DNA of 64,000 nt from Eubacteriales bacterium (GTDB taxonomy: Bacteria > Bacillota > Clostridia > Christensenellales > CAG-138): assembly GCA_021373115.1 (NCBI GenBank), contig JAJFTI010000007.1, positions 1-64,000 on the forward strand, given 5' to 3'. Made by a program: the position numbers and the translations under genes. Below, piece after piece: positions 1-64,000 of this stretch. Numbering within the stretch: position 1 is the stretch's first letter; the number at the start of each line of letters is the position of its first letter. The notes under the pieces are model-generated. The model was not told the DNA's origin, searched no databases, and saw nothing but the letters and a program-made list of their open reading frames with translations.

Positions 1-210
1 ACCCATGAAACCAACGAACCGCTCTACCGCGACTTTGTGCGCCTCTTGCCGCGCCTGCTTGCGCCGGGAGGAGTCGCGGTGCTCTACACGATGGAGCATC
101 GCCTGCTCGCCGCCTGCCTCAAGCGCGAGCCGGGGCTCACCGTCGCCGCCGACATGCGAACGGAAGCGGGCGGGCTGAACCCGAGGATTACGGTGGTAAA
201 GAAGAAATAG
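1..210 (+). CDS. C-terminal end of a class I SAM-dependent RNA methyltransferase (partial)
   Basis: The frame is open from the first base and stops with TAG at 208-210, so only about 69 C-terminal codons are present. It contains LYRDFVRLLPRLLAPGG and later TEAGGLNPRITVV, which resemble the last strands of the Rossmann-type methyltransferase fold as found in THUMP-domain rRNA/tRNA guanine methylases (UPF0020-like). The SAM-binding and catalytic motifs lie outside the window, so the substrate cannot be judged. The gene is followed by a hairpin at 246-270 and then convergent thiT. Another class I methyltransferase family remains possible. Confidence 0.6.
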   Translation, partial: THETNEPLYRDFVRLLPRLLAPGGVAVLYTMEHRLLAACLKREPGLTVAADMRTEAGGLNPRITVVKKK

Positions 211-245
211 AATCTCAACTCTAAAACAAAAACCCAATAGTACCC

Positions 246-270
246 AAAAAGCGCGCCTCACGGCGCGCTT
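246..270. terminator. Intrinsic terminator between the methyltransferase gene and thiT
   Basis: Perfect 9-bp stem AAGCGCGCC / GGCGCGCTT with loop tcac. On the minus strand it is followed by a T tract, so it terminates thiT well. On the plus strand the trailing run is only CAATCTT, so it is weaker for the methyltransferase gene. Confidence 0.8.
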
Positions 271-292
271 CAATCTTATCCCCTTTTATCCC

Positions 293-976
293 TTAGTTTG
301 CCCGGAACGTTCGCTCGAACAGCCGCTTGACCGGCGGCAGGGCGGCAACAGCCACGCAAAGCAGCGTATCCACGCCGATGGTCAGGCCGTTGTAGATGAG
401 CGAATACACCCAGGGGTTGGCAAAGCCGTAGCTGAATCCCGCGTCCTGAAAGAAGATCGCGCCGGAAACGGTTGAGACCAGCATACGGCTGAGCCCCGCA
501 ACCGCAGAACCCAGCGGCACGTTTTTCGGAAAGAAGCTCGCGACGCCCATGAGAGTGAACGCCACAAAATAGTCCAGCACGAACTGGATGGGATGCACGA
601 TGTACGCGCCCTGAATCACCTGCAAAAGTGAATACGCAAACGCCGCCGTAAAGCCGTACACGGGGCCGAAATACGCCGCGTAGGCAAAGATGGGCAGCAT
701 GGAAACCAGCGTGATCGTGCCCCCGAACGGCAGGGAAAAGAGCTTGAAATAGCTCAGCACGAACGCCAGCGTCAGGCTCAGCGCGCCGTAGACGAGCTTC
801 TGCGTTTTATTCAACGGCTTTTGCGTCAGTTCCGCTTCCCCTTTGGCGGGTTTGTTCTTCTTGCGGTAGAGAATCACCAGCGCGAGCAGGCCGAGGAATA
901 CGACCCCCGCGACGATGAACATGATGAGCTCGATTCCTTCGAGCGAGGCAAGTTTGTGAAACAGTTTGAACTCCAT
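293..976 (-). CDS. thiT: Energy-coupling factor thiamine transporter S component ThiT
   Basis: This 227-aa membrane protein is the thiamine-binding S component of an ECF transporter; it works with a shared EcfA/EcfT energising module that is not in this window. After an unusual N-terminal extra membrane helix and a charged loop (about residues 1-50), the ThiT core shows the family hallmarks LSYFKLFSLPFGGTITLVSM, AYFGPVYGF and IQGAYIVHPIQFVLDYF. The usual family length is about 180-200 residues, so the N-terminal helix is an addition. The start has AAAGGAG 9 bases upstream. A TPP riboswitch and a terminator lie in the leader, which confirms the substrate. A terminator follows the gene. Confidence 0.93.
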   Translation of the reverse strand: MEFKLFHKLASLEGIELIMFIVAGVVFLGLLALVILYRKKNKPAKGEAELTQKPLNKTQKLVYGALSLTLAFVLSYFKLFSLPFGGTITLVSMLPIFAYAAYFGPVYGFTAAFAYSLLQVIQGAYIVHPIQFVLDYFVAFTLMGVASFFPKNVPLGSAVAGLSRMLVSTVSGAIFFQDAGFSYGFANPWVYSLIYNGLTIGVDTLLCVAVAALPPVKRLFERTFRAN

Positions 977-999
977 GAACCACTTTCTCCTTTTTGGAA

Positions 1000-1029
1000 C
1001 GAAAAATAGCCGCCCATCGGACGACCATC
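1000..1029 (-). terminator. Terminator hairpin of the TPP riboswitch expression platform
   Basis: On the minus strand GATGGTCGTCC pairs with GGGCGGCTATT across a GAT loop, including several G-U pairs, and runs into more T residues. It lies between the aptamer and the thiT ribosome binding site. This suggests transcription termination when TPP is bound; the antiterminator pairing was not worked out. Confidence 0.6.
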
Positions 1030-1048
1030 AAAAAGTAGCTGACGTATG

Positions 1049-1130
1049 TATCACTTTCCTTCGATGGCATGACCCAACAGGTTCCAAGGGTACTTCTCAG
1101 TCCGGCTGTTCTTCCGGACGCCCCCGTGAT
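1049..1130 (-). promoter_or_regulatory. TPP riboswitch (THI element) upstream of thiT
   Basis: Read on the minus strand, the leader shows the conserved THI-box blocks in order: CACGGGGGCGTC, CTGAGAAGTACCCTTGGAAC, and GGGTCATGCC followed by GAAGGAAAGTG. These are the pyrimidine- and pyrophosphate-binding segments of the TPP aptamer. The predicted transcription start (about 1130) falls exactly at the 5' edge of the aptamer. High thiamine pyrophosphate should lower thiT expression through the following terminator. Confidence 0.95.
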
Positions 1131-1137
1131 GCGAACT

Positions 1138-1197
1138 ACTCTACACGTTTTACCCTTCTTTGTCAACCTTGACAAAGCAACCGTTCCACCGTAACAT
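1138..1197. promoter_or_regulatory. Divergent sigma-A promoters for thiT (minus) and rqcP (plus)
   Basis: Minus-strand promoter: TTGACA at 1166-1161, 17-bp spacer, TAGAGT at 1143-1138. Plus-strand promoter: TTGACA at 1169-1174, 17-bp spacer, TAACAT at 1192-1197. The two -35 boxes sit 2 bp apart and form a perfect inverted repeat, TTGTCAA-CC-TTGACAA. Confidence 0.8.
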
Positions 1198-1264
1198 AGT
1201 TGCGTATGTTGGCCGATCCCGGTCGGCAGACGAATATTTTGATCAGAAAGCGATTGATTCCCTT

Positions 1265-1522
1265 ATGCGTTTGGATAAATATCTCAAGGTCTCCCGCATC
1301 ATCAAGCGCCGCACGGTTGCAAACGAAGCGGCGGACGCCGGCCGTGTGAGCATCAACGGCAAGGTTGCCAAACCATCCGCCGAGGTAAAGGAAGGCGACA
1401 CGCTGGATCTGCTGCTCGGTGGAAAGCACCTGCTCGTCCGCGTGGAAAGCCTGAAGGAAAGCGTCCATAAGGAAGACGCGGCCGGTATGTATACTGTGCT
1501 CAGCGGGGACGCGAACCGATGA
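1265..1522 (+). CDS. rqcP: S4-domain RNA-binding protein, RqcP/YabO family
   Basis: An 85-aa protein made almost entirely of one S4 fold: [16 protein letters not shown], followed by [18 protein letters not shown] and a short C-terminal tail. In Bacillus subtilis RqcP helps RqcH add alanine tails to peptides stalled on 50S subunits; the fold also resembles Hsp15. The ATG at 1265 is preferred because it begins the S4 motif and gives the usual family length; upstream codons in the frame do not look like protein and precede the predicted start of transcription at about 1203. The ribosome site is weak. Its stop overlaps the ispDF start (ATGA), so the two are translationally coupled. Confidence 0.85.
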
Positions 1523-2631
1523 ACGGCGCCGCTGCGGTTCTGCTCTGCGCTGGCGGTTCCGTCCGGATGGGCTTTGACAAGCTGCTTACACCCATTGCGG
1601 GGAAGAATGCCATTGAGCGTTCTCTGGACGCGCTGATTGCCGGAGGGGCGGAGTCGATTGTCTTTGCCGTTTCCCCCTCGACGCGTGCCTTTGTTGAAAC
1701 GCTCGCCTGCCCAGTACCCAGCCGGATCGTCACGGGCGGGGAAACGCGCGCGGACTCCGTTTACAACGCGCTCCGTATTATGAAAGACGCGCGGGTTGTC
1801 GTAATCCACGACGCGGCGCGCTGCATGGTTTCGCCAAAAACCGTTCGCGCCAGCATTGAAAGCGCGCAAAACTTCGGCAGCGGCGTCGTTGCGGGTCAGG
1901 TGGCGGATACCATGATACGGCTGGACGGCGAGCATGCCGTGCCGCTGGATCGCAGCAAGCTCATCCGCATGCAGACGCCGCAGACGTTTCTGTTTGACCG
2001 GATCAAAGCGGCATACGAAACGGGCGACCGCTCCGGTGCGACGGACGATTGCTCCCTCTATCTCGCGGCGGGCTATGAACCAAAGTTCGTGTTTACCGAA
2101 GGAGAGACGGCAAATCGAAAGCTGACCACCGGCGCGGACTGGCAACTGGCGCTTGCCACCTACGCACGCTTCGGTACCGGATTTGATACGCACCGGCTCG
2201 TCGAGGGGCGAAGGTTGATCCTCGGCGGCGTCGAAATACCGTTTGAAAAAGGGCTGCTCGGACACTCGGATGCGGACGTGCTGACCCACGCGGTCATGGA
2301 CGCGCTGCTTGGCGCGGCGGGTCTTGGCGACATTGGGCGGCTGTTTCCGGATACGGACCCAGCCTACGAGAGCGCGAACAGCATTGCGTTGCTAGGCGAA
2401 GTTGTACGCCGGATTGAAGCGAACGGGCTTCGCGTTGCGCACGTGGACGCGACCGTCATCGCCCAGCGTCCGAAAATCATGCCGCATGCCGCGGCGATGC
2501 AGGCGGCGCTGGCAGGTGCCATGCACGTTTCCCCTGATTCCGTCTCCATAAAAGCGACCACCACCGAAGGGATGAACGACGAAGGAAAGGGCCTCTGTAT
2601 TTCCGCCAGCGCGATCGCATCGCTTGTTTAG
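1519..2631 (+). CDS. ispDF: Bifunctional IspD/IspF enzyme of the MEP isoprenoid pathway
   Basis: A 370-aa fusion. The first part (about residues 1-215) is IspD, 2-C-methyl-D-erythritol 4-phosphate cytidylyltransferase, with the nucleotide-binding start [15 protein letters not shown] and the [27 protein letters not shown] and QTPQTF blocks. The second part is IspF, 2-C-methyl-D-erythritol 2,4-cyclodiphosphate synthase, with GTGFDTHRL (metal-binding Asp and His), [19 protein letters not shown] and KATTTEGM. It supplies two non-consecutive steps of isoprenoid synthesis. The start overlaps the rqcP stop. The fusion is known in several bacterial groups. Confidence 0.95.
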
Positions 2632-2720
2632 CGCCGGGCGCTGCCCGTTTCCAAGCGTTTGCCGCGGATATCGTCACATTCGTAGAGACGGTACCGAACG
2701 AAATCATGGAAAGGTGTATT

Positions 2721-3146
2721 ATGAAACAACCCGCGATTCTCGTTATCGATGGACAGGGCGGCCGCATCGGCAGTCTGCTGATCGAAGGCCTGCTCCAGCG
2801 CCTGCCGAGTGCAGATATTGCAACTGTCGGCACAAACAGCATTGCAACGAGCACCATGATGAAGGCGGGCGCAAAACGCGGCGGCACAGGTGAAAACGCC
2901 GTCCTCGTCAACGCGCGCACGGCGGATTATATTCTCGGTTCGATCGGCATCGTGATTGCGGACTCCATGATGGGTGAAATCTCTCCCGCCATCGCCGCTG
3001 CGATCGGCCAAAGTCCCGCCGCGCGGATTCTCGTTCCGCTGAATCTTTGCAACAGTTTTGTCGCCGGTCTTTCCCCCGCGCCGGTGAAGGAGCTCATCTC
3101 GCTTGCGCTGGACGAACTTCAGCGCAGAATGGCGGAACAAGCGTAG
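2721..3146 (+). CDS. DUF3842 family protein
   Basis: A 141-aa protein with a dinucleotide-fold-like start ILVIDGQGGRIGSLLIEGL, then TVGTNSIATSTMMKAGA, ENAVLVNA, and GSIGIVIADSMMGEI. This arrangement is typical of DUF3842, a family from anaerobic Clostridia with no assigned biochemical function; the glycine-rich start hints at nucleotide binding. ATG 2721 is chosen over ATG 2706 because GGAAAGG lies 7 bases upstream of it. It follows ispDF after a 90-base gap and may be co-transcribed. Confidence 0.8.
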   Translation: MKQPAILVIDGQGGRIGSLLIEGLLQRLPSADIATVGTNSIATSTMMKAGAKRGGTGENAVLVNARTADYILGSIGIVIADSMMGEISPAIAAAIGQSPAARILVPLNLCNSFVAGLSPAPVKELISLALDELQRRMAEQA

Positions 3147-3173
3147 CATACTAGAGCGGCGCGTCGTTTACCC

Positions 3174-3202
3174 TTGACAGCCGCAAGAGCTTTGTTTACA
3201 AT
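3174..3202 (+). promoter_or_regulatory. Strong sigma-A promoter of the ECF S-component transcript
   Basis: TTGACA at 3174-3179, a 17-bp spacer and TACAAT at 3197-3202. Transcription should begin near 3209, just before the structured leader. Confidence 0.85.
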
Positions 3203-3213
3203 CATTTTGTAAT

Positions 3214-3323
3214 GTCCGCCACGAAGGCGGACGAAACCCCGTTCGTATTCCTTTCTTTCGAGCAATGCAGCCACGAAGGCGGCAGTCCCGGTTCAGCCGG
3301 GCAGGCTTCGCGGTTGTTTTTTT
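3214..3323 (+). promoter_or_regulatory. Unrecognised structured leader with twin ACGAA hairpins and a competing terminator
   Basis: Hairpin 1 (3214-3232) is a perfect 7-bp stem with loop ACGAA. Hairpin 2 (3266-3284) has the same loop and a 7-bp stem with one A-G mismatch; the two share GCCACGAAGGCGG exactly. Hairpin 3 (3287-3301) is CCCGG/CCGGG. Bases 3268-3278 in hairpin 2 can instead pair with 3306-3316 (10 of 11 positions, one G-U) to enclose hairpin 3 and form a terminator followed by seven T. Hairpin 2 and the terminator cannot coexist. I do not recognise the RNA class; it is not TPP, cobalamin, THF, preQ1 or a T-box. Confidence 0.7.
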
Positions 3324-3362
3324 GTGTCTGAAAATCGGAATATAGAAAAGGAGTTTTCGAAC

Positions 3363-3899
3363 ATGTATCGCTTTTCCATGACCAGCACCAAACGAATGAT
3401 TCTGGCGGGTCTCTGCGTCGCGCTCGGCGTCGTGCTGCCATTCGCATTCCACTCCATTGCCAACGCGGGCAGTATTTTTCTGCCGATGCATATTCCCGTT
3501 TTGCTCTGCGGCCTGATCTGCGGCTGGCCATACGGTCTTGCCTGCGGCGTACTTGCGCCGCTGCTCTCCAGCTTGATTGTCGGCATGCCGTCGATGGCCT
3601 ATCTGCCAAGCATGCTCTGCGAGCTCGCGGTCTACGGTTTTGCATCCGGTTTGCTGATGCGCTGGGTTAAAACAGGCAAATTACTTGCCGACCTCTACCT
3701 CTCTCTGGCGGGCGCCATGCTGCTTGGCCGACTCGTCTTCGGCCTGCTCAACGCGCTGCTCTTCCGCGCGGGGGAGTATTCCGTCGCCATGTGGACGACC
3801 GCCGCGTTCGTCACCGCCCTGCCGGGCATCGTCATCCAGCTCGCGGTTATCCCCGTACTTGTTCTCGCGCTGAAAAAGGCGAAGCTGATCGCGGAATAA
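3363..3899 (+). CDS. ECF transporter S component, substrate unassigned
   Basis: A 178-aa hydrophobic protein with about six membrane segments, belonging to the ECF transporter S-component type that captures a vitamin and hands it to the EcfAAT module. Features seen: HSIANAGSIFLPMHIPVLLCG near residues 29-50, GWPYGLACGVLAPLLSSL and GMPSMAYLPSMLCELAVYG, a pattern common in PF12822-like proteins. ATG 3363 is preferred over an upstream in-frame ATG at 3324 because AAAAGGAG lies 9 bases before it. The neighbouring cobalamin operon makes a corrinoid or corrinoid precursor an obvious guess, but its leader is not a cobalamin riboswitch, so the substrate remains open. Confidence 0.8.
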   Translation: MYRFSMTSTKRMILAGLCVALGVVLPFAFHSIANAGSIFLPMHIPVLLCGLICGWPYGLACGVLAPLLSSLIVGMPSMAYLPSMLCELAVYGFASGLLMRWVKTGKLLADLYLSLAGAMLLGRLVFGLLNALLFRAGEYSVAMWTTAAFVTALPGIVIQLAVIPVLVLALKKAKLIAE

Positions 3900-3910
3900 T
3901 CCGTGCAGAA

Positions 3911-3950
3911 CAGCGGCGGCATGCTGACTTGCATGTCGCCGCTGTTTCTT
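3911..3950. terminator. Intrinsic terminator between convergent ECF S-component gene and the cobalamin operon
   Basis: CAGCGGCG at 3911-3918 pairs with CGCCGCTG at 3937-3944, with a further CATGC/GCATG inner stem, followed by TTTCTTT on the plus strand. It may stop transcription from both sides. Confidence 0.7.
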
Positions 3951-3956
3951 TGCACA

Positions 3957-4922
3957 CTACTGTTCCAAAGCCCTTTTCTGTTCCGTCAGGAGCGCACGAT
4001 GCTGTTCGAGACCGTCCGTGATAAACTCAAACGTCAGGTACTCCGGCGAAATCCGCTCGATCAGCCCGGAAACGCCCGCGCAGGTGAACGGACAGTGTTT
4101 GTCGATGGCGAACGCGTATTCAAACATCTGCCAGGCACGCTCGTCATACGTTTGCTTCAATACGGCGGGATGTTCCCGCATTGACTTTGCATACGCGCCC
4201 GTGATGGACTGGTTGAGGTGGATCCCGCGAATGCAACCGGCCAGCGCGCCGTGGCGGTCGAGCATTCTATGGATATACGCAAGCCCCTCCTCCTGGGAGG
4301 CGATGGTTTCGTTCGCATGGAACAGGTGCCCCGTGTCGAGCATCAGACCTACGTTTTCGTAGGGAACGCCTTGCAGCAGCCGCCGCGTCATTGCGGGGTC
4401 GGTAAAGGTCAGGCCCGGCTGCCAAAGATTTTCGAGCAGCAGCAGCGGGCGGTATCGCGCACCGGAGAGCACCTCGGCCAGCAGGTCGCAGGTGCCGTCG
4501 ATCACCTCCGCGCTCGAGTGGCGAAATTTCCCGGTCATCGCCTCCTCTATCCGCGCATCGGACACATGGAACACAACGTACTCCGCGCCGTAATACTCTG
4601 CTTTTTGAAAATCCTCCCGCAGGCGATCCACCAGCGCGCGCTTCGTCGAGCCGCCGTACACGCGCTCACAAACGTCCAGCGAGCCAAACTCGCGGATGAG
4701 CGCCTGCTCGTCCCCGCGATAAAAATCGAGCCAATAGGGAAAGTAGAGCATGTGCTGACCGATCACGCGCTCTTTGGGAACGATCGCGTTCGGATCCTCG
4801 TCGCAGGCGAGTAGCTCGATCCCATCCAGCCCGAATTCGTCGAGCAGCGAAAGAAGCGCCTCCCGCGAGGGGAAGCGATCCAGATCATACGGACTCGTTG
4901 TGCAATTCAGGAGCGCTTTCAT
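3957..4922 (-). CDS. Xylose isomerase-like TIM-barrel protein
   Basis: A 321-aa protein of the sugar phosphate isomerase/epimerase (AP endonuclease 2) fold. Supporting segments are FGLDGIELLACDED near the first barrel strands, YGAEYVVFHVSDA, LLLENLWQPG (metal-binding Glu), VGLMLDTGHLFH (Asp, His) and IRGIHLNQS. The acidic and histidine positions fit a divalent metal site, so it is probably an isomerase, epimerase or nuclease-like enzyme of unknown substrate. It is the last gene of the riboswitch-controlled cobalamin operon, and its ATG overlaps the cobC stop (ATGA). That placement suggests a role in corrinoid or lower-ligand metabolism, but this is inference. Confidence 0.7.
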   Translation of the reverse strand: MKALLNCTTSPYDLDRFPSREALLSLLDEFGLDGIELLACDEDPNAIVPKERVIGQHMLYFPYWLDFYRGDEQALIREFGSLDVCERVYGGSTKRALVDRLREDFQKAEYYGAEYVVFHVSDARIEEAMTGKFRHSSAEVIDGTCDLLAEVLSGARYRPLLLLENLWQPGLTFTDPAMTRRLLQGVPYENVGLMLDTGHLFHANETIASQEEGLAYIHRMLDRHGALAGCIRGIHLNQSITGAYAKSMREHPAVLKQTYDERAWQMFEYAFAIDKHCPFTCAGVSGLIERISPEYLTFEFITDGLEQHRALLTEQKRALEQ

Positions 4923-5557
4923 CCGTTCATCTCTCGCCCGACCATATCGCTGCTCTCGCCCTTAAGGCCAAAGAGCGAATAACCGGAGAACCGTTTCGTC
5001 CTTGCCCACTCCGCTTCGTCCAGCGTCACGCGATATCCGCCGCAGTTTAGTACATACCATGTGTGGTAAGGCGCGTCGGAACCGGAAAACGCGGTCATCA
5101 CCGCCATAATCACGCCGCCGTGCGCCGTAACCCCAATTTCCGTCTCGCCGCGCGCAATCGCGTCCTGCACCGCGCCGGCAAACGCCGCCGCCGCGCGCTG
5201 CGCAAAACCGGGAATTCCTTCGCCGTTTGGACAGCGCTCCACGCAGTCGCCCGCAACCCAGGCGCGATAGTCGGAATCGAACTCCATCTCCTGCGCCGTT
5301 CGTCCTTCAAAATCGCCAAAATCCATCTCGCGCAGGTCCGGTACCGTCACGATTTTCGCGTTTGGAAAGCAGATACCCGCCGTCTGCCGCGCGCGCAGCA
5401 TCGGGCTGGAATAGACGAGCGAAACATTGGGATAGTGCTGCGCTTCCTCCGCTTCGCGGCTTCCTTCCGCGCAGAGCGGGTCGTCCGTTCGGCCGTTGTA
5501 ACGACCGGCCAGGTTTCCGGCCGTTTTCCCGTGCCGCAGCAGGATGATGGACAGCAT
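4919..5557 (-). CDS. cobC: Histidine phosphatase, probable alpha-ribazole phosphatase CobC
   Basis: A 212-aa phosphoglycerate-mutase-like histidine phosphatase with the catalytic LLRHGKTAGN (residues 6-15), the substrate-gripping YSSPMLRARQT, the acid region REMDFGDFEG and the second histidine in GVTAHGG. In this operon it most likely removes phosphate from alpha-ribazole 5'-phosphate or adenosylcobalamin 5'-phosphate. ATG 5557 is preferred over ATG 5563 because AAGGAG is 8 bases before the former but only 2 before the latter. Its stop overlaps the next gene's start. General phosphatase activity cannot be excluded from sequence alone. Confidence 0.8.
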   Translation of the reverse strand: MLSIILLRHGKTAGNLAGRYNGRTDDPLCAEGSREAEEAQHYPNVSLVYSSPMLRARQTAGICFPNAKIVTVPDLREMDFGDFEGRTAQEMEFDSDYRAWVAGDCVERCPNGEGIPGFAQRAAAAFAGAVQDAIARGETEIGVTAHGGVIMAVMTAFSGSDAPYHTWYVLNCGGYRVTLDEAEWARTKRFSGYSLFGLKGESSDMVGREMNG

Positions 5558-5562
5558 ACGCA

Positions 5563-5907
5563 TTACTCCTTGATCACCGCCGGGATTCCGCAGACCAGCC
5601 GGACAACGCGCGCCGCGCGCGCGGCCAGCTGAATGCAGAGCCTTCCGGTTGCTTCCCGTGCAAGGCGCTCCCGCTGCGTCAGCGGAATAATACCGCTGCC
5701 GACCTCGTTGCAAACCACGACTTCCTTGGCAAGAAGCGCTTCCAGAAGTTCGGGAGCACGCTCGGGGTCGCCAAACACGATGTTCTGTAGATTATACACC
5801 ACTTTGCAGTCGTTCAGCCTGCCGTTTGCAATTTCGTCCTCGGAATACCCAAGCGATTTTACATAATCGAGCTTGCCGCTGCCCGCGCCGCCGATTACCA
5901 GAACCAT
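5563..5907 (-). CDS. Short CobU-like P-loop protein
   Basis: A 114-aa protein with a P-loop at its start (VLVIGGAGSGK) and a C-terminus that clearly resembles CobU: VVCNEVGSGIIPLTQRERLAREATGR and VRLVCGIPAVIK. Full CobU is about 175-190 aa; this protein lacks the middle section holding the histidine used for guanylylation in CobU. It is therefore a short paralogue of the 176-aa CobU two genes upstream. It may handle only the kinase step, act in another nucleotide transfer, or form mixed oligomers. It overlaps the end of cobS by 13 bases, with a moderate ribosome site (GAGGGTG). Confidence 0.75.
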   Translation of the reverse strand: MVLVIGGAGSGKLDYVKSLGYSEDEIANGRLNDCKVVYNLQNIVFGDPERAPELLEALLAKEVVVCNEVGSGIIPLTQRERLAREATGRLCIQLAARAARVVRLVCGIPAVIKE

Positions 5908-6689
5908 ATCCACATCACCCTCTGCGTTAGAATCAGTGCCCCGAGCATCGCCAGTTCGCATGTCTGAATCAGAAATCCCGAAATATCGCCGCTCATACCG
6001 CCGAACTGCCGCACCGCCATCCGCCGGACCAGCCAGCCGCAAAGCGCGCCGGTCAGTACGACAAACAGCCCCGCAAACGGCGAAACAGCAAGCATCGCGA
6101 TCCCGAGAACCGCCATCCAAACCGCAAGCACCTTTTTTGCCGAACCCTCCGGCGCGGCGGTTTGCATGGCCGAGAGCAATCCTTCTCCCGCGGACTTGAT
6201 GGAAACCGAAATATATCCCGCGACCGCGCGGCTCGCCGCCGGAATCAGAAACAGGAGAAGAATCGACCCGCTTTTGTCCATTAGCTCCGTTGCAAGCGCA
6301 AAATATGCGAGCAGATAGGCGCAGACGCCGATTGCCGCAAACGCGCCGACGTGCGGATCCTTCAAAATTTCGCGCTTCCGCTCCGGTTCCGCGTGACTGC
6401 TGAGCGCGTCCACCGTATCGCAGAATCCATCCAGATGGATTCCGCCGGTAACGAGCAGCGGCAGCAGCGCAATGCCCGCCGCAAGCAGGATGCTGTCAAA
6501 CGAAAGCCATTTACAGACGCCCCACCACGCGGCGAGCACGAGTCCCATAAATACGCCGATGAGCGGCAGGCTCGCAAGAACATAGCGCATATTCTCCGGC
6601 TGCCACGCTGTTTTCGGCATGGGTACGCGTGAAAACAGGGAAAACGCCGTGGCGGCGGAGCGCAGGATCAGCCGGATTTTCTCTTTCAT
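5895..6689 (-). CDS. cobS: Adenosylcobinamide-GDP ribazoletransferase (cobalamin synthase)
   Basis: A 264-aa polytopic membrane protein that joins adenosylcobinamide-GDP with alpha-ribazole (or its phosphate) to make adenosylcobalamin. Family marks are FSLFSRVPMP near the N-terminus, the metal-binding GGIHLDGFCDTVDALSSH around residues 82-99 and KDPHVGAFAAIG. Hydrophobic segments make up most of the remainder. It is flanked on both sides by CobU-type genes in the cobalamin operon. Length and motifs are normal for the family. Confidence 0.95.
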   Translation of the reverse strand: MKEKIRLILRSAATAFSLFSRVPMPKTAWQPENMRYVLASLPLIGVFMGLVLAAWWGVCKWLSFDSILLAAGIALLPLLVTGGIHLDGFCDTVDALSSHAEPERKREILKDPHVGAFAAIGVCAYLLAYFALATELMDKSGSILLLFLIPAASRAVAGYISVSIKSAGEGLLSAMQTAAPEGSAKKVLAVWMAVLGIAMLAVSPFAGLFVVLTGALCGWLVRRMAVRQFGGMSGDISGFLIQTCELAMLGALILTQRVMWIWFW

Positions 6690-6696
6690 ATGTTCT

Positions 6697-7227
6697 CTAC
6701 TCTCCTGTCGGCAGTTGTCCTTTTAAAACAAGCGGAATCCCGCAAACCAGCTCCGCGACGCAATCAAACCGTTTGGCAAGCGCACGGTTCAGCCGCCCGA
6801 GCGTCTCGATATAGCGCGCGGTGCTCTCGTCATACGTACCGTCGTCGCTGCCGACCTCGTTGGTAACGACAATCAGCGTATCGCAGCTTTGCTCCAGCTT
6901 GCCGATATCCAGCAAGATTTTATCATATACGTCCCGCTCGCCGCCCGCTTCGTCGAACATTTCATTGGCCAGCAGATTGCACATGCACTCCAGCAGCACC
7001 GTTCCGTGCGCGGAAAATTCAATATTCCCCAGATCCGTTTCACGCTCAATCGTGAGAAACCCCGCGTCCGACCGCTGCTTCTGATGGCGTTTTATCTTGA
7101 CGAGCGACTCTTCGTCGTACGGGCGCATGGTCGCAAGATAGCAGCGCGGCGCGGGAAGCGCGCGCGCAAGCCGCTCGGCAAAGGTGCTTTTGCCGCAGCC
7201 GGAACCGCCGGTGAGTAAAATCCGCAT
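6697..7227 (-). CDS. cobU: Adenosylcobinamide kinase / adenosylcobinamide-phosphate guanylyltransferase
   Basis: A 176-aa CobU with the Walker A GGSGCGKSTFAERLA (from residue 7), the KIKRHQKQR segment that carries the family's GMP-accepting histidine region, LLECMCNLLANEMF and VVTNEVGSD. It phosphorylates adenosylcobinamide and then transfers GMP from GTP, preparing the substrate of CobS. It ends 7 bases before cobS begins and starts 12 bases after the cobT stop, so it is tightly packed in the operon. Confidence 0.93.
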   Translation of the reverse strand: MRILLTGGSGCGKSTFAERLARALPAPRCYLATMRPYDEESLVKIKRHQKQRSDAGFLTIERETDLGNIEFSAHGTVLLECMCNLLANEMFDEAGGERDVYDKILLDIGKLEQSCDTLIVVTNEVGSDDGTYDESTARYIETLGRLNRALAKRFDCVAELVCGIPLVLKGQLPTGE

Positions 7228-7239
7228 CGAATCCCCGCT

Positions 7240-8277
7240 CTACATGCCGATATCGGCAAACGTCATCAAATAGTAATACACTCTAAGCGCCATATCCAGC
7301 AGTGGCAGCAGCGCGACCGCGCCCGTGCCCTCGCCAAGGCGCATTTCAGCGTGGATCAGCGGTTTGGCATCCAGCGCGGCGAGCACCGCGCGGCTCGCGG
7401 GCTCCGCGGAAACATGGCTAAAGAGCATGCCCTTTCTTGCCTCCGGCCAGATGCGCGCAGCGACAAGCGCCGCCGTCGCGCTGATAAACCCGTCCACGAT
7501 CACGGGAACGCGATAGAGCGCGCCGCCGAGGTAAATGCCGGCCATGCCCGCGATATCGAACCCGCCGAGCTTGGCGAGTACGTCGATCGGATCGCTTTGC
7601 TCCGGACGGTTCCTCTCGATTGCGGTCTTGATTGCCGCAACCTTACGGTTTAACCCCGCTTCGTCCAGCCCCGCGCCGACGCCGGTCATCTCCTCCGCGG
7701 ATTTTCCAAGCAGCACGGAGCTAACCGCGCTGGAAGTCGTCGTGTTGCCAATTCCCATCTCGCCGGTCGCGAGAATTTGATAGCCTTCGTCCTTGCAGGA
7801 TTTGACCAGCCCGATTCCGGTTTCCATCGCGGCGAGCGCTTGTTCGCGCGTCATCGCCGGGCCAAGCGTCATATCCGCCGTGCCGGAGGCACTCCGCCGG
7901 TCAAGCAGCCCTTTTGCGTCCACGCGGCGGAACATGCCCATGTCCACGGCGATGCTTTCCGCACCCGCCTGCTTTGCCATAATGCAGACGGAGGAGCGCT
8001 TGTTTGCGATAAATTCCGCCATGACCGCCGTGATCTCCGGCGGCGTGGAAGCAACGCCCTGCGCGGTCACCCCGTTGTCCGCGCAGAGCACGAGCACCGC
8101 GCGCTTGTCAATCGCCGGTTGGTCGGTTCCCTGCGCGCCCGCGAGCGTCACCACCGCCTGTTCCAGCAAGCCGAGACTGCCAACGGGTTTGGCAATGCCG
8201 TCCCACCGCGCCTGTGCGCGCGCCGCCGCGCTTTCGTCGAACGCCGGTACGGCGCCATGCAATTGATCGAGATTCAT
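7240..8277 (-). CDS. cobT: Nicotinate-nucleotide--dimethylbenzimidazole phosphoribosyltransferase
   Basis: A 345-aa CobT, which activates the lower-ligand base of cobalamin by transferring phosphoribose from nicotinate mononucleotide. Seen motifs: GIAKPVGSLGLLE near residue 20, VLCADNGVTAQGVASTP, GEMGIGNTTTSSA, and the catalytic-glutamate segment RLGEGTGAVALLPLLD near the C-terminus. The ATG at 8277 gives the normal family length, has GGAAGAGGG upstream and overlaps the btuD stop (ATGA); an open extension further upstream in the same frame is antisense-like sequence within btuD and was discarded. No DMB synthesis gene is in the window. Confidence 0.95.
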   Translation of the reverse strand: MNLDQLHGAVPAFDESAAARAQARWDGIAKPVGSLGLLEQAVVTLAGAQGTDQPAIDKRAVLVLCADNGVTAQGVASTPPEITAVMAEFIANKRSSVCIMAKQAGAESIAVDMGMFRRVDAKGLLDRRSASGTADMTLGPAMTREQALAAMETGIGLVKSCKDEGYQILATGEMGIGNTTTSSAVSSVLLGKSAEEMTGVGAGLDEAGLNRKVAAIKTAIERNRPEQSDPIDVLAKLGGFDIAGMAGIYLGGALYRVPVIVDGFISATAALVAARIWPEARKGMLFSHVSAEPASRAVLAALDAKPLIHAEMRLGEGTGAVALLPLLDMALRVYYYLMTFADIGM

Positions 8278-9050
8278 CTTGTTCCCTCTTCCTGCCATTG
8301 CGCGAGCATGCGCCGCATCCAGGCGGCCACGTCCATCGAATATGCATGATTGATATACTCCGGCGCAAAGACCTCGCCGGTCTCGCCGCAGACAATTGTT
8401 TTTCCGCCGTCGAGCAGCAATCCCCGCGTGCCGTAGGCTTTTGCAAGGCTGAGGTCGTGCACCACCGAGACAACCGCGCGCCCCGGCGTTTTCAGCCATT
8501 CGGTAATCAGTTCGAACGTTTGCTTCTGATAGACGAGATCGAGATGGTTCGTCGGTTCGTCCAGCAGCAGCACGCGCGGGTTCTGCGCGAAGATCTGCGC
8601 AAGAAACGTCCGCTGCAACTCGCCGCCGGAGAGCGTGAGAACATTCTGCTCGGCAAAGCGCGTCAAGCCCGTCAATTCCAGCGCGCGGGTAACCATCGCT
8701 TCATCCTCGTCCCGGCTGCCGGAGAACAACCCCGGCGAATAAGCATACCGTCCAAGCCGCACAACCGCGCCAACCGTGAACCCGTACCCCATCGCATGGG
8801 ACTGCGCGAGCACGCCGATGGTCTGCGCAAGATCGCGCGCGCGAAGGCTCTTGATGTTCCGGCCCTGTACGAACACCTCGCCCGTATAGGGCGTGCCCTG
8901 CGAAATCGCACTCACGATCGTACTTTTTCCCGCGCCGTTCGGGCCAACGATCATAAGCCATTCGCCTTCGGAAATGGAAAAGCTTACATCGTTGACAATG
9001 GTCAGAGCACCGTAGCGAACGCTCAGGTGCTTTACGTCGAGCAGGGTCAT
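8274..9050 (-). CDS. btuD: ABC transporter ATP-binding protein for cobalamin/corrinoid uptake
   Basis: A 258-aa FecE/BtuD-type ATPase with Walker A GPNGAGKST (about residues 36-44), Q-loop near VLAQSHAMG, signature LSGGELQR, Walker B VLLLDEPTNHLD and the switch histidine in VVHDLS. It energises the BtuC permease for vitamin B12 import. Substrate assignment rests on the cobalamin riboswitch at the head of the operon and the downstream salvage genes. Start and stop overlap those of its neighbours by 4 bases each. Confidence 0.92.
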   Translation of the reverse strand: MTLLDVKHLSVRYGALTIVNDVSFSISEGEWLMIVGPNGAGKSTIVSAISQGTPYTGEVFVQGRNIKSLRARDLAQTIGVLAQSHAMGYGFTVGAVVRLGRYAYSPGLFSGSRDEDEAMVTRALELTGLTRFAEQNVLTLSGGELQRTFLAQIFAQNPRVLLLDEPTNHLDLVYQKQTFELITEWLKTPGRAVVSVVHDLSLAKAYGTRGLLLDGGKTIVCGETGEVFAPEYINHAYSMDVAAWMRRMLAQWQEEGTR

Positions 9051-10141
9051 AGACGCGCCCTCCTCGACCGGTAAAAAATGACAATGAATAAAAACGCGCC
9101 GACAAACGACGTCACCACGCCAATGGGCAGCTCAACAGGGTTGAGCAGAATCCGTGCGACGAGGTCCGCAAGCATCAGGAAGATCGCGCCGCCAAACAGG
9201 GACGCAGGCAGCAGCCGACGGTGATTCGGGCCGACGATCATCCGCACCATATGCGGAGTCACGAGCCCGACGAACCCGATGGTTCCGCCAACGGAGACGC
9301 ATACGCCGATGAGCGCGGAAACCGCGATCAGCAGCGTGAGCTTGACCTGCCGGACGGGCACGCCGACGTTACGCGCGTTGTCCTCGCTGATGGCAAAGGC
9401 GTTCAGCTCGCGCGCGTAGCGCAGGATTATCCCGCCGAATACAATGAGCGAGCCAAACAGCACAAGCGCGTTTTGCATGCTTGCGCCCAGGAGCGACCCC
9501 ATTGTCCAGAAGGTAATCTGCTTGACATGGTCGGAAGCGAACGTAACGATCAGCGAAAGAATGCTCGAAACGAACATGGAATAGATCACGCCGACCAGGA
9601 TGATGGTATTCGTGGACATGGAGTAGTCGATCTTATGCGCGAGAGAAAGGATGACCAGCAGCGAAAGGAACGCAAACGCAATGGCAAGCACCATGGTTCC
9701 CGCGAACGGAATCCCCGGCAGCGTAATGCCGAACGCAATGGCAATTACCGCTCCAAGCGCCGCGCCGCTGGAAACACCCAGCGTGCTTCCGTCCGCAAGA
9801 GGGTTTTTGAGCAATCCCTGCATTGCCCCGCCGCAGATCGAGAGCGCCGCCCCGGTCAGCGCAACGCAGAGCACGCGCGGCAGGCGCACGGAAAGAATAA
9901 TCGGCACAGAGATGCCCTGCGGTACCGGCAACCCAACAATCGTGTTCCAGATCACCGTCAGCGTTTCCTTTAGCGGCAGGCTCACACTGCCGACGCAGAC
10001 GCAGAGCGCCATGGTCGCCAGCGTCGCCAGCGAAAACAGGACGAGTTCGCCCGCGCGAAACCCCTCCCGCCTGCCGCCGTATACCGAAGGTGCGGGGGAC
10101 GGCGACACGCCCCCCGCACCCGGTTGGCTGTTATGCCGCAT
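9047..10141 (-). CDS. btuC: FecCD/BtuC-type corrinoid ABC transporter permease
   Basis: A 364-aa membrane protein with about nine or ten helices and the FecCD family hallmarks RLPRVLCVALTGAALSICGG, MQGLLKNPLADGSTLGVSSGA, GGTIGFVGLVTPHMVR and HRRLLPASLFGGA. The segment GAALGAVIAIA and the ADLVARILL end are typical. ATG 10141 overlaps the end of btuF by 11 bases and has AGGA close upstream; an in-frame ATG at 10174 is a weaker alternative deep inside btuF. It forms the importer with BtuD and BtuF. Confidence 0.9.
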   Translation of the reverse strand: MRHNSQPGAGGVSPSPAPSVYGGRREGFRAGELVLFSLATLATMALCVCVGSVSLPLKETLTVIWNTIVGLPVPQGISVPIILSVRLPRVLCVALTGAALSICGGAMQGLLKNPLADGSTLGVSSGAALGAVIAIAFGITLPGIPFAGTMVLAIAFAFLSLLVILSLAHKIDYSMSTNTIILVGVIYSMFVSSILSLIVTFASDHVKQITFWTMGSLLGASMQNALVLFGSLIVFGGIILRYARELNAFAISEDNARNVGVPVRQVKLTLLIAVSALIGVCVSVGGTIGFVGLVTPHMVRMIVGPNHRRLLPASLFGGAIFLMLADLVARILLNPVELPIGVVTSFVGAFLFIVIFYRSRRARL

Positions 10142-11108
10142 CGTCCTGTGCCATCGCCGCCAGCGCAAAGTCAAAGAGCGCCTGCGCGCCGCTTGCCAGC
10201 CGCGGACCCGGGCGGGAGAGCTCGTTATTCGGCAGATTGAGAATGTCGCCGTTCTTTACGGCGGTGACATCCTGCCAGCCCGCGCGGGAGAGAATTTCCT
10301 CCGTTGGCGTGGGTCCTTCCCCAAAGAACATGGTCACGGTTACAATCAGATCCGGGTTGGCCGCGAGTACCTGTTCCTCGGAAATTTCCGACCAGCCGGT
10401 CGTGTCCGCAAAGATGTTTTTCAAACCCAGCATGGTTGCAATCTCGTCCATAAACGTCCCTTTGCCCGCCGTCCAGAGTCCATATTGCAACGGCGAAACC
10501 TCAAAATAAACGCTCTTGCCGCCCAGTTCGCCTGCGCGCGCGGAGATGGATTCAAACGTGGCCTTCATGTTTTCCACTACGTTCGCCGCCTCGGCGTCGT
10601 GCCCGGTCAGCGCACCGATCATCGCGATGGAAGCATATACGTCATCCATATTCTGCGCATCCGAAACGACAACCGCGATACCCGCCGCTTCCAGTTGGGC
10701 AACCTGTTCCTTGGTCTGCGCCATGGTGCTCATCAGCAGCACCTGCGGCTTCAGGGCAATCACCTGCTCAAGGTTCGTTTCCGCTCCGGACTGCACGGCG
10801 GGGACATTCAGCACGCTTGCCGGATAATCGCAGAATTCGCCGCGGCCAACGAGCAGATCCCCCGCGCCGACGGCATAGAGCACCTCGCAGTCCGCCGCGC
10901 TGAGCGCGACGACGCGCGTTGCGGGTTCCGCAAGCGTAATATCGCGCCCCGTCATGTCGGTAATGGTGACCCCGGCGGACGGTTGAGCGGCCTCCGCGGT
11001 CGGTTCGGCGGTTGCCGCAGCTTCGCTTGCGGCCGGCGCACAGCCGGCCAGTACGCCAAGCACGAGCAAGGCGCAGAGCAAAAGGGAGAGAATGGTTTTT
11101 TGTTTCAT
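10131..11108 (-). CDS. btuF: Corrinoid-binding lipoprotein of the ABC importer (BtuF-like)
   Basis: A 325-aa extracytoplasmic substrate-binding protein. A signal peptide ends in the lipobox LAGC at about residue 23, followed by a low-complexity Ala/Glu/Thr tether and the periplasmic-binding fold: ITDMTGRDITLAEPATRVVAL, DCEVLYAVGAGDLLVGR, VIALKPQVLLMST and NPDLIVTV. Being first in the riboswitch-controlled operon, it is assigned to cobalamin or cobinamide. The ribosome site is AAAGGGG, 12 bases before the ATG. Confidence 0.9.
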   Translation of the reverse strand: MKQKTILSLLLCALLVLGVLAGCAPAASEAAATAEPTAEAAQPSAGVTITDMTGRDITLAEPATRVVALSAADCEVLYAVGAGDLLVGRGEFCDYPASVLNVPAVQSGAETNLEQVIALKPQVLLMSTMAQTKEQVAQLEAAGIAVVVSDAQNMDDVYASIAMIGALTGHDAEAANVVENMKATFESISARAGELGGKSVYFEVSPLQYGLWTAGKGTFMDEIATMLGLKNIFADTTGWSEISEEQVLAANPDLIVTVTMFFGEGPTPTEEILSRAGWQDVTAVKNGDILNLPNNELSRPGPRLASGAQALFDFALAAMAQDDAA

Positions 11109-11213
11109 GATTTTTTAGACCCCTTTCAAAAAAATGTGTTCCAATGAATTGTCTTGAGAGGGAGCCTGATTTCGAATCGCCGTCTCTTCCTGCCGCAGCC
11201 TCGAACGGGGAAA

Positions 11214-11250
11214 TAAAAAAATTGCCCCGCTCTGGCGAAGAGAGGAGCAA
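11214..11250 (-). terminator. Terminator of the cobalamin riboswitch expression platform
   Basis: On the minus strand TTGCTCCTCTCT pairs with AGAGCGGGGCAA across TCGCC, with one mismatch and one G-U pair, and is followed by seven T residues. It lies between the aptamer and btuF, about 100 bases before the start codon, fitting a transcription-terminating OFF switch. Confidence 0.8.
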
Positions 11251-11317
11251 TGAAAAAATCGCGTGCCGTTCTGTCTGCGACGCATAGCTTCACCCCACCC
11301 CAGGAGCATTTCCATAT

Positions 11318-11502
11318 GCAGACAGGTCTCCCGGCTTAGCTTCTTCCTACTTGGACGCCTTCCCGCGCGCGTTGCGCAGTGGCTTTTTATGTCCGTTCGT
11401 CGGCTTCACGGTTACTGGGGTAGCTCGGAATTTGCATCCGTATTCCCTTGGCGGAATCGTCCGCCAGCGCCTCTTCCGGCGCAGGTGCATACACTATTCA
11501 TT
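11318..11502 (-). promoter_or_regulatory. Cobalamin riboswitch upstream of the btu/cob operon
   Basis: Read on the minus strand: GGGAATACGGATGCAAATTCC, a B12-box-like CCCAGTAACCGTGAAGCC, AAAGCCACTG, GGGAAGG and the highly conserved 3' block AGCCGGGAGACCTGTCTGC ending at 11318. The order and spacing match the adenosylcobalamin riboswitch. High cobalamin should reduce expression of the whole btuFCD-cobT-cobU-cobS-cobC operon through the terminator at 11214-11250. Confidence 0.95.
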
Positions 11503-11509
11503 TAGGCAT

Positions 11510-11538
11510 AGTATAGCCCCGCACTCCGGTTTCGTCAA
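11510..11538 (-). promoter_or_regulatory. Sigma-A promoter of the cobalamin operon
   Basis: TTGACG at 11538-11533, 17-bp spacer, TATACT at 11515-11510 on the minus strand. The predicted start at about 11503 coincides with the 5' edge of the riboswitch. The remaining sequence up to 11645 shows nothing else that I recognise. Confidence 0.8.
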
Positions 11539-11645
11539 TCCTTCTTGCGGCGCTTTCCGTTTTTCATGCCTTTTTTGCGAATAACTTCTCATTTCTTCCG
11601 CATTGTGTTACCATAAATTGGGATAAAAAGAGGGAGTCTGTATCG

Positions 11646-13241
11646 ATGAGAACTTTACTCCAGCACTGCCGCATCTATGACGGAACAGGCGCGGACGCGT
11701 ATTCCGGCGACATTTTAATTGAGAACGACCGGATTCTAAGCGTCGCCCCGCAGATCGACGCACAGGACGCGGCAACTCTCGATCTGACCGGAAAGAGCGT
11801 TTCCTCCGGCTTTTTCGACGCGCATTCGCACAACGACTGGTTTGCCGCAAAGCGCGAGCCCGTTCCCTATTTCGAACCGTTCATTCGGCAGGGGATCACC
11901 TCATTCATCACCGGAAACTGCGGGCTTTCCATGACCGGGTATTCACCGGACAGCCCGAATACGGACAAGATCGGCGCCGGGCTGTTCCACATGACGGATC
12001 TGACGGGATCATACCCCTCTGTCGGTTCCCTCTTTGACGCAATCGACGGAAAAACCCCGCTTAATATCGCTTCCCTCGTGGGCCACTGCTCCGCGCGCGC
12101 GAGCGAAACGGGATATGCAAACCGCCCGCTGTCGCCGGAGGAACAGACCCGCATGCTCGGCCTTTTGGAGGAAAACCTTCAGCAAGGCGCCTGCGGCGTT
12201 TCGCTGGGGCTGATGTATGAACCCGGCCTCTACGCGCCGAAGGAAGAGCTGCGCGAAGTCGCGAAGCTCTGCGAGCGCTACAATTGCCCGCTGACCGTCC
12301 ACCCCCGCGCCTGTTCCGCCGTTTCGATGGCGTATCCGGAGCTGCTGGGCAGGCCGCACCTGCTGCGCGCGCTGGACGAGCTGGAGGAGGTCACGCGCGG
12401 CCTGAACGTAAAGCTGCAATATTCCCATGCGATCTTCGTTGGCACCAGTTCCTTCCGCTGCAAGGACGAGCTGGTCGAAATCCTCGAACGCATGCGAAAA
12501 AATGGCGTGGACGCCATGTTCGATCTTTACAGCGAACTGCTCGGCGTTTCGGTGATCACGGTCATTATGCCGACCTGGTATCAGGCGCTCTCTCCCGCGG
12601 AGAAACAGAAGTTCTTCAACAAATTTCGTTTCCGTGTGCTCGCAAACGCCTCCATCCTCTTGCTCGGCTTTCACTTTGACGATATTCAGATCGCCTACAT
12701 CGGCAAAGGATTCGAGCAATACGAGGGCAAAACCGTCCACCAGATCGCGAAGGAACACCGCATGAACGATCTCGACGCATACCTGATGCTCTGCGAGCAG
12801 AGCAATTTCAGCGGCCGCGTCAACATGGGGCCCTACAGCACGCCGCAGATCGTTTCCGACCTGGCGCGGCATGACAACGCCCTCTATATGACGGATGCAT
12901 GGGTTGAAGAACACGGCGTGCAAAATCCCGCCATATACGACTGTTTCCCGAAATTTCTGCACCTTGCCCTGAACGGATCGGGCGACACCATGCCCCGCGC
13001 AATCCGAAAAATGACCGGCGCGGTGGCGGACCGGTTTTCGATTTCGAAGCGCGGTTATGTGAAACCCGGTTACTATGCCGACCTGACCGTGTTTGACGAG
13101 CAGTCGCTGAAAAACGGCAAGCCGGATCAATCCAAAGCGTTCGGCATTGAGCGCGTCTTCGTCAACGGCGCGGCCGTCCTGGAACACGGTGCGTTGAATA
13201 ATACTGCGTTTGCAACGGCGGGGCGCGCGCTCCGCGTGTGA
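11646..13241 (+). CDS. N-acyl-D-amino-acid deacylase family amidohydrolase
   Basis: A 531-aa metal-dependent amidohydrolase. The N-terminal beta-sandwich (LLQHCRIYDGTGADAYSGDI) is followed by the metal-binding HSHND at about residue 60, ITSFITGNCGLSMTG, the catalytic-region VGHCSAR, LMYEPGLYAP and, near the end, the second sandwich part KPGYYADLTVFD. These features fit D-aminoacylase/N-acyl-D-glutamate deacylase relatives, which free D-amino acids from acyl groups or peptides. The next gene is a LysR-type regulator that may control it. Ribosome site GAGGGAG lies 10 bases upstream. Exact substrate unknown. Confidence 0.85.
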   Translation: MRTLLQHCRIYDGTGADAYSGDILIENDRILSVAPQIDAQDAATLDLTGKSVSSGFFDAHSHNDWFAAKREPVPYFEPFIRQGITSFITGNCGLSMTGYSPDSPNTDKIGAGLFHMTDLTGSYPSVGSLFDAIDGKTPLNIASLVGHCSARASETGYANRPLSPEEQTRMLGLLEENLQQGACGVSLGLMYEPGLYAPKEELREVAKLCERYNCPLTVHPRACSAVSMAYPELLGRPHLLRALDELEEVTRGLNVKLQYSHAIFVGTSSFRCKDELVEILERMRKNGVDAMFDLYSELLGVSVITVIMPTWYQALSPAEKQKFFNKFRFRVLANASILLLGFHFDDIQIAYIGKGFEQYEGKTVHQIAKEHRMNDLDAYLMLCEQSNFSGRVNMGPYSTPQIVSDLARHDNALYMTDAWVEEHGVQNPAIYDCFPKFLHLALNGSGDTMPRAIRKMTGAVADRFSISKRGYVKPGYYADLTVFDEQSLKNGKPDQSKAFGIERVFVNGAAVLEHGALNNTAFATAGRALRV

Positions 13242-13293
13242 CGATTCATCCGTTTTTCGTTTATCCTTTCCCCGCGCACCAAAGGAGGGTCGC

Positions 13294-14226
13294 ATGAATA
13301 ACCTGCTTCAGTTGAAATACGCCGTCGAGGTGGAGAAAACCGGCTCCATCAGCAAGGCCGCGGAAAATCTCTATATGAACCAGCCGAACCTGAGCAAGTC
13401 CATCCGCGAATTGGAGGACGATCTTGGCATTGCCATCTTTGACCGCACCGCAAAGGGCGTCGTTCCAACCGAGAAGGGGCGCGAATTTCTGGGTTACGCG
13501 CGCAGCATTCTCTCGCAGGTTGCGGAGATGGAGGCGCTCTACCGCCCGGCGGATGAAAAGAAGCTTCGCTTCGACCTCTGCGCGCCGCGCGCGAGCTACG
13601 TTTCCCATGCGCTGACGGAACTGATCCTCTCCCTTGGAGCGGATGCGGATTATGCCGTGGATTACCGCGAAGCGGGCGCCATGCGAACGATCAAGCAGGT
13701 GGCAAACGGGGTCGATCAGCTTGGGATCATCCGCTATCAGACCATTTACGAATCCAACTTTTTTAACGCCCTGACCGAGCGCTCGCTGCAGGTCGAGCCC
13801 ATCTGGGAGTTTTCCGTCGTCGCGCTCATGGGTGTAAAGCATCCCCTTGCGCAGTATCCCTCCGTGTATGAAACCGATCTGGCGCCGTATGCCGAAATCC
13901 TCTATGGCGACGGGACGATCCCATCTCTGCCCGTCAACCTGGCGCGCGAAATCGCACAGGCCGCAGGAGCAAAAAAGACCATCACCGTCTATGAGCGGGC
14001 AAGCCAGCTGGAGCTGCTCAGCCGCATGGAATCGGCTTACGCGCTCACCTCGCCAATGCCGCAGGACGTTCTGGATCGCTTCGGGCTTGTTCAGAAGCGC
14101 TGCGCTATGGCAAACAACTCCTATCGGGACGTGCTGATCTACCGCGCGGGATATCATATGACGCGACTGGATCGGATCTTTATTGAGAAGCTCCGTGAGG
14201 CAGCCAAAAAAGTGATTCCGGAATAG
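13294..14226 (+). CDS. LysR family transcriptional regulator
   Basis: A 310-aa regulator with an N-terminal winged helix-turn-helix (LQLKYAVEVEKTGSISKAAENLYMNQPNLSKSIRELED, written here in parts: YAVEVEKTGSISKAAENLYM then NQPNLSKSIRELED) and a periplasmic-binding-like effector domain from about residue 90. The start at 13294 follows a perfect AAAGGAGGG ribosome site by 5 bases; upstream in-frame codons precede it and were ignored. It lies 52 bases after the amidohydrolase in the same direction and upstream of adhE. Which of them it controls cannot be told from the sequence. Confidence 0.9.
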   Translation: MNNLLQLKYAVEVEKTGSISKAAENLYMNQPNLSKSIRELEDDLGIAIFDRTAKGVVPTEKGREFLGYARSILSQVAEMEALYRPADEKKLRFDLCAPRASYVSHALTELILSLGADADYAVDYREAGAMRTIKQVANGVDQLGIIRYQTIYESNFFNALTERSLQVEPIWEFSVVALMGVKHPLAQYPSVYETDLAPYAEILYGDGTIPSLPVNLAREIAQAAGAKKTITVYERASQLELLSRMESAYALTSPMPQDVLDRFGLVQKRCAMANNSYRDVLIYRAGYHMTRLDRIFIEKLREAAKKVIPE

Positions 14227-14241
14227 AAATTCTTCTTCCTT

Positions 14242-14267
14242 GCCCGGCATAGGCCGGGCTTTTTTTA
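14242..14267 (+). terminator. Intrinsic terminator after the LysR gene
   Basis: Perfect 7-bp stem GCCCGGC / GCCGGGC with loop ATAG, followed by eight T residues. Confidence 0.92.
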
Positions 14268-14297
14268 CGCCCGTATGTTAAAACTTCTCAAATCATG

Positions 14298-14312
14298 TGT
14301 TATTAAATAACA
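14298..14312. promoter_or_regulatory. Palindromic operator-like site upstream of adhE
   Basis: TGTTATTAAATAACA is a perfect inverted repeat (7-1-7). The half site GTGTTAT recurs as a direct repeat at 14319-14325, 22 bases away, or two helical turns. It resembles a Rex site but its spacing is one base shorter than the usual GTTAA-N4-TTAAC. A redox regulator or the upstream LysR protein are candidates. Confidence 0.4.
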
Positions 14313-14556
14313 TTCACAGTGTTATATTCAGTATTGCTATATCGATACCAATATACTGATATTCCGGATTTCTGTCTTCCCGCTTTTCCGATTCTGTCCT
14401 ATTCTATAGACAGAAAGAGAGCAATCCGGATCGAAACCTTCGTGAATCGGCGGCGGGAAGGTCGCTCATCGGAGAAAATTCACCGGAACCCGCGCTTTCT
14501 CCGGCAAAAAGACTCCGCGGGCAGGCGGGTAAAAAAGCCGATATACCCCCGCAAAT

Positions 14557-14588
14557 GCCGGATTCGATCGGGCAGGATCGAATCCGGC
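14557..14588 (+). other. Strong 13-bp hairpin in the adhE leader
   Basis: Bases 14557-14569 and 14576-14588 form a perfect 13-bp stem with the loop GGGCAG, about 100 bases before the adhE start. No T tract follows, so it is not a plain terminator. The remaining leader from 14313 to 14688 shows no RNA class that I recognise. Confidence 0.6.
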
Positions 14589-14688
14589 GCGGGCTTTCCC
14601 TGCATCAAACACGATCTTCCGCATTCAACGGCGAAAAGAAAGGCCGATGGACGCTATTCGTAAAAGAGGAACAGAGGAGATGGAATGT

Positions 14689-17310
14689 ATGAAACAGCAA
14701 AGGATTCGAACCCCGATTGACAGCATTGAAACCATGGAGAGCGCGTTTGTCCGCCTCCGTGAAGCGCAAAAGCAGTTTTCGGCCTACACGCAGGAGCAGG
14801 TGGACGCAATCTTCCTTGCCGCCGCAACCGCCGCCAACAAAGCAAGAATTCCGCTGGCGAAACTCGCCGTGGAAGAAACCGGCATGGGCATTGTGGAGGA
14901 CAAGGTGATTAAAAACCACTATGCTTCCGAATACATTTATAATGCATACCGCGGCATGAAGACCTGCGGCGTCATCGAAGAGGACAAGTCCTATGGCATT
15001 GTCCGCATCGCCGAGCCCGTCGGCATCATTGCCGCGGTTATCCCGACGACCAATCCGACCTCCACCGCGATCTTTAAAACGCTGATCGCGCTGAAAACGC
15101 GCAACGGCATCCTCATCAGCCCGCATCCGCGCGCCAAACGCTCGACCATTGAGGCCGCGCGCATCGTGCTCGACGCGGCGGTTGCCGCCGGCGCGCCGGA
15201 AGGCATCATCGACTGGGTGGATGCCCCGAGCCTCGAACTGACCAACCTTGCGATGAAGGAAGCAGACATCATTCTCGCCACCGGCGGTCCCGGCATGGTG
15301 AAATCCGCCTACAGCAGCGGCAAACCCGCCATCGGCGTCGGCAGCGGCAATGTACCCGCCATCATCGACGACTCGGCGGATATCCTCTCTGCCGTCAGCT
15401 CGATCATTTTGAGCAAGACCTTCGACAACGGCATGATCTGCGCGAGCGAGCAGAGCGTCATCGTCGTCGATTCCGTCTACAACAAGGTGAAGAAGGAGTT
15501 TATCGACCGGGGCTGCTACGTCCTCAAGGGCGAAGAGACGGATAAAGTTCGCAAGACCATCCTTATCAACGGCGCGCTGAACGCCAAGATCGTCGGCCAG
15601 TCGGCCTATACCATCGCAAAACTTGCGGGCGTTGCCGTACCGGAATCGGCCAAGATCCTCATCGGCGAAGTCGAGAGTCTTGAGCTGAGTGAAGAGTTTG
15701 CGCACGAGAAACTCTCCCCCGTGCTCGCCATGTACCACGCCAAAGACTTTGACGAAGCGCTGGCCAAGGCGGAACGTCTGATTGCGGACGGCGGCTACGG
15801 TCACACCGCGAGCGTTTACCTGAACGCGGTCACGGAAAAAGAAAAGCTCGCTGCATACACCGCGCGCATGAAGACCTGCCGCATCCTGGTCAACACCCCG
15901 TCCGCGCACGGCGGCATTGGCGACCTGTATAACTTTAAGCTTCTGCCTTCGCTCACGCTCGGCTGCGGCAGCTGGGGCGGCAACTCGGTTTCTGAAAACG
16001 TCGGCCCCAAGCACCTTCTGAACATGAAAACCGTTGCCGAGAGGAGAGAGAACATGCTTTGGTTCCGCACGCCCGATAAAGTATACTTTAAGAGAGGCAG
16101 CCTGCCGGTTGCGCTGGACGAACTGAAAACCGTGCTCGGAAAACAGCGCGCGTTCCTCGTGACGGATACCTTCCTCTACGAAAACGGCTATACAAAGCCG
16201 GTAACGGACAAGCTCGACGAAATGGGTCTCGCACACGAAACGTTCTTTCACGTGCTGCCCGATCCCACGCTCGCGAGCGCCAGAGAGGGAGCAAGGCAGA
16301 TGACAACCTTCAAGCCGGACGTCATCCTTGCCCTCGGCGGCGGTTCCGCCATGGACGCGGCCAAGATCATGTGGGTGCTCTACGAACATCCCGAAGCGGA
16401 CTTCATGGATATGGCGATGCGGTTTGCAGACATCCGCAAGCGCGTCTATACCTTCCCCAAGATGGGCGAGAAAGCCTACTTCGTCGCCATCCCGACCACC
16501 GCGGGCACCGGCAGCGAAGTCACGCCGTTCGCGGTCATTACGGACGAGACGACCGGCGTGAAATATCCGCTGGCGGACTATGAACTCATGCCGGATATGG
16601 CGATTGTGGACGCGGACATGATGATGAACGCGCCGAAGGGGCTCACCGCCGCAAGCGGCATCGACGCCGTGACGCACAACCTGGAAGCCTACGCCTCCAT
16701 GCTCGCAACGGACTATACGGACGGCACGGCGCTGCGTTCGCTCAAGATGATTTTCGAGTATCTGCCCCGCGCCTACGACAACGGCGCAAACGACCCCGTT
16801 GCCCGCGAAAAGATGGGGAACGCCGCCACGATGGCGGGCATGGCGTTTGCCAACGCGTTTCTCGGCGTTTGCCACAGCATGGCGCATAAGCTCGGCGCGT
16901 TCCACCACATTCCCCACGGCGTTGCCAACGCGCTGATGATTGACGAAGTGATCCGCTTCAACGCGACGGACGTTCCGGTCAAGATGGGCGCCTTCTCGCA
17001 ATACGACCATCCGCATACAATGGCGCGCTACGCCGAAATATCGGATTCTCTGGGCCTCAAGGGCAAGACGGACGCAGACAAGGTGGAAGCGCTCATTGAA
17101 GCGCTGGACGCGCTCAAGGAGCGGGTCGGCATCCAGAAGACCATCCGCGACTACGGCGTCAAGGAAGAGGACTTCCTCGCTCGTCTCGACGAAATGGTGG
17201 AACAGGCGTTTGACGACCAGTGCACCGGCGCAAACCCGCGCTACCCGCTGATGGGCGAAATCAAACAGATGTATCTCAATGCGTACTACGGAACCCATAA
17301 AACCGTTTGA
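14689..17310 (+). CDS. adhE: Bifunctional acetaldehyde-CoA / alcohol dehydrogenase AdhE
   Basis: An 873-aa fermentative enzyme that reduces acetyl-CoA to acetaldehyde and then to ethanol, regenerating NAD+. The N-terminal half is a CoA-acylating aldehyde dehydrogenase, with VIPTTNPTSTAIFKTLIALK, KEADIILATGGPGMVKSAY and the catalytic cysteine in NGMICASEQSVIV. The C-terminal half is an iron-dependent alcohol dehydrogenase with ALGGGSAMDAAK, IPTTAGTGSEVTPFAVI and metal-binding histidines in CHSMAHKLGAFHHIPHG. It should form spirosomes like other AdhE proteins. ATG 14689 is chosen because GAGGAG lies 9 bases before it; upstream in-frame ATGs at 14647 and 14680 have poorer spacing. Confidence 0.96.
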   Translation: MKQQRIRTPIDSIETMESAFVRLREAQKQFSAYTQEQVDAIFLAAATAANKARIPLAKLAVEETGMGIVEDKVIKNHYASEYIYNAYRGMKTCGVIEEDKSYGIVRIAEPVGIIAAVIPTTNPTSTAIFKTLIALKTRNGILISPHPRAKRSTIEAARIVLDAAVAAGAPEGIIDWVDAPSLELTNLAMKEADIILATGGPGMVKSAYSSGKPAIGVGSGNVPAIIDDSADILSAVSSIILSKTFDNGMICASEQSVIVVDSVYNKVKKEFIDRGCYVLKGEETDKVRKTILINGALNAKIVGQSAYTIAKLAGVAVPESAKILIGEVESLELSEEFAHEKLSPVLAMYHAKDFDEALAKAERLIADGGYGHTASVYLNAVTEKEKLAAYTARMKTCRILVNTPSAHGGIGDLYNFKLLPSLTLGCGSWGGNSVSENVGPKHLLNMKTVAERRENMLWFRTPDKVYFKRGSLPVALDELKTVLGKQRAFLVTDTFLYENGYTKPVTDKLDEMGLAHETFFHVLPDPTLASAREGARQMTTFKPDVILALGGGSAMDAAKIMWVLYEHPEADFMDMAMRFADIRKRVYTFPKMGEKAYFVAIPTTAGTGSEVTPFAVITDETTGVKYPLADYELMPDMAIVDADMMMNAPKGLTAASGIDAVTHNLEAYASMLATDYTDGTALRSLKMIFEYLPRAYDNGANDPVAREKMGNAATMAGMAFANAFLGVCHSMAHKLGAFHHIPHGVANALMIDEVIRFNATDVPVKMGAFSQYDHPHTMARYAEISDSLGLKGKTDADKVEALIEALDALKERVGIQKTIRDYGVKEEDFLARLDEMVEQAFDDQCTGANPRYPLMGEIKQMYLNAYYGTHKTV

Positions 17311-17325
17311 CGGGAGGAATCGAGT

Positions 17326-18078
17326 ATGAATTTAACCAACGTTCTTGCGCGCCGTTCCAACAAAACGATCTATCGCGACGGCGACACGGTCGTCAAGGTC
17401 TTCGGCGATGGATTCAAGAAAGCGGACGTGCTCAACGAAGCGCTTAACCACGCCCGCGTGGAGGAAACAGAGCTCAACGTGCCGAAACTCTACGGCGTTG
17501 GCATGACGGACGACGGCAAGTGGTATATGAAAACGGAGTACATCGAGGGAAAGACGCTCGCGGACCAGATGGCAGAGCATCCGGAGGAAAAGGCAAAGTA
17601 TCTGGAATTATTTGTCGATCTCCAGATGCTGATGCACCGCCAGATCTGTCCGCTGCTGCCGCGGCTGCGGGACAAGATGGATCGAAAGATCATTCAGACC
17701 GAGCTGCCGACGGCGACGAAATACGACCTGCATACGCGTTTGGAGTCTATGCCGCGCCACAATAAGCTCTGCCACGGGGATTTTAACCCGACGAACATCA
17801 TCCTCCGGGATGACGGAACGCCCTTTCTCCTCGACTGGTCGCATGCAACCCAGGGCAACGCCTCCGCGGACGCGGCGCGCACCTTCCTGCTCTTCTCCCT
17901 TGCGGGGGACGACGAAACCGCCGAAGCGTACCTCAAGCTCTTCTGCGAAAAGAGCGGCACGCCGAGGCAGTACGTCCAGAAATGGATCCCCATCGTCGCG
18001 GCGAGCCAGAGCGTCAAGGGCAAGCCGGAGGAGCGCGAACTGCTCTTCCGCTGGGTCGATGTGGTCGACTATGAGTAA
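17326..18078 (+). CDS. Aminoglycoside phosphotransferase-like kinase (APH family)
   Basis: A 250-aa protein-kinase-like phosphotransferase with a nucleotide-binding lobe (NKTIYRDGDTVVKVF, MKTEYIEGKTLADQM), the catalytic loop LCHGDFNPTNIIL around residues 146-158 and the metal-binding FLLDWSHA. Such proteins phosphorylate small alcohol-containing molecules or antibiotics; the substrate is unknown. It follows adhE by 15 bases with GGGAGGAA as ribosome site, so it is probably co-transcribed with it. That context argues against a dedicated resistance role. Confidence 0.8.
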   Translation: MNLTNVLARRSNKTIYRDGDTVVKVFGDGFKKADVLNEALNHARVEETELNVPKLYGVGMTDDGKWYMKTEYIEGKTLADQMAEHPEEKAKYLELFVDLQMLMHRQICPLLPRLRDKMDRKIIQTELPTATKYDLHTRLESMPRHNKLCHGDFNPTNIILRDDGTPFLLDWSHATQGNASADAARTFLLFSLAGDDETAEAYLKLFCEKSGTPRQYVQKWIPIVAASQSVKGKPEERELLFRWVDVVDYE

Positions 18079-18151
18079 CCGCTTCGCGCGTTCCGGCAAG
18101 CATACGCCGGACGGGCGGTTGAAATAGAAACCCGTTCCTTCTCCTTCCTTT

Positions 18152-18210
18152 GCAAACGACCGGTTACCCGACGCAAATAAAGCGCAGGCAGCCGGTCGGT
18201 TGTATTTTAG
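18152..18210 (+). terminator. Possible terminator after the phosphotransferase gene
   Basis: CAAACGACCGG pairs with CCGGTCGGTTG (one mismatch) across a long loop and is followed by TATTTTA. The long loop makes this only a moderate candidate. Confidence 0.4.
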
Positions 18211-18282
18211 CCGATTCTCTTTTATAATGGTTCGAACGATTGACTCCTTTCATTCTCTTGTATTCTGCCGGAGGTAACACAA

Positions 18283-18678
18283 ATGGATGCTCTTCAAATC
18301 GGTATCCGCGCCGAGCGCGAAGTCCTCGTAACAAAAGAAAACACCGCCATGGCGCTTGGCAGCGGCGGGCTGCCCGTCTACGCCACGCCCGCGATGATTA
18401 CGCTCCTGGAGCTCTGCGCCGCGCAGAGCCTTTTTCCGTTTCTGCCGGAGGGCAGTTCGACGGTCGGTACGCGGATCGATATCAAGCATCTCTCCGCCAC
18501 GCCCGTTGGCATGACCGTTCGCTGCGAAACGGAGCTCGTGGAAATCGACCGCCGCCGGCTCGTGTTCGTCTGCAGGGCGTACGACGACGCGGGACTCATC
18601 GGCGAGGGCACACAGGAGCGCTTCCTCGTGGACAGCGCGAAGTTTATGGAGAAAACAGAGCAAAAAAAGAAGGCTTAA
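18283..18678 (+). CDS. Hot-dog fold thioesterase (FlK-like)
   Basis: A 131-aa single hot-dog domain protein. The segments YATPAMITLLELCAAQSLFPFL (Thr and Glu) and STVGTRIDIKHLSATPVGMTV (His) line up with the Thr-Glu-His catalytic pattern known in fluoroacetyl-CoA thioesterase FlK and its broad family of small acyl-CoA thioesterases. It probably hydrolyses an acyl-CoA of unknown chain. GGAGG lies 7 bases before the ATG; a TATAAT is present at 18233-18238 but no convincing -35 was found. Confidence 0.8.
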   Translation: MDALQIGIRAEREVLVTKENTAMALGSGGLPVYATPAMITLLELCAAQSLFPFLPEGSSTVGTRIDIKHLSATPVGMTVRCETELVEIDRRRLVFVCRAYDDAGLIGEGTQERFLVDSAKFMEKTEQKKKA

Positions 18679-18740
18679 TCCAAAAAACAGTGGTCCCGCC
18701 TGGGCTTTTTTTGTTGAAATCGAAACACGCAACCTTCGGT

Positions 18741-19100
18741 TTATTTTAGTTCCGCCGGCACGTTATAGGCGCCATACGCGCCGTTCCAGCAATCCGCATT
18801 GCGCAGAAACGCTTCGTATCCCTGCGCGCGGATATACTCTGTCGCCTGTTTGTATTTTTTGTATTTATAACTTTCGTGCGCGTAAAATGCCGATACCATT
18901 CCGCAGTCCCCGTACGCTTCGCAGTCCGCGCAGGAAGACAGTCCACGCCGAATACAGCAAACCTTGATCGCACATTTCGCCTTGGAGATGTCCCGTTCGC
19001 CCGTGTCGTAGCCGGTTTTGCAGCCCTTGCAAAGTCCCTGCACATACACTTTGCAGGTTTTGCAATATGCGCCGCAACAACCAATCATTTCCCGCGGCAT
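18741..19100 (-). CDS. Cysteine-rich DUF3795 protein
   Basis: A 119-aa protein with at least twelve cysteines, arranged as IGCCGAYCKTCKVY, LCKGCKTGYDTG, CAIKVCCIRRG and SSCADCEAYGDCG, typical of DUF3795. The clustered cysteines suggest metal or iron-sulfur binding; the function is unknown. The start at 19100 begins the conserved region and has GAGAGGAT upstream; the open frame reaches further upstream, but those codons have no ribosome site. It is divergent from the following membrane protein gene. Confidence 0.8.
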   Translation of the reverse strand: MPREMIGCCGAYCKTCKVYVQGLCKGCKTGYDTGERDISKAKCAIKVCCIRRGLSSCADCEAYGDCGMVSAFYAHESYKYKKYKQATEYIRAQGYEAFLRNADCWNGAYGAYNVPAELK

Positions 19101-19159
19101 GTGATCGCCTATCCTCTCTTGTTCCACGTTGCGGCCGTTCCAATTCGCTTGCAAGAAAA

Positions 19160-19188
19160 TTGACAGTTGTTGCCCGACGCGGTAGAAT
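19160..19188 (+). promoter_or_regulatory. Sigma-A promoter of the membrane protein-GerMN lipoprotein pair
   Basis: TTGACA at 19160-19165, 17-bp spacer, TAGAAT at 19183-19188, giving a start about 60 bases before the ATG at 19256. Confidence 0.8.
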
Positions 19189-19255
19189 AAACGCAGATTC
19201 TATTTCCAGTTTATTGTATCGCAATCCAAATAAATACGTTAGGGAGGTATGTTTC

Positions 19256-19891
19256 ATGCTCTTTGGAGATCCTGGGCTAAAACCGCTTGCCGACCTTGCC
19301 AAGGCGGCCGTACGCGATCCTGCTAACTTCAACTGGTCCTTCATCGCGATTCTCGCATTCGTCGTGATGATCTATGTGGATGAAATCCACAAGAAGAACT
19401 ACAAGGCCATCGCCGCGGCGCTGATGCTTTACAGTGTGCACTGGCTCTATGAAATCGCCAATGCGGTGATCTGCCACTTCTCCGGCTACGCGCTCTGGAC
19501 GGTTTCGCCGGAAAGCACGTCGTTCATCCTGCTTATTGGTGTAAGCTGGGAACTCTCCATGATGTTCGCGGTCGCGGGCTTTACTTCGAAACTGCTGCCC
19601 GCGGATAAGAACCTGAAGATCCTCGGCGTCAACAACCGCATTGCGTTTGCCATCGGCAGCGCGCTGTTCTTCTCGCTCGTCGAGATCTTTCTCGCCTGGA
19701 CGCCTGCATTCATCTGGGTCTATCCGTGGTGGGGCGCGCTCCCTGTGTTCCTTACGACCTATATTCCGTTCTTCCTTGCCTCCTACCTGATCTACGACAA
19801 GGAACCGGCAACGCAGAAAAAGTGGATCATCTCGCTTGCCTGCGTCAACATCGTTCTGCTCGCGGTGCTCATTCCGCTCGGCATTATCTAA
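19256..19891 (+). CDS. Polytopic membrane protein of unknown function
   Basis: A 211-aa protein with about six hydrophobic segments, starting near residues 28-45, 54-72, 92-112, 128-150, 155-178 and 188-208. Short acidic and basic loops lie between (DEIHKKNYK, LLPADKNLKILG). I do not recognise the family. AGGGAGG lies 8 bases before ATG 19256. The stop overlaps the ATG of the following GerMN lipoprotein (TAATG), so the two products are probably made together and may act in the same membrane complex. Confidence 0.7.
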   Translation: MLFGDPGLKPLADLAKAAVRDPANFNWSFIAILAFVVMIYVDEIHKKNYKAIAAALMLYSVHWLYEIANAVICHFSGYALWTVSPESTSFILLIGVSWELSMMFAVAGFTSKLLPADKNLKILGVNNRIAFAIGSALFFSLVEIFLAWTPAFIWVYPWWGALPVFLTTYIPFFLASYLIYDKEPATQKKWIISLACVNIVLLAVLIPLGII

Positions 19892-20490
19892 TGCGAAGGG
19901 CTGTGGCGGTTGTCCTTGCGCTGCTGACCGCGCTGACGCTCTGCGCTTGCGCGCCCGCTCCGGCGATTGCGGAAACACCCGCGCCCGTCGCCGCCGCGAG
20001 CACGTCTGTCCCCTCGCCCGTGTTCAGCGAATCGCCTTCCGCAACGCCCGTCCTCATCGACGTCGTGCTCTACCTGCCGGATGAAACCGGCGCCGGCCTT
20101 GTCGCAACACCCGCAACGGCGGAGGATTCTCCGCAGGGACTGATCGCCGCGCTGGTCGCGGCGGGCGCGTTGCCGGATGTGGACTATGGGCGCAACACGA
20201 CCTTCTCTATCGGCGAGGAAACGCTCGTCATCGACGGAAAGGAAACGAGCGGCGTTTTCGTGCATCTCGACGTTTCGGACGCGTTTGCGCAGGCGGTAAA
20301 ACAGGGCGAAGCCGCCGCCGAACGGCTGACGCTTCAAAGCCTTGTGAACACGTTTCTGCAGCATTATAAGGCGGATGGGTTGCTGCTCTCCATCGCGGGT
20401 ACGGATCTGGAGACGCTCCACGAACGCTACAACCGCCCAATCACCTTCGACGAACTGGCGCAGACACGGCAAACCGACCCGGCAAACTGA
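19891..20490 (+). CDS. GerMN-domain lipoprotein
   Basis: A 199-aa secreted lipoprotein. The signal peptide ends at the lipobox LCAC (cysteine at about residue 20), followed by a Pro/Ser/Thr-rich tether to about residue 50 and a compact domain beginning VVLYLPDETGAGLV. The sequences LIAALVAAGALP, VHLDVSDAFAQAV and RLTLQSLVNTFLQHYKADGLLL match the GerMN (sporulation and germination) pattern found in GerM and related surface lipoproteins. It is translationally coupled to the upstream membrane protein. A role in envelope or spore biology is an inference from the domain. Confidence 0.8.
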   Translation: MRRAVAVVLALLTALTLCACAPAPAIAETPAPVAAASTSVPSPVFSESPSATPVLIDVVLYLPDETGAGLVATPATAEDSPQGLIAALVAAGALPDVDYGRNTTFSIGEETLVIDGKETSGVFVHLDVSDAFAQAVKQGEAAAERLTLQSLVNTFLQHYKADGLLLSIAGTDLETLHERYNRPITFDELAQTRQTDPAN

Positions 20491-20504
20491 ACGTTCGTAT
20501 CCTG

Positions 20505-20535
20505 AGGCCGCGCTTTCCAGCGCGGCCTGTTTTTG
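20505..20535. terminator. Intrinsic terminator, GerMN gene / DUF4180 gene junction
   Basis: Perfect 10-bp stem AGGCCGCGCT / AGCGCGGCCT with loop TTCC, then GTTTTTGTTT on the plus strand. It lies directly at the stop of the convergent DUF4180 gene. Confidence 0.88.
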
Positions 20536-20536
20536 T

Positions 20537-20905
20537 TTATTCGCCGCGGAACAATTTTTCGATTGCTTCCGATAGATTCGAAACAAAGAATACGTGGTTT
20601 CCCTGGTTGCTCTCATAGATAAAGTCCCGCAACGGCTTGCTTGTATAGCCCGAAAAATCGCCGACGATCGCAAGCGCCATCTGATAATTCACGAACTTTT
20701 GCAGAATATCGCCCGCAAGCCCGCTGCGGATCACGAAGAACCGCTCGTCCAGCGCCGTTTTCGGCAGAATGAGGCAATCCGCATCCGTTTCATAGCGCAC
20801 CGTCGCCATCAGATCCAGCGCGGACTGCACATCCGAAACCAGCACTTCCTCGCTCTCGACAAGCGCAATTGTTTTTCCGTTTGCCGGAATCGTTTGAATC
20901 TTCAT
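20537..20905 (-). CDS. DUF4180 family protein
   Basis: A 122-aa protein with the DUF4180 pattern: GKTIALVESEEVLVSDVQSALDLM near the start, CLILPKTALDERFFVIRSGLAGDILQKFVNY in the middle (alanine-rich helix LAGDILQ), and LAIVGDFSGYTSKPLRDFIYESN. Family function is unknown; such proteins are often found beside regulators. Here it is overlapped by the stop of the RluA-type gene (ATGA), so the two form an operon on the minus strand. Confidence 0.85.
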   Translation of the reverse strand: MKIQTIPANGKTIALVESEEVLVSDVQSALDLMATVRYETDADCLILPKTALDERFFVIRSGLAGDILQKFVNYQMALAIVGDFSGYTSKPLRDFIYESNQGNHVFFVSNLSEAIEKLFRGE

Positions 20906-21816
20906 TTCGACTCCTTTTCCCGAACTGCAGCGTTCGAACCATCCATCAGGCTTCGCATATCCTGCGGCAAACCGGCAGTCAGCCGGATGCGTTCACCCGA
21001 GATCGGATGCGTCAGTATCAGCTCGTACGAGTGCAGCGCGGGACGGGCAATCAACGCTCGATCCTCCGCACCGTAAAGCCAATCCCCCGCAAGCGGAAAA
21101 CCGATTGCCGCCATGTGAAGCCGAAGCTGGTGCGTCCGCCCCGTCTGCGGAACGAGCCGCAGGAGCGTAAACCGGTTCCGGAAGAAGAGGGTTTCATAGT
21201 CCGTTCGTGCGCTCTGACCATTTGGACAGATTGCGCGCCGATAGGTTGATCCTTCCGCCATGCCGATAGGAAGCGTTATGCTGCCGCCCGGCGGATCAAC
21301 GCGGCCGCAGGCAATCCCAAGATATACGCGCTGATATCCCTCCGAATGCATCTGCCGCCGAAGCCGCTCGTGGATATAACCGCTCTTGGCAAACGCCATA
21401 AGGCCGGAGGTTCCCCGGTCGAGCCGGCTGACCGGATGCGGGCAGATGGTTCCGCCGAGGTAATGGCAAACCGCGTTTTCGAGCGTGAGTTCCTCCGGAT
21501 CGCGCGTAGACTGGTGCACGGCGATGCCCGCCGGTTTGTTCAGCACAAGCAGGTCCTCGTCTTCATACCGTATCTCGAGCGGATATGCCATCGGCACGAT
21601 GTGCCCGTCCGGCTCGTCGCCGATTTCCACGGTCAGCTCGTCCCCCGCCCTGACCCGCGCGGTAACATAGCAGCGTGTGCCGTTGAGCCGGATACCCGTT
21701 TCCCGGCGTTTGAGCCGCGCGATATGCGCATCCGAACAGGCGAGTTCCTGCCGGAGCAGGCTCAGCACCGTTCGGCCGTCCCCGGCGGGATCGATTCGAA
21801 TCGAAAGTTCGCGCAT
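20902..21816 (-). CDS. RluA family pseudouridine synthase
   Basis: A 304-aa enzyme that converts uridine to pseudouridine in rRNA or tRNA. An N-terminal S4-like region (ACSDAHIARLKRRETGIRLNG) precedes the catalytic domain with LLVLNKPAGIAVHQST, the active-site aspartate in PVSRLDRGTSGLMAFAKS, YLGIACG and LVPQTGRTHQLRLHMAAIGFPLAGDWLYG. This is the RluD/RluC type. The ATG at 21816 is preferred because the S4 part starts soon after; the ribosome site GGAAA is modest. The RNA target is not deducible. Confidence 0.92.
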   Translation of the reverse strand: MRELSIRIDPAGDGRTVLSLLRQELACSDAHIARLKRRETGIRLNGTRCYVTARVRAGDELTVEIGDEPDGHIVPMAYPLEIRYEDEDLLVLNKPAGIAVHQSTRDPEELTLENAVCHYLGGTICPHPVSRLDRGTSGLMAFAKSGYIHERLRRQMHSEGYQRVYLGIACGRVDPPGGSITLPIGMAEGSTYRRAICPNGQSARTDYETLFFRNRFTLLRLVPQTGRTHQLRLHMAAIGFPLAGDWLYGAEDRALIARPALHSYELILTHPISGERIRLTAGLPQDMRSLMDGSNAAVREKESK

Positions 21817-22017
21817 GCTCTTTTTCCTTTTCGCGGTAGGTGTCTTTTTCACTGTAACGCAGAATCCGCCGAAACGCAATCGCCAGTCATACAATGCGCT
21901 TTGCTTTCCGGCGACTTTTTACAGCAAGAACATTTCAAAATGGAATTGCTTCCGCTATACTGTAGTAAGAAACGCAGGGATTCTGCCCGATCGATCAACC
22001 AAAAAGGAGTGACCCGA

Positions 22018-22329
22018 ATGGGGATTGTTGAAATCACGAACGCGAATTTCACGAACGAGGTGCTGGAGAGTGACCGGACGGTTCTCGTTGACTTCTGGGC
22101 GCCGTGGTGCGGCCCCTGCCGAATGGTTTCACCAATCGTGGATGAAATCGCCATGGAGAGCGCGGAGGTTAAGGTCTGCAAGATCAACATTGACGAACAA
22201 CCCCAGCTGGCAAGCCTGTATGGCGTGATGAGCATTCCGACGCTGCTGGTCTTTCGCGGCGGCGAGGTGGTCAGCAAGGCCGTCGGCGCACGCAACAAGC
22301 CGTTCATCGAGCAGATGATTCAAAGCTGA
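22018..22329 (+). CDS. trxA: Thioredoxin
   Basis: A 103-aa thioredoxin with the redox motif WAPWCGPCRM around residues 27-36, the cis-proline region SIPTLLVFRGG and the buried aspartate in VLVDFW. It passes electrons from thioredoxin reductase to target disulfides; no reductase gene is in this window. The ATG at 22018 follows AAAAAGGAGTG. A promoter-like TTTCAA-17-TATACT lies at 21933-21961. The open frame upstream of 22018 is antisense to the pseudouridine synthase gene and was discarded. Confidence 0.95.
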   Translation: MGIVEITNANFTNEVLESDRTVLVDFWAPWCGPCRMVSPIVDEIAMESAEVKVCKINIDEQPQLASLYGVMSIPTLLVFRGGEVVSKAVGARNKPFIEQMIQS

Positions 22330-22353
22330 TTCGCAAGCCGTACAAAACCAAAC

Positions 22354-22392
22354 TCCCCCGGATCCTTTTCGGACTTGGAGGAGTTTATATGC
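22354..22392 (+). terminator. Probable terminator after trxA
   Basis: AAACTCC and GGAGTTT frame an imperfect hairpin between trxA and the convergent mgtC-like gene, with TATATG following. Moderate quality only. Confidence 0.4.
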
Positions 22393-22439
22393 ATATAAGG
22401 ATTCCAAAGCGGCATTTCCCTTTGGCCTGCGGAGCAGTT

Positions 22440-23129
22440 TTACTCGTATACCGACTCCACGGACATCACGCCTTCGATCTTGGAAAGCCCCTCCATCATT
22501 GCGGAGAGATTGTCCCGGTCCGGCAGGGTCAAATGCGCGTAGACATGCCGCTTGAGGTTTTTCGTATCGATGGCAAAGCTGAACTCGTCGATCACGCAAC
22601 CCATGCGCTCCAAGTCCTGCTGCAAGTGCACGATGCTCTGCCCTTCCATGGAGAGCACGATCTGCAGCACGAGCCGGTTCGCCTTCTTGCGGCGGTTGTG
22701 CGCCATGGTGCGCAATACGCGCAGTACAATGAGGATCAGCACCGTCGTCGCCACGGCGAGGATATAATTCCCGCAGCCCGCCGCGAGCCCGACACAGGAC
22801 ACGCACCAGAGGCTGCTTGCGGTGGTTAGTCCGCGAACGGAGATGCCCTCCTTAATGATGGTGCCCGCGCAAAGAAAGCCGATTCCGCTGACTACCTGCG
22901 CGCCGATGCGCGCGGGATCGATATTGGAATCCGGGTATTGTTTCATGAGGAACTCGCCGCTGCACATCACGAGCGCCGCGCCGATGGCAACGAGGATATG
23001 CGTGCGCATGCCCGCGTTGCGCTGAACATGCTCCCGCTCATAACCAATTACCCCGGCCAGTACCGCCGCGAGCGCGACCCTGCCCAGCATGGAAAGCGTT
23101 TGAAACCAATCGAATGAAAAATGAAACAT
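22440..23129 (-). CDS. MgtC/SapB family membrane protein
   Basis: A 229-aa protein with an N-terminal membrane half carrying the MgtC marks VALAAVLAGVIGYEREHVQRNAGMRTHILV, then GAALVMCSGEFL, ARIGAQVVSGIGFLCAGTIIKEG and RGLTTASSLWCVSCVGLAAGCG, and a cytosolic C-terminal part of about 85 residues (RLVLQIVLSMEGQS...) that looks ACT-like. MgtC proteins are linked to magnesium limitation and, in pathogens, survival in host cells; the biochemical role in Clostridia is unclear. GGAGAA lies before the start. Its leader has a good promoter but no Mg2+ riboswitch that I can see. Confidence 0.88.
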   Translation of the reverse strand: MFHFSFDWFQTLSMLGRVALAAVLAGVIGYEREHVQRNAGMRTHILVAIGAALVMCSGEFLMKQYPDSNIDPARIGAQVVSGIGFLCAGTIIKEGISVRGLTTASSLWCVSCVGLAAGCGNYILAVATTVLILIVLRVLRTMAHNRRKKANRLVLQIVLSMEGQSIVHLQQDLERMGCVIDEFSFAIDTKNLKRHVYAHLTLPDRDNLSAMMEGLSKIEGVMSVESVYE

Positions 23130-23217
23130 CGGGGATTCTCCTTTCGTTTTCGCGCGCCGCGCGAGAGAAAGAGGGGAGAACGATCAAATCCAGATCAAGT
23201 GACCTTTGTATTTGTTT

Positions 23218-23245
23218 ATTATACACGCCGCGCGCCATTCGGCAA
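23218..23245 (-). promoter_or_regulatory. Promoter of the mgtC-like gene
   Basis: TTGCCG at 23245-23240, 16-bp spacer, TATAAT at 23223-23218 on the minus strand. The stretch 23130-23438 otherwise holds the G+C-rich palindrome at 23152-23165 and the asnB terminator. Confidence 0.65.
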
Positions 23246-23335
23246 GAAGGAACGCGGATTTCCTGTTCTTTTTAAAAAAGAACCAAAGCGTTTTTGCATT
23301 TCACATTGCTTTAAATGAAAATATTAAGAAAGAAA

Positions 23336-23375
23336 ACAGAAAAAATCAGCCCTCCGTGTTGAAAACGGAAGGCTG
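23336..23375 (-). terminator. Intrinsic terminator of the glnN-asnB operon
   Basis: On the minus strand CAGCCTTCCGT pairs with ACGGAGGGCTG (one mismatch) and is followed by ATTTTTTC. A second perfect stem ACCGTGG/CCACGGT lies just upstream at 23383-23410. Confidence 0.85.
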
Positions 23376-23438
23376 ACCATACTACCGTGGAAGGAGCGAA
23401 TTCCCACGGTCTCCGAGGGTAGCAGAATGAGCAGAGCG

Positions 23439-25016
23439 CTACATTGCGCTCGCGCCGTAGTTTGTCAGCACGCGCGCCGACGGGTCGTTGACGTTGCACC
23501 CTTCCCAGGAACGGTTCGGCATCCAGAAATCCTTGACCATATGCGCCTGGCCGGGGTACTCCGCCTCAAACAGTTCGCGATACAGCAGCGACTCCTTCGT
23601 AAACGGCGTTGCAAAGGTATACTTTGCGCTGCGCTCGGCAAACTCCTCGTCCGAATAGAGTTTTTCGGCATACGCCTTGATCTGATCGACCATGGAATGC
23701 CCAACCGCATCCGAAAACGCGGCTTTCTCGCGGTAGAGAATATCGTGCTGCAAATAGTCGCCCTCAAACGCGCGGCGCAGCAGATACTTGCCCTTTCCGA
23801 AACGGTTCATCTTGAGTGCGGGGTTGATCGACATGACGTATTTCACGAAATCCAGATCGCCAAACGGCACGCGCGCCTCCAGCGAGTTGGCAGAGATGCA
23901 GCGATCCGCGCGAAGCACGTCGTACATGTAGATCTCGTCGATACGCTTCTTCGCTTCCTTCTGGAATTCCTCTTCGTTGGGCGCGAAGTCCGTGTACTTA
24001 TAGCCGAACAGCTCGTCCGAAATCTCGCCCGTGAGCAGAACGCGAATGTTCGTGTTCTCATGGATATACTTGCAGACCAGATACATGCCTACGCTCGCGC
24101 GAATGGTCGTGATATCGTAGGTTTCGAGAAGGCGTACGATGGTGCGCAGCGAGCCGATGACTTCCTGCGTGGTCATCATCACCTCGGTGTGATCGGAACC
24201 CAGATAGTCCGCAACCTGCTTGGCGTACTTCAGATCGATTGCGTCTCCCACCATACCGATGGCAAACGTACGGATCGGGTGCGGCAGGTATTTATTCGCA
24301 ATGGAGCAGACCAGCGAACTGTCCAGTCCGCCGCTGAGCAGGAACCCGAGCGGAACGTCCGCATCCAGGCGCTTGACGACGCCAAGGGTCAGCTTCTCGT
24401 TTATCTTCCGGCAGACCGTATCCAGCTCGTCCGGCGAATACGCCTGAACGGTGGTGAGGTCCGCATACCGTACGAACTCGCCATCCTTCCAGTAATGTCC
24501 CGGCGGGAACGGCTTGATCGTTTCGCAAAGCCCCACAAGGTTCTTCGCCTCGCTGGAGAAGAGAACCTTTCCGTCCGCATCGAATCCGTAGAACAACGGC
24601 CGAATGCCGATCGGGTCGCGCGCGGCAATCAGCGAGTCGCTCTTGTGATCGTAAAGGATCAGCGCGTACTCCGCATCCAGCATCTGGAACATGTCCGTCC
24701 CGTAGCGCTGATACAGGGGCAAGAGCAGCTCGCAATCCGAGCCGCTCTTAAAGTCGTATCCGGAAAATAACTCATCCCGCATCTTGCGAAAGCCGTAGAG
24801 CTCGCCATTGCAGACAACCGCGTCCCCGTTTCGCTCAAACGGCTGCATGCCGCTCTTTTCCAGTCCCATAATCGTCAGGCGGTGGAACATCAGATATCCA
24901 TCCCCAACGCTCAGCATACGCGACAGATCCGGTCCTCGGGCAATCGTTTTATAGAATCCATCGACCAGCAAATCCAGCGGAATTCGCTTGCCGAGATAAC
25001 CCATGATCGAGCACAT
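23439..25016 (-). CDS. asnB: Glutamine-hydrolysing asparagine synthase B
   Basis: A 525-aa enzyme that makes asparagine from aspartate, ATP and glutamine. The N-terminal amidotransferase domain begins with the nucleophile Cys2 (MCSIMGYLG), and has ARGPDLS, FHRLTIMGLEKSGMQP, VVCNGELYG and ARDPIGIRPLFYG. The synthetase domain from about residue 210 carries the ATP-pyrophosphatase SGGLDSSLVCSIA and LLTGEISDELFGYKY. It lies 35 bases downstream of glnN, forming a glutamine/asparagine operon under the glnN promoter and leader. Length and motifs are normal. Confidence 0.95.
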   Translation of the reverse strand: MCSIMGYLGKRIPLDLLVDGFYKTIARGPDLSRMLSVGDGYLMFHRLTIMGLEKSGMQPFERNGDAVVCNGELYGFRKMRDELFSGYDFKSGSDCELLLPLYQRYGTDMFQMLDAEYALILYDHKSDSLIAARDPIGIRPLFYGFDADGKVLFSSEAKNLVGLCETIKPFPPGHYWKDGEFVRYADLTTVQAYSPDELDTVCRKINEKLTLGVVKRLDADVPLGFLLSGGLDSSLVCSIANKYLPHPIRTFAIGMVGDAIDLKYAKQVADYLGSDHTEVMMTTQEVIGSLRTIVRLLETYDITTIRASVGMYLVCKYIHENTNIRVLLTGEISDELFGYKYTDFAPNEEEFQKEAKKRIDEIYMYDVLRADRCISANSLEARVPFGDLDFVKYVMSINPALKMNRFGKGKYLLRRAFEGDYLQHDILYREKAAFSDAVGHSMVDQIKAYAEKLYSDEEFAERSAKYTFATPFTKESLLYRELFEAEYPGQAHMVKDFWMPNRSWEGCNVNDPSARVLTNYGASAM

Positions 25017-25051
25017 GATCTTCGCCTCCCAGGGTCCCCCCTGTGTTTTTT

Positions 25052-27145
25052 CTAACGAACGTTAAACAGCATATCGCCGTAGCTTGGATACGGCCAGTCG
25101 CCGGCCGCGGTCAGCACTTCGATGGCGTCCACGCTCGCGCGCAGTTCGCTCATCCGGCGCAGCACCTTATCCTTGCAGATCTCGGCGGCCTTTTGTGCCT
25201 CGCCCTCGGCCCTTGCCTCGGAGAGCGCATCCTCCAGCGCTTTTGTGCTTTCATAGGCGGCTTTCGTCAGCGCGGCTGCGGTATCCAGCGTTTCGGCCTC
25301 GTAGGTGCAGTCCGCGGAGCCGGCATAGGTGCGTTTCACCGCGATCGTATCGGCCAGCTTCTTCTGGAAGGCGGCGGACGCGGGCAGAATCTCCTTGCGG
25401 GACATATCGATCATCGTCATCGCCTCGATGCAGACGATCTTTTTATAATTCTCGAGCATAATCTCAAGGCGCGCGCGGATTTCGGTTTCACTGAGCACCT
25501 TATGCGAGGTTAAAAGATCAATGTTCTTCTGGTGTACAAAATAGGGCAGGCAGTCCGGCGTGGCCTTCAGATTCAGAAGGCCGCGTTTTTCCGCATCCTT
25601 GACCCAGGCTTCGTCGTAACCGTTGCCATTGAAAATGATGCGCTTGTGCTCGTGGACAACCTTCTGAATCAGGTCGTGAATCGCGAGCGGCAGATCGGCG
25701 GCTCCTTCGAGGACATCCGCATACTTGCGCAGGGATTCCGCAACGGCGGTGTTGAGCACGGTGTTCGCGTCCGAAACCGACTGGCTCGAACCGAGCATGC
25801 GCAGCTCGAACTTGTTGCCCGTGAATGCAAACGGCGAGGTGCGGTTTCGATCCGTCGAATCCTTGGGGAAGTGCGGAATCACGTGGACGCCAATCTTCAT
25901 CTGCATCTTTTCACGGCCGCCGTAAGTGGAATTGGAATCGATCGCTTCCAGAATCGCCGAAAGCTCTTCGCCAAGGAAGATGGAGACGATGGCGGGCGGG
26001 GCTTCGTTCGCCCCGAGGCGGTGGTCATTTCCCGCGCTCGCAACCGAAACGCGAAGCAGGTCCTGATAATCGTCCACCGCCTGGATTACCGCGCAGAGGA
26101 AGAGAAGGAACTGCGCGTTCTCAAATGGCGTTTCTCCCGGCTCCAACAGGTTAACGCCCGTGTCCGTCGAAATAGACCAGTTATTGTGCTTGCCGCTGCC
26201 GTTGACGCCTTCGAAGGGCTTTTCGTGCAGCAGGCAGACGAGGCCGTGTTTTTTGGCCACGCGCTGCATGATCTCCATGGTCAGCTGGTTGTGATCCGCG
26301 GCGATATTCGTGGTCGAAAAAATCGGGGCAAGCTCGTGCTGCGCGGGCGCAACTTCGTTGTGCTCGGTCTTGGCCAGCACACCAAGCTCCCAAAGTTCCA
26401 TGTTGAGGTCTTCCATAAAAGCCTGCACGCGCGGTTTGATAGAACCGAAATAATGGTCTTCCAGTTCCTGCCCTTTCGGAGCGCGGGCGCCAAAGAGCGT
26501 ACGTCCGGTAAAAACGAGGTCCGGACGATTATCGAAATCTTCCTTATTAATCAGAAAGTACTCCTGCTCGTTGCCAACCGTGGTCGCAACGCGCTTGACC
26601 GCCGCATTACCGAAGAGTTTGAGAATGCGCAGCGCCTGCCGGTCGATCGCCTGCATGGAGCGAAGAAGCGGCGTTTTTTTATCCAGCGCTTCGCCGCCGT
26701 AGGAGCAGAACGCGGTCGGAATGCAAAGCACCTTTTCCTTGATAAACGCATAGCTTGTTGGATCCCATGCGGTATAGCCGCGCGCTTCAAACGTCGCGCG
26801 AAGGCCGCCGGACGGGAAGCTGGACGCATCCGGCTCGCCCTGAACAAGCTCTTTGCCGGAGAATTCCATGATGATACTGCCGCCGGGCATCGGGGAAATG
26901 AAGCTGTCGTGCTTTTCCGCCGTAATGCCGGTGAGCGGTTGGAACCAATGCGTAAAATGCGTCGCGCCTTTCTCGATCGCCCAATCCTTCATGGCGTTGG
27001 CAACGACATTCGCAACGGAGAGATCAAGCCGCTGACCTTCGCGGATTGCGGTCTGCATTGCCTTATACGTATCCTTGGGCAAACGCGCCTTCATGACCGC
27101 GTCGTTAAACACCTTGCTGCCAAACGCTTCCGTAACCGTACCCAT
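25052..27145 (-). CDS. glnN: Glutamine synthetase type III
   Basis: A 697-aa GSIII, the large dodecameric class common in anaerobes and Bacteroidetes. It has the type III N-terminal region [19 protein letters not shown], then [44 protein letters not shown] (catalytic metal-binding Glu), [32 protein letters not shown] and [18 protein letters not shown]. It joins ammonia to glutamate using ATP. GAGGAGAAT lies 8 bases before the ATG. Its leader carries a terminator with a competing hexaloop hairpin (27241-27285), so it is probably under attenuation control together with asnB. Confidence 0.96.
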
Positions 27146-27240
27146 GGTAGATTCTCCTCCTAATGCTATCTGAAAATTCTCTTACTTCCGTACGTTGCCG
27201 CTTTTCCCGCTTTCTTCGCATTTTGCCAGATTTCAATTAC

Positions 27241-27285
27241 AAAAAGAGGCAACGACACCACGGTACTTCCGCGGCGCCTTTGCCG
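27241..27285 (-). promoter_or_regulatory. glnN leader terminator with competing hexaloop hairpin
   Basis: On the minus strand GGCAA(A)GGCGCCGCGG pairs with CCGTGGTGTC(G)TTGCC across AAGTA and is followed by TCTTTTTG, forming a strong terminator between promoter and gene. The alternative hairpin CGGC-AAAGGC-GCCG (27285-27272) uses the same left arm; its hexaloop has A at position 1 and G at position 4, the signature of ANTAR-binding hairpins. No clear first hairpin precedes it. Confidence 0.65.
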
Positions 27286-27304
27286 TCTGAAATAATATGC
27301 GGTT

Positions 27305-27333
27305 AGTATACAGCGTGATAAAACCCTTGTCAA
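27305..27333 (-). promoter_or_regulatory. Sigma-A promoter of glnN-asnB
   Basis: TTGACA at 27333-27328, 17-bp spacer, TATACT at 27310-27305; predicted start about 27298. Confidence 0.9.
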
Positions 27334-27460
27334 CCCGAAATTTCTGCAATTTTTCCTGCGTAAACTCGCACATTTGCATCCGCTTTTTCCATAAGTTAAT
27401 TCATGAATACCCATTTTATCCTTTTTTGCAGTTTAGAAGTATATATCATTCATTTATTTC

Positions 27461-27489
27461 TTGACAGTTTTGCCTTTATTATGTATACT
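27461..27489 (+). promoter_or_regulatory. Sigma-A promoter of the type I glutamine synthetase-ANTAR operon
   Basis: TTGACA at 27461-27466, 17-bp spacer, TATACT at 27484-27489; predicted start about 27495. Confidence 0.9.
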
Positions 27490-27491
27490 CC

Positions 27492-27550
27492 CTGAAACAA
27501 CGGCGTTTCAGCCTTGGGTAAATCGCCCGGGTTTGGGCGCTTTTTGTTGT
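27492..27550 (+). promoter_or_regulatory. Two-hairpin antiterminator/terminator leader of type I glutamine synthetase
   Basis: Hairpin P1 (27492-27511) is CTGAAAC-AACGGC-GTTTCAG: a hexaloop with A1 and G4, as in ANTAR targets. Hairpin P2 (27513-27531) is CTTGGG/CCCGGG around a seven-base loop TAAATCG, a less perfect match. P2 shares bases with the terminator CGCCC-GGGTTT-GGGCG (27524-27539) followed by CTTTTT. An ANTAR protein is encoded directly after the synthetase gene. The rest of the gap up to 27728 shows no further recognised element. Confidence 0.65.
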
Positions 27551-27728
27551 TTCGCAAGCAATTCGCGCCCGCAGACGCAATCCATACGAACGGAAAGCGC
27601 GCAGGCGATGCATTCGCCGACGGGCTTGTACCGGCCCGGCGCGCCTCAAATGGGAGTTCGGGCTGCTGCAAGCAAGTTTCAAAACGTGCCATGCGTTTCC
27701 ATTTTCTATAGGAGAGGATGTGCAAAAA

Positions 27729-28946
27729 ATGATGTACACCGCGCAGGAGATCATCGATTATGCCGCGGCGGAGGATGTGAAGTTCATCCGGCTCGCGTTT
27801 TGCGACGTCTTCGGCATTCCGAAGAACATTTCGATCATGCCGGAGGAGCTACCGCGTGCGTTTTCGGACGGAATTTCCTTCGACGCTTCCGCCATACGCG
27901 GCTTCGGCGACGAAACCCATTCGGATTTGCTGCTCTTTCCGGACGCGCAGACGATCACCGCGCTGCCCTGGCGACCCAGTCATGGCCGTGTAGTGCGGCT
28001 GTTCGCGGACATTCGCCGTTCGGACGGTTCGCTCTTTCCGCTCGACACGCGCAACATTCTGAAACGCATGATTGCGCAAGCGGAAAGCGCGGGCGTGGTT
28101 GTGAACTTTGGCACCGAAATCGAATTCTATCTCTTTCAGTTGGATGCGGACGGCAACGCCACGAAGATTCCCTACGACAATGCGAAGTATATGGACATTG
28201 CCCCGCTTGACCGCGGCGAGAATGTGCGCCGGGAAATCTGCCTGACGCTCGATGAAATGGGCATCCGTCCGGAAAGTTCGCATCACGAGGACGGCCCCGG
28301 TCAGAACGAAATCGACTTTCGCTACAGCGACGCAATGAAGGCCGCGGACAATGCGATGACCTTCCCCTCCGTTGTGCGTACGGTCGCCATGCGAAACGGA
28401 CTGTGCGCGGATTTTTCGCCAAAGCCCCTGCCGCAGGAAAGCGGCAACGGCATGCATATCAACCTCTCTTTGGCAAAGCCGCATACCGAAAGCGCCAGGG
28501 ACGCGTTTATGGCCGGGCTCATGGAGCATATCTGCGAAATTACGGCGTTCCTCAATCCGCTGGACGCCTCCTACCTGCGTCTTGGCGAATGCAAAGCGCC
28601 GCGCTATGTGACTTGGTCGCCGGAGAATCGCTCGCAGCTGATTCGCATTCCCGCCGCGAAAGGTGAATTCGAGCGCATTGAGCTTCGTTCGCCGGATCCC
28701 GCCGGAAATCCCTACCTCTCGTTTACCCTGGTTCTCGCCGCCGGGCTCGACGGAATCCGGCGCGGGCTTGTTCCGCCGCCGGCGACCAACGTGAACCTGT
28801 ATACGGCGGACGAATCGATTACGCAGCACCTGCGGCAACTGCCGCGTTCGCGCGCGGAGGCGGCGGCGCTGGCAAGGGACAGTGCGTTCGTACGTTCCGT
28901 GCTGCCGGACGGCATCGTTGGCGCGTATACCGGCAGCGAAGATTGA
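27729..28946 (+). CDS. glnA: Glutamine synthetase type I
   Basis: A 405-aa GSI, shorter than the usual 440-470 residues. N-terminal beta-grasp: VKFIRLAFCDVFGIPKNISI and FDASAIRGF; catalytic domain: FGTEIEFYLF, HHEDGPGQNEIDFRYSDA, SGNGMHINLSL, NRSQLIRIPA and ERIELRSPDPAGNPYLSF. The nucleotide-binding and metal-binding residues appear intact. There is no adenylylation-type extension. ATG 27729 has GAGG 11 bases upstream; a GTG at 27720 in frame has AGGAG at 5 bases and is a real alternative. It lies in one operon with the ANTAR regulator and behind a terminator-bearing leader. Confidence 0.93.
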   Translation: MMYTAQEIIDYAAAEDVKFIRLAFCDVFGIPKNISIMPEELPRAFSDGISFDASAIRGFGDETHSDLLLFPDAQTITALPWRPSHGRVVRLFADIRRSDGSLFPLDTRNILKRMIAQAESAGVVVNFGTEIEFYLFQLDADGNATKIPYDNAKYMDIAPLDRGENVRREICLTLDEMGIRPESSHHEDGPGQNEIDFRYSDAMKAADNAMTFPSVVRTVAMRNGLCADFSPKPLPQESGNGMHINLSLAKPHTESARDAFMAGLMEHICEITAFLNPLDASYLRLGECKAPRYVTWSPENRSQLIRIPAAKGEFERIELRSPDPAGNPYLSFTLVLAAGLDGIRRGLVPPPATNVNLYTADESITQHLRQLPRSRAEAAALARDSAFVRSVLPDGIVGAYTGSED

Positions 28947-28967
28947 TTCTGTTCCGGGAGGCACGAT

Positions 28968-29561
28968 TTGGCGTACAGCGACGTAAAGCAGAATAGCGTA
29001 CTGGTCGTTTCGGGATCGGAACGCACCCGCGAAACCCTTGCGGGCGTGTTTGATTCCACGCGCTATGCGCCCGTCGTTTCCCGCGGTTCCGCCGCCGAGG
29101 TGCGCCGGCTCGTGCTCGATTCGCCGTTTTCGCTGGTGTTTATCAATACGCCGCTCCCGGATGAACCCGGCGCGCAGCTCGCACTCGATCTGTCCCGAAA
29201 CCGCAACTGCTGCGTGGCGCTGCTCGTACCGGGGGACAGCTACGATCAGGTCAGCGATCAGGTGGAGGATGCGGGCGTACTTACGCTCAGCAAGCCCTGT
29301 TCGGCGCAGCAGCTGCGTCAGGCGGCGGCCATGATGAGCGCAACGAGGGTCAAGCTCGCGGATCTCGAAAAGAAGACCGCGACGCTGGAAGAGAAAATGG
29401 AGGAGGTTCGCCTGGTCAACCGCGCGAAGTGGATGCTCATTGAGCGGCGCGGCATGGACGAGGCCACCGCCCACCGGTATATTGAGAAGCTGGCGATGGA
29501 CGCCCGCCAGACGCGTCGACTCGTCGCGCAGACGCTGATCCGATCGCTGGATAACGACTGA
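28968..29561 (+). CDS. ANTAR-domain RNA-binding antiterminator with degenerate receiver
   Basis: A 197-aa regulator. Residues 10-120 form a response-regulator-like receiver (VLVVSGSERTRETLAGVFDS), but the phosphorylatable aspartate is replaced: the segment reads LVFINTPLPDEPG with N60 at the acceptor site, and the acidic pair near residue 15 is absent. A coiled coil (LEKKTATLEEKMEEVRLVNR) leads into the ANTAR helices WMLIERRGMDEATAHRYIEK and MDARQTRRLVAQTLI. ANTAR proteins bind paired hexaloop hairpins in nascent RNA and prevent termination. It starts at TTG 28968 with GGGAGG 6 bases upstream. The leaders of both glutamine synthetases are the natural targets. Confidence 0.88.
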   Translation: MAYSDVKQNSVLVVSGSERTRETLAGVFDSTRYAPVVSRGSAAEVRRLVLDSPFSLVFINTPLPDEPGAQLALDLSRNRNCCVALLVPGDSYDQVSDQVEDAGVLTLSKPCSAQQLRQAAAMMSATRVKLADLEKKTATLEEKMEEVRLVNRAKWMLIERRGMDEATAHRYIEKLAMDARQTRRLVAQTLIRSLDND

Positions 29562-29600
29562 ATTTTTCGTTTTCGTTCCTGAGGAAAGAAAGCCGGGTCG

Positions 29601-29669
29601 GCGATGGACGCTAGGCAAACCAGACGACTCATCGCGCAGACGCTGATCCGATCCCTGGATAACGACTGA
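29601..29669 (+). pseudogene. Remnant of a second ANTAR gene (C-terminal 22 codons)
   Basis: Translates as AMDARQTRRLIAQTLIRSLD plus ND and a stop, nearly identical to the last 23 residues of the ANTAR protein ending at 29561 (one V to I change). At the DNA level seven codons differ at silent positions, so this is not a fresh tandem copy but the leftover end of a diverged paralogue. Upstream of it in frame there is a stop at 29580-29582 and no further similarity. Confidence 0.75.
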
Positions 29670-29684
29670 CGGTTCTTTCCCTGG

Positions 29685-29700
29685 ACTTTTACCGGTAAAA
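29685..29700. repeat. Perfect 16-bp palindrome
   Basis: CTTTTACCGGTAAAAG, lying in the gap between the ANTAR remnant and the next gene. It could be a protein-binding site or a small terminator stem; the following bases are TTCTCC, so a terminator is unlikely. Confidence 0.5.
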
Positions 29701-29857
29701 GTTCTCCCCCTGAATAACGAAATATTGTGCGATTCTCGCAGCGGGCCATGCGCTCGCTCTTTTTTATGTTATACTTATAACGTAGTAACATTCAACATTT
29801 TCACTTGTTTTTACACGGCTGTGCAGCGGCCGATCCTGCTTCAATTTGGAGGGAGCT

Positions 29858-31222
29858 ATGGAACAAGTTGATATTTTAGTCGTCGGCGCGGCAACGGCGG
29901 GCAGCTATTTCGCGCGCAAAATTGCCGAAGCAGGGCACAGTGTTCTGGTTATCGAAAAACTCACGAAGGAAAGCCTTGGCCGTCGGCTCGACATTTTTCA
30001 TGTCGCCAAGGCCGATTTTGCGCGTTTTGAGCTCCCCCTGCCGGAAAAGAACGACGACCTCGCGTTTGAGTTTTCCGGCGGAAGAACGTTTTCCGCGTTT
30101 GACCGCTACCCGAAAAACACACCCGCAACCGTCGTTGGCATGCATATGTACCGCTATATCGCGCGGCTGAACAACTGGGCGCGGGAAGCGGGAGCCGTGT
30201 TTGTCTACGGCGCGGCGTTCCTCGATTTTCTTTATGAGAACGGCAGGATTATCGGCGCGGTTTACGAACAAAACGGCGAGCGCCACGAGGTATATGCCAA
30301 GCTCGTTGCCGACTGTTCGGGCATCCCTTCCGTGGCGCGGCGGAATCTGCCGGTCGGATACGGCGTGGAGAATTTCGCCATTTCGAACACAGAGCAGTTT
30401 TACGTTACCCTGCGCTATGTTGTGTACCACGACCCCATGGATTACGTCAAGAGCACGCGCGGCTGGACCTACTATAAAACCTGGGAAGCGCCGGAAGGCA
30501 GCGCGGACAGCGCGATTCTCGGCGTTGGCGCAAATTATTCCTACGACGAAGGCGAAAAGGTCTTCGCCGCGTTCGAGCGCGCGGTCAAGCTGCCGCGCTA
30601 CACGGTCAAACGCATCGAGCGCGGAACCACGCCCTACCGCCGCCCGCCGTATTCCTTCGTCGCGGACGGGTTCCTCGTTTCCGGCGACGCGGCCTGCCTC
30701 ACGAAGCCCTCCGCAGGCGAGGGCGTCACCGCGAGCATGGTGCAGCTCGAAATCGCGGCGGAGGTGGTCAACCGCCTGCTCGACGAGGGCGGGTACGTTA
30801 CCCGCGCACGGCTCTGGCCGATCAATACGCGCTATGTCGCCGCGCAGGGCAAAGCGTTTGCAGGGCAGCTCGCAACGCTGATCGGGGCCATGTCGTCCAC
30901 CGCGGAAGAAAACGACTTTTTCTTTCAGCACGACGTGATCTTCAGCGATAAAACGTTTGCCGCGCTTGGAAACGGCGAGCCGCTGGCCTTCCCGGCGGGC
31001 GAGCTGCTCCGCATGGCGGCGGTCATGGCGGGCGGCGTGTTCACGGGCAAGCTGCGCGTGTCCACCATTCGATCCCTCCTGCGCGGCATGCAAAACGGCT
31101 CCCGCGCGGAAGCGCTCTATGCCAGCTACCCCACGAACGAGTCCGGCTACGACGCCTGGATCATTCGCGCGGAGGCATTCTGGAAAAGCTGCGGAAGCAT
31201 GGCGGAGAATACGGTGAAATAA
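29858..31222 (+). CDS. Geranylgeranyl reductase-like FAD-dependent oxidoreductase
   Basis: A 454-aa flavoprotein. The dinucleotide-binding start is DILVVGAATAGSYFARKIAEAG, then VLVIEKLTKESLGRR, and the second FAD motif FLVSGDAACLTKPSAGEGVTASM around residues 277-299. The layout is that of the GGR / FixC / p-hydroxybenzoate hydroxylase-like superfamily, which reduces isoprenoid double bonds or transfers electrons. The final 100 residues are mostly helical. ATG 29858 has GGAGGG just upstream; an in-frame TTG at 29846 precedes the site and is rejected. Substrate unknown. Confidence 0.82.
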   Translation: MEQVDILVVGAATAGSYFARKIAEAGHSVLVIEKLTKESLGRRLDIFHVAKADFARFELPLPEKNDDLAFEFSGGRTFSAFDRYPKNTPATVVGMHMYRYIARLNNWAREAGAVFVYGAAFLDFLYENGRIIGAVYEQNGERHEVYAKLVADCSGIPSVARRNLPVGYGVENFAISNTEQFYVTLRYVVYHDPMDYVKSTRGWTYYKTWEAPEGSADSAILGVGANYSYDEGEKVFAAFERAVKLPRYTVKRIERGTTPYRRPPYSFVADGFLVSGDAACLTKPSAGEGVTASMVQLEIAAEVVNRLLDEGGYVTRARLWPINTRYVAAQGKAFAGQLATLIGAMSSTAEENDFFFQHDVIFSDKTFAALGNGEPLAFPAGELLRMAAVMAGGVFTGKLRVSTIRSLLRGMQNGSRAEALYASYPTNESGYDAWIIRAEAFWKSCGSMAENTVK

Positions 31223-31239
31223 GCATTACATATGTTTTT

Positions 31240-31268
31240 AACTCCCCTTTTAGGGGGAGTTTTTTGTG
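31240..31268 (+). terminator. Intrinsic terminator after the flavoprotein gene
   Basis: AACTCCC / GGGGAGTT stem with loop around TTTTA, followed by TTTTTTG. Confidence 0.9.
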
Positions 31269-31281
31269 CGTAAAATTCCTC

Positions 31282-31309
31282 TTGCATCCGCGTTTCTTCG
31301 TGCTATAAT
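31282..31309 (+). promoter_or_regulatory. Promoter of the TetR-SCP2-M24 operon
   Basis: TTGCAT at 31282-31287, 16-bp spacer, TATAAT at 31304-31309. A second TATAAT occurs downstream at 31336, and an AATCA-N9-TGATT inverted repeat at about 31312-31330 may be the TetR operator. Confidence 0.6.
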
Positions 31310-31382
31310 TGAATCATCCATTCGTTGATTAACTTATAATCCTTCTATCAGACACGAATCATCGACCAAAAGGAAATCGAAT

Positions 31383-31964
31383 ATGCGAAACAAACAGGAT
31401 GAAACCGTCATTCTCGACGCGGCGCTTCGCGTGTTTTCCCGTTACGGCTATAAAAAGTCCACGCTGGAGGACATCGCAAACGAGCTGAGCATGACCAACA
31501 CCGCGATGTACGCCTACGCAACGAGCAAGCGCGATCTGTACGAGCAGACCGTGCGCTATGTTATGAAACGTTGGCAATCCAGCGTACAGCAGGCGGTCGG
31601 TGTGAAAGCATCCGCACGGGAAAAGCTGACGACGCTCTGTGAAAGCGCGCTGTATTACCTCGCGCAGGACGCGGAGTTCTGCGCGCTGCTACGCAGCGAC
31701 CCCGGCATCTTTCCCATGTTTCCCACTGTCGATCCCTACGAGGAGATTAACCGCGACTCCGTGCTCATGATCGAGCGCATTCTGCAATTCGGCAACAAAA
31801 CGGGCGAGTTCCGCGCCATCGATGCGGCGGGCTCCGCCGAGGTGCTTTTCTCCATTTATAAAAACTTCATCATCCACACCTACATCAACAGCGAGGAGGA
31901 TTACACGAGCCGTTATCTGCCCCTCACGCTGGAGCTGCTTCTCAACGGTCTCCTTCATCCTTGA
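31383..31964 (+). CDS. TetR family transcriptional regulator
   Basis: A 193-aa repressor with the N-terminal DNA-binding domain AALRVFSRYGYKKSTLEDIA, then ELSMTNTAMYAYATSKRDLYE (helix-turn-helix, residues 30-50), and a C-terminal ligand-binding helical domain. It probably controls its own operon, which also holds the SCP-2 protein and the M24 homologue. GGAAA lies upstream of the ATG. Confidence 0.9.
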   Translation: MRNKQDETVILDAALRVFSRYGYKKSTLEDIANELSMTNTAMYAYATSKRDLYEQTVRYVMKRWQSSVQQAVGVKASAREKLTTLCESALYYLAQDAEFCALLRSDPGIFPMFPTVDPYEEINRDSVLMIERILQFGNKTGEFRAIDAAGSAEVLFSIYKNFIIHTYINSEEDYTSRYLPLTLELLLNGLLHP

Positions 31965-32081
31965 TCGCTTGAACGCGTCCCCCGTATCCCCGTTCCGCCG
32001 GAATCCCGCCGCGAGCTTCTTTCGCGGCTGAATCATAACCCGATCAAAACAAAGCAAATCTGAAAGGAGCGACACATCACC

Positions 32082-32474
32082 ATGGTCAAGTATCTATCGC
32101 AAGAATGGCGCGCCGAGGTGGAAAAGCGGCTGAAGGAACAGCTCACCCCGGAAAAGATGAACAACCTTACCTCCTCCATGAACAACCTCTACCTGAACTG
32201 CCCGGACGGCAAGATCCACTATTTCTTCGTTGGTTTCAGCGAAGGCAGCGTCGAAAGCGTTCAGGTTGGCGAAGGCGAAGGCCCGAAGGCGGAGTTCGTG
32301 ATCTCCGGCGACTACGACGTATTCGCCAAGATCAGCCGCGCGGAACTCGGCGCGCAGAAAGCGCTCATGGGTGGCCTGCTCAAGCTCAAGGGCAACATGG
32401 TCAAGGCGCTGAAGCTCGCCTCGCTGAGCGACCGGCTCAACAAAATCATCGCCACCATCGAGACCGAGTTTTAA
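32082..32474 (+). CDS. SCP-2 sterol transfer-like protein
   Basis: A 130-aa single-domain protein with the SCP-2 pattern LYLNCPDGKIHYFFVGFSEGS, KAEFVISGDYDVFAKISRAELGAQKALMGGLLKLKGNMVKALKLASL (quoted in parts: DYDVFAKISRAELGAQ and GGLLKLKGNMVKALKL). SCP-2 domains hold lipids or acyl chains in a hydrophobic tunnel. In bacteria their role is often unclear. AAAGGAG lies 12 bases upstream. The stop is 12 bases before the next gene. Confidence 0.85.
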   Translation: MVKYLSQEWRAEVEKRLKEQLTPEKMNNLTSSMNNLYLNCPDGKIHYFFVGFSEGSVESVQVGEGEGPKAEFVISGDYDVFAKISRAELGAQKALMGGLLKLKGNMVKALKLASLSDRLNKIIATIETEF

Positions 32475-32486
32475 GGAGGACGCACC

Positions 32487-33701
32487 ATGTTTGACAAATC
32501 GAGCCCTTACTATATCGACTTCCCCGGCCGCATCAAGGCGGTTCAGGCCGAGATGGCGAAGGAAAAGATCGATCTCTACCTCGGTTCACGCCTGCGCACC
32601 ATGAGCTGGACGACGGACGCGTTCTTTCCCTGGCGCAGCTTCATCGTGATTCCCGCGGACGGGCTGCCGACCGCGTTTACGTTCGTCATCGACGCGGCGC
32701 GCGCGGCGGACGACAGCTGGCTGGACGAGGATCACGTGATGGGATTCGCCCCGATGGGCGGGCAGGATCAGATTACGCAGATCTCCGACCTCATCAAGGA
32801 ATACCTGCCGCATGGCGGGCGCGTCGGCGTGGAAGCCGGCATGAGCAACTACCTGCCGGAAGGGTACTTAACCCACTACGAATATCAGGCGTTTGAAGCG
32901 GCGCTGCCGGACTGCACACTGGTCAACGCGCATCCGATCATCGACCGCCTGCAGATGATCAAGGACATTGGCACGATCAACCGCTTCCGCGAAGCTTCCC
33001 GCATCGTGGATATCGGTCACGAAGCCGTGCTCGCCGCGCTGAAGAACGGCGGCTGGAAAGGCATGACCGAGACGGAGATCGGCGGCCTCGCGGGCTACGC
33101 CATGCGCAAGGCGGGCAGCACGTTCGAGTGGTCCTTCACCGGCGGAAACGAAATTGCCGCGGGCTACCGCACGGGTCTTGCGGGCGGCGCCTGCACCCCC
33201 GCCACCGCGAAGAAAGTTGAAGCGGGCGAACCGCTGATGGTGGATATCCACGCGCTCTTCGCGCTCGCCTGCGGCGACCACAGCCATAATTACCTGATCG
33301 CCCCCGCGACGAAGCGCCAGCTCTGGCACGCGAAAAACTTCGTGGACATGGTCGATCTCACGCTCAAGACCTACCGCGCGGGCATCTCTCCTTCTTCGCT
33401 CGCGGCAGAGATGATGGACTTTGCCGAAGAACGCGGGTTTGCGGACTTCATGGTGCCCGGTTTCGAGCACGGCATCGGCATGCTCGGCGACGAATGGCGC
33501 ATTGGCCGCCACGACGGTCCGTTTGCCTACTGGACGGACCCGGATCACGAATACCTCGAAAACGAGGTGCTCATCTGCGCCATGCAGTATGCCTGCCCGG
33601 ACGAAAACATCGGCTTCCGCTACGAAAACCCGATTCTCCTCAGCAAGAACGGCTGCGAATACATGAGCAAGTTCCCGCTGGCGATTGAGGTGATCGAATA
33701 A
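32487..33701 (+). CDS. M24 family peptidase / creatinase homologue with one altered metal ligand
   Basis: A 404-aa pita-bread fold protein with an N-terminal creatinase-like domain (about 1-155) and a C-terminal catalytic domain. The five M24 metal-ligand positions read D253, D264, H328 (FEHGIG), Q367 (CAMQYACP) and E380 (GFRYEN). The fourth ligand is normally Glu, so the metal centre may be weakened or absent, as in creatinase, which needs no metal. It may therefore not be an aminopeptidase. AAGGAGG lies 8 bases upstream. It is translated with the SCP-2 protein. Confidence 0.85.
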   Translation: MFDKSSPYYIDFPGRIKAVQAEMAKEKIDLYLGSRLRTMSWTTDAFFPWRSFIVIPADGLPTAFTFVIDAARAADDSWLDEDHVMGFAPMGGQDQITQISDLIKEYLPHGGRVGVEAGMSNYLPEGYLTHYEYQAFEAALPDCTLVNAHPIIDRLQMIKDIGTINRFREASRIVDIGHEAVLAALKNGGWKGMTETEIGGLAGYAMRKAGSTFEWSFTGGNEIAAGYRTGLAGGACTPATAKKVEAGEPLMVDIHALFALACGDHSHNYLIAPATKRQLWHAKNFVDMVDLTLKTYRAGISPSSLAAEMMDFAEERGFADFMVPGFEHGIGMLGDEWRIGRHDGPFAYWTDPDHEYLENEVLICAMQYACPDENIGFRYENPILLSKNGCEYMSKFPLAIEVIE

Positions 33702-33726
33702 ACTTTATTACGATCCTCCTGAAAAA

Positions 33727-33758
33727 GAGAGCCGCATACCTGCGGCTCTCTTGAGTTT
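33727..33758. terminator. Bidirectional terminator between the M24 gene and the XRE gene
   Basis: Perfect 10-bp stem GAGAGCCGCA / TGCGGCTCTC with loop TACC; TTGAGTTT follows on plus and TTTTTC on minus. Confidence 0.9.
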
Positions 33759-33784
33759 CCCCGTTTCTTTGTTGCGGTCTACTC

Positions 33785-33991
33785 TTAAAAGTAAAACAGC
33801 TCCTCAAAATTCTTGTCCAGCGCGATGCAAAGAATCAGCGCGAGCTTCGCCGTCGGGTTGAACTGTCCCGTTTCGATGGAGCTGATCGTGTTACGCGAAA
33901 CGCCAATCAGCTCCGCAAGGTCGCCCTGCGAGAGATTCTTCTCCGCGCGGGCAACCTTCAACCGGTTTTTCAGCGTCAGTTCGTTGTTCAT
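33785..33991 (-). CDS. Small XRE family transcriptional regulator
   Basis: A 68-aa single helix-turn-helix protein: LKVARAEKNLSQGDLAELIG, VSRNTISSIETGQFNPTAKL and LALILCIALDKNFEELFYF. This is the short Cro/C1 type usually found beside a small membrane protein in Clostridia. ATG 33991 begins the domain and overlaps the stop of the DUF6442 gene (ATGA). It most likely represses the promoter at 34373-34401, where a clean inverted repeat covers the transcription start. Confidence 0.88.
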   Translation of the reverse strand: MNNELTLKNRLKVARAEKNLSQGDLAELIGVSRNTISSIETGQFNPTAKLALILCIALDKNFEELFYF

Positions 33992-34308
33992 ACGTTCCCA
34001 TGCAACGTCTTCAGGACGTAGGTGGCGAGGAAGCAAACAGCGGCGATCGCCGCACACACCGTTGTAACGAGATACGACTTCTTTTTCGTCACGCGGTATT
34101 TACCGAATGCTTCCGCTCCGAAGAATGCCCAGAACAGCGTAAACGGTACGTAGTTGCTCTGATTCGTAAAAAGATTGAACACCACAATCCCTGCAAACAA
34201 CACGCTGAATGCGACGTAGCCGATCTTTCGGCCATACTGCTCCGCGTAGACCTGTCCTTCGTCCTCCTTCTGCGCGCGGCTTGCCTGCAACACTTCTTTC
34301 TTATTCAT
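33988..34308 (-). CDS. DUF6442-like small membrane protein
   Basis: A 106-aa protein: a charged cytosolic N-terminus (MNKKEVLQASRAQKEDEG), then about three hydrophobic segments from residue 29 onwards (KIGYVAFSVLFAGIVVFNLF, VPFTLFWAFFGAEAFGKY, LVTTVCAAIAAVCFLATYVL). It pairs with an XRE regulator, an arrangement common in Clostridia and of unknown role. ATG 34308 is preferred because the family begins with this charged segment; AGAGGG lies about 10 bases upstream. The upstream frame extension has no support. Confidence 0.75.
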   Translation of the reverse strand: MNKKEVLQASRAQKEDEGQVYAEQYGRKIGYVAFSVLFAGIVVFNLFTNQSNYVPFTLFWAFFGAEAFGKYRVTKKKSYLVTTVCAAIAAVCFLATYVLKTLHGNV

Positions 34309-34347
34309 CTGCGATAAAAACCCTCTCTGCAAAGTATCTTGTGTATT

Positions 34348-34401
34348 CTGACAAGTTTTATTGTCAGTACGTAGTATATCGCCGCCAAGTATACTTGTCA
34401 A
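34348..34401 (-). promoter_or_regulatory. Promoter and operator of the DUF6442-XRE operon
   Basis: TTGACA at 34401-34396, 17-bp spacer, TATACT at 34378-34373 on the minus strand. A 7-bp-arm inverted repeat CTGACAA-N6-TTGTCAG at 34348-34367 covers the predicted start, and the palindrome CAAGTATACTTG (34386-34397) overlaps the -35/spacer. These are good candidates for repression by the encoded XRE protein. Confidence 0.8.
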
Positions 34402-34433
34402 GAAGATTGTTTTTTTCATTAATTACTGCAAAC

Positions 34434-34467
34434 AGAACCCCCTCATCGTTCTCGACAAGGGGGTTCT
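34434..34467 (-). terminator. Terminator after the epimerase gene
   Basis: Perfect 10-bp stem AGAACCCCCT / AGGGGGTTCT with a 14-base loop; the minus strand continues with GTTTGC, so the T tract is poor. Confidence 0.6.
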
Positions 34468-34497
34468 ATGTTCATGCGTTCACGGTTTGATTCGGCG

Positions 34498-35511
34498 TTA
34501 CTCGCCCTTCATGTCGATGACCTTGGCTTTTTTCTCGATGACCTCCATGCTTAGCGTTACCGATTCGCCAATGGCGGCCTCGATGTCGTCGTCCGTCACG
34601 CCCAGCGGCATGCAGGCTTCGGCGCGGTCGATGAAGAGGTTCTTCGTCTGCAGATCGACAAACTTCTCCATCAAGAGACCGCCCTCCGTACCCGCGGAGC
34701 GCTGCTTTTTCTCGATCTGTTTCGCGCCTGCGGCAAACAGCCAAGTCGGAATGGTGATGATCTTCTTGTTCGGCGTGCCCATATAGCGGTGCATGACAAA
34801 GATCATTTCCTTCCAGGTCATGTTGAACCAGCCGACCGGGTACGCGTTTGCGCCGTGGCCGCGCTCCAGCGCGCCCGCGAACGCCTCGCCGACCTGGCGA
34901 ACGGTGACCATTGTCGTGCCGCCGCGCGGGTAGAGCACCGCGCCCTTCATACCTTTGATCATCTCGACGAGGAACACCCAAACAGGTTTGCGCCCCTTCT
35001 GCGCGCCGAAAATATACGGCAGCTCCAGAACGGAAACGTCGAAGTGCTCGTCCGCAAACGAGAACGCCATGGTTTCCTGGTCGAGACGGCTGCGAATGTA
35101 GGGATGCCAGCGGTTTAGTTCCATCTCCGGCCACTTCTTGGCAAAGTGGGAGAAGTATGAGCCCGCGATCACCGCGTGTTTGACGCCGCTCTCTTTGGCG
35201 AGTCGCAGAAAGCGCTCCAGCGGCGTGATGTTGTACTTTTTAAAGAAGTCATAAATGGGCGACGGGCCTTCAATCCGCTCGTCCACCCCCGCGGCAAAGA
35301 CGAACCCATCCATGCCTTTGAAGAGGGATTTGAGCTCCTCGTCCGTCATGTCGTTGCTATTTTTGAGTGTCAAGGTCATTTCGGGCGGCAGCAGCGCGCC
35401 TTCGGGAAGCGGCGGCAGCGCAATGGAATGGACACTGTGTCCGCGTGAAATCAGCTCGCGCGCAGCCTGACTGCCGAGTAAACCCGTTCCGCCGATCATG
35501 AGAACCTTCAT
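34498..35511 (-). CDS. NAD-dependent epimerase/dehydratase family protein
   Basis: A 337-aa extended short-chain dehydrogenase-like protein. The Rossmann nucleotide-binding start is VLMIGGTGLLGSQAARELIS (GxxGxxG). The middle contains GVDERIEGPSPIYDFFKKYN, HAVIAGSYFSHFAKKWPEM and ELPYIFGAQKGRKPVW. The classical YxxxK catalytic pair is not obvious: RSRLDQETMAF occupies the region, so it may be an atypical member such as an NmrA-like sensor or a reductase of unknown substrate. AGGAGG lies 8 bases before ATG 35511. Single gene with its own terminator. Confidence 0.78.
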   Translation of the reverse strand: MKVLMIGGTGLLGSQAARELISRGHSVHSIALPPLPEGALLPPEMTLTLKNSNDMTDEELKSLFKGMDGFVFAAGVDERIEGPSPIYDFFKKYNITPLERFLRLAKESGVKHAVIAGSYFSHFAKKWPEMELNRWHPYIRSRLDQETMAFSFADEHFDVSVLELPYIFGAQKGRKPVWVFLVEMIKGMKGAVLYPRGGTTMVTVRQVGEAFAGALERGHGANAYPVGWFNMTWKEMIFVMHRYMGTPNKKIITIPTWLFAAGAKQIEKKQRSAGTEGGLLMEKFVDLQTKNLFIDRAEACMPLGVTDDDIEAAIGESVTLSMEVIEKKAKVIDMKGE

Positions 35512-35706
35512 ATCGACACCTCCTGTTTTATTCTGTAGATTCATTATAACAGGAATTCACCGTTTCACAGCTACAAGATCACAAATACAACAATAAAGCG
35601 TAACAAGCAACTGCGCTGCACACTGGAAAGGACAGGGGAAACAATGGTACAATATCCTTATTCGTATTGCACCCTCGAAATCCGCTGAAAGGAGACCCTG
35701 CGCGCC

Positions 35707-36081
35707 TTGAAGAAACGGGATTGGATTATTCTCGCAAGCGTGCTGCTGCTCGCGCTCTTGGCGTTTACCGCATCAAAGTTGCTTGCGCCGGCATCGCCCA
35801 GCGCTACGGTCACCGTCTTTGTCGGCGGAACGCAATACCGGCAGGTGCGCGCGGACGAGTACCAGACGATCACGATCGACCAGGGCGGCGGCCGGAGAAA
35901 TGTCGTCGTCATCGATGAAAACGGCGTGCGGATGGGATTTTCCACCTGCAAAAACCAGATCTGCGTGCACCACGCGGTCATCGACCCGAACAATTCGGAC
36001 AAACTCTTGCTGGACAACTGGATCGTCTGCCTGCCAAACGGCGTGACGGTCGAGGTTACGCCCGCCGGGGAGGAACCATGA
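35707..36081 (+). CDS. NusG domain II-containing protein
   Basis: A 124-aa protein with one N-terminal membrane anchor (DWIILASVLLLALLAFTASKLL) and an extracytoplasmic NusG_II-like domain: VTVFVGGTQYRQVRADEYQT, VVVIDENGVRMGFSTCKNQI and CVHHAVI, NWIVCLPNGVTVEV. Two or three cysteines in the domain (STCKNQICVHH) are typical of this family. It starts at TTG 35707 with AAAGGAG 10-12 bases upstream. The stop overlaps the next gene's ATG; this NusG_II-HepT/Gx-ApbE order recurs in Clostridia and points to a shared flavoprotein or quinone-type role. Confidence 0.82.
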   Translation: MKKRDWIILASVLLLALLAFTASKLLAPASPSATVTVFVGGTQYRQVRADEYQTITIDQGGGRRNVVVIDENGVRMGFSTCKNQICVHHAVIDPNNSDKLLLDNWIVCLPNGVTVEVTPAGEEP

Positions 36082-36632
36082 ACACACGCTGGAATGCATC
36101 CGCCATTGCGAAGCTCGGCCTGCTCACCGCCGTTGCGCTCGTGCTCGGATACTTTGAGCACCTGCTGCCGGTTACGGGCATTCCCGGCGTCAAGCTCGGC
36201 CTGGCGAACACGGTGCTGCTCTACGCGCTGTATCTATTGGACGTCCCCAGCGCGATTCTTCTCATGATTCTCAAGGTGGGCTTAAGCGGCCTGCTCTTTG
36301 GCGGCGTCGCCGCAATGCTCTATAGTTTCGCGGGCGGTGTGGCCAGCCTGCTCGTTATGATCCTCGCGCGGCGGGCAAAAGGGCTCAGCGTAATTGGCGT
36401 AAGCATCCTCGGCGCGACGGCGCACAATGTGGCGCAGCTTATCGTCGCCTGTTTCGTTGTGGAAACGCGCGCGATCCTCGCCTACCTGCCGGTTCTGCTG
36501 CTTGCCGCGGCGGTCACCGGCATACTCACCGGGCTGATCGCGCGGTATACCTTCCGCGGACTGAACCCGAAAGCGGTCAAGGCGCCGGAGCCCACCCGAA
36601 AAAAGAAACCGGAAAAGCGGAGTCCATCTTGA
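36078..36632 (+). CDS. Gx transporter / heptaprenyl diphosphate synthase component I family membrane protein
   Basis: A 184-aa membrane protein with about five or six helices and the family motif GIPGVKLGLANTVLLYALYLL, followed by LLMILKVGLSGLLFGG, and GATAHNVAQLIVACFV. Annotated variously as HepT-like component I or Gx transporter; real function is unsettled, but the fold resembles ECF S components. A lysine-rich tail ends the protein. It is coupled to NusG_II upstream (4-base overlap) and ApbE downstream (4-base overlap). Confidence 0.82.
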   Translation: MNTRWNASAIAKLGLLTAVALVLGYFEHLLPVTGIPGVKLGLANTVLLYALYLLDVPSAILLMILKVGLSGLLFGGVAAMLYSFAGGVASLLVMILARRAKGLSVIGVSILGATAHNVAQLIVACFVVETRAILAYLPVLLLAAAVTGILTGLIARYTFRGLNPKAVKAPEPTRKKKPEKRSPS

Positions 36633-37741
36633 TAAAAACGCAAAAAAATGGAATAATGCCTACAGGCGTGTTTACACCCGCGCGCACGACGCGGCGGGTC
36701 ATTCCGGGTCGAATCGCGGCGATGGTTGCGACCCTTCTGCTGCTCGCCTCGTTCTTTGGTTGCGTAAGCCGGCCTGCCGAGCCCAAACGTTACGAACGGG
36801 TATTTCTGGACGTATTCGACACCGTTACCACGGTGATCCTGTACGATACCGGCGAGCGGAGCGCAGGCGAGCGATTCGACCAGCTGCATGCACTGCTGCT
36901 GGAGTACCACCGGCTCTACGACATCTACAACGCTTACGACGGCCTGAACAACCTCTATACCGTCAATCAAAACGCGGGGAAATCCCCCGTTGCGGTGGAC
37001 GAGCGTATTCTCGGCCTGATCGACTACGCAAAAGAGATGGACGTGCTGACGGACGGACGCATGAACATCGCCATGGGCGGCGTGCTCGATCTCTGGCTGC
37101 AATATCGCGAGGCGGGCCTGAACGATCCCGGCAGCGCCGCGCTTCCGCCAATGGCGGAGCTGGAAGCGGCAAACGCGCATTCGAAACCCGGCAGCATCGT
37201 CGTGGATCGCGCTGCGGGTACGCTTTCCATTACCGACGCGCAAACGCAAATCGACGTTGGCGCAATCGGCAAGGGCTACGCTGCGCAGAAGGCGACGGAA
37301 GCGATGGAGCAAAGCGGCGTAACCTCGATGCTTCTCAGCATCGGCGGCAACGTCTGCTCCATCGGTACGCGACCCGACGGCACGCCCTGGCAGGTTGGCA
37401 TTCAGGATCCGTATTCGGACGGAAATCTCTGCGTTGTGCAGGTTTCCGGCCGGAGCGTGGTAACGAGCGGCACCTACGAGCGGTTCTACACCGTGGACGG
37501 CAAGCGCTACCACCACATCATCGATCCGGAAACGCTGCTGCCCTCGACGTATTACGATTCCATCACGGTCATTTCGGACGATTCCGCGCTGGCAGATGCG
37601 CTGACCACGGGGCTGTTCTGCCTGCCGCTTACACAGGGGCAGGCGCTCGTCGCCTCACTCGACGGCGTGGAAGCTCTCTGGGTTCTGCCGGACGGAACGC
37701 AGGCGCAGTCGAACGGATTCTCCGCTTATTTGGTTCCATAA
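36629..37741 (+). CDS. apbE: FAD:protein FMN transferase (ApbE) lipoprotein
   Basis: A 370-aa flavin transferase that attaches FMN to a threonine of target proteins such as Rnf and Nqr subunits outside the membrane. The signal peptide (MVATLLLLASFFGC) ends in a lipobox-like FFGC near residue 45. The catalytic domain shows LDVFDTVTTVILYD, the metal site DVGAIGKGYAAQKA, LLSIGGNVCSIG and SGTYERFY, YHHIIDPETLLPS and SVTVISDDSALADALTT-like DSITVISDDSALADAL. It starts at TTG 36629 with GCGGAG 6 bases upstream; ATG 36656 is an alternative. No Rnf genes are visible nearby. Confidence 0.9.
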   Translation: MIKTQKNGIMPTGVFTPARTTRRVIPGRIAAMVATLLLLASFFGCVSRPAEPKRYERVFLDVFDTVTTVILYDTGERSAGERFDQLHALLLEYHRLYDIYNAYDGLNNLYTVNQNAGKSPVAVDERILGLIDYAKEMDVLTDGRMNIAMGGVLDLWLQYREAGLNDPGSAALPPMAELEAANAHSKPGSIVVDRAAGTLSITDAQTQIDVGAIGKGYAAQKATEAMEQSGVTSMLLSIGGNVCSIGTRPDGTPWQVGIQDPYSDGNLCVVQVSGRSVVTSGTYERFYTVDGKRYHHIIDPETLLPSTYYDSITVISDDSALADALTTGLFCLPLTQGQALVASLDGVEALWVLPDGTQAQSNGFSAYLVP

Positions 37742-37785
37742 ACAATCGATCTCGATCGAGCAGCACACGAAAGGGGCAAACACGC

Positions 37786-39858
37786 ATGTATTGCACGCGA
37801 AAAGTCAGCAACGATATCACCTGGGTTGGCGGAAACGACCGGCGCCTCGCCATGTTTGAGGGCGTCTATTCCATTCCGAACGGCGTTTCCTACAACTCGT
37901 ATCTCATATTGGACGAACAGACCATTCTGTTCGACACCGTGGACAAGGCCATTGGCCGGCTGTTTTTCGAGAATGTCGCGCATACGCTGGACGGGCGCAA
38001 GCTGGATTATGTCGTTGTCCAGCATATGGAGCCGGATCACTCGGCCACGCTCATGGACCTGCTCTGCCGCTACACGGAGACGAAGGTCGTCTGCACGAAA
38101 AAGACAAGCGAGATGATCGTTCAGTTCTTTGGCATGGACGTTTCCGACCGCGCGGTCATCGTGAAGGAAAACGACACGCTCTCCACCGGCAGGCACGAGT
38201 TCCAATTTATCACGGCGCCCATGGTGCACTGGCCGGAGGTCATGTTTACCTACGACAAGACCGACAAGGTTCTCTTTTCGGCGGACGCGTTCGGCACATT
38301 CAACGCGCTCAACGGCGCGCTCTTTGCCGACGAGCTGGATTTTTATAACACGCTCATCGGCGAGGCGCGGCGCTACTACGCCAACATCATCGGCAAATAC
38401 GGTCCGCAGGTGCAGGCCGCGCTGAAAAAGGTCGCCGCGCTGGACATAAAGACCATCTGCCCGCTGCACGGCCCCGTGCATCGCAGGGACTTTTCCGCGT
38501 ACATCGAAAAATACCAGCGCTGGAGCACCTACGAGCCGGAGGAAACGGGCGTTATGCTCGCCTATGCTTCCATCTACGGAAACACGGAAAACGCGGCGGA
38601 AATCCTCGCCTGCCGCCTGCGCGAAAAAGGCATTACGGTGGAGCTCTTCGACGTATCGGTCGTGCCCATGAGCCAGATTGTCGCGGCGGCGTTCCGTTAC
38701 AGCCACCTGGTTTTTGCTTCGGCCACCTATAATGCCGGCGTGTTCATCACGATGGAAGAGCTGATCCACGACCTCGTGCTGCATAACATTCAGAACCGCA
38801 CGCTTGCGTTCCTGGAAAACGGTTCCTGGGCGCCCGCGAGCGGCAAACTCATGCGCGAAACGCTCGCCCCGCTCAAAGACATGACCGTTCTGGAACAGAC
38901 GGTGAGCCTGCGCTCCTCGCTCAAGGAAAACCAGCTCGGCGAAATCGACGCGCTGGCGGATGCGATTGCCGGAACGATGACCCTGCCGGAGAACGCCTCC
39001 GTTCCCACCGGCGAACTGAACAACGCGGCGCTCTTCGCCATCAGCTACGGCCTGTTCGTGCTCACCGCGAAAGATGGCGAGCGGGACAACGGCTGCATTG
39101 TCAATACGGTCATTCAAGTTACGAGCACGCCGAAACGCATCGCTTTTGCGGTCAACAAGGAGAACCTCACGCACGACATGGTCCTGAAGACCGGCGTGTG
39201 CAACATCTCCATTCTCAGCGAAAACGCGCCGTTTTCGCTCTTTGAACGTTTCGGCCTGCAAAGCGGCAAGCAGACGGATAAATTTGCCGGGTTCGAAGCC
39301 TATGCGCGCAGCGTCAACGGAGTCGCTTACGTAACCCAGGGGGTCAACGCCCTGCTCAGTGGAAGAATCGTTTCCACCGAGGACTGCGGAACGCATACGC
39401 TCTTTGTCGCCGATCTGACCGAGGCGAAAAAGCTCTCCGCCGAACCTTCCGTCACCTACGAATACTACCGCAAGAACATCAAGCCGAAATCCGCCGAAAC
39501 AAAAAAGAAGGGCTGGCTCTGCACGGTCTGCGGCTATGTTTACGAAGGCGAAGAGCTTCCGCCGGACTATATCTGCCCCGTCTGCAAGCACGGCGCGGAG
39601 GTGTTCGTGCCCCTCGGCTCCGCCCCCGACGGAAAGGCGCCGGAAGCGCCGAAGCAGCAGTCCGCTGCGGTGGAAGATCCCAAGCAGCCGTCTACGACGC
39701 CGGAAGCCCCGAAAGCGGAATCCAAGCCGGAACCGGAACATAAGAAGGGCTTCGTCTGCGGGGTCTGCGGGTATGTGCTGGAAAGCGACACGCTGCCGCC
39801 GGATTTCATCTGCCCCGTCTGCAAGCACGGCGCGGAGGTCTTCACGCCGCTGGAATAA
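37786..39858 (+). CDS. Flavodiiron protein fused to flavin reductase and two rubredoxin domains
   Basis: A 690-aa multidomain O2/NO-detoxifying enzyme. Residues 1-250: metallo-beta-lactamase-like diiron domain with H80-x-E82-x-D84, H148, D167 and H228. Residues 255-395: flavodoxin domain (ASIYGNTENAA). Residues 400-560: flavin reductase domain (AISYGLFVLTAKDGERDNGC). Residues 577-610: rubredoxin 1 (C579, C582, C597, C600). A Pro/Glu/Lys linker leads to rubredoxin 2 at 656-690 (C658, C661, C676, C679). Electrons from NAD(P)H or rubredoxin partners can flow inside one chain. ATG 37786 has AAAGGGG upstream. The upstream open frame lies antiphase in apbE and was ignored. Confidence 0.93.
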   Translation: MYCTRKVSNDITWVGGNDRRLAMFEGVYSIPNGVSYNSYLILDEQTILFDTVDKAIGRLFFENVAHTLDGRKLDYVVVQHMEPDHSATLMDLLCRYTETKVVCTKKTSEMIVQFFGMDVSDRAVIVKENDTLSTGRHEFQFITAPMVHWPEVMFTYDKTDKVLFSADAFGTFNALNGALFADELDFYNTLIGEARRYYANIIGKYGPQVQAALKKVAALDIKTICPLHGPVHRRDFSAYIEKYQRWSTYEPEETGVMLAYASIYGNTENAAEILACRLREKGITVELFDVSVVPMSQIVAAAFRYSHLVFASATYNAGVFITMEELIHDLVLHNIQNRTLAFLENGSWAPASGKLMRETLAPLKDMTVLEQTVSLRSSLKENQLGEIDALADAIAGTMTLPENASVPTGELNNAALFAISYGLFVLTAKDGERDNGCIVNTVIQVTSTPKRIAFAVNKENLTHDMVLKTGVCNISILSENAPFSLFERFGLQSGKQTDKFAGFEAYARSVNGVAYVTQGVNALLSGRIVSTEDCGTHTLFVADLTEAKKLSAEPSVTYEYYRKNIKPKSAETKKKGWLCTVCGYVYEGEELPPDYICPVCKHGAEVFVPLGSAPDGKAPEAPKQQSAAVEDPKQPSTTPEAPKAESKPEPEHKKGFVCGVCGYVLESDTLPPDFICPVCKHGAEVFTPLE

Positions 39859-39881
39859 CGTTATTCGCAAATCGCAGCCAC

Positions 39882-39911
39882 AAAGCGCTCCTCCAGGGGG
39901 CGCTTTTTTTG
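39882..39911 (+). terminator. Terminator of the flavodiiron gene
   Basis: AAAGCGC / GGCGCTTT stem with an imperfect inner part and a run of seven T. Confidence 0.85.
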
Positions 39912-39912
39912 C

Positions 39913-39944
39913 GCAAAAAACCCCGCGGACAAAGCCGCGGGGTT
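39913..39944 (-). terminator. Terminator of ychF
   Basis: On the minus strand AACCCCGCGG pairs perfectly with CCGCGGGGTT across CTTTGT and is followed by TTTTGCG. Confidence 0.85.
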
Positions 39945-39976
39945 GATGCGCACTCGCGCACAAGATGAATTTTCGA

Positions 39977-41068
39977 TTAAACGTTGATTCGAAACAGCGT
40001 GACGTCCCCATCCTGCATGACGTAATCCTTGCCCTCGCTGCGGATCAGGCCCTTTTCCTTGCAGGCGGCCATGGAGCCAAGCTCCTTGAGCGTCTCAAAC
40101 GGCACAATCTCCGCGCGGATGAACCCGCGCTCAAAGTCCGTATGAATCTTGCCCGCGGCCTGCGGCGCTTTCGTTCCGCGCGTAATGGTCCACGCGCGAA
40201 CCTCCTTCGGCCCACCGGTGAGGTAGCTGATCAATCCCAGCAAGCGATAGCAGGCTTTCACCAGCTGGTCGAGACCGGACTCTTTGATGCCGAGTTCCGC
40301 TAAAAACGCGCCCTTTTCGGCAGGATCCAATTCGGCAATCTCCTCTTCGAGCTTGCAGCAGATGGTCAGCGCCTCCGCCTTTTCCGCTTTGGCGATTTCG
40401 TAGAGCGCTTTCACGTGCGCGTTCGGCTCCTGGCCAATCTCGTCCTCGCGGACGTTGGCAACGTAGATGATGGGTTTACTCGTGAGCAGGAAGAAGCCGC
40501 GCAAGAGCTCCGCTTCCTCTTCCGTTAAGTCCAGACTGCGCGCGGGTTTTCCGCTCTCCAGAGCAGGCTGAATCCGCTCGAGCAGCGCCACCTCCGCGAC
40601 GGTCTTTTTGTCCCCCGCCTTGAGGAGTTTGCGCGCGCGGTCGAGACGTTTTTCCACCGTCTCCATATCCGCAAAGATCAGCTCAAACGAGATGGTCTCC
40701 ACATCCCGCGCGGGATTGACGCTGCCGTCCACATGGACGATGTTCTCGTCCTCAAAACAGCGGACGACGTGCACCACCGCGTCCACCTCGCGGATATGCG
40801 AGAGGAACTTGTTGCCCAGTCCCTCGCCCCGGCTTGCGCCGCGCACGAGCCCCGCGATGTCAACAAACTCAATCGTCGTCGGCGTGTACTTCTCGGGGTT
40901 ATACATTTTGGCCAGCACGTCCAGCCGTTCGTCCGGCACGGCGACCACGCCGACGTTCGGCTCGATTGTGCAGAACGGGTAGTTCGCGGCCTGCGCGCCC
41001 GCCTGCGTAATCGCGTTAAAGAGCGTGCTCTTGCCGACGTTCGGCAGGCCAATCACTCCAAGCTTCAT
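39977..41068 (-). CDS. ychF: Redox-regulated ATPase YchF (Obg family)
   Basis: A 363-aa P-loop protein of the Obg/YchF group, with G1 GLPNVGKSTLFNAITQAGAQ, G3 DIAGLVRGAS, and the C-terminal TGS-like domain (TGGPKEVRAWTITRGT, GFIRAEIVP, LIRSEGKDYVMQDGD). YchF prefers ATP over GTP and associates with ribosomes in stress responses. AAAGGAGG lies 7 bases before the ATG. An AT-rich palindrome (41083-41106) separates it from gltX upstream in the transcript order. Confidence 0.95.
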   Translation of the reverse strand: MKLGVIGLPNVGKSTLFNAITQAGAQAANYPFCTIEPNVGVVAVPDERLDVLAKMYNPEKYTPTTIEFVDIAGLVRGASRGEGLGNKFLSHIREVDAVVHVVRCFEDENIVHVDGSVNPARDVETISFELIFADMETVEKRLDRARKLLKAGDKKTVAEVALLERIQPALESGKPARSLDLTEEEAELLRGFFLLTSKPIIYVANVREDEIGQEPNAHVKALYEIAKAEKAEALTICCKLEEEIAELDPAEKGAFLAELGIKESGLDQLVKACYRLLGLISYLTGGPKEVRAWTITRGTKAPQAAGKIHTDFERGFIRAEIVPFETLKELGSMAACKEKGLIRSEGKDYVMQDGDVTLFRINV

Positions 41069-41082
41069 AAGAGACCTCCTTT

Positions 41083-41106
41083 TTCTTTTCTTTCAAAAGA
41101 AAAGAA
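41083..41106. repeat. AT-rich palindrome R1 between gltX and ychF
   Basis: Perfect 11-bp arms TTCTTTTCTTT / AAAGAAAAGAA with a 2-base loop. It abuts the ychF ribosome site. One of four related palindromes in consecutive gaps of this region. Confidence 0.8.
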
Positions 41107-41116
41107 ACAAAAGAAA

Positions 41117-42553
41117 TTATAGTTTTGCTCTTCCTAGATTCAGTCTTCTAAGAGATTCTTCTCTGCCAAGTAACGTCGCGATTTCCATCGCGCCGCCGGG
41201 GGTCACGAGCTTGCCCGCGAGAGAAATGCGCACCGGCCAGAGCAGCGTTCCATTCTTCATTTCCCTTGCCTCCGCCATGCCGAGCAGCGTTTCGTGCAGC
41301 GCTTCTTCCGTCCACTCCGGCAGCGCCGTGAGCGCCGGAATCACGAAGTCTAAAACTTCGGCGGAAACGGCGGAATCCGTCTTGCTCTTTTTGTTCGTAA
41401 AGAGTTCCGCGTCATAGTCCGGCAAGGCGGTCAGAAAATCCACCACCTCCGGAATCTGGGTAAAGATTTCCGTGCGCGGCTGCAAAATCCGGCAGAGGAT
41501 GTCCTTGTCCATGCCCGCGACGCCCGCCTGCTCATAATAGGGCAGCGCATGGCGCGTGAATTCCTCCGGCGCGAGCTTTCGCACATACTCCGCGTTCATC
41601 CACGTCAGCTTGTTCACATCGAAAATCGCGGGGGATTTCGACATGCCGGTCACGTCAAACGTTTCCTTCAGCTCGTCCAGCGTAAAGAACTCGCGCTCGT
41701 CGCCGGGGTTCCAGCCAAGCAGCGCGACGTAATTGACGATGGCTTCCCGCAGGTAGCCCTTCTTGAGATAATCCTCATAATACGCGTCGCCGTCCCGTTT
41801 GCTGAGCTTATGCGTCTGGTCGCGCATGATCGGCGTCATGTGGATATACACCGGCTTTTCCCAACCGAACGCCTCGTAGAGCAGGTTGTATTTCGGTGTG
41901 CTTGCGAGGTATTCGTTGCCGCGCATCACGTGCGTAATGGCCATCGTATGGTCGTCGATTACGTTGGCGAAGTTATAGGTCGGCATCCCGTCCGCCTTGA
42001 TGAGCACCATGTCGTCCAGCTCCGCGCAGTCCACCGCGATGTGCCCGTAGAGCACGTCGTCAAACGACGCTTCGCCGGTGAGCGGAACGTTCTGGCGAAT
42101 CACGTACGGTTCGCCCGCCGCGATTCTCTTCTGCACTTCCTCCGGCGAAAGATGCAGACAGTGCTTATCGTACTTCCAAACCTCGCCCTTTTGGGAGGAT
42201 TCCTCCCGGCGCGCGTCCAGTTCCTCATTCGTGCAGAAGCAGTAGTACGCCTTGCCCGCTTTCACGAGCTGTTCGGCATAGGGTTTGTACATTGCCTTGC
42301 GCTCGCTCTGGACATAGGGACCGTATGCGCCGCCGATATCGGGGCCTTCGTCCCAGAGCATGCCGATGTCGCGCAGGGTATTGTAGATGACGTCCACCGC
42401 GCCTTCGACATAGCGGCTCTGGTCGGTGTCTTCAATGCGGAGGATAAACTGCCCCCCCTGTTTTTTTGCGTAGAGGTAGGTATACAGCGCGCTGCGCAGG
42501 TTGCCGAGGTGCATATAACCCGTCGGCGACGGGGCAAACCGGGTTCGAACCAT
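41117..42553 (-). CDS. gltX: Glutamyl-tRNA synthetase
   Basis: A 478-aa class I aminoacyl-tRNA synthetase. It begins VRTRFAPSPTGYMHLGNLRSAL (HIGH-type motif as HLGN), has LRIEDTDQSRYVEGAVD, MPTYNFANVIDDHTMAITHV, RGNEYLASTPKYN and the KLSKRDGD signature, then a C-terminal anticodon-binding domain. It charges tRNA-Glu. ATG 42553 is preferred over TTG 42565 because GGAG lies 7 bases upstream. The presence of glnS next to it means Gln-tRNA can be made directly. Confidence 0.95.
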   Translation of the reverse strand: MVRTRFAPSPTGYMHLGNLRSALYTYLYAKKQGGQFILRIEDTDQSRYVEGAVDVIYNTLRDIGMLWDEGPDIGGAYGPYVQSERKAMYKPYAEQLVKAGKAYYCFCTNEELDARREESSQKGEVWKYDKHCLHLSPEEVQKRIAAGEPYVIRQNVPLTGEASFDDVLYGHIAVDCAELDDMVLIKADGMPTYNFANVIDDHTMAITHVMRGNEYLASTPKYNLLYEAFGWEKPVYIHMTPIMRDQTHKLSKRDGDAYYEDYLKKGYLREAIVNYVALLGWNPGDEREFFTLDELKETFDVTGMSKSPAIFDVNKLTWMNAEYVRKLAPEEFTRHALPYYEQAGVAGMDKDILCRILQPRTEIFTQIPEVVDFLTALPDYDAELFTNKKSKTDSAVSAEVLDFVIPALTALPEWTEEALHETLLGMAEAREMKNGTLLWPVRISLAGKLVTPGGAMEIATLLGREESLRRLNLGRAKL

Positions 42554-42567
42554 AGCTGTCTCCAAAC

Positions 42568-42592
42568 TTTACTTTTCTTAAAGAAAAGTAAA
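42568..42592. repeat. AT-rich palindrome R2 between glnS and gltX
   Basis: Perfect 12-bp arms TTTACTTTTCTT / AAGAAAAGTAAA around one A. It immediately precedes the gltX ribosome site. Confidence 0.8.
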
Positions 42593-42602
42593 TAAAAGTT
42601 TT

Positions 42603-44270
42603 TTATGCTTTGTAACTGTCCTTCAAGCCGACCGTGCGGTTGAAGACCGGCTGTTTCGGGGTGCTGTCCAGATCCGTGCAGAAGTACCCTTCGCGCAGGA
42701 ACTGGAAGCGCTCGCCGGCGGCGGAACTGCCCAATATGGGTTCGACGTAGCCATGTAACGTGACGAGCGAATCGGGGTTGAGTTTGTCGATAAAGTCCTT
42801 TTCGACCGCCCCTTCTTCGTCCTCGTCGTCCTGCTCCGCGCTTTCGCTCTTCATGAGCGTGTCGTAAAGGCGGAATTCGGCTTTCACCGCGTCGTCCGCA
42901 TTGACCCAGTGCAGGGTGCCCTTCACCTTGCGCGCATCCTCGCCGCTCTTGCTCGTTGGATCGTAGGTGCAGACGATCTTCGTGATATTGCCCGCCGCGT
43001 CCTTTTCCCATCGCACGCATTTGATGATATACGCGCCCTTGAGCCGTACTTCGCCGTCCGGCTTGAGACGGAAGAATTTATTCGGCGGAACCTCCGCGAA
43101 ATCCTCGCGCTCAATATAGGCGCGCTTGCCAAAACGGACGGTGCGCACACCGAGTTCGGGGTGGTTCGGGTGGTTTTCCAGCTCGATCTCCTCGAATTTT
43201 CCCTCGTCCCAGTTGTCAATTTCGACCAGAACGGGATCGAGCACCGCCATGCGGCGGATCGCCGTTTCGTTGAGGTCCTCGCGGACGCAGTGCTCCAGCA
43301 TGGCCGCATCCACCAGGCTGTCCGCCTTGGCAACGCCGATGCGATCCAGAAAATCCCGAATTGCCGCGGGCGTGTAGCCGCGCCGCCGCATGCCGCAGAG
43401 CGTCGGCATCCGCGGATCGTCCCAGCCGGAGACGTACCCTTCCTCCACGAGGCGGCGCAGGTATCGCTTGCTCATGATGGTATCCGTCATGTTGAGCCGC
43501 GCAAACTCGATCTGGCGCGGTTTTGGGCTAAACCCGCACTGGTCGATGACCCAGTCGTAGAGCGGGCGGTGTGCCTCGTATTCCAGCGAACAGAGCGAGT
43601 GCGTCACACCCTCAATCGCGTCCTGAATCGGGTGCGCAAAATCGTACATCGGGTAGATGCACCACTTGTCGCCCGTCTGGTGATGGGAAACATGCTTGAT
43701 GCGGTACAGCGCGGGATCGCGCAGGTTGATGTTTGGGGACGTCATGTCGATTTTGGCGCGGAGAGTTTTTGCGCCGTCCGCAAACTCGCCCGCGCGCATG
43801 CGCTCGAACAGGTCGAGGCTCTCGGCTGCCGGCCGGTCGCGATAGGGGCTGTTCTTGCCCGGCTGCGTCAGCGTACCGCGATAGGCGCGCATGTCCTCCT
43901 TGGTAAGTTCGTCCACATACGCGACACCTTTTTTGATCAATTTCACCGCGAGGTCGTAGCACTGGTCGAAGTAGGAAGACCCGAAGAGCACCTTGTTCCA
44001 CTGGTAGCCGAGCCACTGGATATCCGCCTGAATCGCATCGACGTATTCCACGTCCTCCTTGGCGGGGTTCGTGTCGTCAAAGCGCAGGTTGCAGACGCCG
44101 CCGTACTGCTCGGCCATGCCGAAATCAATGGCGAGCGCCTTCGCGTGGCCAATGTGCAGGTAACCGTTCGGTTCGGGCGGAAAACGGGTCTGCACGCGCG
44201 GCTCTTTCGTGCGCATGTCCTCTTCGATGAACTCCTCAATGAAGTTCTTGGATCGTTTTGCCTCTTCCAT
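42603..44270 (-). CDS. glnS: Glutaminyl-tRNA synthetase
   Basis: A 555-aa class Ic synthetase with TRFPPEPNGYLHIGHAKALA (HIGH motif), NLRFDDTNPAKEDVEYVD, WCIYPMYDFAHPIQDAIEG, HSLCSLEYEAHRPLYDW and the MSKRYLRRL signature. The C-terminal anticodon-binding beta barrels follow from about residue 340. Many Clostridia lack GlnRS and use GatCAB amidation, so this gene is probably an old lateral acquisition in the lineage. A glutamate-rich loop (EQDDEDEEGAVEKDF) lies near residue 480. Start is normal for the family. Confidence 0.96.
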   Translation of the reverse strand: MEEAKRSKNFIEEFIEEDMRTKEPRVQTRFPPEPNGYLHIGHAKALAIDFGMAEQYGGVCNLRFDDTNPAKEDVEYVDAIQADIQWLGYQWNKVLFGSSYFDQCYDLAVKLIKKGVAYVDELTKEDMRAYRGTLTQPGKNSPYRDRPAAESLDLFERMRAGEFADGAKTLRAKIDMTSPNINLRDPALYRIKHVSHHQTGDKWCIYPMYDFAHPIQDAIEGVTHSLCSLEYEAHRPLYDWVIDQCGFSPKPRQIEFARLNMTDTIMSKRYLRRLVEEGYVSGWDDPRMPTLCGMRRRGYTPAAIRDFLDRIGVAKADSLVDAAMLEHCVREDLNETAIRRMAVLDPVLVEIDNWDEGKFEEIELENHPNHPELGVRTVRFGKRAYIEREDFAEVPPNKFFRLKPDGEVRLKGAYIIKCVRWEKDAAGNITKIVCTYDPTSKSGEDARKVKGTLHWVNADDAVKAEFRLYDTLMKSESAEQDDEDEEGAVEKDFIDKLNPDSLVTLHGYVEPILGSSAAGERFQFLREGYFCTDLDSTPKQPVFNRTVGLKDSYKA

Positions 44271-44348
44271 TGCCGTGTGCCTCCAAATTTGCTTGTTCCA
44301 TTATCGGGTACGCGCCTGAAAATGTCAATTCGATGGGAAAGAACTCTA

Positions 44349-44374
44349 TTTACTTCTCTTAAAATATAAGTAAA
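44349..44374. repeat. AT-rich palindrome R3 between cca and glnS
   Basis: TTTACTT / AAGTAAA arms of 7 bp with an imperfect interior (12-base centre). Same sequence style as R2. Confidence 0.65.
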
Positions 44375-44386
44375 ACAAAAGAATCC

Positions 44387-45754
44387 TTATTTTTTTGCAA
44401 GTTGCTGCAAGCGAACAAGAGTATTATCCTTCGGGTGCTTCACGCAGTGCAGAAAGAGCTTCTTTTTCAGTTCGCCGAGTTCCCTGCCCTCCGGAAGGCC
44501 GGAGGCCTCCATCAGCTGTTCGCCGGAGATCGCAAGCTCCCGCTCGCTAAACGGCGTTCCGTCACGGAGCATGGTTTCATATAACATGCGCCAGTCTTCG
44601 GCAACGTAATCGATATCATACCCGCAGCCGCGGATATCCGCCTCGCGCAGCAGAATTTGCTCCAGCGTACGCTCCCTGCCCCAGGTTGCAAACCGGACGC
44701 GGAGCGTATCCGTCTTCGCCTGGTGCTGAATATCGTACATATGCCCGCCGACGAGCGCGCTGACCTCACGGACCGTCCGCGCGGGAAACCTGAGCTCGAT
44801 CAGCACGCGCCTGGCAATGCGCTCGCCGTATTGATCGTGATCGTACTGCACGCCGGTTTCGCGCTTGCAGTCCGGCTTGCCGACGTCGTGCAGCAGCGCC
44901 GCGAGCCGCAGTTTCTCCGTTGGCGGCGCGGCGGCGCAGACCTGAAAGCTGTGTTCCAGCACGTCGAACCGGTGGTGATCCGGCCGCTGCGCCATGCCGC
45001 GCGCAAGGTTGAACTCCGGCACGAGAAAATCCCAAACGTCCAGCTCGTCCAGCATCCGTAATCCACGCACAGGCGAGCGCAGTTCGTCCCGGCCCAGCGC
45101 GGGATAGCGCGCGTCCGTCAGTAAAATCTTAACGAACTCCTCCCGCCTGCGCTCGGCGGCAATGTCCTTTAGGTTCGGCGCGTTTCGCTTGGCCGCCGCC
45201 CAGGTTGCCTCGTCGATGGCAAAGCCCATCTCACAGGCAAAACGCACGAGGCGCAGCACCCGCAGCGCGTCGGAGCGCATGATTTCGTCCGGTTCCGCGC
45301 TCGTAGTGCGGATGATCTGCCGTTCCAGATCGGCAATGCCGCCGGTGGGATCCCCGACCTCGCCCGTCGAGAGGTCGGCATACAGCGCGTTGACCGAAAA
45401 GTCGCGCCGCCAGGCGTCGTCCGCGAGGTTTTCGCCAAAAGCGACGTCGTTCGGGCGATGCGCGCCGCCACGCCCATACGATTCCTTTCGAAACGTGGTG
45501 TGCTCCACACGGACAGAACCAAAGTGCAGCTCCACGGTGCCCATTTCTGCCGCTTTCTCGATGACGCGAATACCGTGCTCCGGCATCGCCGCCGCAACCT
45601 GCTCCGGCGTGAGGCGCGAGCATACGTCGATATCCGACGGCGGCAGGTTTAGCAGCGCGTTTCGCACCAGTCCGCCGACGGCATAGACCTTCGTATTCTC
45701 TTTTGCGAACGCCTCCGCGAGCGGAAGCAGCTCTTTTGGGATCGATATCCGCAT
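44387..45754 (-). CDS. cca: CCA tRNA nucleotidyltransferase with HD domain
   Basis: A 455-aa tRNA 3'-end CCA-adding or repair enzyme. The nucleotidyltransferase head shows VYAVGGLVRNALLNLPPSDIDVCS (metal-binding DxD), RDFSVNALYADLSTGEVGDP and IMRSDALRVLRLVRFACEMGFAID; the tail is an HD domain with LEHSFQVCAA, LAALLHDVGKPDCK and HDQYGERIA. The HD domain fits a repair or phosphatase role on damaged tRNA. The ribosome site AGGAG lies in the right arm of a terminator-like hairpin (45761-45802), which may control translation. Confidence 0.94.
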   Translation of the reverse strand: MRISIPKELLPLAEAFAKENTKVYAVGGLVRNALLNLPPSDIDVCSRLTPEQVAAAMPEHGIRVIEKAAEMGTVELHFGSVRVEHTTFRKESYGRGGAHRPNDVAFGENLADDAWRRDFSVNALYADLSTGEVGDPTGGIADLERQIIRTTSAEPDEIMRSDALRVLRLVRFACEMGFAIDEATWAAAKRNAPNLKDIAAERRREEFVKILLTDARYPALGRDELRSPVRGLRMLDELDVWDFLVPEFNLARGMAQRPDHHRFDVLEHSFQVCAAAPPTEKLRLAALLHDVGKPDCKRETGVQYDHDQYGERIARRVLIELRFPARTVREVSALVGGHMYDIQHQAKTDTLRVRFATWGRERTLEQILLREADIRGCGYDIDYVAEDWRMLYETMLRDGTPFSERELAISGEQLMEASGLPEGRELGELKKKLFLHCVKHPKDNTLVRLQQLAKK

Positions 45755-45760
45755 CTGATG

Positions 45761-45802
45761 AAAAAACTCCTTTGATCTACATGTTATTGTACATCAAAGG
45801 AG
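45761..45802 (-). terminator. Terminator-like hairpin containing the cca ribosome site
   Basis: On the minus strand CTCCTTTGAT pairs perfectly with ATCAAAGGAG across 16 bases and is followed by TTTTTTC. It would end nfnAB transcripts. The right arm includes AGGAG, the only good ribosome site for cca, 12 bases from its ATG, so the same fold would also hide that site in readthrough RNA. Confidence 0.75.
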
Positions 45803-45812
45803 AATTCTTTTG

Positions 45813-45836
45813 CTTCTTTTCTTTTCAGAAAAGAAG
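45813..45836. repeat. AT-rich palindrome R4 between nfnB and cca
   Basis: Perfect 9-bp arms CTTCTTTTC / GAAAAGAAG with a 6-base loop, directly abutting the nfnB stop codon. Confidence 0.75.
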
Positions 45837-47231
45837 TTATTGCTTACTCAGTTCCTCGTGGATGGCCGCCGCAGCGGTTTTGCCCGCGCCCATGGCGAGG
45901 ATGACCGTCGCCGCGCCCGTGACCGTGTCGCCGCCTGCGTAAACATGCGCGCGGCTGGTCTTACCCGTCGCTTCGTCCACAATGATGCCGCCCCACTTTT
46001 CGGTGTTCAGACCCGGCGTGGTGTTCTTGATCAGCGGGTTCGGGCTGTTGCCGATGGCGATGACCACGGTATCCACATCGATTGTGTGCTCGCTGCCCGC
46101 TTTGACGACCGGACGCCTGCGCCCGCTCGCGTCGGGTTCGCCCAATTCCATCTCCACGCAGGTCATAGCCCTGACATGCCCGTTTTCGTCGCCCAAAATC
46201 TCCGTCGGGTTCGTGAGCATCTTGAAGATAATGCCCTCTTCCTTGGCATGGTGCACCTCTTCGACCCGCGCGGGCATCTCCTGCTCACCGCGGCGGTAGA
46301 CGATGTAGACGTGCTCCGCGCCGAGGCGCTTGGCGCTGCGCGCCGCGTCCATGGCCACGTTTCCGCCGCCGACGACCGCCGCGTTTTTGCCGACCTGCAC
46401 AGGCGTATCCGTCTTCGGGAAGGTGTACGCCTTCATGAGATTGATGCGCGTGAGAAACTCATTGGCGGAATACACGCCGTTGAGGTTTTCGCCGGGGATT
46501 CCCTGAAAGCGCGGCAACCCCGCGCCGCTGCCGACGAAGACCGCGCTGAAGCCCTCTTCGTTTAGCAATTCGTCCAGCGTAATGCTGCGGCCGATGACCA
46601 TGTTGGTCTCGATCTTGACGCCGATATCCTCGAGCGTCTTGATCTCGTCCCGCACGAGCTGCTTGGGCAGACGGAACTCCGGAATACCGTAAACGAGCAC
46701 ACCGCCGGGGGTATGGAGCGCCTCAAAAATTGTTACCTCGTAGCCGAGCTTGCGCAGGTCGCCCGCGCAGGTCAGCCCCGCGGGACCGCTGCCGACGATC
46801 GCAACTTTTTTGCCGTTGTCCGGCAGAGGCTTGGCGGGCTGAGCGCCGTGCGCCATGGCGTAGTCCGCGACGAACCGCTCCAGCCGCCCGATGGCGACCG
46901 GCTCGCCCTTAATGCCGCGCACACACTTTTCCTCGCACTGCGTTTCCTGCGGGCAGACGCGGCCGCAGACGGCGGGCAGCGCGTTGGTGGAGCGGATGAC
47001 CTCGTAGGCCTCCATAAACTTTTCTTCCGCAACGAGCCCAATGAACTCCGGAATACGAACGTTCACCGGACAACCGGAGACGCAGGGCTTGTGCTTGCAA
47101 TTGAGGCAACGCTTTGCCTCGTCCACGGCCATTGCTTCGTCGTACCCCTGGGATACCTCGTTGAAGTTCTTATTACGAACGTCCGGCGCCTGTTCGCGCG
47201 CGGGCAGTTTGGTCAGTCTCATGTTCGGCAT
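45837..47231 (-). CDS. nfnB: NfnB, large subunit of the bifurcating NADH-dependent ferredoxin:NADP+ oxidoreductase
   Basis: A 464-aa flavoprotein of the glutamate synthase small-chain family. N-terminal iron-sulfur ligands: CLNCKHKPCVSGCPV and CGRVCPQETQCEEKCVRG. Then two dinucleotide folds: VAIVGSGPAGLTCAGDLRKLG and AAVVGGGNVAMDAARSAKRLG, and the end GGDTVTGAATVILAMGAGKTAA. Alone it could be called gltA-type glutamate synthase, but the adjacent nfnA-type subunit makes NfnAB the better call. NfnAB couples NADH and reduced ferredoxin to NADP+ reduction. It lies 3 bases after nfnA. Confidence 0.9.
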   Translation of the reverse strand: MPNMRLTKLPAREQAPDVRNKNFNEVSQGYDEAMAVDEAKRCLNCKHKPCVSGCPVNVRIPEFIGLVAEEKFMEAYEVIRSTNALPAVCGRVCPQETQCEEKCVRGIKGEPVAIGRLERFVADYAMAHGAQPAKPLPDNGKKVAIVGSGPAGLTCAGDLRKLGYEVTIFEALHTPGGVLVYGIPEFRLPKQLVRDEIKTLEDIGVKIETNMVIGRSITLDELLNEEGFSAVFVGSGAGLPRFQGIPGENLNGVYSANEFLTRINLMKAYTFPKTDTPVQVGKNAAVVGGGNVAMDAARSAKRLGAEHVYIVYRRGEQEMPARVEEVHHAKEEGIIFKMLTNPTEILGDENGHVRAMTCVEMELGEPDASGRRRPVVKAGSEHTIDVDTVVIAIGNSPNPLIKNTTPGLNTEKWGGIIVDEATGKTSRAHVYAGGDTVTGAATVILAMGAGKTAAAAIHEELSKQ

Positions 47232-47234
47232 GGC

Positions 47235-48098
47235 TCAGTTCCCTCCCCGCTTGGCCTGGAGTTCCACATTCTTGAGGTTACAGGCCTTGCATTCGAGGCT
47301 TTCCGCCTCTTCCTTGCGGTACATCCGCCCGCGGGCAATCGCCTCGTCCCAGTCCACCGCAAAGCCGTCGAAGTCCGGCCCATCCACGCAGGCAAACTTC
47401 ATCTCGCCGCCAACGGTGACACGGCAGCAGCCGCACATACCCGTTCCGTCGATCATGATCGGGTTCATGGAGATCACGGTCGGAATATCGTATTGCTTCG
47501 TGATGTTCACCACCGCGCGCATCATAACGAGCGGACCAATGGCGATTACATGGTCGTATTGTTTGCCCGCTTTGAGCTGTTCCTCCAGTGCGCTGGTGAC
47601 GAAGCCCTTGTGTCCGTTGCTTCCGTCGTCCGTCATGACGTAGAGGTTCGTGCTCGCGGCTTTGAGCTCGTCCATCAGGATCATTAGTTCGGTGTTACGG
47701 AAGCCTACGATGACGTCCACTTCCGCGCCCATATCGTGCAGCGCTTTTGCCTGCGGATACGCAATGGCAACACCCAGGCCCCCGCCGATGACCGCAACCT
47801 TCTTCATTCCCGCAAGATGGCTGGCCACGCCCAGCGGGCCGACGAAATCCTGCAGCGAATCGCCCTCGTTCAGGCAGTCCAGCCGTTTCGTGGTGTACCC
47901 CACCTTCTGAAAGATGATGGTCACCGTCCCGCGCGCGGGGTCCGTCCCCGCGACGGTCAGCGGAACGCGCTCGCCGCTGTCATCCACACGCAGGATGATG
48001 AACTGTCCCGGTTTGGCTTTCTTTGCGATATATGGCGCTTCAATCTCCATGAGCGTGACCGTTTCATGCAGCGCGCGCTTCGTTACGATTCGGTACAT
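47235..48098 (-). CDS. nfnA: NfnA, small subunit of the bifurcating NADH-dependent ferredoxin:NADP+ oxidoreductase
   Basis: A 287-aa protein of the ferredoxin-NADP reductase/DHOD electron-transfer type. FAD domain with AKPGQFIILRVDDSGERVPLTVA; NAD domain with VAVIGGGLGVAIAYPQAKAL; the [2Fe-2S] site is MIDGTGMCGCCRVTVGGEMK with C-terminal FACVDGPDFDG. This is the NfnA pattern (also SudB in archaeal annotation). With NfnB it balances NADH, NADPH and ferredoxin pools in anaerobes. It is first in its operon, downstream of the promoter at 48216-48245. Confidence 0.9.
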   Translation of the reverse strand: MYRIVTKRALHETVTLMEIEAPYIAKKAKPGQFIILRVDDSGERVPLTVAGTDPARGTVTIIFQKVGYTTKRLDCLNEGDSLQDFVGPLGVASHLAGMKKVAVIGGGLGVAIAYPQAKALHDMGAEVDVIVGFRNTELMILMDELKAASTNLYVMTDDGSNGHKGFVTSALEEQLKAGKQYDHVIAIGPLVMMRAVVNITKQYDIPTVISMNPIMIDGTGMCGCCRVTVGGEMKFACVDGPDFDGFAVDWDEAIARGRMYRKEEAESLECKACNLKNVELQAKRGGN

Positions 48099-48215
48099 TG
48101 GGTCTCCTTTCCGATAAAGAAACGATACCGGATGGATGCCTGCATCCGGCTGCCGGCCGAACCCGCGGCAAGAATATGTTTAAAACAAGCACCATCCTTT
48201 TTTACAGACGGGCTT

Positions 48216-48245
48216 ATTCTATCACGAAGAACGATTCCCGCTCAA
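48216..48245 (-). promoter_or_regulatory. Promoter of nfnAB
   Basis: TTGAGC at 48245-48240, 18-bp spacer, TAGAAT at 48221-48216 on the minus strand. The leader to 48098 also contains the G+C-rich hairpin around 48129-48152. The stretch 48250-48387 is AT-rich and empty apart from the end of dinD. Confidence 0.6.
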
Positions 48246-48387
48246 CGGAAACCGCTAAATTTATCCTTGTTTTTTTGAAATTCAGCAATATTACCGGCCT
48301 ATTTGAATCCTTGTACATAAAACATCGTATAACCCTGTTGCAAGCGGACAATCTCGCTTAGCACAAGTGACCGTAATACACGCTTGC

Positions 48388-49224
48388 TTATTCTGGCAAA
48401 TTATTGCCTTTCTCCTGTTCCCGCTCGATTTGCTTGACGCTTTTTTTCGGCGTTGGCAAATCCTCCGGCATCGTGCCACCCAGCTCTTTTATTGTTTGTC
48501 GAACTTTTCGGCCAACTTGATAATGCACTTCGTTTGCGGCCGCCGTTCCTTTGATTTTATCGCGACGAAGTTTCTCGTCGGTTTGCGTCGCGCGGAATAA
48601 ATTCGCAGCCAGTTCCGTGCTTCCCATATGATCAAGAATTTTCTGCGTTTTCTTCAGTCTTTTTCTCGCGTGGATTTCTTTCGCGCCAAGACCACCATAG
48701 AGTCCCTGGTACCCTTTGTTCTGAAAAATCGCATACTCCTGATCCGTTTGAACACCGGCCGCCTGCGCGGCTTCGGCCAGGGATTTATTATGCGCCGCCA
48801 TTTCATTTCGGATCGCGAGACGCTTTTGATCCTCACCGAGCTGATCATAGGATTCGATCAGTTCCTGCTGTCTGGTTTTTACCGCAAAGTAAGTTTGCCC
48901 AACGGCAATAACTTCTTTGCGCGGATCGCCATTCATCACAATCAGATAGCAAGCATAGCGGGAAAGCATGTAATCTCCAATTCCTCTATCGGAACCCGAG
49001 CCAAGCGGAACCATTTTGTTGACGTCAACAAAATGGTTGGCAACAACGTTCTTACTGTTTGCGCAAGCCGCTTTCGCTTTCTCAATAACGTTTTCAAAAT
49101 TGCGCCATTCGGTATAGCCAAGCACCGTCTGCAATTCGCGCGCAAACCAGAACTCTTCCTTGTTTTCATTGATATGTTTGATTTCTTCAAAGGTTTGATC
49201 ACTATACCGCTTTAAATCGCTCAT
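48388..49224 (-). CDS. dinD: DNA damage-inducible protein D (DinD)
   Basis: A 278-aa DinD-type protein with a BRO-N-like N-terminus: EFWFARELQTVLGYTEWRNFENVIEKA, then GSDRGIGDYMLSRYACYLIV and MNGDPRKEVIAVGQTYFAVKTR. The second half is FQNKGYQGLYGGLGAKEIHARKRL and GSTELAANLFRATQTDEKLR. In Escherichia coli DinD restrains RecA filaments in the SOS response. No LexA box was found upstream here. Codon use is clearly more AT-rich than that of its neighbours, suggesting recent transfer. GAGGGGG lies upstream of the start. Confidence 0.92.
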   Translation of the reverse strand: MSDLKRYSDQTFEEIKHINENKEEFWFARELQTVLGYTEWRNFENVIEKAKAACANSKNVVANHFVDVNKMVPLGSGSDRGIGDYMLSRYACYLIVMNGDPRKEVIAVGQTYFAVKTRQQELIESYDQLGEDQKRLAIRNEMAAHNKSLAEAAQAAGVQTDQEYAIFQNKGYQGLYGGLGAKEIHARKRLKKTQKILDHMGSTELAANLFRATQTDEKLRRDKIKGTAAANEVHYQVGRKVRQTIKELGGTMPEDLPTPKKSVKQIEREQEKGNNLPE

Positions 49225-49283
49225 ATGAACATATCCCCCTCAATTGTAAGAAAACCCCTGCGGCAGCCTGCAAGAAATAAAAC

Positions 49284-49320
49284 ATCAAAGCCGGCACGTA
49301 ACCAAAATGCCGGCTTTGAT
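49284..49320. terminator. Bidirectional terminator upstream of dinD, after the acidic-protein gene
   Basis: Perfect 13-bp stem ATCAAAGCCGGCA / TGCCGGCTTTGAT with an 11-base loop; GTTTTATTT follows on the minus strand. Confidence 0.85.
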
Positions 49321-49327
49321 TTCAGTA

Positions 49328-49654
49328 TTATTCCCAGTCGATCAGGCCGAGGCTCTCGAGATAACGCTCGTTATAGTCCATATAGTCCTCGACAAGACGG
49401 AGCATGTACATCTTGTGAGCCGCAAATCTGACGCACATCCTTTCATGCATGTAATCGTAGGCCGCGTCGTCGTCGTAAACCGCGCCTTCGTCCGCGCCCG
49501 TCTCCTTCATGAACGCCGCGTCCAGCGCCATAGCCGCGCTCACCATTTCATCCAGCGTTTTTTCGTCCACAATCTCGGCAAAATCGCCCTGCTCCCGGAA
49601 GCAGCCGAGGATGTAGGCTTTCGCTTCCGCTTCGTTATACTCTTTCGTCTCCAT
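49328..49654 (-). CDS. Small acidic protein of unknown function
   Basis: A 108-aa protein rich in Glu and Asp: EYNEAEAKAYILGCFREQGD, VDEKTLDEMVSAAMALDAAF, GAVYDDDAAYDYMHERM and MLRLVEDYMDYNERYL. It is predicted to be helical and soluble, without membrane segments. I do not recognise the family. Codon usage matches the chromosome rather than dinD. It lies 41 bases after pepF, with AGTGTC upstream instead of a strong ribosome site, and ends at the terminator 49284-49320, so it is probably the last gene of the pepF transcript. Confidence 0.65.
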   Translation of the reverse strand: METKEYNEAEAKAYILGCFREQGDFAEIVDEKTLDEMVSAAMALDAAFMKETGADEGAVYDDDAAYDYMHERMCVRFAAHKMYMLRLVEDYMDYNERYLESLGLIDWE

Positions 49655-49695
49655 AAAAAGACACTCCGTTCCGTTTTTTCTTGTTTCAGCTTTTC

Positions 49696-51471
49696 TTATT
49701 TCAGCAGTTCGTCCAGCTCGTTCACATATTGCTCGAACACGTCCAGCGAGGCGATAATGCTTTCCTTTTTCGTCAAGTCCACGCCCGCCGCCTTGAGTTC
49801 TTCAATCGGATAGTCGCTCCCGCCGCTCCGGAGGAAGGTCTTGTAGCGCGCCACCGCGCCGTGATGCAGAATATCGTCCGCCAGCTTTACCGCGGAGCAG
49901 AGCCCCGTCGCATACTGATATACATAAAACGCGTTATAGAAATGCGGAATGCGCATCCATTCGAGCGCGATGTTGTCGTCCACATGCGCGCCGTCGTAAT
50001 ACCGTTCGTTAAGCGCGCGGTAAACGTCCGACAGGCTCTCCACCGTAAGCGGTTCCCCGCTTTCCGCCATGGAATGGGACTTGAGCTCAAACTCCGCAAA
50101 CATCGTCTGCCGGAAACAGGTGGTGCGGAAGGATTCCAGAAACTGCGTAATGTAATACGCGCGTTTCATTTTATCCTTCTCGTTTGCCAGCAGATGGTAG
50201 GTCATCAGCGTTTCGTTGACCGTGGAAGCGACCTCCGCAACGAGAATGCGATACTGTGAAGTTTCAAAAGGCTGCGTCGAATTGGAATAATGAGAATGCA
50301 TGGCATGCCCCAGCTCATGTCCAAGCGTAAACGCATCGTCCATCTTGCCCTGGAAATTCAGCAATACATAGGGGTGCGTTCCGTATACGCCCGCGCAGAA
50401 CGCGCCGCTGGTCTTGCCCGGCGTTTCATACACGTCGATCCAGCCCTTCGTGTAGGAATCCTCCAGCAGCTGCCGGTACTCCTCGCCGAGCGGCTCCAGC
50501 GCCGTCTTGACCAACGCTTTTGCCTCGTCGTATGGCATGTCGATGTCGCAGTCCGCAATAATCGGCACATAGAGGTCGTACATCTCCAGCGTCTCCACAC
50601 CGAGCACGCGCTTGCGGATATCGAGATACTTCCGCAGCACGGGCAGTTTTTCGTGGACGGCTTCGATCAGCTGCTCGTAAACCGAAACGGGCACACCGTT
50701 TCCAAACAGCACCGCCTCAATCGCGCTGTCAAACCGGTGCGTGCGCGCGCGAAACACGTCCGCTTTCACGGAGGTCGCGTAGGTTGCGGTGATGGTGTTC
50801 TTCATGCTGCGGTAAGCCTGATAGAGTCCTTCGTAGGCTTCCCGGCGGACACGGCGGTCCGGACTGACGAGAAACATGCCGTAGGTGCCGTGGGTCAGTT
50901 TGGCTTCCTTGCCGGATTCGTCCGTAATCGTTCCATAGTCCAGATCCACATCCGAAAGCATGGTGAAGATATTATCCGCGCCGGAGAGCGGCTCCTCCGC
51001 CATTGCGAGCAAGCGCTCCTCCTCGGTGGAAAGCGTATGCGCACGGCGGCGGTTCGCATCCGCAATGCGGAAGCGGAAGGGCGCGAAGCGCGCCTCTGCC
51101 GCCCAGCCGAGCAGCGTCGGTTCGGGAATCTGCAGTATCTCCGGCTCAACAAAGGACGACGCCGCCTGCGCGGACACATAGAGCTGAATCGCGCGGTCGG
51201 TCATGCCCTGGTAGCGTGTGTTTCCGTTGTCCTCATCCTTGCGCAAATGCGCGTAGGAATAGAGCTTCTCAATCAGCCGGCCCATTTGGCTTTCGTCGCT
51301 CAGCGCGGCAAACAGTGCGTCCGCACTCCCGTGCAGCCGCCCGGAATGCGCGGAAAACGCATCGATTCTTCTCTGCATGCTCTGGTAGTCCGCCTCCCAG
51401 AGCGCTTCGTCACGGTAGATATCTTCCAGATTCCATTTCAGGCAGGGTTCGATTTGATCTCTCGTTTTCAT
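49696..51471 (-). CDS. pepF: Oligoendopeptidase F
   Basis: A 591-aa M3 family zinc peptidase that cuts short peptides inside the cell. The N-terminal helical region (LKWNLEDIYRDEALWEADY) leads to the catalytic domain with FTLGHELGHAMHSHYSN (HExxH, about residue 390) and the downstream glutamate in ILVAEVASTVNETLM. Length and order are normal for PepF. Its -10 TATACT lies at 51599-51594 on the minus strand, with no clear -35. Ribosome site AAAGGAC precedes the start. Confidence 0.95.
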   Translation of the reverse strand: MKTRDQIEPCLKWNLEDIYRDEALWEADYQSMQRRIDAFSAHSGRLHGSADALFAALSDESQMGRLIEKLYSYAHLRKDEDNGNTRYQGMTDRAIQLYVSAQAASSFVEPEILQIPEPTLLGWAAEARFAPFRFRIADANRRRAHTLSTEEERLLAMAEEPLSGADNIFTMLSDVDLDYGTITDESGKEAKLTHGTYGMFLVSPDRRVRREAYEGLYQAYRSMKNTITATYATSVKADVFRARTHRFDSAIEAVLFGNGVPVSVYEQLIEAVHEKLPVLRKYLDIRKRVLGVETLEMYDLYVPIIADCDIDMPYDEAKALVKTALEPLGEEYRQLLEDSYTKGWIDVYETPGKTSGAFCAGVYGTHPYVLLNFQGKMDDAFTLGHELGHAMHSHYSNSTQPFETSQYRILVAEVASTVNETLMTYHLLANEKDKMKRAYYITQFLESFRTTCFRQTMFAEFELKSHSMAESGEPLTVESLSDVYRALNERYYDGAHVDDNIALEWMRIPHFYNAFYVYQYATGLCSAVKLADDILHHGAVARYKTFLRSGGSDYPIEELKAAGVDLTKKESIIASLDVFEQYVNELDELLK

Positions 51472-51676
51472 GATACATTGTCCTTTCCACCGATTCTGCT
51501 GTTATGGCAAGCGTTTTGCGCTGTAATTTCTTCCTTGATCCGTCGCCGACGGCGCCGGATTCGGATGCCCGGAGCGGTGGCTCTTCGAATAACAGTATAA
51601 CACACGGTAGCGCACAAATGGAGTGCGTTGCTTGCAATCCAGCCGCCTGTCGCCGTCTGCTGCGGAAAAAACGCCC

Positions 51677-51725
51677 TTGACAGGAATCAAAGTTGCGATA
51701 TACTATAGATACGAACATTCGTTTG
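51677..51725 (+). promoter_or_regulatory. Promoter with LexA (SOS) box of dinB
   Basis: TTGACA at 51677-51682, 16-bp spacer, TATACT at 51699-51704. CGAACATTCGTTTG at 51712-51725 matches the Gram-positive LexA consensus (GAAC-N4-GTTY) and covers the transcription start, so the gene should be SOS-induced. The gap 51472-51676 otherwise holds only the pepF promoter region and a G+C-rich palindrome around 51545-51560. Confidence 0.82.
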
Positions 51726-51779
51726 CTTTCGTTGTTTTCCTGCGCAACCGCAACGATGCCGCGGAAAGGAGATTTCCCC

Positions 51780-53063
51780 ATGAGCCGCAGAGTGTTACAC
51801 GTGGACTTCAACAGTTTTTACGCCTCGGTTGCCTGCTTTCTCGACCCCGCCCTGCGGCCGCATCCGGTCGCCGTCGCCGGGGATCCCGAAGCGAGGCACG
51901 GTATTATTCTAGCAAAAAACGAACTGGCAAAGAAGTTTGGCGTAAAAACCGGCGAGGCAATCTGGCAGGCAAAGCAGAAGTGCCCTCTGCTCGTTACCGT
52001 TAAGCCGGATTTTGCTTCCTACCAGAAGTTCTCCGCGCTGGGGCGTGAAATCTACGGGGAATATTCCGACCGGGTGGAGGCTTTCGGTCTGGACGAGAAC
52101 TGGATCGACGTCTCCGGCTCCACCGAAACGCTGGAGGACGCACGCCGACTGGCCGAAACGATCCGTTTTCGCATTCGCGACGAACTGGGCATTACGGTCT
52201 CCATCGGGGTTGCGGACAACAAGGTGTTTGCCAAGCTGGGCTCCGATATCAAAAAGCCGGACGCGGTCACGCTTATCTCGCCGGAAAATTACCAAAAGGT
52301 CGTCTGGCCGCTTCCCGCGAGCGATCTGCTCTATGTCGGCCGCGCCACGCAGGCAAAGCTGCTCAAGTACGGCGTGCTCACGATCGGCGATCTGGCCAAC
52401 ACGCCCGTTTCATTTCTGAAATCGCAGTTTGGCAAGTGCGGCGTCATGCTGCACGCGTTTGCCAACGGGCTGGACGCCGCGCCCGTTCTGCGCTCCATCG
52501 ACCAGCCGCCGGTGAAATCCGTTGGAAACGGAATTACCACCCCGCGCGACCTCGTCAACGACGAGGATGTTTATTTAACCATCTGCATGCTCGCCGAGAG
52601 CGTTTCCGCGCGCCTGCGCGAGCAGGGCATGCGCGCAAAAACCGCACATCTGAGCGTACGGGACACGGGGCTGTATTCGTTTATCCGCCAGACGAAGTTC
52701 GACCACCCGACGAATATTACAAGCGAGATCTCCCGCGCCTGCATGCAGCTGTTTCGGGAGAACTACAACTGGCAGACGCCGATTCGCTCGCTGACCGTTT
52801 CCACCTCGGACCTGGTCGGCGAGGACAATCCCGAGCAGCTTTCGCTCTTTGACGACCAGGCGCCGCGGCGGCGCGCCGAAGCCGCCGAGGGCGCGGTGGA
52901 CGACATCCGCCGCCGCTTCGGTTACCGCGCGATCGGGCGGGCGCTGTTTCTGAAGGATCGCGCCATCGGGCTCATGGCGCCGAAGGACGACCACACGATC
53001 CACCCCGTCGGGTATCTGCAGAACGGCACTATGGACAGCGTGATCGGAGGTAGTCCGCAATGA
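51780..53063 (+). CDS. dinB: DNA polymerase IV-like Y-family polymerase
   Basis: A 427-aa error-prone translesion polymerase. Palm/finger motifs: VLHVDFNSFYASVACFLDP (metal Asp), ILAKNELAKKFGVKTGE, VEAFGLDENWIDVSGS (catalytic Asp-Glu, with N-W in place of the common V-Y) and ISIGVADNKVFAKLGSD-like VSIGVADNKVFAKLGSD. The little-finger domain follows from about residue 240, and the C-terminus has a beta-clamp-binding-like EQLSLF. ATG 51780 has AAAGGAG 9 bases upstream. A LexA box marks SOS control. Confidence 0.94.
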   Translation: MSRRVLHVDFNSFYASVACFLDPALRPHPVAVAGDPEARHGIILAKNELAKKFGVKTGEAIWQAKQKCPLLVTVKPDFASYQKFSALGREIYGEYSDRVEAFGLDENWIDVSGSTETLEDARRLAETIRFRIRDELGITVSIGVADNKVFAKLGSDIKKPDAVTLISPENYQKVVWPLPASDLLYVGRATQAKLLKYGVLTIGDLANTPVSFLKSQFGKCGVMLHAFANGLDAAPVLRSIDQPPVKSVGNGITTPRDLVNDEDVYLTICMLAESVSARLREQGMRAKTAHLSVRDTGLYSFIRQTKFDHPTNITSEISRACMQLFRENYNWQTPIRSLTVSTSDLVGEDNPEQLSLFDDQAPRRRAEAAEGAVDDIRRRFGYRAIGRALFLKDRAIGLMAPKDDHTIHPVGYLQNGTMDSVIGGSPQ

Positions 53064-53287
53064 AAATTTACGTCGCGGTGGAACTCACGACCGACGAAGC
53101 GGGGGTCATGCATCCTAGGCGGATCGTCTGGGAGGACGGGCGAAAATTCGAAATTACGTCCATTTCGGACGTGCGGCGCGCGGCGAGCCTGAAGGCCGGC
53201 GGCAGCGGCATCCGCTACACCTGCCACATTGGGCAGAAGGACGCCTATCTGTACTATGAGGACCCAAAATGGTTTGTAGACGCATGA
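53060..53287 (+). CDS. Small dinB-linked protein of unknown function
   Basis: A 75-aa protein, MKIYVAVELTTDEAGVMHPR then IVWEDGRKFEITSISDVRRAAS, GIRYTCHIGQKDAYLYYED. Its ATG overlaps the dinB stop (ATGA), so it is made with the polymerase and should also be SOS-induced. The short beta-rich sequence (W, Y, F repeats) could be a barrel-like DNA or polymerase accessory domain; that is inference. I do not know a characterised member. Confidence 0.75.
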   Translation: MKIYVAVELTTDEAGVMHPRRIVWEDGRKFEITSISDVRRAASLKAGGSGIRYTCHIGQKDAYLYYEDPKWFVDA

Positions 53288-53435
53288 ATACGTTATTGTT
53301 ACGACTGGAACTGTTTCTTTTTCTTGCAAGAAAGCATCTACTCCACGGTACAAAAAAGAATTCCATATAGGCTTTCTGTTCACTTATTATTTAAGGTAGT
53401 ACCGCAATTTCAGAAATTTGAAAAGGAGATACTTC

Positions 53436-53948
53436 ATGAAATTCTTTACACGAGATAACATTACTCTAGCCCTTGCTATAATTGGAGTTCTACTTTCAAT
53501 TGGAAATGTAATCTATGACTCATTATCTCGTCGTGTAAAGCTCTCAATTACTTCTACATTTTACAAGACCTATGAAAGCTCAAGTGGCGCATTACAAATG
53601 TATTTCCATATTGCGAATGAATCCGCAATGCCCGTTGCAATTACACGCATTCAAATACGGTTAAAAGATGAGTATATTGATTGTGACCCCTTTCCCAAGA
53701 AAGTATTTACAGTATCAACTCATTCAGGAGATGAAACCGAAGTCGAAAAAGTGTATTATACTTTGGCCATGCCAATTAGTTTGCCCGCGCTTGGCGCAAC
53801 AAGTGGCTTTGTTCAATTTCATCGTCGGTCTGGTATTTTTCCTCTTGCTCCAACAGAAGTAGATATCATTGTCTCTACAAACAGAAGAAAGAAGATAAAG
53901 TGTAGAATCATACCTCCTCTAGATAGAACAATTAATGATCTATTCTGA
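53436..53948 (+). CDS. AT-rich single-pass membrane protein of unknown function
   Basis: A 170-aa protein with an N-terminal membrane helix (ITLALAIIGVLLSIGNVIY) and a predicted beta-rich outside domain (LSITSTFYKTYESSSGALQM, NESAMPVAITRIQIRLKD, ATSGFVQFHRRSG). The family is unknown. AAAAGGAG lies 7 bases upstream of ATG 53436. Its codons are much richer in A and T than those of its neighbours, which suggests recent gain. Its stop overlaps the start of a short lipoprotein-like frame (TGATG). Confidence 0.6.
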   Translation: MKFFTRDNITLALAIIGVLLSIGNVIYDSLSRRVKLSITSTFYKTYESSSGALQMYFHIANESAMPVAITRIQIRLKDEYIDCDPFPKKVFTVSTHSGDETEVEKVYYTLAMPISLPALGATSGFVQFHRRSGIFPLAPTEVDIIVSTNRRKKIKCRIIPPLDRTINDLF

Positions 53949-54016
53949 TGGTCTTTCTTCTCTTGACTGTCCCTATCCTTTTCTCTTCTTGTAGGGAAAG
54001 GCTTATCGTATCCTTA
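53948..54016 (+). pseudogene. Truncated lipoprotein-like frame at the edge of the AT-rich patch
   Basis: The frame begins MVFLLLTVPILFSSCRERL, a good short signal peptide with a lipobox-like FSSC, overlapping the preceding stop codon. After about 20 codons it runs into sequence that is the reverse of the rsmF 3' end, and the translation loses protein character (VRRPRPCPSRRDG). It looks like the 5' end of a lipoprotein gene whose remainder was lost. The 3' limit given is approximate. Confidence 0.35.
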
Positions 54017-55295
54017 ACCCCTTTGGAATATGATTTTTCAGTACGCCGTCCACGGCCTTGCCCCAGCCGACGGGATGGCCAAAGGCCGTCGCGGCGCACC
54101 AGCCGGCATACTCCGGCGGACAGGCGACCGTTTCGCCCGCGAGATAGCGCGTCAGAGCGTCTCCTTCGAGCGGAACGCTTCGACGAAACGCCGATGCGGG
54201 AACCGCCATCACAAGCGCATGGTCGGGCGTGAACCGCCCGTTTTTACTTTCGCCCGCGAGAACCCCCGCGCGGAGGATATGGAGTTTGCCCAACTCGCGC
54301 GGCATCCGCTCCGGCGGTAGCAGCACTCTTCCGTCCGAAAGCAGCATGGTTTGCGGCGGTTCGTCGGCAAACGTCTCCCGCCAGAACGCCTCGAATGCCG
54401 GAACGCGCTGCTTAACCGGCGCGGCCAGCGCGATGCAATCGCTCCGCAGCTCGCCCGCGCGGTTCAGAACCGCCATAAACTGCCCCTCGCCGACGGACGT
54501 ATGCGGGTACAGCCGCTTTGATTCCACAAGCGAAAAATCGGAACGCGCGGATAAGAACGATTCCAACACATCCTCGTTTTCCTCACGAGAAAACGTACAG
54601 GTCGAGTAGACGAGCCGCCCGCCGGGTTTAAGCAAACACGCGGCGCTGTTCAGAATCTGCCCCTGCCGTGCGGCGCAGGCAAGCACATGACCTTCCGACC
54701 ATTCCTGAATCGCGGTTTCGTCCTTACGGAACATCCCCTCGCCGGAGCACGGCGCGTCCACAAGCGCAAGATCGAAGCACGCGCCGAGCGCCTCCGCCAG
54801 CGCGTCCGGCCGCATACAGGTTACGAGCGCGTTTTTTACGCCAAGGCGCTTCAGATTTCCAACCAGCGTCTCCGCGCGGGAACGGACCGGTTCGTTCGCA
54901 ACAAGCAGGCCGGTGTTGCGCATTCTGGCGGCGAGCTGGGTCGTTTTTCCGCCGGGCGCGGCGCAAAGGTCGAGCGCGGTTATGCCGGGGCGCGCGCCGG
55001 AAAGCGAAACGGGAACCTGAGCGGCGGGTTCCTGCACGTAGCATAGCCCCGCGGCATGGAGCGGGTGCCTGCCAATCGCAACGCCGTCTTCAAAGAAAAA
55101 GCCCTCCGGCAGCAGTCCCGTCGGCGAGAGCGAGAAGTCCGCCTGCGCGGCGAACGCCTCCGCGCTTGTCTTCAGCAAGTTAACGCGCAGAGCGCGGCGC
55201 GGGGACTCGTCCATCGCGCGAAGATACGCGGCAAACGATTCCTCGCCAAGCTGCGCTTTCATCCGTGCAAGAAATATTTCCGGCAGGTTTGGCAT
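54003..55295 (-). CDS. RsmF-type rRNA cytosine-C5 methyltransferase (NOL1/NOP2/Sun family)
   Basis: A 430-aa m5C methyltransferase. The SAM domain has LDLCAAPGGKTTQLAARM, NEPVRSRAETLVGNLKRLG, the motif FDLALVDAPCSGEGMFRKDE with the Cys that releases the product, and LVYSTCTFSREENEDVLE with the catalytic Cys. An N-terminal RNA-binding segment (FLARMKAQLGEESFAAYL) and a C-terminal RsmF-like PUA-type extension (DGRVLLPPERMPRELG, LHILRAGVLAGE) complete it. It probably modifies 16S rRNA. Start is supported by the family N-terminus. Confidence 0.9.
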   Translation of the reverse strand: MPNLPEIFLARMKAQLGEESFAAYLRAMDESPRRALRVNLLKTSAEAFAAQADFSLSPTGLLPEGFFFEDGVAIGRHPLHAAGLCYVQEPAAQVPVSLSGARPGITALDLCAAPGGKTTQLAARMRNTGLLVANEPVRSRAETLVGNLKRLGVKNALVTCMRPDALAEALGACFDLALVDAPCSGEGMFRKDETAIQEWSEGHVLACAARQGQILNSAACLLKPGGRLVYSTCTFSREENEDVLESFLSARSDFSLVESKRLYPHTSVGEGQFMAVLNRAGELRSDCIALAAPVKQRVPAFEAFWRETFADEPPQTMLLSDGRVLLPPERMPRELGKLHILRAGVLAGESKNGRFTPDHALVMAVPASAFRRSVPLEGDALTRYLAGETVACPPEYAGWCAATAFGHPVGWGKAVDGVLKNHIPKGLRIR

Positions 55296-55401
55296 GGGTT
55301 GCTCTCCAGAACTGGGATACCCTATTGTAGCATAACGGCGGCTCCGTCTGCGAAAATCGTTTGCTGGAGCGCCGCTTTTTTTGGAAAAAACGCTTCCGAC
55401 G

Positions 55402-55422
55402 CAAAAACGGGCTTTCGCCCGC
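55402..55422 (-). terminator. Terminator of the sigma/beta-propeller operon
   Basis: CGGGC-GAAA-GCCCG on the minus strand followed by TTTTTG. Short but clean. Confidence 0.75.
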
Positions 55423-55447
55423 TTTTGTTGTTTACGTTTCTTGTTTC

Positions 55448-57454
55448 TTAGCCGAGTTTTACCGTTGTGACGACGGAGAAATCCGTCAGCGAAATCACGG
55501 TCAGTCCCGACTCGCCGATGACGTAGAAGTAGTTCCCGATGAACAGGCCGCGCAGGTTCCAGCTGGAGAGGTCGGCGGTCATGTTGACCTTTGCCGCGAG
55601 CTCGAATGTTTGATTCGTATAGCGGTAGATGTAGTAGTTGCTGTCCGCCGGGAAGGCGATCAGGTTCTTTTCCGCGTCTACGAGGATCGCCTTGTGGTTG
55701 CTGCCGACGATCGTCCAGCTCGCATCCACCTTTTCGGTGGCGATTTCCTTGACGTTCGACTTGTTCGCCGTGTCGAACATCGAGAGCTTCACGCCCTGTG
55801 TCGCGCCGGTTTGGTCGTCCGCGCTGTAGCCGATGCCGAGCAGGAGGTTGTCCCGGAACACGTGGAGATACTCGGAGAATCCCGGAATCTTCAGCGCGTT
55901 GAGCACACGCGGGTAGGCGGGGTTGCTCAGGTCAACCGCGAACAGCGGGTCCACCTGGCGGAAGGTTACGAAGTACCCGACGTCCCCGTCGAACCGGACG
56001 CTCTGAACCGTTTCGTCCTTGGCGAGATTCTCTATCTTGCCGAGGATGCTCAGGTTCTGATCCAGCGTATAGAGCGCGTTCGTGTTCGTGCTGTCGTATT
56101 CGTAGGTATCCACGCCGTCCGTATAAATGCGCTGCTGCCAGCTGTTCCGCGTGGTCACGACGCGGAAGACGTTTTTGTATTCGTCCATCGAGAACTGGTT
56201 GAGCAGGCTGCCCGGTACGTTCCCGCCGGCAAGTTTCGTAATTTGCCCTTCGCTGATGCCGAGCAGAACGAGATCGGTGCTGTTGGAACCGTTCGTAATC
56301 TGGACGTTCTTGCCGTTTTTGTCCGGCGTGATGGGCAAGGTTTCCTCGTTGTACTGCGCAATCGCGAGCAGCAGGTGATCCGCGTTCGCGTAAAGCTGAC
56401 TCGTTCCGCCGAAAACCGCCTTGGCCGAAGAGAAGTTCGCGCCGCTCTTGAGGTTGATCGCGCCGACCACGGTATACGCCGCGCTCTGCGGATTGCCGCC
56501 GATGTAGAGGTCGGTCGGCTGAAGCAGCTTCGTCTCCGCACCAACGGTGGTGGCCGGAATGTAGGTCACCGGCGTTTCCTTCACGAGGTTGTAGACGTAC
56601 TGCGAGGTCACGAGGTACACATAGTCCCCGACCATGCGGGCGCTGACGTAGCTGCCGCTCTGGCCCAGCGAAACAACCTGTACGGGTTTCGCCGGATTCG
56701 AAATGTCGTAGATGACCGCGGTGGTCTGGTCGGTGTTGTTCTCGTAACCGCCGTTGACGTCGTTGATCCAAACGGTGTTGTAGCTCTGGGTAATGACCAT
56801 GAGGCGCGATCCCAGAATGAACAATTCGGAGTTATAGCCCCACCAGCTGTCGTCCGCGGAAAGCGAGGTGCTCGAAACGAGCGACGTATTCGCGCCATCC
56901 GCCTTGAGGATGTTGAGCTGACTGGCGGCAAGGTAGTAGATGTAGTTTCCGTCCGTCTTGACGATATCCGCCTCGTCCACGCCCTTGACCTGAACGTTCG
57001 TGCCGGAATAATCGACATTGCTGTCCATGGCCGCCGCGCCTTCCTGCGCGACCGCCGCGGGCGCTTCGACGGTTGCGGACTCGGTTTTCACCATTGCCCC
57101 GTCCATCGCCGCGCCGCCTATGGCAACGATTCCGCCGTTGCTATAGCCGGACTGCATCGCTTCGATCATCGCGTACACGTCGTCATAGGACGTAATTTCG
57201 GTCACCGCGCCCGAAGCGGAGAGGGTTGCGTTCTCCGGCGTCGCAGCGGCGTTGGTTCCTCTGTATGCGTAGAGGGCTCCGAATACGCCTGCCGCAACGA
57301 GCAGGAAGGCCGCGAACACCGCGCCATAGCGAACGAACTTCTGTTTCGGGGTCAGCGCGATTTTCTCACGCGTGTTTTTTTCTTTGATTTCCATGAGCAA
57401 CGTCTCCTTCGCATGTAGCTTGTCGTTGTCACGGATATACTGCTCTTTAAACAT
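55448..57454 (-). CDS. Membrane-anchored beta-propeller protein, probable anti-sigma factor
   Basis: A 668-aa protein. Residues 1-40 are cytosolic (FKEQYIRDNDKLHAKETLLM), resembling the short sigma-binding heads of Clostridial anti-sigma factors; residues 42-65 are a membrane helix (YGAVFAAFLLVAAGVFGALY); an Ala/Gly-rich tether leads to an extracytoplasmic domain of about 530 residues of the Beta_propel type (YSGTNVQVKGVDEADIVKTD, GNYIYYL, DISNPAKPVQVVSLG, VRFDGDVGYFVTFRQVDPLF, VDLSNPAYPRVLNALKIPGF). The start overlaps the sigma-factor gene by 8 bases, supporting a sigma/anti-sigma pair. Ligand sensed is unknown. Confidence 0.82.
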   Translation of the reverse strand: MFKEQYIRDNDKLHAKETLLMEIKEKNTREKIALTPKQKFVRYGAVFAAFLLVAAGVFGALYAYRGTNAAATPENATLSASGAVTEITSYDDVYAMIEAMQSGYSNGGIVAIGGAAMDGAMVKTESATVEAPAAVAQEGAAAMDSNVDYSGTNVQVKGVDEADIVKTDGNYIYYLAASQLNILKADGANTSLVSSTSLSADDSWWGYNSELFILGSRLMVITQSYNTVWINDVNGGYENNTDQTTAVIYDISNPAKPVQVVSLGQSGSYVSARMVGDYVYLVTSQYVYNLVKETPVTYIPATTVGAETKLLQPTDLYIGGNPQSAAYTVVGAINLKSGANFSSAKAVFGGTSQLYANADHLLLAIAQYNEETLPITPDKNGKNVQITNGSNSTDLVLLGISEGQITKLAGGNVPGSLLNQFSMDEYKNVFRVVTTRNSWQQRIYTDGVDTYEYDSTNTNALYTLDQNLSILGKIENLAKDETVQSVRFDGDVGYFVTFRQVDPLFAVDLSNPAYPRVLNALKIPGFSEYLHVFRDNLLLGIGYSADDQTGATQGVKLSMFDTANKSNVKEIATEKVDASWTIVGSNHKAILVDAEKNLIAFPADSNYYIYRYTNQTFELAAKVNMTADLSSWNLRGLFIGNYFYVIGESGLTVISLTDFSVVTTVKLG

Positions 57455-57950
57455 CCTGAATCTCCCCCTTCAACGGTTCCCGCAGCATATCACGTGCGCG
57501 GAAGAGATGGGATTTCACCGTGTTTTCACTCACGCCCAGAACTTTGGCGATTTCGCCGACCCGATACCCCTCGTAGTAATACAGATGGATCACCGTGCGA
57601 TACTTCTGAGGAAGCGCCAGCACATAGGGATAAACCTCGGTGGTCGTCTGCATCTCGGTGAGGAGATTTTCATTTTCGGGTACGGTGTTGCGCCGCCAGG
57701 CGGAGGTTAACAACGACTTCGTGCAATTGATCGTCACCTTGAGAAACCAGGCTTTCTGGTGCTCCAGGCTGTTCCAGACGGGCTTTGCGCGCATTGCCCG
57801 GAGGAAGACCTCCTGCACGGTGTCGTCCGCGTCCGCGCCGCTCTTGGTTCGCAGAAACGCGAGGCGGTATACCATGTCGGCATACGCTTCAAACAGCGCG
57901 TCTGCGTCGTCGGCCGGAATCGGCACATTTGGTTTGGTCAGCTGTTCCAT
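57447..57950 (-). CDS. ECF-type RNA polymerase sigma factor
   Basis: A 167-aa sigma-70 family group 4 factor with region 2 (DALFEAYADMVYRLAFLRTK, DDTVQEVFLRAMRA) and region 4 (LPQKYRTVIHLYYYEGYRVG, EIAKVLGVSENTVKSHLFRA). It redirects RNA polymerase to a small set of promoters. ATG 57950 is chosen because it begins just before region 2; upstream codons have no ribosome site, and even here the site (GAGAGAGG) is 12 bases away. Its end overlaps the propeller protein gene. Confidence 0.92.
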   Translation of the reverse strand: MEQLTKPNVPIPADDADALFEAYADMVYRLAFLRTKSGADADDTVQEVFLRAMRAKPVWNSLEHQKAWFLKVTINCTKSLLTSAWRRNTVPENENLLTEMQTTTEVYPYVLALPQKYRTVIHLYYYEGYRVGEIAKVLGVSENTVKSHLFRARDMLREPLKGEIQDV

Positions 57951-58114
57951 AACCGCGAGTACCTCTCTCTTCCACCCATAACACTTCGCAAGGATGCATA
58001 AGGTTGCAGGGGAAGCAGGAATTTTTGATTCAGTATTGATCCGCTGTAATCTTGCAGCAATGCTACAATTCATTATAGCACACCTGCAGCGCGCCGATAC
58101 GGTGACCGGAGCCA

Positions 58115-58144
58115 TTGACAAAACAGCGCCAACCTGTTTATAAT
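58115..58144 (+). promoter_or_regulatory. Promoter of the ABC-F gene
   Basis: TTGACA at 58115-58120, 18-bp spacer, TATAAT at 58139-58144; predicted start about 58151, leaving a leader of about 230 bases. Confidence 0.85.
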
Positions 58145-58174
58145 GCGATTGAAATCTTTCTACGGAGGACTCCT

Positions 58175-58186
58175 ATGATTCGCTAA
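58175..58186 (+). CDS. Three-codon leader ORF (Met-Ile-Arg) of the ABC-F gene
   Basis: ATG-ATT-CGC-TAA with GGAGGA at 58164-58169, 5 bases upstream: a far better ribosome site than needed for chance. It sits near the 5' end of the leader, ahead of two hairpins and a terminator. ABC-F resistance genes are known to be controlled by ribosome stalling on short leader ORFs when antibiotics bind; this is the expected arrangement. Confidence 0.7.
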   Translation: MIR

Positions 58187-58210
58187 CGCCCTTGGTATTT
58201 TGTAAGTAAC

Positions 58211-58288
58211 GCGGAAGCACAAAATGCGTCCGCTATATTCTTGCAGTGCCAAACGGTGCGCGCGAACCAGAACAGGGTTCTTTTTTTG
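58211..58288 (+). promoter_or_regulatory. Attenuator region of the ABC-F gene
   Basis: Hairpin GCGGAAGCA / TGCGTCCGC at 58211-58233 (one mismatch), then GAACC / GGTTC at 58264-58280 followed by seven T (58281-58287), a short intrinsic terminator about 100 bases before the ABC-F start. The alternative antiterminating pairing was not resolved by eye. Confidence 0.6.
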
Positions 58289-58383
58289 TTTCGAAAAATC
58301 GGCAAACTTGCCGTCGCAACAAAGGCTTGCCCCTCTCCCGCACACGCTGCCTGGACACTGCCGCACAGAACGGGAGGTTCTTT

Positions 58384-59847
58384 ATGTCCCAGATACGCGT
58401 CAACGACCTGACTTTTCATTACGAAGGCAGCTACGACAATATTTTCGAACACACGTCCTTTTCCATCGACACGAGCTGGAAGCTCGGCTTCGTCGGACGA
58501 AACGGACGCGGCAAAACCACGTTTTTAAAACTCCTGCTGGGGCAATATGACTATGAAGGGGCGATTTCCGCCAGCGTCGCCTTTGACTATTTCCCTTTCC
58601 CTGTGGAGGATGATTCTCTCACGACGGAAGCGGTGTTTACCTCGATTTCCGACGCGCCGCGCTGGCGGCTTGAAAAAGAACTGAACCTTCTCGACGTCGC
58701 GCCGGACGCGCTTGACCGCGCGTTTTCGACGCTCAGCCCCGGCGAGCAGACCAAGGTTCTGCTTGCGGCGCTGTTTTCACGGCCGGGTCATTTCCTGCTG
58801 ATTGACGAGCCGACGAACCACCTCGACATGGAGGGGCGCGAAGTCGTCAGCCAATACCTCAATGGCAAGCAGGGGTTTATCCTCGTGTCCCACGACCGCG
58901 CGTTTCTTGACGGCTGCGTGGATCACATTCTCTCGATCAACCGCGCGAGCATTGAGGTGCAGAAGGGCAACTTCTCCAGCTGGGAGGAAAACCGCCGACG
59001 GCAGGATAGTTTTGAGCTCGCCGAGAATGAACGCCTCGCGCGCGAGATTTCGGACCTGCGCCTTGCCGCGCGGCGCACCGCCGAATGGTCGGATCGCGTG
59101 GAGCGCAGCAAGATCGGCGAGCACGCGCTCGACCGCGGGTTCATCGGCGCAAAGTCCGCGCGCATGATGAAGCGTGCAAAGGCAACCGAGCGGCGGCAGG
59201 ATAACGCCGCCAGGGAGAAGGAAAAGCTGCTGAAGGACCTGGAGCGTAACGATACGCTGAAAATTACCCCCTTGCGTCACCATGCGGATATCCTTGTGGA
59301 AGCGCTCGACCTCGCAATTGTCTATGGCGAGCGCACCGTCTGCGGACCGCTGAATATCGCCATTCGGCAGGGCGAGCGGGCGGCGCTTTCCGGCAGAAAC
59401 GGCAGCGGCAAGAGCAGCATTGTCAAGCTGCTGATGGGCGAGGCGATTCCTCACACAGGCACGCTGCGCACCGCGAGCGGCCTTGTCGTTTCCTACATGC
59501 CACAGGACACATCGTTTCTAAGCGGCACGGTGCTCGACTATGCGCACGCATGTGGGCTGGACGAAACGCTGTTTCTGACGATTCTGCGCAAGCTGGACTT
59601 CCCGCGTGTCCAGTTTGAAAAGGACATGCGGGACTTTTCCGGCGGACAAAAGAAAAAAGCGCTTCTTGCAAAGACGCTTTCCGAACGCGCGCATCTGTAT
59701 GTTTGGGACGAACCGCTCAACTTTGTGGACGTGCTCTCGCGCATGCAGATCCGCGACCTGCTGCTCGCGGCCAAGCCGACCATGCTGTTTGTGGAGCATG
59801 ATAAAACGTTTGTCAGTGAGATTGCGACGCAATGGGTTCGTCTGTAG
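58384..59847 (+). CDS. ABC-F ribosomal protection protein, Lsa-like
   Basis: A 487-aa soluble twin-ATPase without membrane helices. It begins IRVNDLTFHYEGSYDNIFEH, strongly reminiscent of the Lsa group. NBD1: Walker A GRNGRGKT (38-45), signature LSPGEQ (117), Walker B FLLIDEPTNHLD (137-148). The linker (about 200-300) is charged, as in antibiotic-resistance ARE proteins. NBD2: GRNGSGKSS, DFSGGQKKKALLAKT and VWDEPLNFVD. Lsa proteins dislodge lincosamides, streptogramin A and pleuromutilins from the ribosome. ATG 58384 has GGGAGG 8 bases upstream. The leader has an attenuator. Its 3' end overlaps convergent vanZ by 35 bases. Confidence 0.9.
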   Translation: MSQIRVNDLTFHYEGSYDNIFEHTSFSIDTSWKLGFVGRNGRGKTTFLKLLLGQYDYEGAISASVAFDYFPFPVEDDSLTTEAVFTSISDAPRWRLEKELNLLDVAPDALDRAFSTLSPGEQTKVLLAALFSRPGHFLLIDEPTNHLDMEGREVVSQYLNGKQGFILVSHDRAFLDGCVDHILSINRASIEVQKGNFSSWEENRRRQDSFELAENERLAREISDLRLAARRTAEWSDRVERSKIGEHALDRGFIGAKSARMMKRAKATERRQDNAAREKEKLLKDLERNDTLKITPLRHHADILVEALDLAIVYGERTVCGPLNIAIRQGERAALSGRNGSGKSSIVKLLMGEAIPHTGTLRTASGLVVSYMPQDTSFLSGTVLDYAHACGLDETLFLTILRKLDFPRVQFEKDMRDFSGGQKKKALLAKTLSERAHLYVWDEPLNFVDVLSRMQIRDLLLAAKPTMLFVEHDKTFVSEIATQWVRL

Positions 59848-60568
59848 TGGCGGGTGTTTCCCCATTTTTCGGCTCCTCCGGCAACAGGTAAATGCGCCGC
59901 ATCCAGCGCTGGATCGCCGGAATTTTAAGAATGCCGAAGACTATCAGCGTACCGGTGAGGTTCAGCAGTACGTCGTCCACGTCGCAGCTGCCGCAGCTCA
60001 ACGCGAGCTGGAGCGCTTCCACTGTTACAAAAATAAGCGTAACCGTGATTGCAAACAGCCAGAGTTTCCGCATCGGCCGGAACAAGCAGGGCAGAAACAC
60101 CGCCATTGGCATAAACAGTATAGCGTTGCCGATCAGGTTGCTCAGCGGAATCTCCATGCCAATATAGTTGTGCTTAATCGCGTTAAGATAGAGCCGAACG
60201 GTTTCAAGCGGATTGAAATTCGTCATTACATCAAAATTCTTCCAGTATTCGGCGTTTGTCTGCCAGAAAGTGCGATAATCCACGCGCGAAACAATCAATG
60301 CGCCGAACAGCGCCGCGCAATAGAACGCAAAGAGCGCGAACAGCGCGGTACGCACCGCGCGACGGCGCGCGTCCTCCTCCAAAGAACGCGTAAGGAGAAA
60401 CACGCCGGAAAACAGCGGAACGCAAACGCCAAAAACCAGCAGGAGCCCGTGCAGCACATGGCGCATGCCGGAGATGTAAATCAGAATCAGCTGCCAGAGC
60501 ATGATGCAAGCCGCCAGCACCACTAGACAGATTCCAATCGGTTTTAAGGCGGAAGTTCGGTTTTCCAT
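59813..60568 (-). CDS. VanZ family membrane protein
   Basis: A 251-aa membrane protein with about five helices and the VanZ-type core NFNPLETVRLYLNAIKHNYIG, IPLSNLIGNAILFMPMAVFL, LPCLFRPMRKLWLFAI, EALQLALSCGSCDVDDVLLNLTGTLIVFG (in parts). VanZ relatives give mild resistance to teicoplanin or lipoglycopeptides in some Gram-positives, but many have unknown roles. ATG 60568 has no ribosome site: TATAAT lies only 7 bases upstream, hinting at a leaderless transcript. The longer open frame upstream has no support. Confidence 0.85.
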   Translation of the reverse strand: MENRTSALKPIGICLVVLAACIMLWQLILIYISGMRHVLHGLLLVFGVCVPLFSGVFLLTRSLEEDARRRAVRTALFALFAFYCAALFGALIVSRVDYRTFWQTNAEYWKNFDVMTNFNPLETVRLYLNAIKHNYIGMEIPLSNLIGNAILFMPMAVFLPCLFRPMRKLWLFAITVTLIFVTVEALQLALSCGSCDVDDVLLNLTGTLIVFGILKIPAIQRWMRRIYLLPEEPKNGETPATTDEPIASQSH

Positions 60569-60769
60569 TCGGGTATTATAACACAACCCGCGCCGTGAGC
60601 GATGAAAAATCTGCTTCATACGGCGGTTTTTCACGCGTTCCCGCCGCACGGCGGCAAGCCGCGTTCCTTGCGCGCAAAGCGCAATCTGCGTATAATAAAG
60701 AAAAGCGGCAAGCGCCGTCTTTTCGAGGATTTCTCTGAGCAGAAAACAACATACAGGAGGCCGTTTGTC

Positions 60770-61798
60770 ATGCAGCATCGTCTCTCACCGGGTCCGCTTC
60801 TCAACCAAAAAGGCGAACTCAGCGAAGCGGGATACGCCGCCTCGCTCGTTCGCCGTTACGAACGCTCCGCCATCAAGGGCGGTGCCGCCCGCATCAAGGA
60901 ATGGGATTATTACCTGATCCATAACGGTCAATACGGCGTTGCCCTGACGATTGCGGATAATTCCTATATGGGCATGCTCTCCGCTTCGTTTCTCGATTTT
61001 GAAGCGAAAACAGAAACGACGATCTCCCCCATGTTCTGGTTCCCATTCGGAAAAACGAACTTCCCCGCCAGCTCGGAAACGGGCGATATCGTCAAGTCGA
61101 TCAAGGGCGCGAGCGGTTCGTTTACGCACGAATCCGGCGGGCGCCGCCTGCGGTTTCACCTGGACAGCTTCGGGAAAAACGGCGCGTTTGACTGCGACAT
61201 TCTGCTGACCGACGCGCCGAAGGATACCATGGTGATCGCTACGCCGTTTGCGGAGCAGAAGACCGCGTTTTACTATAATCAAAAGATCATCGGTATGCGG
61301 GCCGGCGGCAGCTTTACCATTGGCGGCGTGACCCGCTCATTCGATCCGGCGGACTCCTTCGGCCTGCTCGACTGGGGACGCGGCGTCTGGACCTATGAGA
61401 ACACCTGGTACTGGGGTGCCGGACAGGGAATTGTCAGCGGACACCGGTTCGGGTTCAACATTGGCTACGGTTTTGGCGACGTAAGCGCCGCTTCCGAAAA
61501 CATGCTCTTTCTCGACGGCGTCCATCACAAGCTCGACCGCCTGACCTTCAACATCCCGCTCAGGGACGGCAAGGAGGATTACCTTTCGCCTTGGACGTTT
61601 TCCTCAAACGACGGCCGGTTCGAAACGGCGTTTACGCCGGTTCTCGACCGCGCGGCGTATACAAACGTCGGCCCGCTGCTCTCCGACCAGCATCAGGTTT
61701 TTGGGTATATGGACGGATTTGTGGCGCTGGACGACGGAAGCAAGCTGGAGCTGAAGCACTTCCTTTGCTTTGCGGAAAAGGTGCATAACAAATGGTGA
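60770..61798 (+). CDS. DUF2804 family protein
   Basis: A 342-aa protein of the DUF2804 type: LLNQKGELSEAGYAASLVRR, IKEWDYYLIHNGQYGVALTI, ETTISPMFWFPFGKTNFPAS, TPFAEQKTAFYYNQKIIGMR, SFGLLDWGRGVWTYENTWYW and GAGQGIVSGHRFGFNIGYGF. The fold is likely a lipocalin-like or glycoside-hydrolase-like beta barrel, and family function is unproven. CAGGAGG lies 9 bases before ATG 60770. It is 44 bases upstream of the HAD gene and probably co-transcribed. Confidence 0.88.
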   Translation: MQHRLSPGPLLNQKGELSEAGYAASLVRRYERSAIKGGAARIKEWDYYLIHNGQYGVALTIADNSYMGMLSASFLDFEAKTETTISPMFWFPFGKTNFPASSETGDIVKSIKGASGSFTHESGGRRLRFHLDSFGKNGAFDCDILLTDAPKDTMVIATPFAEQKTAFYYNQKIIGMRAGGSFTIGGVTRSFDPADSFGLLDWGRGVWTYENTWYWGAGQGIVSGHRFGFNIGYGFGDVSAASENMLFLDGVHHKLDRLTFNIPLRDGKEDYLSPWTFSSNDGRFETAFTPVLDRAAYTNVGPLLSDQHQVFGYMDGFVALDDGSKLELKHFLCFAEKVHNKW

Positions 61799-61842
61799 CC
61801 GAACGCCCGCGTATCAATCGCCGGCATAAGAGGAAGTAAACC

Positions 61843-62493
61843 ATGGCTTCTGCCCGAACATTCGACCTCGTAATCTGGGACTGGAATGGCACGCTGCTCG
61901 ACGATACGGTGCTCTGCTACTGCATTGCCGATGAGATGCGTGTCGAACGCGGCATGCAGCGCATGCGCGGCATTGAGGAGTATCGGGCAAATTTCACATT
62001 CCCCGTGATTGAATATTACAAAACCATGGGGTACACGTTTGAAACCGAATCGTTTGAGGATATCTCGCGGCAGTTCGTCGCCCGGTATGCCGAGCACTTT
62101 CCAACCTGTTCGCTGCAGCCCTGCGCGGAGGAAACGCTCGCGGCGGTTCTGCAATGCGGCGCAAGGCAGGTTCTGCTCTCCGCAACGGGGCAGGAAAAGC
62201 TGAACGAACAAGTTGCATTCTTCCGGCTGAACCGTTACTTCGACCGCGTGATTGGCGGAGAAAACAATCTGGCGCACGGAAAAGCGGGTTACGCGACCGA
62301 TTTTTTGCGCGAGAGCGGCGTGGAACCCGCGCGAGCGCTCTTTGTCGGCGACACGGATCACGATTTTGAAATCGCGTCCGCGATTGGATGCGGTTCCGCG
62401 TTGCTCGTCTCCGGACACCAGTCGCGCGAACATCTTGCTTCCCTCGGCGCGCGGCTGATCGAATCCCTCTGCGAGGTGCCCGCGCTGCTGTAG
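61843..62493 (+). CDS. HAD superfamily phosphatase
   Basis: A 216-aa haloacid-dehalogenase-like hydrolase with motif I VIWDWNGTLLDD (nucleophile Asp), motif II LLSATG, motif III lysine in AHGKAGYATDFL, and motif IV LFVGDTDHDFEIA. The small alpha-helical cap inserted after motif I fits phosphoglycolate phosphatase or nucleotidase-like enzymes. The substrate is unknown. AGGAAG lies 7 bases upstream of the ATG. Confidence 0.88.
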   Translation: MASARTFDLVIWDWNGTLLDDTVLCYCIADEMRVERGMQRMRGIEEYRANFTFPVIEYYKTMGYTFETESFEDISRQFVARYAEHFPTCSLQPCAEETLAAVLQCGARQVLLSATGQEKLNEQVAFFRLNRYFDRVIGGENNLAHGKAGYATDFLRESGVEPARALFVGDTDHDFEIASAIGCGSALLVSGHQSREHLASLGARLIESLCEVPALL

Positions 62494-62509
62494 TCATGGC
62501 GCTGTATAA

Positions 62510-62540
62510 AAAAACGGGGATTGCTCCCCGTTTTTTCTTT
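62510..62540. terminator. Bidirectional terminator between the HAD and LCP genes
   Basis: Perfect stem AAACGGGGA / TCCCCGTTT with loop TTGC and long T tracts on both strands. Confidence 0.95.
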
Positions 62541-62547
62541 TGCGTTC

Positions 62548-64000
62548 TTACCGGAAATCGACTTTAACCTCGTTGAAATCCGGATCGTTCCAGTAATTGC
62601 AGGCCCAGACGAGCTGACTCGTCGGATATCCGAACTCCTGCGCCAGCGCCAGCGCGTTTGTCTTCACATGCGAGGCATAGTCCTCCACATCCTGTTTGGC
62701 CTGCGCGAGATCGTTCGATTTGCCGGCGGCGTATTTGGACGCTTCCTTGCGGGCAATCGCCTGCGCCTCTTCCAGATCGTCCAGCGACATCAGGAAATCA
62801 TTGAACATCTGCCGCGAATAGTCCGAATACTGGCGGTAACTCTCCGGACGAACCGGATTTCGCATGCTCAGGAGTACGACCCCGAAGGAATCGTTCGCCT
62901 TGCTGGAAACGCCGCCCGTACCGGCTGTTGCCGCCGGATCGGTTGTCGGAACCGGGGAAGGCGTCGGCTCGGAAGTCGGCTCAGCGGTTGCATACGGCGC
63001 CGCGGTGATTTCCGGCGTCGGTGTTGCCGTCGGTTCCAGCGTAGGCGTCGCGGTTGGCAGCAGATCGTCCGCGGCAAGCGCGGCGGAGACGTATTCCATC
63101 AATGGCTGTGTTGTGTCCAGATACTGCGCCGCAATCATGTCCGCCCAGCGGTAAGCCGCATATTCCGGCGTGTATTCCAGTTCCTCCGGCACATCCACGC
63201 CGTATACGTCCTGAATGATCTGAACACGTTTCGACTGATCCGTCAAACAAAAATTCCAGCCAAAGATAGTGGTGTTGAGACCCTTTGACGAGGTCATGGA
63301 ATACATGCCGATATTATCGCCATTCAGCGAGTAACCGAACTTGGTCAGCGCGGCGGTCTGTCCCAGCGTACAGTTCGTATACAGCTGCCCCTCAAACGAG
63401 TTCAGAATGTCCGGTACTTTTAAAATGAGATTCTGTTCCTGCAGCGACTTGAAAATCGCAATCATCATCTTTTTCTGGCGGTTCACGCGGTTTTGATCGC
63501 CGCCGCTCTGAACGTTTTTGCGAACGCGCAGGTAGTCCAGCACGCCCTGGCCGTTGAGATGTGTCGGACCGGCGTCGTAGCTGCGCCCGGCCATTTTGAA
63601 CGAAAGCTCCAGATTATAGTCCACTCCGCCCACCGCGTCCACAAGCTGCTTGACCGCGGGCATCGTGACGGCATAGTAGTAATTCACCGGAATCCCGCCC
63701 AGCATCCAGCTCGCCGCTTCGCAGGTTTTCAGGAAACCCGCGCCGCCCGCGGCTTCGTATCCGCCGCCGCAGTTAAGCGAGGCGTTCAGTTTATAAATCC
63801 CTTTGACGCCGGGTATCTTGGCATAGGTATCCCGCGGAAGCGAAATCAGATCCACGCGGTTCTCGTCAAAGTTGATGGCGGCAACCATCATCACGTCCGC
63901 ATGGTACTCGTGCTTGCCAATCCAGGTTTCACGCTCGGCCGAATAATCCACACCGATGAGCAGTACATTGACAATATTCTGCATCATGGAGGTATCCGCC
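62548..64000 (-). CDS. LytR-CpsA-Psr (LCP) family glycopolymer transferase (5' end beyond window)
   Basis: At least 479 aa of an LCP protein, which attaches wall teichoic acid or other phosphate-linked polymers to peptidoglycan. Catalytic domain: VNVLLIGVDYSAERETW, VDLISLPRDTYAKIPG, GIYKLNASLNCGGGYEA, VDAVGGVDYNLE and LDYLRVRKNVQSGGDQNRVN (the Arg and Asp residues bind the pyrophosphate). A Thr/Pro/Glu-rich linker of about 45 residues follows, then a small C-terminal helical domain. The expected membrane anchor is missing before the first ATG at 63987 and no ribosome site is present, while the frame stays open to the window edge, so the true start lies outside. Confidence 0.92.
   Translation of the reverse strand, partial: ADTSMMQNIVNVLLIGVDYSAERETWIGKHEYHADVMMVAAINFDENRVDLISLPRDTYAKIPGVKGIYKLNASLNCGGGYEAAGGAGFLKTCEAASWMLGGIPVNYYYAVTMPAVKQLVDAVGGVDYNLELSFKMAGRSYDAGPTHLNGQGVLDYLRVRKNVQSGGDQNRVNRQKKMMIAIFKSLQEQNLILKVPDILNSFEGQLYTNCTLGQTAALTKFGYSLNGDNIGMYSMTSSKGLNTTIFGWNFCLTDQSKRVQIIQDVYGVDVPEELEYTPEYAAYRWADMIAAQYLDTTQPLMEYVSAALAADDLLPTATPTLEPTATPTPEITAAPYATAEPTSEPTPSPVPTTDPAATAGTGGVSSKANDSFGVVLLSMRNPVRPESYRQYSDYSRQMFNDFLMSLDDLEEAQAIARKEASKYAAGKSNDLAQAKQDVEDYASHVKTNALALAQEFGYPTSQLVWACNYWNDPDFNEVKVDFR

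Follow-up and report, generated by a model that had tools for sequence, protein, structure and literature searches.

An ECF-type S-component gene of a Eubacteriales bacterium (Clostridia; Christensenellales) is preceded by a conserved antitermination leader, almost certainly a real, widespread and unclassified attenuator. Its best explanation, to which we give a probability of about one half in its broad form and a lower one with all inferred details taken together, is an antitermination switch of two hairpins, to which the protein DUF3842 probably binds and which induces the import of nickel, or of a precursor of a nickel cofactor, under short supply. As read from sequence comparison and predicted folds, its constant elements are a terminator fold that forms by default, covarying hairpins of the form C-(A)NGAA-G, and a last hairpin that overlaps the terminator. 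The stretch of DNA analysed, 64,000 nucleotides of contig JAJFTI010000007.1, is termed the window in what follows; its features around the leader are these:

2724..3146, + strand: gene for DUF3842 (PF12953; Pfam E 3.9e-47), the proposed trans-acting partner, directly upstream of the leader and co-occurring with it
3174..3202, + strand: sigma-70-type promoter, near consensus, from sequence (TTGACA 3174-3179, 17-nt spacer, TACAAT 3197-3202)
3213..3233, + strand: hairpin 1 (HP1), TGTCCGCC-ACGAA-GGCGGACG, 8 pairs, at the RNA 5' end and outside the terminator; from sequence, folding and covariation
3234..3265, + strand: inter-hairpin linker, varying among relatives
3266..3284, + strand: hairpin 2 (HP2), the antiterminator, TGCAGCC-ACGAA-GGCGGCA, 6 pairs and one mismatch; from sequence, folding and covariation
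3268..3323, + strand: intrinsic terminator, arms 3268-3278 and 3306-3316, seven T at 3317-3323, exclusive with HP2; from sequence and folding
3287..3302, + strand: apical hairpin of the terminator, CCCGGTTCAGCCGGGC; from folding and relatives
3350..3353, + strand: ribosome-binding site GGAG, from sequence
3363..3899, + strand: gene for the ECF-type S component (PF12822; Pfam E 9.6e-16), with a PMHIP motif invariant in the S-component alignment

An earlier note on this DNA had described the promoter, the twin ACGAA hairpins and a terminator with seven T that excludes HP2, and all are present on direct reading. Both hairpins contain GCCACGAAGGCGG, of which one further exact copy occurs elsewhere in the genome; this third copy was rejected as another leader, as it reads as unrelated coding sequence. 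In RNA folding the terminator form is the minimum-energy fold of the window leader (-45.2 kcal/mol, z -2.0), and forcing HP2 in the full leader carries a penalty of 4-6 kcal/mol. HP2 does fold in a transcript ending at 3290, that is, before the 3' arm of the terminator has been made. HP2 and the terminator thus exclude each other, with the terminator as the default, and since the last hairpin overlaps the terminator sequence, whatever stabilises that hairpin permits read-through. Antitermination-type control, which the note had deduced from this mutual exclusion, is supported by the folding and by conservation of the layout. Minimum-energy folds of single leaders bear the switch out less fully: 24 of 55 show explicitly how the last matched hairpin pairs in the alternative form; in the rest the apical hairpin was matched instead, or the terminator was not resolved by the fold.

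Homologous S genes of the order and of the class have leaders of the same plan: HP1 close behind the -10 box, as in the window, then HP2 after a linker that is free to vary, and a terminator formed from HP2 sequence, in many cases with an apical hairpin ahead of it. The hairpin tips in these relatives are C-ANGAA-G or C-NGAA-G, in two or three copies per leader, and the loop variants (ACGAA, AGGAA, ATGAA, AAGAA, AGAA) leave the second base free. In several relatives the apical terminator hairpin bears an (A)NGAA loop as well. Spacing from loop to loop is mostly 40-75 nt; some hairpin copies are adjacent, and the linker ranges freely from 20 to >100 nt. A scan of all loci of the S-gene family fetched up to that stage gave 49 hairpin clusters (45 distinct), every one just upstream of an S gene and on its strand, against 0 in 1.7 Mb of reversed control sequence. 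Pairing was then scored around every C(A)NGAAG word, so that it was not selected for: three or more further base pairs flank 68-71% of the words in the 300 nt that precede S genes and 6-7% of those elsewhere in the same loci, a 10-fold difference.

The stems covary. In 43 leaders the covariation score is 0.583; shuffles give 0.210 (sd 0.018), sliding the structure gives no more than 0.12, and 104 cells are changed on both sides; this alignment was itself fitted to the structure, having been made to a covariance model built from 16 leaders. A 16-sequence alignment that was not fitted to structure, whose members were picked for having hairpins, scores 0.372 against 0.172 in shuffles. Genome-wide, model matches at E <1e-4 are all S-gene leaders, essentially one per genome. 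Intermediate matches such as G032:C118, G036:C55, G060:C61 and G209:C56 were dropped, being single hairpins or coding where read. The covariance-model check across Clostridia that the earlier note had suggested has therefore found strong covariation in the stems and ACGAA-type loops kept upstream of homologous S genes.

The leader belongs to no family in Rfam 15: over the window leader nothing matches at the gathering threshold, a permissive one adds two microRNA matches that are due to chance, and the leaders in 18 other loci have no match. A known riboswitch family was rejected on this ground, the guanidine-II and NiCo models included. The note had predicted a place outside existing Rfam families, and had named missing conservation and a confident Rfam match as the outcomes that would speak against it; the window and the 18 loci bear the prediction out, and neither of those outcomes occurred. 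A literature search, subscription papers excepted, found no described motif resembling the twin-hairpin leader and no mention of DUF3842. The loop of guanidine-II (mini-ykkC) is an ACGR tetraloop, and the likeness to this class remarked on in the note holds for the tandem layout, with short hairpins and near-identical loops that start with A and contain G. Otherwise the likeness is superficial, since the leader has (A)NGAA loops with a C-G closing pair and a second base that varies, matches nothing in Rfam and precedes different genes. The NiCo (czcD) riboswitch, typically found with efflux genes, binds metal through an aptamer of several helices, and NikR is a DNA-binding repressor; both, like the leader, concern nickel/cobalt transport, and the leader matches neither.

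What the leader does track is DUF3842. In 61 related genomes this protein is encoded in 18 of the 18 with a leader and in 8 of the 43 others (p 1e-9), the strictly unbiased count being 17 of 17: sixteen leaders were found upstream of S genes, one (G018) by the covariance model, and one (G032) as a weak model match accepted for its position between DUF3842 and a cbiM gene. Among S-positive genomes the figures are 16/16 with a leader and 1/18 without (p 1.5e-8). These p-values are too small, since close relatives do not count as independent cases; even so, the genomes with a leader span 14 genera. The lone exception among S-positive, leader-less genomes (G056) carries one hairpin of this kind ahead of its S gene, and a genome scored leader-negative (G060) proved to have a leader in front of CbiM. 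In a second set of 50 genomes, divided by presence of the leader ahead of the search for DUF3842, the counts were 27/28 with a leader and 3/22 without; the one leader genome lacking the gene (G267) is a MAG. In 23 of these 28 leader genomes DUF3842 lay outside the fetched locus, the gene usually being >5 kb from the leader. A model scan of 196 genomes of the class, where the DUF3842 background is 71/196, gave 11 with matches at E <0.01, all DUF3842-positive and with S or CbiM as target; some of the 11 had entered the model via DUF3842 loci, and G173, G065, G196 and G113, in which leader and DUF3842 are on different contigs, had not.

This tracking of a trans-encoded gene suggests a protein partner, and we lean modestly towards DUF3842 itself as the protein that reads the leader and would bind its RNA. 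Its predicted structure is a high-confidence Rossmann-like model; a fold search gave nothing above TM 0.52 among the matches listed, all generic Rossmann folds and none a known RNA-binding relative.

Nickel or the nickel-pincer cofactor is what the genes behind the leader point to. S genes are not the only targets: the leader stands before CbiM in at least nine loci (L184, L192, L197, L198, L201, L207, L148, L257, L277), often in the order CbiM-Q-O followed by DUF3842 and CooT; before the gene for a FecCD permease, immediately behind DUF3842 in a genome that has no S gene; and, directly behind DUF3842, before two genes for small membrane proteins followed by larE-larB-larC (L233). CooT adjoins DUF3842 in 15 of 61 DUF3842 loci, with CODH/ACS genes near in several, and S lies beside LarC or LarBCE in three other loci (L278, L061, L104). 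LarA homologues occur in 13/18 leader genomes and 12/43 others (p 0.002), five of the 18 having none above the cut-off. The common denominator of the targets would be nickel and the nickel-pincer nucleotide (NPN), LarBCE, CooT and CODH favouring nickel over cobalt for CbiM, and the evidence tips slightly towards nickel or NPN as the signal. The two small membrane proteins beside lar genes are adjacent to each other and have no Pfam/NCBIfam family (L233 3994-4727, - strand; L278 4137-4838, + strand); in G008 this pair follows S and LarC. They are candidate components of a nickel transporter.

For the S component of the window, comparison with known structures by sequence gives only distant likeness to RibU and FolT and no substrate. 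A gene for a uridine-kinase-like protein lies next to S, often just after it, in 34 of 80 loci (e.g. L095 5535-6599, L040 2225-3310). LarC was absent from all 16 S-leader genomes of the order and was rejected as the general nickel user of S genomes, which led to the idea of salvage: S and the kinase might import and re-phosphorylate an NPN-type nucleoside. Most S-leader genomes of the order, that of the window included, have LarA homologues; S is present in 15 of 18 LarA-positive, LarC-negative genomes (p 0.006), and its overall association with LarA (p 0.04) is suggestive only. The literature search, with the same exception of subscription papers, found no NPN transporter or salvage system. 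The uridine-kinase-like protein often has an uncharacterised N-terminal domain of ~180 aa, and in two genomes the kinase gene begins with a second CNGAAG hairpin pair, which may be a coding coincidence (L209 1611, L213 1611). A small SAM methyltransferase is encoded directly beside S genes (L072 1980-2552, L111 5544-6128 and others), mainly in loci with neither leader nor DUF3842.

Several other accounts of the leader have to be weighed. That an ordinary terminator coincides with chance repeats and regulates nothing, as a GC-rich region with a stable terminator might suggest, is refuted by the conservation, the covariation, the position and the absence of clusters from the controls, and keeps practically no weight. 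A closer precedent is the dual-hexaloop site of ANTAR proteins (EutV/EutW, NasR, AmiR), where two small hairpins, the second overlapping and exclusive with an intrinsic terminator, keep a C-G closing pair and an A and a G in the loop (PMC3369931, PMC8934654) while the stems are free to covary, all as in the leader. An ANTAR-domain response regulator could then bind the hairpins as EutV does. This is largely refuted and very improbable: the leader loops are (A)NGAA, of 5 or 4 nt in nearly all hairpins, and not the hexaloop AxxGxx (A1, G4); the linker is usually >20 nt, against 5-12 in eut sites; the targets are nickel-linked importers; and an ANTAR domain, found in 8 of the 18 leader genomes (p 1), does not track the leader. 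An ANTAR regulator was rejected as reader because it is missing from more than half of the leader genomes, the ten without it including genomes 97-99% complete.

A true riboswitch, with a small molecule or metal as the direct ligand of the tandem loops and DUF3842 no more than another member of the regulon, would account for compact loops conserved in all target leaders, would in principle dispense with the protein, and would recall guanidine-II in its tandem layout. We regard it as unlikely. Some five conserved loop positions per hairpin and a free linker are not much to build an aptamer from, nearly every leader genome encodes DUF3842 even where the two are unlinked, and a ligand stabilising HP2 would turn an importer on when that ligand is abundant. 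The vitamin-sensing riboswitch that the earlier note had suggested is not supported: the leader tracks DUF3842, its other targets are nickel-linked, and a sense in which binding gives ON is wrong for substrate feedback on an uptake gene. Because hairpin binding favours HP2 and read-through, one expects a binding factor that acts under short supply, and the architecture suggests that this direction suits an apo-protein sensor more than a riboswitch whose ligand is the imported substance. The hairpins might also be read by a protein other than DUF3842, with DUF3842 providing the nickel or cofactor signal at an earlier step. A dimeric protein would go well with two hairpins, DUF3842 is unlike known RNA-binding folds, and the alternatives tested comprise ANTAR and CooT only, CooT having been rejected as it is found in 2/61 genomes and, at 1/18 leader genomes, does not track the leader. 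This reading is quite improbable, as the second factor must share the distribution of DUF3842 and none is encoded beside all target types, whereas DUF3842 itself adjoins CbiM, FecCD, lar and many S genes.

In the preferred reading, a switch bound by DUF3842, the protein would bind the hairpin tips by analogy with ANTAR proteins. While nickel or the nickel-pincer cofactor is scarce it would hold the second hairpin folded and so allow read-through; once supply is sufficient it would release the leader, and transcription would terminate. The genes so controlled would be importers, CbiMQO in some lineages and the PF12822 S component in the window, which probably imports nickel or a nickel-cofactor precursor; a uridine-kinase-like partner would fit re-phosphorylation of an imported nucleoside. 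Against the role of DUF3842 stand its Rossmann-like fold with no known RNA-binding relative, the leader genome without it, and a co-occurrence that could reflect shared nickel biology only. Against nickel in the window stands its genome, in which LarC was not found and a search for true CODH gave weak matches only, so that the nickel user is a LarA homologue at most; the leader genomes without LarA above the cut-off count on the same side. A stronger version, possible and held tentatively, makes DUF3842 the first member of a new RNA-binding metalloregulator family in Clostridia, a protein that would sense nickel or NPN and control import genes through the dual hairpins it holds open, with S and the kinase forming a salvage route for the precursor.

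Control of nickel import without NikR is little understood in anaerobic Clostridia, and there the leader may serve as a regulon marker for nickel import and for NPN transport and salvage. It offers a candidate function for DUF3842 and suggests what a widespread orphan ECF S component may transport. Should a protein indeed read the hairpins, antitermination logic like that of ANTAR dual hairpins has evolved with an unrelated protein fold.

A second S-component gene of the window is likewise controlled by a leader: that of a ThiT-like ECF thiamine S component (293-976, - strand) lies downstream of a TPP riboswitch (1038-1135, - strand) that is just at the Rfam threshold, whereas no TPP match is found at the leader of the PF12822 S component. 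A cobalamin riboswitch (11304-11488, - strand) lies near an apparent cobalamin biosynthesis gene cluster. Also present are a gene for an ANTAR domain (29382-29540, + strand) and one for a fused IspD-IspF protein (1519-2631, + strand).
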